DNA of 34,092 bases, from positions 44,794 through 78,885 of the forward strand of contig NEWT02000009.1 of NCBI GenBank assembly GCA_002869925.2. Direction: 5' to 3'. This DNA is from Nitrospira sp. CG24A. Lineage in GTDB: Bacteria; Nitrospirota; Nitrospiria; Nitrospirales; Nitrospiraceae. Position numbers and translations under genes: made by a program. The notes beneath the pieces were generated by a model, which did no database searches, was not told the origin of the DNA, and saw nothing but the letters and a program-made list of their open reading frames with translations. This document shows, piece by piece, positions 1 through 34,092 of the stretch (position 1 is its first letter; the number at the start of each line of letters is the position of its first letter).

Positions 1-56
1 TTCATCACGTTCGCGTTGATCGTCGATGGCTTGCGGTAGTGTTAACAGGCCCTAGC

Positions 57-74
57 TGGATGCTGAAAAAGTCT
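57..74. repeat. Solitary end of dispersed inverted-end repeat
   Basis: The motif ctggatgctgaaaaagtc matches, with one change, the terminal motif caggatgctgaaaaag of the repeat family seen complete at 18742-18863 and 26412-26638. Only one end is visible here; I could not find the matching inverted end nearby. It lies just beyond the 3' end of the minus-strand gene at 122-817, the kind of intergenic place where these elements usually sit. Confidence 0.5.
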
Positions 75-121
75 GCCAGCGGCGGACGACAATCAGCCGA
101 GCACTCTCCTCCGTGGAGCAA

Positions 122-817
122 TCACTCGCGCGGCTTGAGCTCTTCTAATGCGAATTGTTTTGGGAGAAGAACCGGAACCACGATGCCGATGGGATCACCT
201 CGCTTGATGGTCGTCGGCTTCGTGAGTTGCAAGAGAAAATTAGCGGTGAACGCGTCATAGTCCGTGAGCCAGTCATACCTATTCGGCGTGCGTTTATACT
301 CCTGGGTCTTCATCCCCTCCCACACCACAAACGTGCGCTCGGGATAGTGGTAGAAGTGGTTGGGCACATCTTTCATCATCAATCCTACCTGCTTGGGATA
401 GTAGAACCGAATGCCGCAGCAGAGCTTGGGATATCCGCTGTTTAAGATTGAATCGACGTAGGTTCCCGAAAACGACTTGTAGCCGAGCACCCGCTCTTCC
501 GGTAAGATCGGCGGCGCTTGCCATTTGACCCCTTCAGCCGTTCGACGAATCTTACAGTCTACCGGAGACCGAATGAGCCAGCCGTATTGACCCACCATCC
601 GCACCGGTCCACAGTCGTCGGGAATCACTTTGTAGCCGTTGGCCGCCACAGTCCGCTGCTCGTTCAACGACATCCCGGACAACAACGGCCGATGCGGCAT
701 AAAATCGAGCTTCAGCCGCTCAGGCGCGAGCGCGGTCGAATATTCCCGCTCCCAATAGATGACGATCTTGTCGCTCGGCTCCTCGCCGGGTACCTGCTCT
801 TGGGTGGGCTCACTCAT
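122..817 (-). CDS. Uncharacterised soluble protein
   Basis: This is a protein of about 231 residues that I do not recognise with confidence. It has no signal peptide, no membrane segment and no obvious metal motif. It is rich in Pro, Tyr and Trp, with phrases such as GPVRMVGQYGWLIRSP near residue 75 and VVPVLLPKQFALEEL at the C-terminus. The frame stays open upstream to an ATG at 874, but the ATG at 817 is preferred because the polar start MSEPTQEQ looks like a natural N-terminus. Neither start has a strong ribosome binding site. A perfect TATAAT (minus strand, 913-908) lies upstream of both. It is divergent from the AsmA-family gene and its function cannot be inferred from context. Confidence 0.7.
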   Translation of the reverse strand: MSEPTQEQVPGEEPSDKIVIYWEREYSTALAPERLKLDFMPHRPLLSGMSLNEQRTVAANGYKVIPDDCGPVRMVGQYGWLIRSPVDCKIRRTAEGVKWQAPPILPEERVLGYKSFSGTYVDSILNSGYPKLCCGIRFYYPKQVGLMMKDVPNHFYHYPERTFVVWEGMKTQEYKRTPNRYDWLTDYDAFTANFLLQLTKPTTIKRGDPIGIVVPVLLPKQFALEELKPRE

Positions 818-907
818 TTTTCCAACCGTAGTCGATCCAGGACACTCGAAGCAAGCACGTGACACATTCTTCATGTGGAATAGTGCGACGCCGTTCCTGA
901 GCCAGGA

Positions 908-913
908 TTATAC
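908..913 (-). promoter_or_regulatory. Candidate -10 box for the minus-strand gene
   Basis: On the minus strand this reads TATAAT, a perfect sigma-70 -10 hexamer, 91 bases upstream of the preferred start at 817. No good -35 hexamer is found at 16-18 bases; the nearest candidate, TTACAC at 939-934, is 20 bases away. The call therefore rests on one hexamer. Confidence 0.3.
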
Positions 914-978
914 GTGTTGCACATGACGTTGGGTGTAACTCTGTCCTCCTGTATTTCTCAGTGACCTCCTGACTCACA

Positions 979-1007
979 TTGACCGTGGTCGAACCCTCTC
1001 CTATACT
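979..1007 (+). promoter_or_regulatory. Sigma-70-like promoter of the AsmA-family gene
   Basis: TTGACC at 979-984 and TATACT at 1002-1007 are separated by exactly 17 bases. Transcription would begin near 1014, leaving a very short leader that carries the GGGGAGG ribosome binding site at 1021-1027 and the GTG start at 1034. Confidence 0.6.
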
Positions 1008-1033
1008 GACACACACTAGTGGGGAGGTGCCTG

Positions 1034-2683
1034 GTGAAGATCGTCATTGGTCTACTGATCGTCGTGGTCCTTGTGATCGGAGGCATCCTGATGCTTCCCT
1101 TCCTGATCAACCTCAATAAGTACCAAGACCAATACAAACCGCTCATCGAAGACGTGCTCAACCGCAAGGTTCAGTTGCAAGACATCCGCCTGACTATCTG
1201 GCCGCGGATCGGTGCCAGGGTGGCCGGATTTACTGTGCTGGACGACCCGGCGTTCGGTTCAAGTCCCTTCGCTTCTCTTGCCTCACTGGATATTGGCGTG
1301 AAACTCGCGCCGCTGTTCAGCGGCAAGGTGGAAGTCGAAGAGATCACGCTCCGTAATCCCGTCATCACAGTCCTGAAGAATAAGAACGGGGTTCTGAACG
1401 TCTCGACCATCGGACGAACAGGCGTCGTAGCGCCGAAGACTCCATCGCGAGCGCCCATTCCATCGACTGAAGGTCCGCTCAAAATCCTGGCCCTGCTGGC
1501 AGTGGATCGAGTCTCTATCACGGGTGGGACACTCACGTATCGGGACCAGTCGGCGGCCAAGCCGACCGAGTATATCGTGCAGGATATGGAGATCCTCCTT
1601 CAGGGGGTCCGGCTCGGCCAATCCCCGACCCTCCATGTCGGAATGCTTGTACAACCACTGAACCTGACGGTGAAGCTCGACGGCACCTTCGGTCCGGTGA
1701 AAGAATCCACGGATATCGACGCCATCAATCTCCAACTCGCGTTGGGAAAAACTGATTTCACTATCACAGGGAAAATAGTCGGGCGAAACGCCAGCCTCAA
1801 CGTCAATGCACCGGTCATCAATACAGCCAACCTGCCGGTCGCTCTACCATTACTACAGCCTATTGATATAAAAAATCTCCAGATTGCCGCTAACATACAA
1901 GGCCAGGACGTGCTGTTACAGCGCCTCTCTTTTCAGCTCTTCGATGGACAAGTGGCGGCAGAGGGAAAGATCACGTCGGGATCCGAGACACTGCCCTTCA
2001 CCGGTAAGACGACGATTCAAGGGATGCAACTCAATCCGGCGCTCAACGCTCTGGCAACCACCCAGGTCTCGATCAGCGGGACAGCTGGAGCCAATCTCAG
2101 CGTGCAAGGCCGCGGATTCTCCATGCCGGATCTCACAACATCCTTGGAAGGAACAGGGCATGTCGCAGTGAAAGACGGCAAGATCGAAGGCGTCAATCTG
2201 CTTCAGGAAGCCTTCTCAATCCTCAACATTGCCGGCATCTCACTCGATCATGCCAAGGCCACGGCGTTTTCGACGATCGAGACCGATCTTGCCGTGAAAG
2301 AAGGGACTGTATACGTCCAACGGCTTTTGATGGATAGTCATGACTTTCAAGCCACAGGAGGAGGCACCATCGGATTCGACCAGAAGTTGAATCTGGCCGT
2401 GAACCTCACTCTGTCACAGGAGCTGAGTCAGAAGATTACACGTTCATCGCCTGCCGCCAAACTGGCAATGAAAGAAGGCCGCGTGAGTCTTCCGTTGGTC
2501 ATCACCGGGAGCGCACAGGCGCCATCCTATGGGTTAGACATGAAGAGTCTTACGGGAAGAGTTCAAGAGCAGGTGCAGAAGAAAGCGAGGGAAACGATTG
2601 ATGGCCTATTGAAAGGGACGACGAAACCGGAAGACGTCATACAACAGGGACAAGACCTGCTCAAGGGACTGTTAGGCCGCTGA
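1034..2683 (+). CDS. AsmA-family envelope protein
   Basis: This 549-residue protein belongs to the AsmA family, inner-membrane-anchored periplasmic proteins linked to outer-membrane assembly and lipid transport. A hydrophobic N-terminal segment (about residues 2-24) is followed by the family's typical opening: INLNKYQDQYKPLIEDVLNR, then a phrase around RIGARVAGFTVLDDPAFG. A long beta-rich region follows, and the AsmA C-terminal pattern (SLEGTGHVAVKDGKIEGVNL) starts near residue 370. The GTG at 1034 is chosen over the GTG at 1019 because GGGGAGG at 1021-1027 sits six bases before it. It has its own promoter and is monocistronic. I see nothing linking it to nitrification. Confidence 0.85.
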   Translation: MKIVIGLLIVVVLVIGGILMLPFLINLNKYQDQYKPLIEDVLNRKVQLQDIRLTIWPRIGARVAGFTVLDDPAFGSSPFASLASLDIGVKLAPLFSGKVEVEEITLRNPVITVLKNKNGVLNVSTIGRTGVVAPKTPSRAPIPSTEGPLKILALLAVDRVSITGGTLTYRDQSAAKPTEYIVQDMEILLQGVRLGQSPTLHVGMLVQPLNLTVKLDGTFGPVKESTDIDAINLQLALGKTDFTITGKIVGRNASLNVNAPVINTANLPVALPLLQPIDIKNLQIAANIQGQDVLLQRLSFQLFDGQVAAEGKITSGSETLPFTGKTTIQGMQLNPALNALATTQVSISGTAGANLSVQGRGFSMPDLTTSLEGTGHVAVKDGKIEGVNLLQEAFSILNIAGISLDHAKATAFSTIETDLAVKEGTVYVQRLLMDSHDFQATGGGTIGFDQKLNLAVNLTLSQELSQKITRSSPAAKLAMKEGRVSLPLVITGSAQAPSYGLDMKSLTGRVQEQVQKKARETIDGLLKGTTKPEDVIQQGQDLLKGLLGR

Positions 2684-2711
2684 CCCGATATGTTGAAACT
2701 CGAATGAAGCT

Positions 2712-2731
2712 CCCCGCAGCAAGCTGCGGGG
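2712..2731 (+). terminator. Hairpin after the AsmA-family gene
   Basis: ccccgcag and ctgcgggg form a perfect 8-bp stem around a caag loop, 28 bases after the stop codon. No T-run follows, so this is either a weak terminator or part of the palindromic repeat cluster that continues to 2870. Confidence 0.45.
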
Positions 2732-2749
2732 TATCCTGCGGAATTCTCT

Positions 2750-2866
2750 GAAGCCACTATCCTCCTTCGCCAAGGCTACGGAGGATTCTCATCGCCTTCA
2801 TCCCCGCAGCAGCCTACTCCGCCTTCGTAGCCACTTCGGCTACGAAGGCCGGAAACTACGGGGTAT
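2750..2866. repeat. Palindromic intergenic repeat cluster
   Basis: This gap between the convergent genes holds several nested palindromes. The clearest is gccttcgtagcc / ggctacgaaggc at 2821-2832 and 2838-2849, a perfect 12-bp stem with a 5-base loop. A second pairing runs from cctccttcgcc to the cggagga near 2780. A further ccccgcag recurs at 2802 and ctacgggg near 2856. It looks like a REP-type element and may serve as a bidirectional terminator for the genes on either side. Confidence 0.5.
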
Positions 2867-2880
2867 TCGGCGAAAGAGAA

Positions 2881-3795
2881 TCAGGTTTTATCGAGCGGCT
2901 GGGCAGCAAGATCAGGATTCTTCAATGACGTGCTGATGGCCTGCGAGGTACGACAGATCTGTGCGTGAAGATCCTCCCGTACATGGCCTCGAACGCCCAA
3001 CAGCCCTGACAGTTTCCCCATTCGATCTGGATGATAGCCCCTGGATTGAAGCCACCCACTGACATGCTTCAGGCCACGCCCTACGAGAGGACCTCCACTG
3101 AGAGCGACCGCATCGACGAGACAATACCAGACGGCCACGCCACTTGGTGGGTTTCCTTGAGTCAATCCGAACACAGGATCGACTAATGCCCACTTCCAGG
3201 CCCCCGCTGCAGTGCCAAGTATTTCAAGCCACGTGGTAATAAAGAACGCCGCGAGATACACTAAGGGCGATCGACCTCTAAACAGGCAGATCAAAAACGC
3301 CGTGAAGAGCACCGCCCCCCCGATATCACCCTGCTCTGGAATCCCGCTGATTCCCCAAATCGACCAGGCTCCGCACACCACAATCACAGTTGTCGCGATA
3401 ACTCTGGCGTATTTAATGAATAGCCCGGAGCGCGCCAACGCAATCGAGGTCATATACACCATGCCGTGACCGAGCGGCACGTAGGCCGGGACATTATCAA
3501 ATCGATAGGTGTAGCCACCCATACAGACAGACGCCACGTATTCACCGATTGTCGTAAACGCGACCGCAACGGCAACCTGTAATCGGACATCTCTCGTCTC
3601 GCCCCGTAGAAACCACATGAGGCTTACCAACGCGATACCCCCGAGGGCATACTGTTTCCACACGCTCCCGCTTGCTTCAAACGCCATACAGATCGCGACA
3701 GAAACAAACGTGACCGCCGCGATGATGTAATCCCGTGTCTGATGCGCAGAGGCCGCATTAATCGCTGGGAAATGGCGAAGCAAACCCGACCTCAT
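2881..3795 (-). CDS. Uncharacterised polytopic membrane protein
   Basis: This 304-residue protein has about seven hydrophobic segments between residues 25 and 235, followed by a polar tail of about 65 residues (HPDRMGKLSGLLGVRGHVRED). Conserved-looking loops include YVPLGHGMVYMTSIAL near residue 105 and TTWLEILGTAAGAWKW near residue 187. I do not recognise the family. A decayed copy of the same gene, in the same orientation, lies at about 7660-8190 on the other side of the NirK cassette, so this is the intact member of a duplicated pair. Nothing in the sequence indicates a function. Confidence 0.7.
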   Translation of the reverse strand: MRSGLLRHFPAINAASAHQTRDYIIAAVTFVSVAICMAFEASGSVWKQYALGGIALVSLMWFLRGETRDVRLQVAVAVAFTTIGEYVASVCMGGYTYRFDNVPAYVPLGHGMVYMTSIALARSGLFIKYARVIATTVIVVCGAWSIWGISGIPEQGDIGGAVLFTAFLICLFRGRSPLVYLAAFFITTWLEILGTAAGAWKWALVDPVFGLTQGNPPSGVAVWYCLVDAVALSGGPLVGRGLKHVSGWLQSRGYHPDRMGKLSGLLGVRGHVREDLHAQICRTSQAISTSLKNPDLAAQPLDKT

Positions 3796-4328
3796 TAGAA
3801 TGTCAACCCCTCATGAATCTGTTCTGACGTTCAATTGTTCGACCACTCGGCAACGCGAATAGGAAACAGGGGCCACCCTAGAATACGTCCGATGCCACAG
3901 AGATAGGCTGCAGATTCTCCTGTGGTCGAAATCTACCCTGTAGCCGGCCTCACGTCAACTTAGCTGGAATCAGTCACAACCACGAGTCACTCGACTACGG
4001 TGGTGTTACGCGCACAAGAATACCCCCTTCACGATCGGACGATCAAGAACGAGCCACAGCTTTTTGTGTCTTGACAGATGGAGTACACGTAAGGCATTGT
4101 GTTGGCGGCCGGGGCTAGGGGTAGTCTTGTCAGGTAGTATATTTGTCAGGTAGATTGTACGTGTATGCGTGTGACAGGAATCAGACCCAACATCCATGAC
4201 ACAATCGAGATCACTCTATGCAGGGTTTGGCCGCAAGCATGAATCCTGCGAGTAATTATCTATACTGAGATTGATGAGGCAAGACCTCATTGAGAAACGA
4301 CAATCACCATTCACGAAAGGATGTGCGA
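3796..4328. other. Intergenic region upstream of the NirK cassette
   Basis: No gene is supported in this 530-base stretch. It holds two direct copies of ttgtcaggtag at 4127-4137 and 4143-4153, starting 16 bases apart. It also has a TATACT hexamer at 4261-4266 without a good -35, and an inverted repeat atgagg/cctcat at 4274-4290. Around 4020-4075 it resembles the sequence around 8277-8335, so the duplication behind the pseudogene at 7660-8190 extends into this region. The small minus-strand open frame at 4006-4197 has no family resemblance and is not called. Confidence 0.5.
4127..4153. repeat. Direct repeat, possible regulator site
   Basis: Two identical 11-base copies of ttgtcaggtag start 16 bases apart (4127-4137, 4143-4153), about 180 bases upstream of the cytochrome c gene. 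A spacing of about one and a half helical turns could suit a dimeric regulator, but this is inference from spacing alone. Confidence 0.35.
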
Positions 4329-4754
4329 ATGACGACGAGGAAGATCGGAATATCGGCCGTAATCATGGCATCTGTCTTGGTTTTTGTAGGAGGAAAGGCG
4401 TACGCTGAGGACCCAGCGCCATTGCCTGAAGTTCCGGCCGAATATGCCGACAAAAAAATGCCGGCTGGCTGGTTGACGGATCCTAAGGTCCTCGCAGAGG
4501 GAGCGCTGATTTACACCGGCGAGGTTAATCCGCAGGTCAACTGTGCCAGCTGCCATGGCAAGGATGGTAAACCAGTAAAAAAAGGCGCGAGAGATTTTCG
4601 TGACAAAGCCCAAATGGGCCGTATGTCTGAGGCCTTCTGGTTCTGGCGAGTGTCTGAAGGGGTTCCAAAAACAAAAATGAAAGCCTGGAAGTCGCAGCTG
4701 TCAGAAGAGCAGATCTGGCAGGTGATCGCGTATGAGCGTCAGTTTTCGAAGTAG
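4329..4754 (+). CDS. Small secreted monohaem cytochrome c
   Basis: This is a periplasmic class I-type cytochrome c of 141 residues. A signal peptide of about 27 residues ends AYA before EDPAP. One haem site, CASCH, follows near residue 75. A likely distal Met ligand is in the segment PKTKMKAWKSQLSEEQIWQVIAYERQF, which is the usual C-terminal helix of cytochrome c subunits. The ATG at 4329 is chosen over the in-frame ATG at 4290 because AAAGGA lies 7 bases upstream and the signal peptide begins there. It heads the cassette with the two NirK-like genes (46 bases to the next start). An electron donor role for the copper proteins is therefore plausible, but this is inference from context. Confidence 0.85.
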   Translation: MTTRKIGISAVIMASVLVFVGGKAYAEDPAPLPEVPAEYADKKMPAGWLTDPKVLAEGALIYTGEVNPQVNCASCHGKDGKPVKKGARDFRDKAQMGRMSEAFWFWRVSEGVPKTKMKAWKSQLSEEQIWQVIAYERQFSK

Positions 4755-4800
4755 TTGATCAAGAAACTGTCAGAGCAATCGACAATCAGAAGGAGGCGTC

Positions 4801-5778
4801 ATGTCCAAGAGTTTTTCGCGTAGCGTGCGTCATACCGGATTGATCAGCGCATTGATCATGGCTCCGTGCCTTGCCATCAATGCAGGCGTGGTGTCGGCGG
4901 AGACCATCCAAGCCCAACTGGGGATCGCACCCAATGTTCCCCCTCCCATCACACGAACCCAACCCGCTACCGTCGTGGTCAACCTGGAAGCGAACGAGTG
5001 GGTTGGTCCGCTGAGCGACAATAACAATTATGAGTTCTGGGGTTTTAATAAGAACGTGCCAGGGCCCATGATCCGCGTCATGGTGGGCGATACGGTTGAA
5101 ATCCGCTTAAAGAACCATAAGGACAGCAAGGAAGCTCACAATATCGACTTCCATGCAATCACGGGACCAGGCGGCGGGGCTAGCCTGCTCAATAGCGAGC
5201 CAGGGCAGGAGAGCGGGGGAAAGTTTAAGATGATCATTCCTGGCATCTTTTTGTATCACTGCGCCACCGCATCGCCATCCATTCCCGAGCACATTGCGAA
5301 TGGCATGTACGGCACGATCGTAGTTGAGCCGGTTGGCGGACTTCCTAAAGTAGACAAAGAATTTTATGTCGTGCAAAGCGAGTTTTACACGAAAGACGGC
5401 GAGAAGGGCGAGACCTTGGAGTTTTCATTCGAAAATGGGTTAGACGAGCGCCCCTCCCATGTTGTATATAACGGCAATGCGAGCTCGCTGGTCAAAAACC
5501 CTCTTCGAGCCAAGGCCGGAAACACCGTTCGGATTTTCTTAACCAACGCAGGACCCAACTTTGTCGACTCTTTGCAGATCCTCGAACAGCCATTCGACAG
5601 GGTGTACTCCGAGGGTTCCTTGACCTCACCACCGGCGGAGAATGTCAAGGTTACCAAGGTTCCTGCAGGTGGCGCTGTCATGGCAGAGCTTAAAGTCAAG
5701 GCGGGCACCTATACTATCGTTGACCCAGTGAAGGATCGAAAGGACAAAGGCGCCCTTGGCCTGCTGAAGGTAGATTAG
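4801..5778 (+). CDS. nirK: NirK-like copper protein, copy 1 (lacks C-terminal type 2 ligands)
   Basis: This is a two-cupredoxin-domain protein of 325 residues related to copper nitrite reductase, with a signal peptide ending VSA before ETIQ. Using Alcaligenes NirK numbering, the type 1 copper ligands are all present: His95 as H113, Cys136 as C154, His145 as H164 and Met150 as M169. The first half of the type 2/catalytic site is present too: Asp98 as D116, His100 as H118 and His135 as H153. The second domain has lost the two residues that a neighbouring subunit contributes: His255 is Q259 in SLQILEQ, and His306 is P309 in IVDPVKD. AAGGAGG lies 5-6 bases before the ATG. The gene stops slightly earlier than copy 2, although homology continues past the stop. 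Alone it should bind type 1 copper but not form a normal type 2 site. Confidence 0.85.
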   Translation: MSKSFSRSVRHTGLISALIMAPCLAINAGVVSAETIQAQLGIAPNVPPPITRTQPATVVVNLEANEWVGPLSDNNNYEFWGFNKNVPGPMIRVMVGDTVEIRLKNHKDSKEAHNIDFHAITGPGGGASLLNSEPGQESGGKFKMIIPGIFLYHCATASPSIPEHIANGMYGTIVVEPVGGLPKVDKEFYVVQSEFYTKDGEKGETLEFSFENGLDERPSHVVYNGNASSLVKNPLRAKAGNTVRIFLTNAGPNFVDSLQILEQPFDRVYSEGSLTSPPAENVKVTKVPAGGAVMAELKVKAGTYTIVDPVKDRKDKGALGLLKVD

Positions 5779-5880
5779 AGGATCCGCCAACTAGGCCATC
5801 TACAAAGGCCTGAAGTACTCTGTAGGCAGGTGATCAGGGTGATGACCGTCACAGAGTAATCCAAAATTAAAGGAGGCGTC

Positions 5881-6885
5881 ATGTCCAGGAGTTTTTCGCG
5901 TAGCGTGCGTCATGCCGGATTGATCAGCGCATTGGTCATGGCTCCGTGTTTTGCCATCAATGCAGGCCTGGTGTCGGCGGAGACCATCACAGCCGAACTG
6001 GCGAAAGCACCCAAGGTTCCCACTCCCATCACACGAACCCAGCCCGCCACCGTCGTGGTCAACCTGGAAGCGTCCGAGTGGGTCGGTCCGATTAGCGACG
6101 ATAACAATTATGAGTTCTGGGGTCTTAATGGAATGGTGCCAGGGCCCATGGTCCGCGTCATGGTGGGCGATACGGTTGAAGTCCATTTGAAGAACAAGAG
6201 CGGCAGCAAACGCGCTCACAATCTTGACTTCCAAGCGGTCAGTGGCGGAGCCGCCCTGGTCAATGCGGAGCCCGGAAAGGAAGCCCAGATACAGTTTAAG
6301 GCCACCAAGCAAGGCCTCTTTGTCTATCGCTCCTCCACTGCGGCGCCAGCGGATATTCAACACCTTGCGAGTGGCATGTACGGCTTGATCTTAGTTGAGC
6401 CGGTTGGTGGGCTAAAGCCTGTCGAAAAAGAATTCCAGGTCGTGCAGAGCGAATTTTACATGAAAGATGGCAAGAAGAATGATACCCTAGTTTTTGCGAA
6501 TCAAAAAGTGGTAGACGCGGACGCGTCCTATGTCGTGCATAACGGCCATATGACCGCGCTGGTCAAAGTTCCACTTCGATCTAAAGTGGGAGAGACCGAT
6601 CGATGGTTCTTTGGCAATGCAGGAATCAACTTTGACTCTTCGTGGCATGTCATCGGCGAGATGTTAGACCGGGTGTGGCCAAACGGTGACGTGTCAAAAG
6701 CGCCAATTGAGAGTATCCAAAGCACCCTGGTTCCACCAGGTGAAGCTACCATAGGAGAATTTAAAGGCGAAATGCCCGGTACGTTTGTTTCGGTTGACCA
6801 CTCCATCTTCCGCATCGAGAAAGGCGCCCTTGGCCTGCTCAAGATAGATGGTCCAACTAATCCTGCCCTCTTCAAAGGGCTGTAG
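5881..6885 (+). CDS. nirK: NirK-like copper protein, copy 2 (lacks type 1 Cys and N-terminal type 2 ligands)
   Basis: This 334-residue tandem paralogue of the preceding gene has a nearly identical first 120 bases and the same ribosome binding site context. The loss is the mirror image of copy 1. In the first domain, His100 is Q118 (HNLDFQ), and His135-Cys136 is R150-S151 (YRSS). Type 1 copper cannot form and the first half of type 2 is gone, although H113, D116, H161 and M166 remain. In the second domain both catalytic residues are intact: His255 as H256 in SSWHVIGE and His306 as H307 in SVDHSIF. A 102-base gap separates it from copy 1. It could be a partner subunit that supplies His255 and His306 to copy 1, or a structural or decaying paralogue. 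Confidence 0.85.
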   Translation: MSRSFSRSVRHAGLISALVMAPCFAINAGLVSAETITAELAKAPKVPTPITRTQPATVVVNLEASEWVGPISDDNNYEFWGLNGMVPGPMVRVMVGDTVEVHLKNKSGSKRAHNLDFQAVSGGAALVNAEPGKEAQIQFKATKQGLFVYRSSTAAPADIQHLASGMYGLILVEPVGGLKPVEKEFQVVQSEFYMKDGKKNDTLVFANQKVVDADASYVVHNGHMTALVKVPLRSKVGETDRWFFGNAGINFDSSWHVIGEMLDRVWPNGDVSKAPIESIQSTLVPPGEATIGEFKGEMPGTFVSVDHSIFRIEKGALGLLKIDGPTNPALFKGL

Positions 6886-7003
6886 TTATCTGCAGGGAAA
6901 TGATTGGGATGATGGCAAGACACAGCGGCCTCAATAGCAGTGGTGCTCATGGCATCACGATTGTACGGTCGCACCAGAGCAACATTAGACGGGGAGGGTC
7001 AAT

Positions 7004-7525
7004 ATGAAAATAAGAAGAAGCAACTGGGTGAGCCGCATCGGGGCTGTGGGGCTGGCTGTCGGATGCCTGACGCTGGCGGGTTTTGGCTCAGGAGCCACGC
7101 CTGCCAAAGCGGAAGACTCACCGGCGGCGGCATCGCGGTTTGTCGTGCTGGAAGCCTTTAATAATGAGGCCGCGCTGGACAATGAGACTGGGCTGGTGTG
7201 GGAGACCATCCCGGCGAGAGCGGCGACGGTTTGGAAAAATGCCGCCGGTATCTGTGCGAAAAAGACCGTCGGTGGCAAAAAGGGCTGGCGCTTGCCTGCA
7301 CTCAAAGAGTTGGCGACCCTGGCGGATCACAACATATATCCTCCCCCCGCCCTCCCGACTGGACATCCCTTTTCCAACGTCGAGTTTTTTGGCTATTGGA
7401 CAGCGACCGAGCACGAAGACTATACGATGAGCGCGTGGGACGTAAACTTCGACTATGGCATCGTGGGCAACGATTTTAAGATCAATAAGAACTTTGTCTG
7501 GTGTGTGCGCGACAACGCGAACTAG
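7004..7525 (+). CDS. Secreted DUF1566 (Lcl_C) protein
   Basis: This 173-residue protein has an N-terminal signal peptide ending near residue 36 (PAKA before EDSP). A DUF1566/Lcl_C domain covers almost all of the mature chain. It shows the family's typical phrases: LDNETGLVWE, GKKGWRLPALKEL, FGYWTATE, a DVNFDYG strand and the closing VWCVRD. This C-type-lectin-like fold is found in many secreted bacterial proteins, and its ligand here is unknown. GGGGAGG at 6991-6997 sets the start. It is the last gene of the cytochrome c-NirK-NirK cassette and ends just before a strong terminator, so co-expression with them is likely. Confidence 0.8.
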   Translation: MKIRRSNWVSRIGAVGLAVGCLTLAGFGSGATPAKAEDSPAAASRFVVLEAFNNEAALDNETGLVWETIPARAATVWKNAAGICAKKTVGGKKGWRLPALKELATLADHNIYPPPALPTGHPFSNVEFFGYWTATEHEDYTMSAWDVNFDYGIVGNDFKINKNFVWCVRDNAN

Positions 7526-7561
7526 AATCAGAAGCGAGTCTTAGATCATCGGGTAATTTGG

Positions 7562-7591
7562 GGGGGGGCACAAGCCCCCCCTGTTTGTTTT
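7562..7591 (+). terminator. Rho-independent terminator of the NirK cassette
   Basis: gggggggc and gccccccc form an 8-bp all-G/C stem around an acaa loop (7562-7581), followed by tgtttgtttt. It lies 37 bases after the DUF1566 stop codon and is the best-formed terminator in the window. Confidence 0.85.
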
Positions 7592-7659
7592 ACGGTGAAT
7601 CATCGATTCGCTTCACGTTGACGTCTGAACGCGTCCTACACCTGGCCCGTTACGAACAT

Positions 7660-8190
7660 CAGATAAGAGCCTCTACGAAGAGCGACCTCATCGACGAGGC
7701 AATACCAGACGGCACACCGCTCGGATGGTTTCCCCTGGGATAACCCGCTCACAGGGTCCACCAACACTTAATTCCAGACGCCGGCTGCTGTGCCGAGTAT
7801 CTCCAGCCAGGTGTATCTCGCTGCCTTCTTTATCACAACCATGGGAGCGCCCCAAAAACAGAACCCCCAAAAAATCGTAAACATTAACGCGCCCAGCCCT
7901 CACGCTGCTCTGGAATCCCGCTGATTCCCCAAAATCGACCAGGCTCCGCACAGCACAATCACGGTGGTGGCAATCGCTCTCGCCTATGTAATGAACAGCC
8001 CGGATCGCGCCAGCGTATAGTGTAGCCAGCCATACAGACGCCACCTATTCACAGATTGTCGTAAACGCCACCGCGACGGCAACCTGTAATCGGACATCTC
8101 TCGTCTCGCCCCGCAGAAACCACATGAGGCTTACCATCGCGATACACCCTAAGGCATAGGGTTTTCCCACGCTCCGCTTGCTTCAAAACT
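7660..8190 (-). pseudogene. Decayed duplicate of the polytopic membrane protein gene at 2881-3795
   Basis: Long stretches closely match the intact gene in the same orientation: 7678-7735 with about 3104-3165, 7910-8010 with about 3335-3440, and 8045-8180 with about 3538-3690. The reading frame is broken into unrelated short frames, and the copy is about 70 bases shorter between matched anchors. The remnant lacks both the original start and the C-terminal tail. It directly follows the terminator of the NirK cassette, so intact gene and remnant flank the cassette as direct repeats. Confidence 0.85.
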
Positions 8191-8486
8191 CTCTTCTTTA
8201 CAAGAATGAGGCGCAAGGACGCGTGCTCATACACCGATTCATCGTCACATAGATGTGACAATTATTTTGCGAGTGCGGGGATACCAATTCGCGATCAGAT
8301 GCTCAAGGACGAGCAATGCGCTCTGTGGAAGAACTACATTATTTAAAAAGACATGGTTGGCGGGAGAGCTGCAAATCGTACACAGCCTCCCGCCAAATAG
8401 AATCAAGCGAGGCAAGCATTAGAAAAACACTTCTTACCATCAAAACCTACCGCTACAAGCGCGGTCAAAACCGTTGCAAACGCGGA
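8191..8486. other. Intergenic region downstream of the hao operon
   Basis: No gene is supported. The first 150 bases appear to continue the duplicated segment (8277-8335 resembles 4020-4075). The rest carries the hao operon terminator at 8345-8396 and some AT-rich sequence. Confidence 0.5.
8345..8396 (-). terminator. Terminator of the hao operon
   Basis: On the minus strand, ttggcgggag (8396-8387) pairs perfectly with ctcccgccaa (8366-8357), a 10-bp stem around a 20-base loop that can pair further. Eight bases on is a run of five T (8349-8345). It lies about 90 bases after the cycB stop codon. Confidence 0.65.
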
Positions 8487-9074
8487 TCAATCCTTCTCTT
8501 TTTTCTCTTCCTTCAACACCATCTTCCCTTGTGCCAGACTGGCTTTGAGATCGTGCTCAGGAACCTTCTTATGGACAAGGTTCTGATGGCAGTCAATACA
8601 GGTTGCGCCCTCTGTTTCCATCTTCTTGTGCGCAGCCTTCGCCGATGCGCCCGGGGGCTTGGTATTCTTGTGGCAAGCCCGGCAGGTCATGCTGTCCCAG
8701 CCCTTCAGCTTCATGCGTGCCCTGTAGGCAGCCTCTGGCCTGAACTCGTTGAATTTCTCGATTGTAGAGTAGTCCTTGGTAAACTCATCGATCAAGAACG
8801 GCAGTCCATCCACCACGTGCGTCCACACCGCCAGATGGAAGTTGGACAATCCCTGAGGGACGTGGCAATCCTTGCACCCTGGATCTGCACCGAGTGCCCC
8901 CCAATGCGAGGATTTTTTTAGCTCCTCATACGGGTAGGTCTCTGAATGGCAGCTCACGCAGAACTCTGTCCTCGAGATCGCAGCTTCACCGCCGAATACC
9001 ACGGCGATCGATCCGACTGCGATCACTGCGCCAAGAATCAGAGCGCCGACTGATACCCCACCCCACTCTGTCAT
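8487..9074 (-). CDS. cycB: Tetrahaem membrane cytochrome c (c-m552-like), NapC/NrfH family
   Basis: This 195-residue quinone-interacting cytochrome of the NapC/NrfH family is the presumed step that hands hydroxylamine-derived electrons to the quinone pool. One N-terminal membrane anchor spans about residues 8-28. Four haem sites follow: CVSCH 39-43, CKDCH 67-71, CRACH 131-135 and CIDCH 159-163. The C-terminus is lysine-rich. Its ATG overlaps the cycA stop codon as TAATG, so translation is probably coupled. It is the last gene of haoA-haoB-cycA-cycB, the order known from ammonia oxidisers. Confidence 0.92.
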   Translation of the reverse strand: MTEWGGVSVGALILGAVIAVGSIAVVFGGEAAISRTEFCVSCHSETYPYEELKKSSHWGALGADPGCKDCHVPQGLSNFHLAVWTHVVDGLPFLIDEFTKDYSTIEKFNEFRPEAAYRARMKLKGWDSMTCRACHKNTKPPGASAKAAHKKMETEGATCIDCHQNLVHKKVPEHDLKASLAQGKMVLKEEKKEKD

Positions 9075-9793
9075 TACTCCTCCTTGCCTATCTCGGCCGG
9101 CTTGGCATCCTTTTGGAACTCTTCATGGAACTTCGGGGTAGGCGGACCATCGAACGTGCCCGCGAGTTTGAAGTGTTCATGCATGGCCTTGTTGTTGCGC
9201 ACCATCTTCTCAAAGTCGAACGTATATTTCTTGTCTACCGTGGGGGTGAACGGGGTATAGGGTTTCTTTGCTCCCTTCCACGGTGAGCCCTCATAGTTCA
9301 GGTGGCAGGCGCTGCACTTTTCAATGAACTCAAACTCTTGTCCGGCTTCCGCGAGAGACTCGCGCGGCGTGACTTTTTTTGACTTCTCATAAGCCTCGCC
9401 GGCCTTGCGATGAACTTTGCGATAGTCTGGACCTGCGCCATGGCAGGATTCGCACCCTACACCGATCAAGAACTTGTCCGGCTCTGAAATTTCATATCCG
9501 CCTTCTGAGCCGAATCCTGTCACGTGGCAACCAATACAATCCTTGTCTTTGGTGAAGTCTTTCTTAGGGTCAAGTTTCGCCTTGACCATGGCTTTGTTCT
9601 TTTCCTTGTCCCTGTCGGCTTTGAGTGAGTCGACCGCCTTGGCATGGGCAGTCTTGAGCCATGAGTCGGCTTCGCTCTTGTGGCAATTACTGCATTTCTT
9701 TCGCCCCTCAAATGGCGTCTCAGCAGAAGCGCTTCCGGCCATAGTTGCGAATACGACGACAGCTGCTAGGGCAAATACCATGGGATACTTCAC
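9074..9793 (-). CDS. cycA: Tetrahaem cytochrome c554
   Basis: This is a periplasmic tetrahaem electron carrier that takes electrons from HaoA. A signal peptide ends ASA before ETPF. Four haem sites follow in order: CSNCH, CIGCH, CESCH and CSACH. The last is near three quarters of the length and is followed by a charged tail. The GTG at 9793 is chosen because AAAGGAGG lies directly upstream (4 bases). The in-frame ATG at 9808 would place that ribosome binding site inside the gene and has none of its own. This gives 239 residues. It sits 120 bases after haoB and overlaps cycB. Confidence 0.92.
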   Translation of the reverse strand: MKYPMVFALAAVVVFATMAGSASAETPFEGRKKCSNCHKSEADSWLKTAHAKAVDSLKADRDKEKNKAMVKAKLDPKKDFTKDKDCIGCHVTGFGSEGGYEISEPDKFLIGVGCESCHGAGPDYRKVHRKAGEAYEKSKKVTPRESLAEAGQEFEFIEKCSACHLNYEGSPWKGAKKPYTPFTPTVDKKYTFDFEKMVRNNKAMHEHFKLAGTFDGPPTPKFHEEFQKDAKPAEIGKEE

Positions 9794-9913
9794 GGGGCCT
9801 CCTTTCATCAGAAAAACTATTCGTGGTCATGCTTGAAAATTGATTATGCATTACTCTATCGAGAATGTGCAAGATTTACAATAATGGTCCTTCCGCTTTC
9901 ACCACTCAACAAA

Positions 9914-10990
9914 TCAGGTGTTCGATGGCTGCGCAGACGGAATTTTATACACCCAATAGCCTCCCTCTTTATGGACCAGCTGGACGGCTTTGAATTCGAG
10001 AGGCGACGAGTTCGTCATGGGCAGCATCTGTGCAAGCAGCGTGTCCTTGCTCTTATCATCGGTCAGGAAGTAGGCGCGCGCGTTATCCTCCGAGAGTCCG
10101 TGCACCGTTTGAGAGGTGTAGTTGTTGTCCAACAGCCAACGCTTCACCATCGCGCTTAGTCCATGCACATCACCGCCCTTCAAGGGGAAGTCCTTGTAGG
10201 CGACACCGATGCGATCAGGGCGCATCAGCCCGAGTTTGTAGAGGTCCGAGACGTGAACCACGACATAGGCTTCTCGCCCGCCAGTCAGTTCACGCAGCAT
10301 CGCTACACCCTCCGTTGGCGCTGCCGACAACGCGTCAGCAAAGCGTTGGAATTTTCCCTTCTCTTCTGCGCTTGCCGTAGAGCCCCAGAACTCGCGTTCG
10401 TATTTCTCGATCGCCTCGATTCGCGGTCGCCAGAGCGACGGCGTGATAAGAGGTCCACTGAGATGGGAGGTGAACACCGTCTCTAACCCCGTCAATAGCT
10501 GAATCTGACGCGAAGTGTCCCACCAGGCAAGTATGGCAGCGTCTTTCGGCACATGCTTGGCAAGCGCTGGCGCCAACAGGGTCAGCTCGGAGAGCTTATT
10601 GTTGACGAAAACCACTGGTTCGCCGGTGTGATTTTCCCAGGCGAGCATAACGGGCTTTGTATTTCCGCGGCGGGCAAGATAGCCTACAGCTACCGGTTCG
10701 TCCACACCGTCTACGACAATCTCTTGCTTGCTGATGCCAAGGTCAGGCCACGCATTGAGTCCAAGCTTGCTGAACTTATCACTACCACCCTCTTCCACCA
10801 AGCGGTAGTGATACGGCGCTGGGCCTGGACTGAACCATAAAAACGCAAACCAACCCAGCATAAGTAGTCCTCCCGCCACTAGGACTATTCCTAGCGACGG
10901 GAGGACTCTACTGGTTGGTCGCGTCAGCGCTGCTTCCATCGTTTGCGCTGCGCCCGTTGTCACCGCTGGTTCTTCTTGCGTCTGCTCCAT
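9914..10990 (-). CDS. haoB: HaoB, membrane-anchored partner of hydroxylamine oxidoreductase
   Basis: This is the HaoB family protein encoded next to haoA in ammonia oxidisers; its molecular role is not settled. A polar N-terminus of about 28 residues precedes a single membrane segment (about residues 30-52, [20 protein letters not shown]). A periplasmic domain without haem motifs follows (for example [17 protein letters not shown] and [17 protein letters not shown]). The ATG at 10990 overlaps the haoA end by 31 bases. A second ATG at 10939 would avoid the overlap, and neither has a clear ribosome binding site. Expected length is therefore 341-358 residues. Confidence 0.88.
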
Positions 10991-12669
10991 CCGGCGAGTG
11001 CGAGGGTGCCGGTCAGCAACAATCCGCCGCCCACGCTGCCGAGTGTAATCTTCCCGTCCGTGCTATCGAAATCCAGCAGGCTACTGGTCTTGCTCTGCTC
11101 AAGCTTGGCCACCCGTTCCATCAGCATCAGCCTATCCTTGAGCTTGGTGTCCTCGTCCATGATTTCGACATAAGCTCGGTTCATCGCTGCCCAGCCGACA
11201 GTGTAGGTGTACCCTGGATATTGGTGCGCGAGACTGACGTGCAGTTGCACCAGATGGTCCTCAGCCATTTCGAAGAGCTTAAGCTCGATCGCTGTGGGGC
11301 TATTGCCCTTCGACCAGTAGATCTGCCAGAACTGTTCAAACTGGGCCTTAGCCGGTGCCGGAGGGGCAGGCCGGTTGTTTTTCTGACCCGTAAGGAGTCT
11401 CGCATCATACTGCTTACGGACGACGTTGTGCGCCTCATCGTATTTATCGAGTCCCGCAGAGGTGCCGTTGTCAATAAACTCCATGTATGCGCGCGCGAAG
11501 CGCTCAGAGTGACAGGTTGTGCAGGTTTTGACCCACGCATCCAGGCGCTTCTGGCCCCATTCGCCAAATACAGGTTCTCTAATGCCAGGCACGAAGGGAT
11601 AGTTCGCCCAGCGAACCTTACGCACCGTGTTGTGGGTGAATTTGCCCTGGTACTCCATATGACAGCTCTGGCAGGTAGGGAAGCGCTGCCCGCCCTTGAC
11701 TACTGCATCCTTCATCTGCACATTCCAATTCCATTGACCTTTAGAGGCCTGGTACCCCAGCCCATGCTGCGAACCGTTGTAGGCTTCCCAGTTATTGTGA
11801 TCGGCGCCGCTGTGGCAGGTGCCGCAGGCTTCAGGCTTGCGGGCGTTAGCTACTGAGAATTCGTGCCTGGTATGGCAGTTGTCGCACTTGTTCTGGTTGG
11901 TGTGGCACATGGTGCAGCCGTCAGCAATCTCGCGCTGCGACATTCCGGCGTAGATGTCCGTCTCGACGTTGGCCCTGTAATCCAGCGCGTGCGACGGGCG
12001 GCCCCTCGGCCACTGGTTCTTCGGCCATAAGATCGTGTCGCGCTCGGACTGCTGCTCAGCGAATTCTTGTAGATGGCAGTTGCCGCAGACATCAGCGGTG
12101 GGCATCTTGATGTCCTTGCGGTGGTCGGCCTTATTCTTGGCAAGGATGTCGACATGGCAGTCGATGCAGCCGACTTCCTTCAAGTTCTCTTTTGCACCGA
12201 GCTTGCCAAGCGAGCGCAGGTTCGCCTCGACATCCTCTAGCTTCGCCTTCTTGTAATAGGTGTCATCATTCGGCGTGAGCTTGCGAATCTTGTCCAGATT
12301 GGCATGCGTGCTTCTCTTCCACATTGCCACCCATCCTGGCGATTCATCAGTATGACACTTGACACATTGCTCGCGCGTCGCGATATCCTTGACCGATGTT
12401 GGTGGCGTGTAGAACGACATTGGGTCGAAATACTTGCTCATTGGGATCGGCTCCCAATACTGGCCGTACTGCCCTTTCCCCGCGCCCCTGCCTGGATCCA
12501 TGTAGCGCTTCGTCAACGCCTCATGCAACTGCTTGGGAGTGGCGGATCGATCAAGGTTCAGCGCCTCATAGGTTTCCTTAGGGACGCTGGGGAAGTCTGC
12601 CTGCGCTGTCCCAGCGAGCAAGACCCCGCTGAGGACTAGAGCGCACCTCACCCAAAGTTTGGACCTCAT
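10960..12669 (-). CDS. haoA: Octahaem hydroxylamine oxidoreductase
   Basis: This 569-residue enzyme oxidises hydroxylamine in the periplasm. A signal peptide ends AQA before DFPSV. Eight haem sites are at residues 102, 168, 195, 252, 262, 282, 333 and 383 (CXXCH each). The fourth, CTMCH at 252-256, is in the P460 position of the family. The tyrosine that cross-links to P460 in this family should be one of Y487/Y489 in [19 protein letters not shown]; the exact residue is inference. A membrane segment at about 541-562 and a basic tail SRRKKNQR anchor the C-terminus. The ATG at 12669 follows AAGGAGC by 8 bases, excluding an in-frame upstream ATG. It heads the hao operon, with its own promoter. 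Confidence 0.96.
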
Positions 12670-12791
12670 AACTGAATGCTCCTTCGTTAAGTGTGCACCG
12701 CTACTCATTATGGTTGAGAAAAATTTTCCGACCTTGCGCTTACTTAATTGTGGTCATACTAACGATACATTAGTCCTACGCATGAGGCGCA

Positions 12792-12821
12792 TTTATATCT
12801 CTGAGTTCCCTCAGATGTCAA
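12792..12821 (-). promoter_or_regulatory. Promoter of the hao operon with palindromic spacer
   Basis: On the minus strand, TTGACA (12821-12816) is a perfect -35 and TATAAA (12797-12792) a good -10, 18 bases apart. The spacer contains a perfect inverted repeat, TCTGAG-GGAA-CTCAGA (12815-12800), starting directly after the -35 hexamer. Transcription would start near 12785, giving a leader of about 115 bases before haoA. The palindrome lies where an operator would affect polymerase binding; the regulator is unknown. Confidence 0.6.
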
Positions 12822-12967
12822 GAGGATTTGAGGAACATTATGTTTGATTCGTGAAAAATAAATTCATGTGCCAAAACGTGTAAAATAATTACCTTCATAC
12901 GCCATCTTGATGCTGTCGAAAAGAGTGCTCAGCATAATGGACAACGTCCCCATGAACCAAGCAGACA

Positions 12968-13423
12968 CTAAGGTCTTTCACGGTCGATAACAACGGTGAC
13001 TCCATCCGTTCCAGGCTTCACTGGTTGACTCATCCCCTCTAAGTCTCCACTTTGCGGCATAGCCTGGCCGGACTTCGACAGACGAGCCACAATCACCACC
13101 ATTGCGACGCTGGAGAGTGTTCTGGACGGCATCATGCTGTTCGAGTCATCGAGCCGGAACGTAAAGGGCAAGTCTTTCTTCGTCGCCCGCATGATCGCCA
13201 CCGGCATCGGCGGGCCATTCGTCTCACGGGCAAACACAAATAACGTGTCTGTTGCGGACCCCTTGCCGGCAAGGCTCGGCGCAATACTGACCGTGCCACT
13301 GATCGCAAGCGACTGCCCGATCGGTTTAACCGGCGCAGCCGGTTCCGCCTGTACTGATGCCGCGGCGGCGAGCACTATGCCGAAGGCGAGCAGACCGCAT
13401 CTCATCAAAAACTTGTCGGCCAT
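12968..13423 (-). CDS. Secreted single-domain copy of the CcmI/CycH C-terminal domain
   Basis: This 151-residue protein has a signal peptide (ASVQA before EPAAP), followed by one complete copy of the domain found three times at the end of CcmI next door. It shares the phrases SLAGKGSATDTLFVFARE, PPMPVAIMRATKKDLPFTF, LDDSNSMMPSR, ARLSKSGQAMPQSGDLEG and VVIDRERP. In CcmI/CycH proteins this periplasmic domain is thought to help hold apocytochrome c for haem attachment, so this may be a free periplasmic version. The ATG at 13423 follows AAAGGAGC by 7 bases; upstream in-frame codons are ignored. It lies between ccmI and haoA, about 300 bases from haoA. Confidence 0.85.
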   Translation of the reverse strand: MADKFLMRCGLLAFGIVLAAAASVQAEPAAPVKPIGQSLAISGTVSIAPSLAGKGSATDTLFVFARETNGPPMPVAIMRATKKDLPFTFRLDDSNSMMPSRTLSSVAMVVIVARLSKSGQAMPQSGDLEGMSQPVKPGTDGVTVVIDRERP

Positions 13424-13690
13424 GTGCAATGCTCCTTTGTTAGAACACGACGGTTTGAATGTGCGTGCTACATAGCATATCGCGCACATGTATCTCAGTC
13501 TGGATCAGAAAATGTCAAGAAAATTTGGATGGGCGCTTTGCCTCTGCTGACATTTCAGCACGCGAGCTCGACGCGATTTCCAGATGAGCCATCGGAGGAT
13601 ACGGGCGAGAAGGCTCTAACGACTCTATGAGAAGGGTCCGCTATTCTATTATTGTGTGGCTTAAAAACAGCCGCGTGGGGGCTTCCGGGA
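13424..13690. other. Intergenic region between ccmI and the single-domain gene
   Basis: No gene is supported here. On the minus strand a TTGACA at 13518-13513 begins CTTGACAT, as in the hao promoter, but the best -10 candidates (GATACA at 18 bases, TACATG at 20) are poor. A promoter for the small gene is possible but weakly supported. Confidence 0.35.
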
Positions 13691-15757
13691 CTACGGACGT
13701 TCGCGATCAATGACGATGGTGATTCCATCTACTCCGGACTTCACAGGCTGGCTCGTCCCCTCTAGGTCTCCGCTTTGTGGCATGGCCTGACCTGACTTCG
13801 ACAGACGGGCCACAATCACCACCTCTCCTGCGCCAGAGAGTTTCCTGGATGGCATGGGGCTGGTTGAGTCATCGAGCTGAAACGTAAACGGTAAATCTTT
13901 CCTCGTCGCCCGTACGATCGACACGGGCATGGGTGGGCCACTTGTCTCCCGTGCAAACACAAATAATGTGTCCGTGGGAGAGGCTTTACCTGTCAAGCCC
14001 GGCGCCATCGTTACCGTACCCCGGATCATACGTGGCTGCTTGGCTTGCATTGCCGGCTGGACCGACGCTGTCGATTCTGCATATGGTCTCTCACGATCGA
14101 TGACCACGGTGATTCCATCTACCCCGGATTGTATCGGCTGGCTCATGCCTTCCAAATCTCCACTTTGGGGCATCGCCTGGCCGGACTTTGAGAGACGCGC
14201 CACAATCACGACTGGCCCCGCACTGGAGAGTTTCCTGGACGGCATGGGGCTGGTTGAGTCATCAAGCTGAAATGTAAACGGCAAATCTTTCCTCGACGCC
14301 CGCACGATCGACACCGGCATGGGTGGGCCGCTCGTCTCGCGGGCAAACACAAATAATGTGTCCGTGGGAGAGGCTTTACCCGCCAAGTCCGGCGCCATTG
14401 TCACCGTGCCCCGGATCGTACGAGGCTGCTTGGCCTGCGTTGCCGGCTGAGCCGGCGCGGCCGCTTCTGCAAATGGTCGTTCACGATCGATGACTACGGT
14501 GATCCCATCCACTCCAGATTGTATCGGCTGGCTCGCCCCCTCTAAATCTCCATTTTGTGGCATCGCCTGGCCGGACCTTGAGAGACGCGCCACAATCACC
14601 ACCGGTCCTGCACTGGAAAGTTTCCTGGACGGCATGGGGCTCGTCGAGTCATCAAGCTTAAACGTAAACGGCAGATCTTTCCTTGTGGCCCGTACAATTG
14701 CCACTGGCATCGGTGGGCCATTCATCTCGCGCGCAAACACAAACAATGTATCCGAGGGAGATCCTTTGCCGGCCAAGCCCGGCGACATCGTCACCGTACC
14801 TTGGATCGTACGCGGCTGTCCGGATTGCCCTGCCGGCTTGACCGGTACCGACGCTTCCGCAAACGCAGGCATCGTCTTTTGACCACCGCCAAGCTGACTC
14901 TGCGCTTCGGCAATGGCCGCCATCAGCTGTTGCGTCATTTCTGGATCGATATCCGCAGGAAGGCTCGCTCGCGCCAGTTCCCAGTCCTTGGCCGCGCGAG
15001 CAAAATCTTTCCGGTTGAACGCCACGGTCCCTGACAGCATCAGCGCTTTCACATTGCGAGGATCAATCTTGAGCGCCTGCTGAATCAGAACTTCTGGCTT
15101 CCCTTCCAGCTTACGACCTTGGACGACACCCAACGTATCCGCATAGTCGGCAAGTAACTGTGGGTCGTCAGGAAGGAGTCCCACAGCTTTCTCGTAAATT
15201 TCCACGGCCTCCCCATAACGCCCCAATCCAACATACGAACGCGCGAGCAATCCCCACCCCACACCATCATTCGGGTTCTGTTCCATTTTCTGCTTGAGTC
15301 GCTCGACCAATCCTTCGAGCGCATCAGCAGACGGGTGCACATCGTCCGCCCCCCCCTGCGCAGACAACGAGCCAGCGGGTGGCTGCGTCATGGCGAGCGG
15401 ATTCCCAAGTTGCCAGTAGAGCGCCACACTGAAGATCGGCACGATAATGGCCAGGACGACCGCTACCGGGCGACTACTGACCTGCCGGGAGGCCGTTGCA
15501 GGCGTGGTCTCAGTCGTGCCTGTTTCTTCCAGAAGACGGCGTTCGAGCTCACGCCGTGCCTGCTGATACAATTCTTCTGTGAGCACCGCGTTTGACCGGT
15601 CCTGCTCGAGTTCTGCAAATTGCTGTCGGAAAATAGACAGGGTTTTTTCTTGTTCTCCAGCGGCAACCTTGGCTGTGCGCTTGACCAACGGCCATAGCAG
15701 AAGACCGAGGATGAGAAGCGTCATACCTGAAGCGATACACCAAAATAGGATGGTCAC
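13691..15757 (-). CDS. ccmI: CcmI/CycH with three tandem C-terminal domains
   Basis: This 688-residue protein is a cytochrome c maturation factor that binds apocytochrome and passes it to CcmFGH. There are two N-terminal membrane segments (about 1-24 and 100-118) with a charged coiled region between them. A TPR region follows (about 150-285, VERLKQKMEQNPNDGVGWGL onward). Three copies of the CycH C-terminal domain lie at about 299-428, 429-558 and 559-688, with an exact period of 130 residues (390 bases). The family norm is one copy, giving around 400 residues. The start is a GTG that overlaps the ccmH stop (GTGA), with AAGGAGC upstream. A fourth, free copy is encoded next. Confidence 0.92.
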   Translation of the reverse strand: MTILFWCIASGMTLLILGLLLWPLVKRTAKVAAGEQEKTLSIFRQQFAELEQDRSNAVLTEELYQQARRELERRLLEETGTTETTPATASRQVSSRPVAVVLAIIVPIFSVALYWQLGNPLAMTQPPAGSLSAQGGADDVHPSADALEGLVERLKQKMEQNPNDGVGWGLLARSYVGLGRYGEAVEIYEKAVGLLPDDPQLLADYADTLGVVQGRKLEGKPEVLIQQALKIDPRNVKALMLSGTVAFNRKDFARAAKDWELARASLPADIDPEMTQQLMAAIAEAQSQLGGGQKTMPAFAEASVPVKPAGQSGQPRTIQGTVTMSPGLAGKGSPSDTLFVFAREMNGPPMPVAIVRATRKDLPFTFKLDDSTSPMPSRKLSSAGPVVIVARLSRSGQAMPQNGDLEGASQPIQSGVDGITVVIDRERPFAEAAAPAQPATQAKQPRTIRGTVTMAPDLAGKASPTDTLFVFARETSGPPMPVSIVRASRKDLPFTFQLDDSTSPMPSRKLSSAGPVVIVARLSKSGQAMPQSGDLEGMSQPIQSGVDGITVVIDRERPYAESTASVQPAMQAKQPRMIRGTVTMAPGLTGKASPTDTLFVFARETSGPPMPVSIVRATRKDLPFTFQLDDSTSPMPSRKLSGAGEVVIVARLSKSGQAMPQSGDLEGTSQPVKSGVDGITIVIDRERP
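13694..14863. repeat. Three tandem 390-base in-gene repeats in ccmI
   Basis: The phrase gattccatct and its variant gatcccatcc recur at 13721, 14111 and 14501, giving a period of exactly 390 bases. The units are closely similar along their length and each encodes one CycH C-terminal domain. The boundary is approximate; a diverged fourth unit forms the separate gene at 12968-13423. Confidence 0.85.
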
Positions 15758-16215
15758 GGACGACGAGCTCCTTCGGAAAGTAGTTGCGTCACACGATTAT
15801 GCTCGGCTTCCGATATCGTCACATCGGTCACTTTCTTCTGTCTCCGACGCAGCGCAAATACTAATCCTATGGCGCCGGCTCCCAACAAGAGAAACGGCCC
15901 CACCCAGAGCAATGTCGTCGTGAGCTTCCAGGGGGGCCGGTATAGCACAAAGTCTCCGTACCGGGAGACCAGAAAATCGATGATCTCTTTGTCGGTCATA
16001 TCTTTGGCGATCATTTCCCGTACTTCGCGACGCAAATCTTCAGCCAACGGCGCGTTCGAATCGGCCAACGTCTGATTCTGACACACCAAACAACGCAGCT
16101 CGACGGCGAGCGCTTTCAATCGTGCCTCGGCCTGCGGGTTCGCCGCAAGCGGTGGGGCCTCATACGCCGCCGCAAAACAGGGAAAGAGCAGGAGGAGTAC
16201 CCAGAGCCATCTCAT
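15754..16215 (-). CDS. ccmH: CcmH, thiol oxidoreductase subunit of cytochrome c maturation
   Basis: This 153-residue protein reduces or holds the CXXCH thiols of apocytochrome c. A signal peptide is followed by the diagnostic LRCLVCQNQT motif with the redox pair C42/C45. The phrase SNAPLAEDLRREVREM follows, with one C-terminal membrane segment at about 101-123 (TTTLLWVGPFLLLGAGAIG) and a basic tail. It overlaps ccmG upstream and ccmI downstream by four bases each, so the three are translationally linked. Confidence 0.95.
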   Translation of the reverse strand: MRWLWVLLLLFPCFAAAYEAPPLAANPQAEARLKALAVELRCLVCQNQTLADSNAPLAEDLRREVREMIAKDMTDKEIIDFLVSRYGDFVLYRPPWKLTTTLLWVGPFLLLGAGAIGLVFALRRRQKKVTDVTISEAEHNRVTQLLSEGARRP

Positions 16216-16739
16216 TGCTGCTGAAGCTCCTTGACCAGGGGAAGAATTTTTGTTTTCAAGATGTCTTCGCGCAGCGGGCCGATTTGCTTGTAGCGAATGA
16301 CGCCCTGCTTATCGATGACGTAGGTTTCCGGCACACCGTAGACGCCATAATCAATACCGACTCGCCCTGGCGCATCCACGGCAACGATCTGATAGGGATT
16401 GCCCCAATCCTTCAACCACCCCAAGGCCTCGTTCCGTTGATCCTTATAATCCATGCCATAAATGGGCACCTCCCCTGATTCTGCCAGATGGATGAGCACC
16501 GGATGCTCGTCTTTACACCCCCCGCACCACGAGGCCCAGAAGTTGAGCAACCAGACCTGGCCCTTCAGGTCATTCGATGAAATGACTTTCCCTGGATCAT
16601 GAAGCTGTGGCAGTGAAAACTGAGGCGCCGCCTTTCCGACCAACGGAGATGGCAATTCACGCGGATTGAGCGTGAGCCCCACGGCCAGAAAGCCGACGAC
16701 AACAATGAAGAGCCCGAACGGGATGAGAAACCGGTTCAT
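16212..16739 (-). CDS. ccmG: CcmG/DsbE thioredoxin-like protein
   Basis: This is a 175-residue membrane-anchored periplasmic thioredoxin that keeps the haem-binding cysteines reduced. An N-terminal anchor spans about 5-23. The active site WASWCGGCK has C72 and C75, and the family's cis-proline phrase GVPETYVID occurs near residue 137. The ATG at 16739 overlaps the ccmF stop (ATGA); an upstream in-frame ATG at 16799 would fall deep in ccmF and is rejected. Confidence 0.95.
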   Translation of the reverse strand: MNRFLIPFGLFIVVVGFLAVGLTLNPRELPSPLVGKAAPQFSLPQLHDPGKVISSNDLKGQVWLLNFWASWCGGCKDEHPVLIHLAESGEVPIYGMDYKDQRNEALGWLKDWGNPYQIVAVDAPGRVGIDYGVYGVPETYVIDKQGVIRYKQIGPLREDILKTKILPLVKELQQQ

Positions 16740-18730
16740 GAGACGGTTGGGCGCGCGATCTGGGCCGTGGCCGGCACCGCAGCCTCTTTCCGTCGCCACG
16801 CCAGCCGGTAGCGCCGATCGCTGACGGCTAGGACGCCGCCTGAGGCCATGACGAGACAGCCCCCCCAGATCCAGTCGATGAAGGGTTTATGATAGAGCCG
16901 CACACTCCAGGCACCACCCTCAAGCGGCTCACCCAACGACACATACAAATCGCGCAGTAACCCGGGAGAAATTGCTGCCTCGGTCATCGTCTGGTTCTGA
17001 ACAAAATAGCGGCGCTTTTCGGGATACATCACCGTCACTTCACCGCCATCCTTCGTCACGCGAAACGTTCCCCGCGCCGCGACATAGTTTGGGCCATTGA
17101 CCTGTTGCGTCCCGTCAAAGTGGAACATATAGCCACCGAGGGTGGCCGTCTCCCCGACATTCATGCGTACATCTTGCTCCACTTCGAAGCCCTTCACCAT
17201 CGTCACACCTACAATAAACAACGCCACACCGCAGTGGGCCAAGACCATGCCCCAGTAGGCACGAGGCAGCATGGCTAGGCGGCCCCCAATACCGCCACCA
17301 CCCTCAGCCTGGAGCAGCCGCTCCCGCAGATCCACGACGATTGTTGTCAGAATCCAGAAAGCGAGGAGGAGTCCCAAGCTGATGAGTGGCGTCCATTGGC
17401 CCATGAGCCACGGCACCGCCACGGCGGTCACCAGGCTGACACCGAATGCCCAGCGGAGACGGATTGCCAAGGCCGGCAGGCTTGCCTGTTTCCATTGGGC
17501 CAGCGGCCCGATTCCCATCAAAAAGATGGCGGGGGTCATCAGAGGGAGAAAGACCGTGTCGAAGTACGGCGGGCCAACTGAGATTTTACCGAGATCCAGC
17601 GCATCCAGGAACAAGGGATACAGCGTTCCCAGAAGCACCGAGCCCAACGCCGCGACCAACAACACATTGTTCGCCAGCAACATCCCTTCGCGCGAGATCA
17701 TCGCGAAGCCCCCGCCCAGGCCAACGCGAGGCGCCCGCCAGGCATACAACACCAAAGAGCCACCGATCACCACAGCCAGAAATACCAGGATGAACAAACC
17801 ACGCTTCGGATCGGTGGCGAATGCATGCACAGACGTCAAGACGCCCGAACGAACCAAGAAGGTTCCGAGCAAACTGAGCGAGAAGGCCATAATGGCAAGC
17901 AGCACGCTCCAGGCTTTGAAGCCGCCCCGTTTATCGGTCACGGCTAGCGAATGCATCAACGCGGTGCCCGCCAACCACGGCATAAAAGAGGCGTTTTCGA
18001 CCGGATCCCAAAACCACCATCCGCCCCAGCCCAACTCGTAATAGGCCCAGCCGCTCCCCATTGCGACCCCCACCGTCATAAAACACCAGGCAACCGTGGT
18101 CCACGGGCGGGACCAGCGCGCCCAAGCCGCATCCAACGTACCCCCTAAGAGCGCGGCAATCGCAAAGGAAAATGCGACGGAAAATCCGACGTACCCCATA
18201 TAGAGCATCGGGGGGTGGATGACCATGCCGGGGTCCTGCAGGAGGGGGTTCAAATCGCGTCCATCCAGTGCGGCTGGGATCAGCCGCTCGAATGGATTCG
18301 AGACCGTCAACATGAACAGAAGAAATCCCACACTGACAAGACCCATCACGCCCAAAATTCGCGCGCGCATTGCATCCGGCAGATGGGTTGAGAAGAATGA
18401 AACGGCGACCATCCAGATGCTGAGAATAAACATCCAGAGCAGCAACGATCCCTCGTGCGCGCCCCAGATCGCGGCAAGTCGATAATGCAACGGGAGTTGA
18501 GAATTCGACGTGGCCGCAACATAGAGCACGGAAAAGTCTTTTTCCGCAAAGGCATACCCGAGGCAACAAAACGCGAGGAGGACCAGAAGGAATTGCCCGC
18601 GGGCCGCCGGCTTCGCGACAGCCATCAACGAGGCGTTGCTCACTGCGGCGCCATAGATAGGCAGGGTTCCCTGCACCACCGCCACGCAGAGCGCAAGAAT
18701 TAAGGCGTAATGACCAATTTCTGGAATCAT
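16736..18730 (-). CDS. ccmF: CcmF, haem lyase of cytochrome c maturation
   Basis: This 664-residue polytopic membrane protein transfers haem from CcmE to apocytochrome c. The WWD haem-handling motif is at about 233-246 (ELGWGGWWFWDPVEN), within more than a dozen membrane segments. A large periplasmic loop near the C-terminus precedes the last segment. The length is normal for the family. The ATG is preceded by AGGAGC only 4 bases away. A 122-base dispersed repeat starts 11 bases upstream of the start, between this gene and ccmE. Confidence 0.96.
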   Translation of the reverse strand: MIPEIGHYALILALCVAVVQGTLPIYGAAVSNASLMAVAKPAARGQFLLVLLAFCCLGYAFAEKDFSVLYVAATSNSQLPLHYRLAAIWGAHEGSLLLWMFILSIWMVAVSFFSTHLPDAMRARILGVMGLVSVGFLLFMLTVSNPFERLIPAALDGRDLNPLLQDPGMVIHPPMLYMGYVGFSVAFSFAIAALLGGTLDAAWARWSRPWTTVAWCFMTVGVAMGSGWAYYELGWGGWWFWDPVENASFMPWLAGTALMHSLAVTDKRGGFKAWSVLLAIMAFSLSLLGTFLVRSGVLTSVHAFATDPKRGLFILVFLAVVIGGSLVLYAWRAPRVGLGGGFAMISREGMLLANNVLLVAALGSVLLGTLYPLFLDALDLGKISVGPPYFDTVFLPLMTPAIFLMGIGPLAQWKQASLPALAIRLRWAFGVSLVTAVAVPWLMGQWTPLISLGLLLAFWILTTIVVDLRERLLQAEGGGGIGGRLAMLPRAYWGMVLAHCGVALFIVGVTMVKGFEVEQDVRMNVGETATLGGYMFHFDGTQQVNGPNYVAARGTFRVTKDGGEVTVMYPEKRRYFVQNQTMTEAAISPGLLRDLYVSLGEPLEGGAWSVRLYHKPFIDWIWGGCLVMASGGVLAVSDRRYRLAWRRKEAAVPATAQIARPTVS

Positions 18731-18741
18731 GTAGCTCCTAG

Positions 18742-18863
18742 CAGGATGCTGAAAAAGTCCGCCCGCATCGTTCTCGCATCGCCCAGAGACTCAACGTACC
18801 GAAGTGTACGCCTCGCCTCTTCGCTCACTGCAGCCTTGCTGGACGGTCTTTTTGAGCATCCTG
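18742..18863. mobile_element. Complete 122-base inverted-end repeat (MITE-like) between ccmE and ccmF
   Basis: The left end caggatgctgaaaaag (18742-18757) and the right end ctttttgagcatcctg (18848-18863) are inverted copies with one difference. The interior is unrelated to the longer relative at 26412-26638 beyond shared compositional features. It has no coding capacity and looks like a non-autonomous element or REP-type repeat. Confidence 0.7.
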
Positions 18864-18938
18864 CGCTATTGTGGCGTCAGCGCCATTTTGTAATAATTCG
18901 TCGTCACTTTACGCAAAACCGAGTGTTCCCGCCACCTG

Positions 18939-19406
18939 CTAGCGTGGATTGACGACCAGGGTGCCGCTGCTCTGCGCCCCTGCCGTCTTGGCTTTGGCGA
19001 GTGCGTCTGCGGCTTCCGGAGGCATATAGTTTTCGTCGTGCTTCGCCAACACCTCGCTGGCGACAAACGTGCCGCCCGCAATGAGCTGACCTTGTGCGAC
19101 CGCCCCCTTGCCTTCCTTGAAGAGGTCCGGCAGGATTCCCTTGTACGTCACGGGCACGCGCTTCGCCATGTCGGTCACGACAAAATGCACGGTGAGCCCA
19201 TCGCCTTCACGCGTCAGACTGCCAGCTTCGACCATGCCACCGATACGGAAGCTACGGCCCTGGGGCACATCCCCATTCGCCGCTTGCGTCGGCGTATAAA
19301 AGAAAACCAGGTTGCTTTGGAACGCATTGAGCACTAACGCTGATGCCACGGCCAAGGCCACCAAGCCCAGACCGATCAGCATAAACCGTTTCTGTCGAGG
19401 CTTCAT
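18939..19406 (-). CDS. ccmE: CcmE, periplasmic haem chaperone
   Basis: This 155-residue protein binds haem covalently and delivers it to CcmF. An N-terminal anchor spans about 8-27, followed by the OB-fold core ([30 protein letters not shown]). The haem-binding HDENYMP has the key H123, and a flexible tail follows. GGAGGAG precedes the ATG by about 7 bases. It is 15 bases downstream of ccmD. Confidence 0.95.
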
Positions 19407-19421
19407 CGTCTCTGTCTCCTC

Positions 19422-19577
19422 CTACGACTCATCATGGCTCTCAGAAGCCGCGGCATGCCGTCGCCACACCGCGATGACCTCTCCCCCCATACACAGCGCC
19501 GCGACACCGAATGAGGGCCACACATAGAGGCCGTATCCGCCCATCGCCAAAAACTCCGCCACGCTCCCCCACTGCAT
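19422..19577 (-). CDS. ccmD: CcmD, small membrane protein of the haem export complex
   Basis: This 51-residue protein has one membrane segment and a positively charged C-terminal side (AVWRRHAA). It matches CcmD in size, topology and the opening FLAMGGYGLYVWPSFG. The ATG at 19577 overlaps the ccmC stop as TGATG. CcmD stabilises the CcmABC-CcmE interaction in known systems. Confidence 0.9.
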   Translation of the reverse strand: MQWGSVAEFLAMGGYGLYVWPSFGVAALCMGGEVIAVWRRHAAASESHDES

Positions 19578-20338
19578 CAGCGCGCCTCCACGACATCGGG
19601 GATCGAGGCCGGCTTGCCCCATGACGGCTGTCGTTCTCGTTCAACAATCACGCAACGCATGCGCGCCAGCGTCACCGCAAAACTATACATCCAGAAGCCC
19701 ACCATCATAATCAACATCGCCGTCACCATGGACCCGGCCATCGTCGGCGCCGCCGTAATCGTGACCGACGCGCCCTGGTGCAACGTATTCCACCACTTCA
19801 CAGAAAAATAGATGATCGGCACATTGATCACCCCGACAAGTGCTAACACGGCGCTGGCACGATCGGCGCGGCGCAGGTCGTCGATCGACGACCGCAACAA
19901 GATGATCCCGATATACTGAAATAACAAAATCAGTTCCGACGTCAGCCGGGCATCCCACACCCACCAGGCCCCCCATGTCGGCTTGCCCCACATCGACCCG
20001 GTAAACAGCGCGAGGAACGTAAACATGGCTCCGGTCGGTGCGATAGCCTGCGCCATCATAAAGGAGGGACGGGCATTCAATCCCAGCCCGATGCCGGCCC
20101 AGATGGCCATAATGACGTACAGAAACATGGACATCCAGGCCGCCGGTACATGGACAAAAATAATGCGATACGCATCGCCTTGCGTCGCATCGGTCGGCGC
20201 CACGAAAAACCCTATGTACAGCCCGATCGCGATCACGCCCACGGCCACGGCGGCAAACCACGGAATCATCCGCCCAGCCAACGGGTAAATGGCTTGTGGC
20301 GATGAATATTTAAACCAGTTAATCCCTGTCGTACTCAT
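19577..20338 (-). CDS. ccmC: CcmC, haem transfer to CcmE
   Basis: This 253-residue, six-segment membrane protein carries the WWD motif TWGAWWVWDARLTSELIL at about 121-138. The flanking axial histidine candidates are FVHVP (H63) and NTLHQG (near 187). It loads haem onto CcmE H123. The length and motifs are normal for the family. It lies 9 bases after ccmB. Confidence 0.96.
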   Translation of the reverse strand: MSTTGINWFKYSSPQAIYPLAGRMIPWFAAVAVGVIAIGLYIGFFVAPTDATQGDAYRIIFVHVPAAWMSMFLYVIMAIWAGIGLGLNARPSFMMAQAIAPTGAMFTFLALFTGSMWGKPTWGAWWVWDARLTSELILLFQYIGIILLRSSIDDLRRADRASAVLALVGVINVPIIYFSVKWWNTLHQGASVTITAAPTMAGSMVTAMLIMMVGFWMYSFAVTLARMRCVIVERERQPSWGKPASIPDVVEAR

Positions 20339-20347
20339 GATGATGTC

Positions 20348-21031
20348 TTATTCCAATGCTATGCGTAACGCAACTGCCGTCGCCCATGGAGCAAACGCAA
20401 GTGAAAGCAGGAAGCAGGCTCCAAGTAAGGACAGATTCGCTTCGCTGCCGATTCCAGCTAAACTACTCGACACAGCGCCAGCCCCAAAGATCAGCACCGG
20501 AATAAACAGTGGAAGCACAAGGAGAGCCACCAGCAAACCGCTCCCGCGCAACCCAAGAGTGAGTGCAGCTCCGATCGCTCCAATCATACTCAACGTCGGC
20601 GTGCCAAGCAAGAGCGATAACGTCAATACCCCCAACGATTCCCCACTCAGCCCAAACTGCAAACCGAGGAGCGGCGAGAGCAGGACCACCGGCAAACCAG
20701 AGATGACCCAATGCGAGAACACCTTGCCGACGACCAGGACGGCCAGAGGTTGCGGTATTAAGAGCGTTTGCTCCAGCACACCATCCAGATAATCTGCGGT
20801 GAACAAACGCCCCAATGACAACAGACAGGCCAACAAGGCTGTCACCCACAGTACACCGGACGCGATCGTCCTCAGCACCGCCGGCTCTGGTCCGACCCCC
20901 AACGGAAAGAGGCTCGCAACGATGACGACGAAGAACACCGACATCGCCACATCCGACCGATGTCGCATGGCCAGCAGCAGATCCCGCCGGACAACCCCGC
21001 GCAATGCCTCACTCAAGCTGGGCTGACTCAT
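20348..21031 (-). CDS. ccmB: CcmB, membrane subunit of the haem export ABC transporter
   Basis: This 227-residue membrane protein has six hydrophobic segments and the family phrases LRHRSDVAMSVFFV-type opening, FPLGVGPEP and DYLDGVLEQTLLIPQPL. The ATG at 21031 overlaps the ccmA stop (ATGA), which decides the start over an in-frame ATG at 21058. With CcmA it powers release of haem-loaded CcmE. Confidence 0.93.
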   Translation of the reverse strand: MSQPSLSEALRGVVRRDLLLAMRHRSDVAMSVFFVVIVASLFPLGVGPEPAVLRTIASGVLWVTALLACLLSLGRLFTADYLDGVLEQTLLIPQPLAVLVVGKVFSHWVISGLPVVLLSPLLGLQFGLSGESLGVLTLSLLLGTPTLSMIGAIGAALTLGLRGSGLLVALLVLPLFIPVLIFGAGAVSSSLAGIGSEANLSLLGACFLLSLAFAPWATAVALRIALE

Positions 21032-21648
21032 TGAGTCAGCCTCAAATGCTGGATGCAATCGGGCGGGAGGTCGATCTCCTGATGCGTCGCGACGACCACC
21101 ATACCGCCACGACTCAGATGCGACTGTATCTGTTGGGTCAAGTAGCTCGTGGCCGCCGCATCGAGTGACGCAAACGGCTCATCCAAGAGCCACAACGGAC
21201 GCGTAGAAAGCCAGAGGCGTGCCAGCGTCACACGGCGTTTTTGCCCTTGCGAGAGCACCCTCGTCGGCAGTCGATGAACCGCTCGCCCCAGGCCGACAGC
21301 CTCCAACGCCTTTTGCACGACTCCACCGGAACTCTCATCGCCGGCCAGGCAGGCGGAAACCTTGAGGTTTTCGACCGGGGTGAGCTCATCCTTAATACCA
21401 TTGAGGTGCCCAACATACGTGAGCTGGGCACTGTATAGTTCCTTCAACTTGCGGATATTATTCCCCTGCCAAAGAATCTCGCCTCCATCTGGAGAGAGCA
21501 GCCCACACAGCATGCGAAGGAAGCTCGTTTTTCCACTGCCGTTCTCGCCGACCACGGCCAGCAGAGTTCCGGGCTTGACCGTCACATTGACGTCAGAGAA
21601 CAGCCTTCGCTCCCCGCGACTGCCGCTCAGTGCGACGGTTTGAAACAT
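21028..21648 (-). CDS. ccmA: CcmA, ATPase of the haem export ABC transporter
   Basis: This is a 206-residue ABC ATPase. Walker A is GENGSGKT at 34-41, the signature is VLSQGQKRRVTLARL, Walker B is LWLLDEP, and the switch histidine is in VVVATHQEI. The start is taken as the ATG at 21648, where homology to CcmA begins; the 38 upstream in-frame residues are not ABC-like. No clear ribosome binding site precedes it. It is the first gene of the ccm operon. Confidence 0.94.
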   Translation of the reverse strand: MFQTVALSGSRGERRLFSDVNVTVKPGTLLAVVGENGSGKTSFLRMLCGLLSPDGGEILWQGNNIRKLKELYSAQLTYVGHLNGIKDELTPVENLKVSACLAGDESSGGVVQKALEAVGLGRAVHRLPTRVLSQGQKRRVTLARLWLSTRPLWLLDEPFASLDAAATSYLTQQIQSHLSRGGMVVVATHQEIDLPPDCIQHLRLTQ

Positions 21649-21948
21649 AATAATTGGAGAAGTCCGGCTGGACTGAAAGAAAAAAAGTTGCCGCAGCGTC
21701 GAATCCTTACGAGCCCTGTTGTTCGTAGGCCTGTGTCCGACACCCTCTGTCGTATCATGCAATTCATCTGTCGCTGATACGGCAGTCCCGTCATCGGGCC
21801 GATGTCGTTATTTGCCATATCTGATCGCAATGAAGGCCTCATGTTTAGCAACAAGATACAGGGCGCATATGCATAATTGTCGCCCATCTGACCGTGGCAA
21901 GTCAAAGAGGGCTGAGTCCAGCATGCATGAAATGCATTTCTGATCCTC
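21649..21948. other. Intergenic region upstream of the ccm operon
   Basis: No gene or confident promoter is visible. The ccm operon promoter should lie here on the minus strand, but I find no convincing pair of hexamers. Confidence 0.4.
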
Positions 21949-22226
21949 GCACTCAGACAGACTGCCCTATAGAAGCATTGCCTCGCCTTCAGATGGAAAA
22001 GCGGTTGGTTCCCTATCGCCGCACAACAAGAGCCAACCCCACAGGACATTTCCAGTTCACCAAAATCCCCGCCAGGCACTACTACCTCGTCAGCCTGATC
22101 GAAGAAGGATCGGGACCCCACAAAGAAGAACAACAAGCAGGCCTAGCCTGGCTGGTTCTCGAACTCGACGCAGGTGAAAAACTCACAAACCTCGTAGTGA
22201 CCGACTGCAAAACCGGTCTGTGCTGA
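21949..22226 (+). pseudogene. 5'-truncated copy of the secreted protein gene at 27102-27734
   Basis: The last 90 or so codons of the 210-residue gene at 27102 are present with very high nucleotide similarity. They run from TDCPIEALPRLQMEKRL through TTRANPTGHF and LIEEGSGPHKEEQ to the stop TGLC. The frame is intact. The signal peptide and first half are missing, and the sequence upstream of about 21949 is unrelated, so a functional secreted product is unlikely. The copy is in the same orientation as the full gene 5.2 kb away. Confidence 0.8.
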
Positions 22227-22439
22227 ACCTCTGACAGAAAGTACGAGCCTGACGGCACAAAGCACTACGAGCTACCGCTACCCTGCACAAAAGCTGCTCA
22301 TTCCTTTTCTGAATTGCTCGTCTTTTTCAAGACTCAGCTCCTAATCTGAAATGGTTTGCTTTTGCTTATTTTCTGCTCAATAAGGGCGTAATAGGGTACG
22401 TTACCAATTCTCTTGCAAACCAGTCTCTCGACATAATTT

Positions 22440-23279
22440 ATGCCTATTTGGGTGATTCTACGAGAAGCAGCATCTCAAGTGTGGGTACGCCGGGGGCATT
22501 TCGGGAAACTCATGCTCCTGCCTATGGTTGTTACCGTAGCAATAGGTTATTTGCAAGACCTATGGGAACAGCCGAATGCAGAGCAACCGACCGTGCGGAT
22601 ACTCGCAGAAGGCGTCTTCTGGACTGCTCTCTACGGAATCATCTCAGCACTATTTGCGGTTGTAATACACCGTTCCATCTTGCTAGACGAGCGAGTGTCC
22701 TCGAGTCGATGGTTCCTGCGATTAACTAAGAGGGAGGCCATTTTCACAGGCTGGTCTCTTCTCATCGGAGGAGGAATGTGGTTCATGGCTGCGACAGGAG
22801 CTGCCTTGATCGGAGCGCTTGCGATTCCTTTCAATATCTGGTGCTCTGATTTGTTCTACCTTATCGGGAAAGCCTATCCCTGGCTTGAAAATCTTGGCCA
22901 GACTCTCCTAATAGGAGTAGGTGTTTCGGTAATCGGATTTTTAGTTTCATACTTCGCAGCTCGAACAAGTTTGTTGCTCCCTGCCACAGCACTCGACCAG
23001 CGCCAAAAGCTCGGATGGGCGTGGACCATATCCAAGCCTCACGCCATGCGGCTCGCTTTTCTCGTTGGAGTGATCCCTCTCACATCCTTGTTGTTACAGA
23101 CACTGGGCTTCACTTGGATTAATGAATCGCTGTGGGATCCCGTTCATCAAGCTCTTTCGGCTTTCGTCTCTTGTTCTCTTCTAATAATGGAGATCGCGAT
23201 TCTGTCGCTTTCCTATCGGTGGATCATTGAGTCTGCGCCAGCGACTCAGTCCCCTGCTATTGTTGAGCCGATCCCCTAA
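22440..23279 (+). CDS. Uncharacterised membrane protein
   Basis: This 279-residue protein has about six hydrophobic segments (near 25-40, 55-80, 100-130, 150-175, 200-225 and 235-262). I do not recognise a family motif. The pattern of short charged loops and a SLLLPATALDQRQKLGWAW segment near 180 is reminiscent of glycerophosphoryl-diester-type or DUF membrane domains, but not enough to name one. No ribosome binding site precedes the ATG, so the exact start is uncertain. It stands alone between the truncated copy and the lipoprotein genes. Confidence 0.65.
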   Translation: MPIWVILREAASQVWVRRGHFGKLMLLPMVVTVAIGYLQDLWEQPNAEQPTVRILAEGVFWTALYGIISALFAVVIHRSILLDERVSSSRWFLRLTKREAIFTGWSLLIGGGMWFMAATGAALIGALAIPFNIWCSDLFYLIGKAYPWLENLGQTLLIGVGVSVIGFLVSYFAARTSLLLPATALDQRQKLGWAWTISKPHAMRLAFLVGVIPLTSLLLQTLGFTWINESLWDPVHQALSAFVSCSLLIMEIAILSLSYRWIIESAPATQSPAIVEPIP

Positions 23280-23329
23280 CTCTCCTGTGCGCATGGCCAC
23301 AAAGTGACCTTCCTCCAACTCGTGGCGAC

Positions 23330-23500
23330 GTGGCGGGAGGGCGGATCAGCTCTACTGCGCGCGACCACCGAACACCTTTTGAGCTTTTCCGGTTCTTCTC
23401 TTGTTGCTCTCTCAGGTCTCGCGGCCAGGGTAATCCCGACTGCGGCCGTCGAACGAGGCCCTTCTCAGGGCGCGCGTTCCGGGAGCAAAGGGATGCCCTG
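23330..23500. repeat. Copy A of an intergenic repeat shared with 24040-24180
   Basis: The phrases ggcggatcag, ctctactgcgcgcg, gtcgaacgagg, ccttctcagg and cgcgcgttcc recur in the same order at 24078-24145. Both copies lie directly downstream (minus strand) of a glycine-zipper lipoprotein gene, so the repeat was probably duplicated with the gene or spread as a small intergenic element. Confidence 0.55.
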
Positions 23501-23517
23501 GCTGTGAGACCTTCCCC

Positions 23518-23949
23518 TCACTGCCAGCCACTCACGTCATACCCCTTCTCAATCAAACACCGCACCACCGCATCGCCATACGGAGGGTCCGGATCGAGTG
23601 GTCTATAGGCGCCGCCCACTGAACCGATGATGATGCCAAGCGCGCCGCCGACTGCCGCCCCAATCGTCACGCCCGGCACTCCACCGATGAGTCCAGTCGA
23701 TGCCCCTACTGCAGCACCGCTGATCAGACCCAGCCCTGCTCCAGCTGCTACGTTGCCACTTCGGCTGCCAGTGCCAGGCTTCAAACCGGCTGCTTCGGCC
23801 TTGTGTTGGCAAGCGGCCACCTCAAGCTTCGCCGCCTCTCTTCCATGTAATTGAACCTTCGCATTCGACCGTAACAGTGGCTCCGGCCCCGCACAGGCCG
23901 CAAGACATAGAATTAAACCAGGAATGACGACCCCCTGAAACTTCCTCAA
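23518..23949 (-). CDS. Glycine-zipper lipoprotein, copy 1
   Basis: This 143-residue predicted lipoprotein has lipobox LAAC at about 16-19. A conserved N-terminal part is followed by a long glycine-zipper region (about 63-115) with repeated GxxxG spacing, such as GAGLGLISGAAVGASTGLIGG, and a C-terminal CLIEKGYDVSGWQ. Similar proteins insert in or attach to the outer membrane, but no specific role is known. The start is a TTG at 23949, supported by AGGAGGG about 8 bases upstream. It is paralogous to the gene at 24172. Confidence 0.8.
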   Translation of the reverse strand: MRKFQGVVIPGLILCLAACAGPEPLLRSNAKVQLHGREAAKLEVAACQHKAEAAGLKPGTGSRSGNVAAGAGLGLISGAAVGASTGLIGGVPGVTIGAAVGGALGIIIGSVGGAYRPLDPDPPYGDAVVRCLIEKGYDVSGWQ

Positions 23950-24039
23950 TCCCTCTACCCTCCTTTTTTCACCGGGGTTATCCTCGCTTCAATGCGAGAT
24001 GGTGGGGTTGGGCTCTACTGCGCACGTCCCAATCTCACT

Positions 24040-24180
24040 CCTCTACTCCTTCTCCCACCTCGTGACGGGGGGCGGTGGGATGGGCGGATCAGCTTCTACT
24101 GCGCGCGTCGAACGAGGGCCTTCTCAGGCCGCGCGTTCCTCGAGCAAGGAAGCTGGCCGCCCATCCCGCCTTCACTGCCA
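24040..24180. repeat. Copy B of the intergenic repeat at 23330-23500
   Basis: It shares the ordered blocks ggcggatcag, ctactgcgcgcg, gtcgaacgag, ccttctcagg and cgcgcgttcc with the first copy. A further partial unit (ggctctactgcgcacg) lies just before it near 24010. It has no coding capacity. Confidence 0.55.
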
Positions 24181-24603
24181 CCCTGTGACCTCATATCCTT
24201 TTTCTTGCAGACACCGATTCACAAAGTTCGTGTAGGCCTGATTCGGCTGCGACGGGCCAGCAAAGACGTGGTAGAGTCCGGTCAACAATCCCCACACCGC
24301 ACCGGTCGCGGCCCCGATCATGGAACCGCTGCCGACCGATCCAGAAATGGCTCCGCCGACCGCCCCCGCTGCCGCGCCGATTCCGCCACCCACGATGGTG
24401 CCGGTCGCGACACGACCGGCCTTCCCACTACCTTCTTCAGCCCCTGCCGATTCAGCCAATTGTTTACAGGCTTCAATATCCTGTGTTGCGGCCTCTTTCC
24501 CCACCGACTGCATATGTGCATTGGGATAGAGGATAGGATGGGCGGTTGAACAGGCGCTGAGGAAGCACATTCCACAGACGAGGTACGCGAATAAGCGTGT
24601 CAT
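24172..24603 (-). CDS. Glycine-zipper lipoprotein, copy 2
   Basis: This 143-residue predicted lipoprotein has lipobox LSAC at about 15-18 and a glycine-zipper region (GTIVGGGIGAAAGAVGGAI, about 68-105). Its C-terminal CLQEKGYEVTGWQ closely matches the paralogue at 23518. Its ATG overlaps the stop codon of the upstream DUF167 gene (ATGA), so the two are co-translated. Function unknown. Confidence 0.82.
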   Translation of the reverse strand: MTRLFAYLVCGMCFLSACSTAHPILYPNAHMQSVGKEAATQDIEACKQLAESAGAEEGSGKAGRVATGTIVGGGIGAAAGAVGGAISGSVGSGSMIGAATGAVWGLLTGLYHVFAGPSQPNQAYTNFVNRCLQEKGYEVTGWQ

Positions 24604-24911
24604 TCTGTTACCGGCCTTTTCTGCATGAGGTGGGCGATGACGCGTTCTGCCGTCACTCCGCGCAGACGCACCCGCTTATGTCGTCCGCTGGTCCCAGATT
24701 CAATGTGCACCGCAGCGAGTGGAAGAGCCAACGTCCGCGCTAAAAATCGGATCAATTCCTCATTCGCTGCGCCGTCGACCGGTGGGGCGGCCACTCTAAT
24801 TTTGATCGCGTTGCCGTGAATGCCCACGCACTCTGTCGTAGAAGCTTTTGGTTGAATATGAACGGTCAGGATCGCGCCGTCTTTGGTATCCTGCACAATT
24901 GACGCATGCAT
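24600..24911 (-). CDS. DUF167/YggU family protein
   Basis: This is a 103-residue protein of the DUF167 (YggU) family, small conserved proteins of unknown role. Typical phrases are VHIQPKASTTE, IKIRVAAPPVDGAANEELIRFLA and GTSGRHKRVRLRG. The ATG at 24911 is chosen because the family's N-terminus begins there; the long upstream extension in the same frame is the antisense of the neighbouring gene's repeat-derived tail. It follows the stop of the NorD-like gene by one base and overlaps the lipoprotein gene. Confidence 0.88.
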   Translation of the reverse strand: MHASIVQDTKDGAILTVHIQPKASTTECVGIHGNAIKIRVAAPPVDGAANEELIRFLARTLALPLAAVHIESGTSGRHKRVRLRGVTAERVIAHLMQKRPVTE

Positions 24912-24912
24912 T

Positions 24913-26205
24913 CTAGCAGGCTGGAGAAAAACTCGATGCACACATAAAGCACCGTTGAAATACGACAGAGGGAGCGATGACTCCAAAAACATCAGGATGC
25001 TCAAAAAGGCCAGGCTTCTCACCCGCCCAACCCCGGCGCGCCGAGACGCGCCGTTCCGCGGGCAAGGCCGCAGGCGAGTCGAAACCGGAGCAACTGTCTT
25101 GATTGTCAAGCCTGCTGGGCATCGGCTCGCCACGGCGTCGAAGCGGCACCCCGCTTAACGCCGCATCCACCGACGTCAGTGCCTTCTGCGACTCCAGCGC
25201 AAAGTAGGCTCTGGCTCCTTCGGCACTATAGGCCAGAACTTCCATCCCGGCGGTAAACCAGGCCTCGAAGCGGGCCATGGCTTCGGTAGACTCACCGATC
25301 ACACTGACCAGTTCAGGCGCACGCCGTAAATAGGCCAGCGCTGTGTCCGCATCCTGTTCTGCCACTAACGCCCCGTACTGTAATATTTTTAATCGCCCGC
25401 CTTCATGTGGCAGAACACGCAACAGGCGCGGCGACTCCGATAACCAGGCAATGCCAGCCCCAGAATCACGTTCGGCCAGGAGCGACCCGACCGTGATGAC
25501 CTTGGCCCGCACCGAGAGATCTTCGTGATCGCCGAGAATGAGGGGGCTGGTGCGGAGGAATTCGATGGTTCCCAAATAGTCCGTCTTGCCAAGACTATTC
25601 CGGGAAATCAGTTTCAACCCGAACATCGCCCAAGCCCTGGCCTGCTGGATCGGCAACACTCGGGCCACAGCGGGAAGTTGGCGAACGTACTCCAGTGCCA
25701 CGACAAAATCGACTTGCGTCAGCTCAAGCCCGATTTCCAACCAGGCCTCGAACTGATCCGAGGGAATCACCCTCACCATGTCCGGTGATATGCGGAGAAA
25801 CTCCAGTGCGACATTCGCATCGCGCTCGGCTAACTCCAGAGCCCTATTCAGCACCACCGATCGAACCGATAATGGCTCGATCATTCCCAGAACCAGCGGA
25901 CTCTCTTTGAAATACTTCAGTCCGATCGCACCGGAGGATTCGGCCAACACAATTCCCAGATCCAGCCAGGCCACCGCATCGCTGAGGCAGCCCTGTTGTT
26001 GCAAATCAGGAAACGACTCGATTGCGGCACGAACTACTTTTGGGGAAACCTCAGTCAATTCATCAAGTAATAACAAGACTCCTTCCACCTGATTCGATTT
26101 CTCAGTGGTCTCGGAAAGGCCGGAGACCAGATGCTGGACCGTAACCGGTCCCAGCTCCTCCGCCAACTTGGCGATCAATTGCGTGTGTGTATCCGGCGTT
26201 TCCAT
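24913..26205 (-). CDS. NorD/CbbO-like helical-repeat protein with repeat-derived C-terminus
   Basis: This 430-residue protein is mostly alpha-helical repeats of about 35-45 residues. Each contains a phrase such as LEFLRISPDMVRVIP, LEYVRQLPAVARVLP, IEFLRTSPLILGD, IAWLSESPRLLRVLP or LAYLRRAPELVSVIG. This resembles the N-terminal part of NorD/CbbO-type proteins, MoxR-partner activators that normally end in a von Willebrand A domain. No such domain is present. After about residue 365 the chain reads through a dispersed DNA repeat (ERRVSARRGWAGEKPGLFEHPD) and ends in unrelated sequence. It may be a truncated gene or a stand-alone repeat protein; I favour truncation. Confidence 0.65.
   Translation of the reverse strand: METPDTHTQLIAKLAEELGPVTVQHLVSGLSETTEKSNQVEGVLLLLDELTEVSPKVVRAAIESFPDLQQQGCLSDAVAWLDLGIVLAESSGAIGLKYFKESPLVLGMIEPLSVRSVVLNRALELAERDANVALEFLRISPDMVRVIPSDQFEAWLEIGLELTQVDFVVALEYVRQLPAVARVLPIQQARAWAMFGLKLISRNSLGKTDYLGTIEFLRTSPLILGDHEDLSVRAKVITVGSLLAERDSGAGIAWLSESPRLLRVLPHEGGRLKILQYGALVAEQDADTALAYLRRAPELVSVIGESTEAMARFEAWFTAGMEVLAYSAEGARAYFALESQKALTSVDAALSGVPLRRRGEPMPSRLDNQDSCSGFDSPAALPAERRVSARRGWAGEKPGLFEHPDVFGVIAPSVVFQRCFMCASSFSPAC
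24993..25100. repeat. Solitary end of dispersed repeat inside the NorD-like gene
   Basis: caggatgctcaaaaag at 24993-25008 is the terminal motif of the family seen at 18742-18863 and 26412-26638. About 90 GC-rich bases follow that read as the C-terminal tail of the gene. No inverted partner is visible at the other side, so this is a partial element. Confidence 0.55.
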
Positions 26206-26652
26206 TCTCGGTCCTATCCGACGAAATTTGCAGGAAGTATTGAGAGGTGTCGGATTGTAAAGGACGCCCTGGCGCTTGTAAACTAGGCCTCTGCGGCGCA
26301 GGCTTTTTTAGCCTCTCGCCCAAGTATCTTTTGCCAACAACTACGGAAAATATGACTCATACGGAAAACAGCGAAGCAATATCGCAGAATGGTACTGATA
26401 CTACGATGGGGCAGGATGCTCAAAAAGGATGACCAGCAAGGCCGCAGCGAGCGAAGAGGCGAGGAGGTACCACCCGCACTTTGTGTGGCCGTTCGCCCGT
26501 AAAATGGATCTTGGCGAACGGAGAATATCCTCCAGTACTTCCAAGCCGCTGAGCGATGCGAGAACGCCGCACGGGAGAAGGCGCGTCTTGGCGCACCGGG
26601 GTTGGGGGGATGGACATATCGACTTTTTCAGCATCCTGGGAAAGGAGTTGTG
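26206..26652. other. Divergent intergenic region
   Basis: The 447 bases between the minus-strand NorD-like gene and the plus-strand FTR gene hold the 227-base repeat at 26412-26638 and otherwise no supported gene. The element ends directly before the FTR ribosome binding site. Confidence 0.5.
26412..26638. mobile_element. Complete 227-base inverted-end repeat (MITE-like)
   Basis: The ends caggatgctcaaaaag (26412-26427) and ctttttcagcatcctg (26623-26638) are inverted copies with one mismatch. There is no significant coding frame inside. It is the longest complete member of the family in this window and ends two bases before the ribosome binding site of the FTR-like gene. Confidence 0.7.
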
Positions 26653-27096
26653 ATGGCCGAGCCGAAGCAAGAGAGTCTCGACAAGATGTGGAAGTTTGTA
26701 AAGGGATTCGCGGAGAAGAGCGGGACAACTATGCATCCCATGCCTACCGTCACCGAAGCCGTGGTCAAGGGGCTCGCGATGCATGTGGACGAACTAGGCA
26801 AACCACTCTGTCCCTGCAACTTCTACAAGGACAAGCCGGCAGAAGCCAAACTCCGCCGCTGGATGTGCGCCTGCGACGAAATGCAGATCTACAAATACTG
26901 CCACTGCCTATTATTTGTGCGTGAAGACGGCTTGCCGATCACAGAATATCTCCCGGAAGGCCACGAAGGCCGTGAAATCTACGGGATCGTCACCGACCCG
27001 ACCCCCGATAAAGGCCGCGCCCTCAGACATAAAGCCGCTCCCGCGCCGATACCTTCTGATGAGACAGAGTCATCATCCTCATCTACTACTTCGTAA
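26653..27096 (+). CDS. Ferredoxin:thioredoxin reductase beta (catalytic) chain-like protein
   Basis: This 147-residue protein carries the full FTR-beta cysteine pattern: CPC at 53-55, 16 residues, CAC at 72-74, 8 residues, CHC at 83-85. These cysteines hold a [4Fe-4S] cluster next to an active-site disulfide that reduces thioredoxin-type partners with electrons from ferredoxin. The phrase GLPITEYLPEGHEGREIYG is also typical. The C-terminal 35 residues are a low-complexity Pro/Ser tail. AAAGGAG lies 6 bases before the ATG at 26653. It is followed after 5 bases by the next gene. No variable (alpha) chain is encoded nearby. Confidence 0.88.
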   Translation: MAEPKQESLDKMWKFVKGFAEKSGTTMHPMPTVTEAVVKGLAMHVDELGKPLCPCNFYKDKPAEAKLRRWMCACDEMQIYKYCHCLLFVREDGLPITEYLPEGHEGREIYGIVTDPTPDKGRALRHKAAPAPIPSDETESSSSSTTS

Positions 27097-27101
27097 CGGC
27101 A

Positions 27102-27734
27102 ATGCCACTGCATAATCAACTCCAATGTGCCGTAGCCATCGCTCTCTTGCTGGGAAGCCTGTGTCCCAACTACGCACCGGCCGCCGAACCGAGCACCGCA
27201 TCTCCGGCCAAGACCGCACAGCCTCCCATCCTGAACGAAAAAGATTTATTCGCGTACAAACAAAAAGGGCGAGGGACTCTGACCGGACAGGCCTTTCTCG
27301 TATCTCCTTCCGGGAAAGCGATCACTCAACCAGGTACTCCAGTCCATCTCGTTCCTATCACTCCCTACACACGCTATTGGTTCGACCACAACGTCAGAGC
27401 CACATCCTGTGCAACGACAGAGACCACTGCTTCCCCTGAAAACACCGTAGCGCCGCGCACTCCGACCAATTGCCCACAGGAGGCGCTGACCAGGCTTCAG
27501 ACAGAAAAACGCCTCATTCCCTATCTCCGCACAACCAGAGCCAACCCGACCGGACATTTCTGGTTCACCAAAATCCCCGCCGGGCGCTACTATCTCATCA
27601 GCCTGATCGAAGAAGGATCAGGGCCTCACAAAGAAGAACAACACGCAGGCCTAGCCTGGCTGATTCTCGAACTCGACGCCGGCGAAAAACTCACAAACCT
27701 CGTAGTGACCGACTGCAACGCAGGTCTCTGCTGA
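27102..27734 (+). CDS. Secreted protein with carboxypeptidase-regulatory-like fold
   Basis: This 210-residue protein has a signal peptide (about residues 1-28, ending PAAEP). A beta-rich domain (GTLTGQAFLVSPSGKAITQPG, then ANPTGHFWFTKIPAGRYYLISL) resembles carboxypeptidase-regulatory/CNA-B type surface domains. Four Cys are in the mature part, two of them in TNCPQEALTRL and the final GLC. No ribosome binding site is evident; it starts 5 bases after the FTR stop, so translational coupling is likely. A 5'-truncated paralogue lies at 21949-22226. Function unknown. Confidence 0.75.
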   Translation: MPLHNQLQCAVAIALLLGSLCPNYAPAAEPSTASPAKTAQPPILNEKDLFAYKQKGRGTLTGQAFLVSPSGKAITQPGTPVHLVPITPYTRYWFDHNVRATSCATTETTASPENTVAPRTPTNCPQEALTRLQTEKRLIPYLRTTRANPTGHFWFTKIPAGRYYLISLIEEGSGPHKEEQHAGLAWLILELDAGEKLTNLVVTDCNAGLC

Positions 27735-28020
27735 AGATTTGAATTATCCTCTCGCCTGTTCAAAAATGAATCTTTGTGAATTCATTGCGTCACGACGACT
27801 TTTCGAAACCTCACACGAAACAAGCCCAGCAGAAACACATTTTTGGGGCTTTTATATACGATACATGGCGAGGGGGACTAGAATCTTGCCCTGCTTTAGT
27901 GGCATCATATAGTGATCCCATAGATCGGGTCATGTAGCAAGACGTTGAGCTGGCAATGGATTCGCCATACGGGGCAGGGATTCATCGCAAGCCCTCACAC
28001 ATGGAAGGCGCAGCATATTT
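27735..28020. other. Intergenic region before the three-paralogue cluster
   Basis: No gene is visible. A weak hairpin, aagccc (27822-27827) with gggctt (27846-27851), is followed by tttata and could terminate the upstream transcript. A promoter for the following cluster should lie here but is not clear. Confidence 0.4.
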
Positions 28021-28608
28021 ATGATTAGGCAGGTGACAGGCGCAGGCCTTACGGTACTCATGCTTCTTGCCGCATTGTACGACCCGGAGGTCGTTATTGC
28101 CCATGGAGCCACTAGTGGAGAGGACGATCCGTGCCTGCGCCGGATCGGAGAGAGGGTGATCCATCTCAGCGCCTATCAGCCGCAATACGAGTTGAAAGAA
28201 GAATATTGTACAGACATTCCCAAAGAAGGCGACACGTTTCTGGTCGTAGACCTTGTCGACCCAATGCTGCGCAAAGAGCTGGTCGGCATGAGGGTCGTGA
28301 AGGGAAACGGGAGCAACGAGGCAGAGGATCAGATTGTGGCAGATATTCGCCCAACCACTCATCCAGACGGTGTACTCCGGGGCGAAGCCAGGCTGGCTGA
28401 AGGCGTCTATACCGTTATCATTTCTGCAGAAAAGCAGAATCTGATGAAGCGCCCCCAGTATCTCTTGCGAGTGCATATGGTCGATTATCAGAAGCTGGTG
28501 CAATCCACAGTCGTTCCAGCACTGGGCGTGCTGCTGGGGATTTGGCTCTTGTACAAACTCCTACGATCGAAGTGGATACGCAATTGGTGGACAGTCCTCC
28601 GTTCATAG
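28021..28608 (+). CDS. Secreted, C-terminally anchored protein, paralogue 1 of 3
   Basis: This 195-residue protein has a signal peptide predicted to be cleaved after VVIA, leaving His28 as the first residue. A periplasmic domain with two Cys 25 residues apart (C38, C63) follows, then one C-terminal membrane segment (about 165-180) with a basic cytoplasmic tail. It shares YQP and YC-DIP with the next two genes but is the most divergent. GGAAGG lies 12 bases before the ATG. Placed ahead of copC/copD and amoC, a role in copper handling or AMO assembly is possible. I cannot assign a known family. Confidence 0.75.
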   Translation: MIRQVTGAGLTVLMLLAALYDPEVVIAHGATSGEDDPCLRRIGERVIHLSAYQPQYELKEEYCTDIPKEGDTFLVVDLVDPMLRKELVGMRVVKGNGSNEAEDQIVADIRPTTHPDGVLRGEARLAEGVYTVIISAEKQNLMKRPQYLLRVHMVDYQKLVQSTVVPALGVLLGIWLLYKLLRSKWIRNWWTVLRS

Positions 28609-28669
28609 GGAACCGAGCATTCCAGCCCGTGAGCATATGATTCAATATTCGAGAGGGAGGATTCTGGCA

Positions 28670-29254
28670 ATGGTGAAGCATTTACTCAAACCTTTCGGTT
28701 TGTGCATGTTGATGGTGGCAATCGGGGTGCCATTCTTCTCCTCGCAGGCTCAGGCTCACGGAGGGTTGGCACTGGCCGAGGATATGTGCAGACTCACGAT
28801 CGGCCCGTATAACATGCACTTTACCGGCTACCAGCCGGACAACACGCGCAATAAGGAATTCTGCGAAGATATTCCGGCGACCGGTCGCACAGTCGTGGTG
28901 CTCGATTATATGGAAGATGAACTCCGCCCGATGCCCACCGAGGTGCGAATCATCAAGGATACGGGGTCGGAGAAAGACCTGCAGGCTATCACGGTCTTGC
29001 ACCTGCCGCCCAAGGTATACCCCGCCGGCTCGGTAAATTTCGAACATAATTTTGACCAGCCCGGCAAATTCATTGGCCTCGTGACTGTGGGTGATAAGCA
29101 TGTCTCGAGATTCCCCTTCTCGGTAGGGGAAACAAAAATTTGGTTGCCCCCCAGCTACTTCTTGATTGCGTTCGCAGGAGTTGCGGTGATCCTGGCGATC
29201 ATCTTTTTTACCATGCGAGGACGCGGCAATACTTCGAGCAAGACTGTTTCCTAG
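28670..29254 (+). CDS. Secreted, C-terminally anchored protein, paralogue 2 of 3
   Basis: This 194-residue protein has a signal peptide ending AQA before His30. A periplasmic domain has C40 and C65, and the motif GPYNMHFTGYQP is followed by FC-DIP, then VVVLDYMEDELR, IRKDTGSE-type strands and EHNFDQPGKFIG. A C-terminal membrane segment (about 160-182) and a short basic tail complete the chain. GAGAGGGAGG lies 9 bases before the ATG at 28670, which decides the start over an in-frame ATG at 28637. It is strongly similar to the next gene. The topology resembles AmoD/AmoE (PmoD-like) proteins, but I could not verify homology. Confidence 0.78.
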   Translation: MVKHLLKPFGLCMLMVAIGVPFFSSQAQAHGGLALAEDMCRLTIGPYNMHFTGYQPDNTRNKEFCEDIPATGRTVVVLDYMEDELRPMPTEVRIIKDTGSEKDLQAITVLHLPPKVYPAGSVNFEHNFDQPGKFIGLVTVGDKHVSRFPFSVGETKIWLPPSYFLIAFAGVAVILAIIFFTMRGRGNTSSKTVS

Positions 29255-29352
29255 GCGACTGGGCAGCAACCCCATGGTGCAGGCGCAAACGCGTTTCTGG
29301 TGTAACGAGAATATTTGAAGGCGGCTAAGAAATTAACGCGAGAAGGATACTG

Positions 29353-29946
29353 ATGATGTCTTTGCGATATCTTTTGAGAGCAGTCATTGTGTTCGGCGTG
29401 ATGCTGGCAATCGGAGCCCCACTGTCCGCACAGGCCCAGCACTTTCATGAATTAGACAAAAACTTCTGCATACTGAAGTTTGGGCCTTACGGTATGCACC
29501 TGACCGAATATCAGCCTGACACTTCAGATAGGCAGGAACTCTGCGGGGATATTCCGTCGACCGGCCGCACCGTGGTCGTACTCGATTTTATCGAAGGGGA
29601 GCTCCGCTCGCTGCCCGTCGAGATTCGAGTCATCAAGGATACGGGTTCGGAACAGGATCTTCAGGCCATCACAGTCGTGCACCTGCCAGCCAAAGTCTAC
29701 ACGGGGGGGTTCATCAATTTCGAACATAGCTTCAGCCAGCCTGGCAAATTTATCGGGATCATCACCGTTCGCGGCAAGGAAGAACATGTCGCGCGATTCC
29801 CAATTTCGGTCGGAGAAGGGGGAGTCGTTTCCCACTTGATGCACTACATGATGGTCATCGTCCCAGTCGCAGTACTCGCCGCTGGAGCAGCAATCTTCTT
29901 TATCATGCGAGGTCGTCGCAAGTCCCCGGTGAGCACCGTTTCCTAG
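29353..29946 (+). CDS. Secreted, C-terminally anchored protein, paralogue 3 of 3
   Basis: This 197-residue close paralogue of the preceding gene keeps all its landmarks. The mature start is around QHFHELDKN, with C39 and C64, GPYGMHLTEYQP, LC-DIP, VVVLDFIEGELR and EHSFSQPGKFIG. A C-terminal membrane segment (about 160-185) and the basic tail RGRRKSP follow. AGAAGGA precedes the two adjacent ATG codons (29353, 29356). It is followed after about 100 bases by copC. Two or three His near the mature N-terminus make copper binding worth testing. Confidence 0.78.
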   Translation: MMSLRYLLRAVIVFGVMLAIGAPLSAQAQHFHELDKNFCILKFGPYGMHLTEYQPDTSDRQELCGDIPSTGRTVVVLDFIEGELRSLPVEIRVIKDTGSEQDLQAITVVHLPAKVYTGGFINFEHSFSQPGKFIGIITVRGKEEHVARFPISVGEGGVVSHLMHYMMVIVPVAVLAAGAAIFFIMRGRRKSPVSTVS

Positions 29947-30048
29947 GCAAGCAGCCATCCGGTCTCAGGAATAGATTGTGTCGAGACAGGTGGCCACATG
30001 ACGGGTTGCTGCACCCCGGCTCAGCAGCAGGAAGAAGAAGGAGCTCCG

Positions 30049-30453
30049 ATGAAACCATGGGCAGTTTACGCACTCAAGCGCATCCTGGCTGGCACAGCGA
30101 TCGCAATGGCGCTGTGCGTGCAGGCCGCTCCAGTGCTGGCACATTCAATGCTGGTCAAAGCAGAGCCGCCACGCCGGGCTGTTCTTGCCCAAGCGCCGGC
30201 GCAGGTGCAACTCTGGTTCAACGAAGAGATTGAAGGCGACTATGCATCGCTGATCGTACTCGACGCCGAGAAGCATCCTGTCACCGAGGTCAAACCAAAA
30301 CTGGCTCCAGAGGACCGGAAATCCATCGTCCTGCCGTTGCCGGAGTTGACGCCTGGAAAGTATTCAGTAAAGTTTCGGGTGTTGTCGGTTGATGGTCATG
30401 TGGTGGAGTCGTATTTCGACTTCTCTGTAAAGGGCAAAGTGCAAAAGAAATGA
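30049..30453 (+). CDS. copC: CopC periplasmic copper-binding protein
   Basis: This is a 134-residue single-domain CopC. The signal peptide ends VLA, so the mature chain starts with His32, the N-terminal copper(II) ligand of the family. The other conserved ligands are in SVDGHVV (D115, H117). The typical phrase VQLWFNEEIE and the strand GKYSVKFRVLS are present. AAGGAGC sits 5 bases before the ATG at 30049. Its stop overlaps the copD start (ATGA), so CopC and CopD are made together. It probably supplies or buffers copper for AMO encoded downstream. Confidence 0.93.
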   Translation: MKPWAVYALKRILAGTAIAMALCVQAAPVLAHSMLVKAEPPRRAVLAQAPAQVQLWFNEEIEGDYASLIVLDAEKHPVTEVKPKLAPEDRKSIVLPLPELTPGKYSVKFRVLSVDGHVVESYFDFSVKGKVQKK

Positions 30454-32471
30454 TCGAGGTCATCGGCGCACTGTTTCGCTGGCTGCAGCTTGCGTCCAAC
30501 ATGATCCTGATCGGCGGCTGCGTCTTTCTTGCGATTGCCGTCCGCGCGAATACTGCGCTCGACTCCCCTTGGCTCGCCCGCCTCAATCGAGTGTTACCGT
30601 GGCTGTCGGTCACGCTTCTGGTGGGCTTGGTTGGCTTGCTGGCCACCACAACCGCGCAAGCCACAGGCGTGGCCGAAAATGCCTGGCGCCCGGGAGCCTG
30701 GCTAGACCTCTTACAAAAGACCCGCATAGGACTCATTTGGATGGTGCGGGCTGGCCTTGCGCTTCTCGTGTTCGGAGTGGCGCTCTACGTCCGGTTCTCA
30801 TCCTGGGCACGCTGGCAGTATGTACTGTACGCGACCGTCGCGGCACTCACGCTGGCTGCTGGATCACTCGCAAGCCACTCAGCAGCTGATGAACTATCCG
30901 TGACATCCGTTCTACCTTACGCACTACATACCGTTCTGGCGAGCGTCTGGTTCGGAGGGTTGCCGGCTTTTCTCACCGTCTTGTTCACCGCGACCCATGG
31001 GCGAGCTCGCAAGGAGCCCGAGCAGTCGAGTATCCAGACCCTGAACCAATTCTCGAAGATGGCGTTGCCCGTGATGATCGCGGTCGTGGCCACAGGCATC
31101 ATCGTGACCTATCGCATGGTGGACACAAGCTATGCCTCTTTGGCCGCGACAAGCTGGGGCTGGCTTCTCAATACCAAGCTCCTGCTGCTCTCGGTGATTC
31201 TCGTGATCGCCGCGCGTGCACGCCTCGTCTGGCTACCGGCACTCAACCAGCCTGAAGACGTGGCTGAGGCCAGTGGGCGAACGCTTCGGAAATGGGTCAC
31301 GCTCGAAGTCCTCCTCGCGTCAGCGCTGGTGTTGGCCGCAACACTGTTATCGAACGCCGTGCCCGGAAAGCATACCGTCATTGAAGACTGGCCCTATCCA
31401 TTCCGCTTCTCCATCGATGCCACCTGGGGCGGGATAGGCATGATGATCGGCGCGGGGATCGGGATCACGCTGCTGATCCTGGCAGTCGGAGCGGTGGCCC
31501 TCGGTCGGTCCAAGCGCTGGGAGACAAAGTGGCGCATTGCGATCCCGGCCATACTGGTGGTCGGTGCACTGGTGGCGGCGCTACCTCCCCTTGGCACTCA
31601 AGCTTTTCCAGAAACCTACCGGAAGACGCCGGTCCCGTTCGATACCATTTCCGTTGCCAACGGTGCGGCTCTATTCTCGGCAAACTGTGTGCCCTGCCAT
31701 GGCCCCCAAGCCAAGGGCAATGGCGTTCTAGCTAAGACCTTCCCTATCCCACCAGTCGATCTCCTCACAGAGCCGCACACGGCCAAGCACACTGCGGGGG
31801 ATTTTTTCCACTGGCTGACCCACGGCATCCCCGGTACCGGCATGCCGGCGTTTGTGGACAAGCTCTCGGAAGACGATCGTTGGGACCTGGTGAATTTTCT
31901 CCATGCCACCTCCCGTGGCTATCAAGCGCGCCTCATCAACCCCTATGTCGCCCCCAATCAACCGTACATGGCCCCGCAGAATTTCTCCTATTCCGCACAT
32001 GACGGAACAAGCGGCACCTTGAAGGATTTCCGCCGGAAGAAAGCGATTTTACTGGTTCTATTTTCATGGCCGGAGTCACAGACGAGACTCAGTCAGTTGA
32101 GACAAGCTGATGCCGCCCTACGCACCGCCGATACCGTGATACTCGCGGTACCCCTCAACGATCTCAAGCCGCAAGACCTGGCGGCAATCACTTCAGGCAT
32201 TCCTTTCCCAGTGACAATGCAAGGTGCATCAGAAATTGCGCGCAGCTACTCCCTATTCCGCAGAACTCTCAGCAATCCCGATCTGGCTGGCGAAGGAACA
32301 ACACCGAAACACATGGAGCTCCTCATAGACCGTTACGGCTATTTGCGGGCACGCTGGATCCCTACGGTAGATGGATCAGGATGGACAGATATCGCAGAAT
32401 TAATGCGACAAATCGAACAACTCAACAAGGAAAAGGAAATTCGGCCACCGCCAGACGATCACGTCCACTGA
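30450..32471 (+). CDS. copD: CopD-cytochrome c-thioredoxin-like fusion protein
   Basis: This 673-residue protein has three parts. Residues 1-385 hold about nine membrane segments of the CopD type, with conserved His near H143 and H160 (LASHSA, YALHTVLASVWFGG). A class I cytochrome c domain follows at about 390-490, with haem site CVPCH at 413-417 and likely axial Met465 in GTGMPAF. Residues about 505-660 look like a thioredoxin/SCO-type fold (LKDFRRKKAILLVLFSWPESQ, then HMELLIDRYGYLRARWI) in which the usual CXXC is replaced by WPES. CopD alone is usually about 300 residues. The fusion suggests copper transport linked to a redox step; the link is inference. Confidence 0.88.
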   Translation: MIEVIGALFRWLQLASNMILIGGCVFLAIAVRANTALDSPWLARLNRVLPWLSVTLLVGLVGLLATTTAQATGVAENAWRPGAWLDLLQKTRIGLIWMVRAGLALLVFGVALYVRFSSWARWQYVLYATVAALTLAAGSLASHSAADELSVTSVLPYALHTVLASVWFGGLPAFLTVLFTATHGRARKEPEQSSIQTLNQFSKMALPVMIAVVATGIIVTYRMVDTSYASLAATSWGWLLNTKLLLLSVILVIAARARLVWLPALNQPEDVAEASGRTLRKWVTLEVLLASALVLAATLLSNAVPGKHTVIEDWPYPFRFSIDATWGGIGMMIGAGIGITLLILAVGAVALGRSKRWETKWRIAIPAILVVGALVAALPPLGTQAFPETYRKTPVPFDTISVANGAALFSANCVPCHGPQAKGNGVLAKTFPIPPVDLLTEPHTAKHTAGDFFHWLTHGIPGTGMPAFVDKLSEDDRWDLVNFLHATSRGYQARLINPYVAPNQPYMAPQNFSYSAHDGTSGTLKDFRRKKAILLVLFSWPESQTRLSQLRQADAALRTADTVILAVPLNDLKPQDLAAITSGIPFPVTMQGASEIARSYSLFRRTLSNPDLAGEGTTPKHMELLIDRYGYLRARWIPTVDGSGWTDIAELMRQIEQLNKEKEIRPPPDDHVH

Positions 32472-32784
32472 GTCTCCACGTGAACATCGACCGTAATGGC
32501 GAACGGATTGCGAGTGCACGTTCCCACGGTCATCCCCCTGATAATTCAATGGAGTCAATAGGCTCTGATACCCCGAGCCTGGCAAGCTTATACAATCCTT
32601 GTGTTCGGGATCATCAATGATTGATGTCCCTTGAAGCTGTTTCACTCCAATTATTTATGTATATCAGCCCAAGCGGTTGGGCGGACCACGACCGTGCCTG
32701 TCATGATGTTGTCTCACGCATGGATGCACGATACCGGCACTTGATTTCCAATGCATTTTTGTATATTTCTTGTCCTCGAATAAC
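32472..32784. other. Intergenic region between copD and the insertion sequence
   Basis: This 313-base stretch holds no supported gene. No terminator is obvious after copD. It may be part of the original region upstream of amoC, displaced by the insertion sequence. Confidence 0.4.
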
Positions 32785-33792
32785 CTATGCACTTAACTCC
32801 AGCATGCCCGGTTGTTCCAGAGTCGCACCATGGAGGATTACATGCGAGCCCTCGCTAAATTCGAACAACGCTTTGCCACTGAAAGTGCGTGCCGTGCCTA
32901 CCTGGCTCAGCTGCGGTGGCCAACTGGGTTCTGTTGCCCTCAGTGCACAACCAGTGGCAGTTGGACCACCACAAGATGCCTCCTGATGTGCCGCCGATGT
33001 GGGTACCAAGCTTCGGTCACGGCAGGAACGATCTTCCATCGAACCCGCCTTCCATTACAGGACTGGTTCCGCGCGATGTGGTGGATGACTGATCAGAAGC
33101 AACGCCTCAGTGCGTTGGGACTGCAACGACTCCTAGGCATCGGTAGTTACAGAACGGCATGGTCGTGGCTACAGAAACTGCGACGCGCATTGATACTGCC
33201 GGATTGGGACAGATTGCGAAGCCACGTTGAAGTGGACGAAATACAGATGGGACGCATTGAAGCGGAAGGAAGCCGCCGGAGCTTAGAAAGCAAAGCCCTC
33301 GTGGCAATCGCCACGCAGATCGATGGAAAAGGGGTTGGCCGCATCCGGCTACGCCGAATTTCCTCCGCCTCTCCAAGTCAGCTTATCGCCTTCGTGAAAC
33401 ACGTCGTTGAGCCAGGCTCCATAGTCATTACAGACGGATGGAAGGCCTATGCGGGATTGAAACAGGAAGGCTTCAAACACCGACCTCGCTTAATCAACAC
33501 CAGCGGCAAAACAGCGCCGGCCTTGCTGCCTCGCGTGCACCGAGTAGCCTCCTTATTTAAACGCTGGCTGGTAAGTACGCACCAAGGTGCCTTATCCCGT
33601 CAACAACTTGATTGTTATCTCAATGAATTCACGGTTCGGTTTAACCGTCGAACCTCCAGAGACCGTTGGCAACTATTCTACAAACTTGTCGCGCAGGCTG
33701 TTGTCATTGAGCCTGCCCCCTACTCAAGACTGGTTGCAAGTACCTCCTAGAACTCTGTATTTTAGGCGACGAAACTGGAGTTAAGTGCATAG
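32785..33792 (+). mobile_element. IS1595-type insertion sequence
   Basis: A 1008-base element is bounded by perfect 18-base inverted repeats, ctatgcacttaactccag at 32785-32802 and its complement at 33775-33792. It contains one transposase gene. An 8-base target duplication, usual for the family, is not found: the left flank is cgaataac and the right flank tcattcgc. The insertion may therefore be old, or the ends may extend slightly further. It lies between copD and amoC. Confidence 0.85.
32812..33750 (+). CDS. IS1595 family transposase
   Basis: This transposase of up to 312 residues has an N-terminal zinc ribbon (CCPQC near 41-45 and CRRCG near 60-64). The ISXO2-like catalytic domain follows, with the first acidic residue in HVEVDEIQMG and the second in VITDGWKAY. 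The region RVHRVASLFKRWLVSTHQG holds the third catalytic area. The final YLNEFTVRFNRR is typical. The frame is complete. An inner ATG at 32830 or 32842 may be the true start. It is probably able to move if expressed. Confidence 0.9.
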   Translation: MFQSRTMEDYMRALAKFEQRFATESACRAYLAQLRWPTGFCCPQCTTSGSWTTTRCLLMCRRCGYQASVTAGTIFHRTRLPLQDWFRAMWWMTDQKQRLSALGLQRLLGIGSYRTAWSWLQKLRRALILPDWDRLRSHVEVDEIQMGRIEAEGSRRSLESKALVAIATQIDGKGVGRIRLRRISSASPSQLIAFVKHVVEPGSIVITDGWKAYAGLKQEGFKHRPRLINTSGKTAPALLPRVHRVASLFKRWLVSTHQGALSRQQLDCYLNEFTVRFNRRTSRDRWQLFYKLVAQAVVIEPAPYSRLVASTS

Positions 33793-33849
33793 TCATTCGC
33801 ACGCATATTGCATGTGGAAAGGATGCAGCTTTCACCTTGGATATTCTAC

Positions 33850-33879
33850 TTGACATCAAGAAACTGTATCCGCTAATCT
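33850..33879 (+). promoter_or_regulatory. Promoter of amoC
   Basis: TTGACA at 33850-33855 and TAATCT at 33874-33879 are 18 bases apart, the same spacing as the hao promoter, and both begin CTTGACATC. Transcription would start near 33886, about 98 bases before amoC. The -35 lies 58 bases inside the right flank of the insertion sequence. Confidence 0.6.
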
Positions 33880-33923
33880 CCCGCCACGCAGATCAAACGG
33901 TGGCAATAGTAGCAATGTTCCGT

Positions 33924-33940
33924 CGGAGAATTTTTCTCCG
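33924..33940 (+). promoter_or_regulatory. Hairpin in the amoC leader
   Basis: cggagaa (33924-33930) pairs with ttctccg (33934-33940) around a ttt loop, with flanking ttc/gaa able to extend it across a bulge. It lies in the predicted leader between promoter and ribosome binding site. It could affect transcript stability or act as an operator; no T-run follows, so it is not a terminator. Confidence 0.45.
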
Positions 33941-33983
33941 GAATAAGCGGTGGGTCTCAATCACTTAACAAGGAGGTCAGGGT

Positions 33984-34092
33984 ATGGCGAGTACAACCAC
34001 ATGGGGGGGAGGGAGCGACAACAAGAGCGGCTACGATATGTCGCTCTGGTACGATTCCAGGCCCCTCAAGATCGGCTGGTTTGCAATGTTGG
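33984..34092 (+). CDS. amoC: Ammonia monooxygenase subunit C, 5' part
   Basis: The first 36 codons are present before the window ends. The start MASTTTWGGGSDNK is followed by SGYDMSLWYDS and PLKIGWFAML, the diagnostic N-terminus of bacterial AmoC ahead of its first membrane segment. AAGGAGG at 33970-33976 is 7 bases before the ATG. AmoC is a membrane subunit of the copper enzyme that oxidises ammonia to hydroxylamine, the substrate of HaoA. amoA and amoB are expected downstream, outside the window. The gene is cut by the window edge, not broken. Confidence 0.95.
   Translation, partial: MASTTTWGGGSDNKSGYDMSLWYDSRPLKIGWFAML

Follow-up and report, generated by a model that had tools for sequence, protein, structure and literature searches.

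Tandem NirK-family genes beside the hao cluster of a Nitrospira show complementary losses of copper ligands that point to a probable heteromeric enzyme with a split active site

The window analysed here, a stretch of 34,092 nucleotides from Nitrospira sp. CG24A, belongs to contig C40 of a 3.36 Mb Nitrospiraceae genome and harbours two NirK-like genes in tandem on the forward strand. Copy 1 (4801-5778, +) encodes 325 amino acids and copy 2 (5881-6885, +) encodes 334 amino acids; both are supported by the ORF call, by matches to known structures and by alignment of the ligands, and copy 2 additionally by a structural model. Domain searches and synteny place a class I cytochrome c gene (PF13442/PF00034; 4290-4754, +) immediately upstream of copy 1 and a gene for an Lcl_C-domain protein (7004-7525, +) downstream of copy 2. 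These four genes are located upstream of cycB and on the opposite strand, such that the pair adjoins a cluster comprising cycB (NapC/NirT-type), cycA (c554), haoB and hao (8487-12708, -), which was delineated from ORFs, synteny and domains; haoB has no Pfam match and received its name from its position. The reverse strand further encodes a cytochrome c biogenesis protein of the CcmH/CycH type that contains three Ig_CycH domains in tandem (13691-15757, -), which is followed by a separate gene with one further Ig_CycH domain (12968-13489, -).

By inspection, each of the two NirK-like proteins starts with a Sec-like signal peptide. The genes share the same reading frame, and read-through of the intergenic stops would give a single chain of 694 amino acids. 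The first 34 codons of copy 1, i.e. the signal peptide (4801-4902), are 94% identical to those of copy 2 in the same genome (5881-5982), as compared to only 74-78% identity with copy 1 of most relatives. The same pattern, with copy 1 closer to its own copy 2, is seen at one further locus (L089). Judged from these sequence comparisons, the signal-peptide regions of the two copies look like the product of a gene conversion confined to that region.

Both copies are full-length NirK homologues with the two-cupredoxin sequence and fold. They match NirK structures over their full length (best 2dv6, 6the and 6tfd, with E-values from 1e-85 to 1e-77), and each scores 240.6 with TIGR02376, which is under the equivalog cut-off of 296.3. 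A model of copy 2 calculated with 36 sequences (pLDDT 88, pTM 0.84) superimposes on AniA with a Z-score of 43.3 and an rmsd of 1.3 Å over 295 residues. Copy 2 is predicted to retain the complete NirK fold, as is to be expected from homology.

Ligand positions were assigned by alignment with 2dv6 and 6the, using A. faecalis-type numbering for the family positions. In copy 1 all four ligands of the type 1 (T1) copper are present (H113, C154, H164 and M169), together with the N-side half of the type 2 (T2) site formed by D116, H118 and H153, which correspond to D98, H100 and H135. From translation and alignment these residues map to two motifs, HNIDFH (5137-5154, +; H113 of T1, D116 as AspCAT and H118 of T2) and HCATASPSIPEHIANGM (5257-5307, +; H153 of T2, and C154, H164 and M169 of T1). 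On the C-side of the same protein Q259 (5575-5577, +) replaces HisCAT (His255), L261 replaces I257 and P309 (5725-5727, +) replaces the T2 ligand His306. Copy 2 has lost the other half: Q118 (6232-6234, +) replaces the T2 ligand His100, and R150-S151 (6328-6333, +) replace His135 of T2 and Cys136 of T1, while its C-side is intact with H256 (6646-6648, +) as HisCAT, I258 in the position of I257 and H307 (6799-6801, +) as the T2 ligand His306. These replaced and retained positions are backed by translation, alignment and conservation. Neither copy holds the T2 ligands H100, H135 and H306 in one chain, but the set is present when both chains are taken together. The Asp98 equivalent is found in both copies and His255 in copy 2 alone.

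The alignment with 2dv6 and 6the confirms what an earlier note on this DNA had read for copy 1, namely complete T1 ligands with D116, H118 and H153 next to Q259 and P309. It also shows that the lost and kept residues are indeed NirK ligand positions, a correspondence with known structures that had been set beforehand as a test. The description of copy 2 as the exact opposite stands for Q118, R150, S151, H256 and H307, with two refinements: Asp98 is shared by both copies, and three of the four T1 ligands remain in copy 2. The latter are H113, H160 and M165 (6217-6219, 6358-6360 and 6373-6375), and possibly they provide a weak metal site or serve a structural role.

A family-wide search of 175 Nitrospiraceae genomes, with loci drawn from the matches, yielded 17 complete tandem pairs including that of the window. 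The complementary ligand split is present in 17/17 of them, and conservation of the pair in related genomes, a touchstone of the earlier note, is thereby upheld. Copy 1 invariably carries Q, L and P at positions 255, 257 and 306, and in 16/16 sequences it has all four T1 ligands H95, C136, H145 and M150. In copy 2 the substitutes are Q, S, T or G at H100 (118), Q or R at H135 (150) and S or P at C136 (151); the T1 cysteine is thus Ser or Pro in 17/17, and the remaining three T1 ligands are conserved. Every ligand is intact in a single-gene sister family (8 members, full-length or nearly so), which is 66-71% identical to copy 1. The same holds for the T1 and T2 ligands of 13 of 14 more distant relatives, the remaining one (L116) being only 26% identical and unreliably aligned. 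Within each copy ~70% of all mature positions are invariant, and because of this the invariance of the retained ligands is, taken alone, weak evidence.

The genomes with the pair fall into two genera and are mostly AmoA-positive, and many AmoA-positive genomes are without it. Among 41 loci from a scan of GTDB r220 with two short peptide patterns no pair was found outside Nitrospira/Nitrospirota, although a scan relying on two such patterns does not prove that pairs are absent elsewhere.

A maximum-likelihood tree built from 48 proteins resolves copy 1 (16 sequences), copy 2 (17) and the singles (8) as one clade each (support 100/100, 100/100 and 96/96), and the three together as one clade (100/99). 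The stems are long (0.27 for copy 1 and 0.40 for copy 2) and the tips short; the singles are placed nearer to copy 1 with weak support (83/77). Three clean clades inside one NirK clade imply that an intact gene was duplicated and that the halves were lost once per stem. Parsimony on the sequence record would have an intact ancestor duplicate once, with the complementary losses following in a single round. Since there was one loss event per stem, the 17 genomes do not represent 17 independent losses. Median whole-gene dN/dS values are 0.247 for copy 1, 0.229 for copy 2 and 0.229 for the singles, indicating that neither copy is decaying and that both are under purifying selection. The preference of the earlier note for division of labour over decay is thus well supported, given that both copies are conserved, that selection is purifying (~0.25 and ~0.23, the Ka/Ks comparison it had proposed) and that the intact singles likely reflect the ancestral state. 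As the named genomes with the pair are mostly metagenome-assembled, we also considered an assembly artefact or early pseudogenes. We reject this reading, to which we assign next to no probability, because the pair recurs with the same residues in 17 genomes from several projects, its frames are intact and its dN/dS is ~0.25.

Substitutions fixed in one copy concentrate on opposite sides of the active site. Fourteen positions are shared by the singles and copy 2 and altered in all copy 1 sequences, and eight of these belong to the WHxIGE/HSxF segments that surround H255 and H306. The converse set, altered in copy 2, comprises 26 positions and includes 118, 153, 154, 155 and 158. Counted as fixed changes at the site, copy 1 has eight on the C-side and none on the N-side, and copy 2 has six on the N-side and one on the C-side (Fisher p = 0.0014). 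Tested separately, the site enrichment is strong for copy 1 (~3e-7) and modest for copy 2 (0.015). If each copy randomly loses two of the five T2-site residues, an exact complementary split arises in ~6% of cases, so that the case depends on complementarity together with conservation, the intact singles and synteny, and not on the split alone.

The pairs have a common gene order of cytochrome c, copy 1, copy 2 and Lcl protein, and they are found near cycB-cycA-haoB-hao wherever the contig extends far enough. The Lcl_C-domain gene follows nearly every pair whose contig reaches that far. The same cytochrome c gene precedes most singles, but within the loci examined neither hao nor the Lcl_C-domain gene was found beside single nirK genes. 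In one assembly (RSF6, L088) a gap covers the start of copy 1. The metagenome-assembled genome CG24B (L098) has an intact copy 2. At 7823-8003 of this locus it lacks a ~3 kb segment, present in the close relative RSF1, that carries the genes for the cytochrome c and copy 1; roughly 110 bp of unrelated sequence takes its place, and a search for copy 1 elsewhere in this genome did not find it. The missing segment may be a deletion or an assembly fault.

A genome with copy 2 alone would fit a reading in which the copies act apart. Copy 1 would then form a homotrimer with T1 copper and without a normal T2 site, serving as an electron carrier or using a two-His copper site for a new reaction, and copy 2 would be a separate scaffold, sensor or copper-binding protein. 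The complete T1 ligands of copy 1 fit such a role, and its Q259 and P309 are fixed and do not drift, as might be the case in a re-tuned site; copy 2 likewise retains H95, D98, H145 and M150 despite the lost T1 cysteine. Separate action leaves unexplained, however, why the losses are exactly complementary across the interface and why the two genes are almost constantly adjacent, and it offers no reason for copy 2 to keep H255, I257 and H306 without their H100 and H135 partners. We regard it as unlikely, though deserving of some weight.

In NirK the residues H306 and H255 are the contribution of the neighbouring subunit. The T2 copper sits at the subunit interface (PMC4104443), with two His ligands supplied by one chain and the third by its neighbour (PMC3596801). 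The ligand assignment agrees with the proposal of the earlier note that the split in the tandem pair coincides with this interface. The two copies have lost opposite halves of the active site and hence probably function only in a mixed complex. We consider a heteromeric NirK with a split active site the best explanation of the sequence data, with a probability of roughly 0.7. The two copies would be the two subunit kinds of a single NirK-family copper enzyme in the periplasm, derived from an intact cytochrome-linked nirK that was duplicated in tandem. Copy 1 would have lost the T2 half that is lent to the neighbour (H255 and H306), and copy 2 the T2 half for its own use (H100 and H135) plus the T1 cysteine. 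We infer co-assembly, presumably into NirK-like trimers or multiples of them. Catalytic T2 copper would be bound only where the D98/H100/H135 face of copy 1 meets the H255/I257/H306 face of copy 2, while a homotrimer of copy 1 or of copy 2 would set its remaining half-site residues against a lost half. A ring of three subunits, whether 1-1-2 or 1-2-2, has exactly one such copy1-to-copy2 interface and thus at most one T2 site per trimer. The earlier expectation of a complete site at every interface of this kind therefore holds in that only this interface unites both halves, but it amounts to one site per trimer at most.

Several points limit the case for a heteromer. A fused copy1-copy2 AlphaFold model (pLDDT 60, pTM 0.46) is too poor to judge the interface, its alignment having 19 rows of which only three cover the copy 2 half. 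The chance level of the split and the general invariance given above weigh against it, as do CG24B, with copy 2 but neither copy 1 nor the cytochrome c, and the low yield of no more than one complete site per trimer. Copy 2 might instead be a dead or structural subunit whose part is to stabilise mixed trimers, its retained residues being structural and the working site lying elsewhere or nowhere. Pseudoenzyme subunits are common after duplication, and ~70% of the copy 2 positions are invariant in any case. Yet a copy1-copy1 interface cannot form a three-His T2 site, which would leave a complex without normal T2 copper although both genes are under purifying selection, and we judge this reading improbable.

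The genome that contains the window also has a separate, intact canonical NirK on contig C29 (L071). In the region 45230-49886 of that contig (genome G000) it lies ~4 kb from the AmoA gene of the same genome. In another genome (G150, L062) a canonical-type NirK adjoins a single-type nirK, and the contig begins with an AmoA fragment. The presence of the canonical enzyme allows that one or both copies assemble with it and not with each other. Such an arrangement appears very improbable, as this enzyme shares only ~33% identity with copy 1 and, with complete sites itself, requires no partner.

In the heteromeric NirK favoured here, the composite T2 site would be supplied by the T1 copper located in the contributing copy 1 subunit. 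Electrons would pass between T2 and this T1 copper via the Cys154-His153 bridge, and the adjacent cytochrome c would donate or accept them. The cytochrome c encoded at 4290-4754 is the likely redox partner, by analogy with NirKs that are linked to haem. The hao neighbourhood suggests NO handling, and most plausibly the enzyme would interconvert NO and nitrite, whether by oxidation of the NO that HAO releases or by nitrite reduction. The NO-to-nitrite enzyme of comammox ammonia oxidation is not yet known (PMC6478695, PMC8115096), and in comammox papers NirK figures either as a conventional enzyme whose role is unclear or as a candidate NO-oxidising enzyme (PMC6478695; PMC8115096; PMC12903955). 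For the pair, oxidation of HAO-derived NO to nitrite is a hypothetical role that derives from its position beside hao. With many AmoA-positive genomes lacking it, the pair is not a general NO-oxidising enzyme (NOO) and is not required for comammox generally. We tentatively propose, as a possible though doubtful extension, that in comammox Nitrospira of clade A2 and of a subset of clade B a heteromeric NirK with T2 copper only at copy 1-copy 2 interfaces was taken into the hao cluster to serve as the enzyme oxidising NO to nitrite, its activity depending on both gene products. Owing to its position beside hao, the pair is a concrete candidate, open to test, for the handling of NO during comammox ammonia oxidation. 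In annotation each gene is counted as a nirK in its own right; as neither gene could alone make a normal enzyme, counting two nitrite reductases would mislead nitrogen-cycle surveys.

Two nirK genes beside the HAO cluster have been described in the nirK passages of Palomo et al. 2022 (PMC9714041) for comammox clade A2 and some clade B, and these duplicates are almost certainly the same genes, in the same synteny, as the pair analysed here. The nirK passages of the main text of that paper make no mention of copper-ligand loss or a heteromeric enzyme. In PMC open-access text we found no earlier report of a ligand split in tandem nirK genes and no description of a heteromeric NirK. The duplication was already known; the matching ligand losses appear to be unreported. 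To our knowledge, NirK has been treated as a homotrimer so far. AniA (1kbv, 5tb7), the NirKs of R. pickettii and Hyphomicrobium (3ziy, 2dv6) and that of Bradyrhizobium (6the) share the two-domain NirK core, the fold and the ligand positions with the pair at 40-46% identity. These enzymes are homotrimers or multiples thereof with all ligands in each chain, whereas here the ligands are spread over two genes. The single nirK family of Nitrospira (Rifle clade B, L090; palsa_1310, L094; CG24E, L096) shares a tree clade with the pair and in most cases has the cytochrome c gene upstream, but it consists of one gene with all ligands, in contrast to two genes with the ligands divided and hao nearby. 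As a natural example, the pair cleanly shows how duplicated subunits can share out an active site, and relatives still carry the intact single gene for comparison. Among heteromeric enzymes with split sites or dead paralogous subunits, trypanosome deoxyhypusine synthase has an active site divided between subunits after duplication. It is an unrelated enzyme without copper, and its likeness to this NirK-family pair lies in the split that followed duplication.
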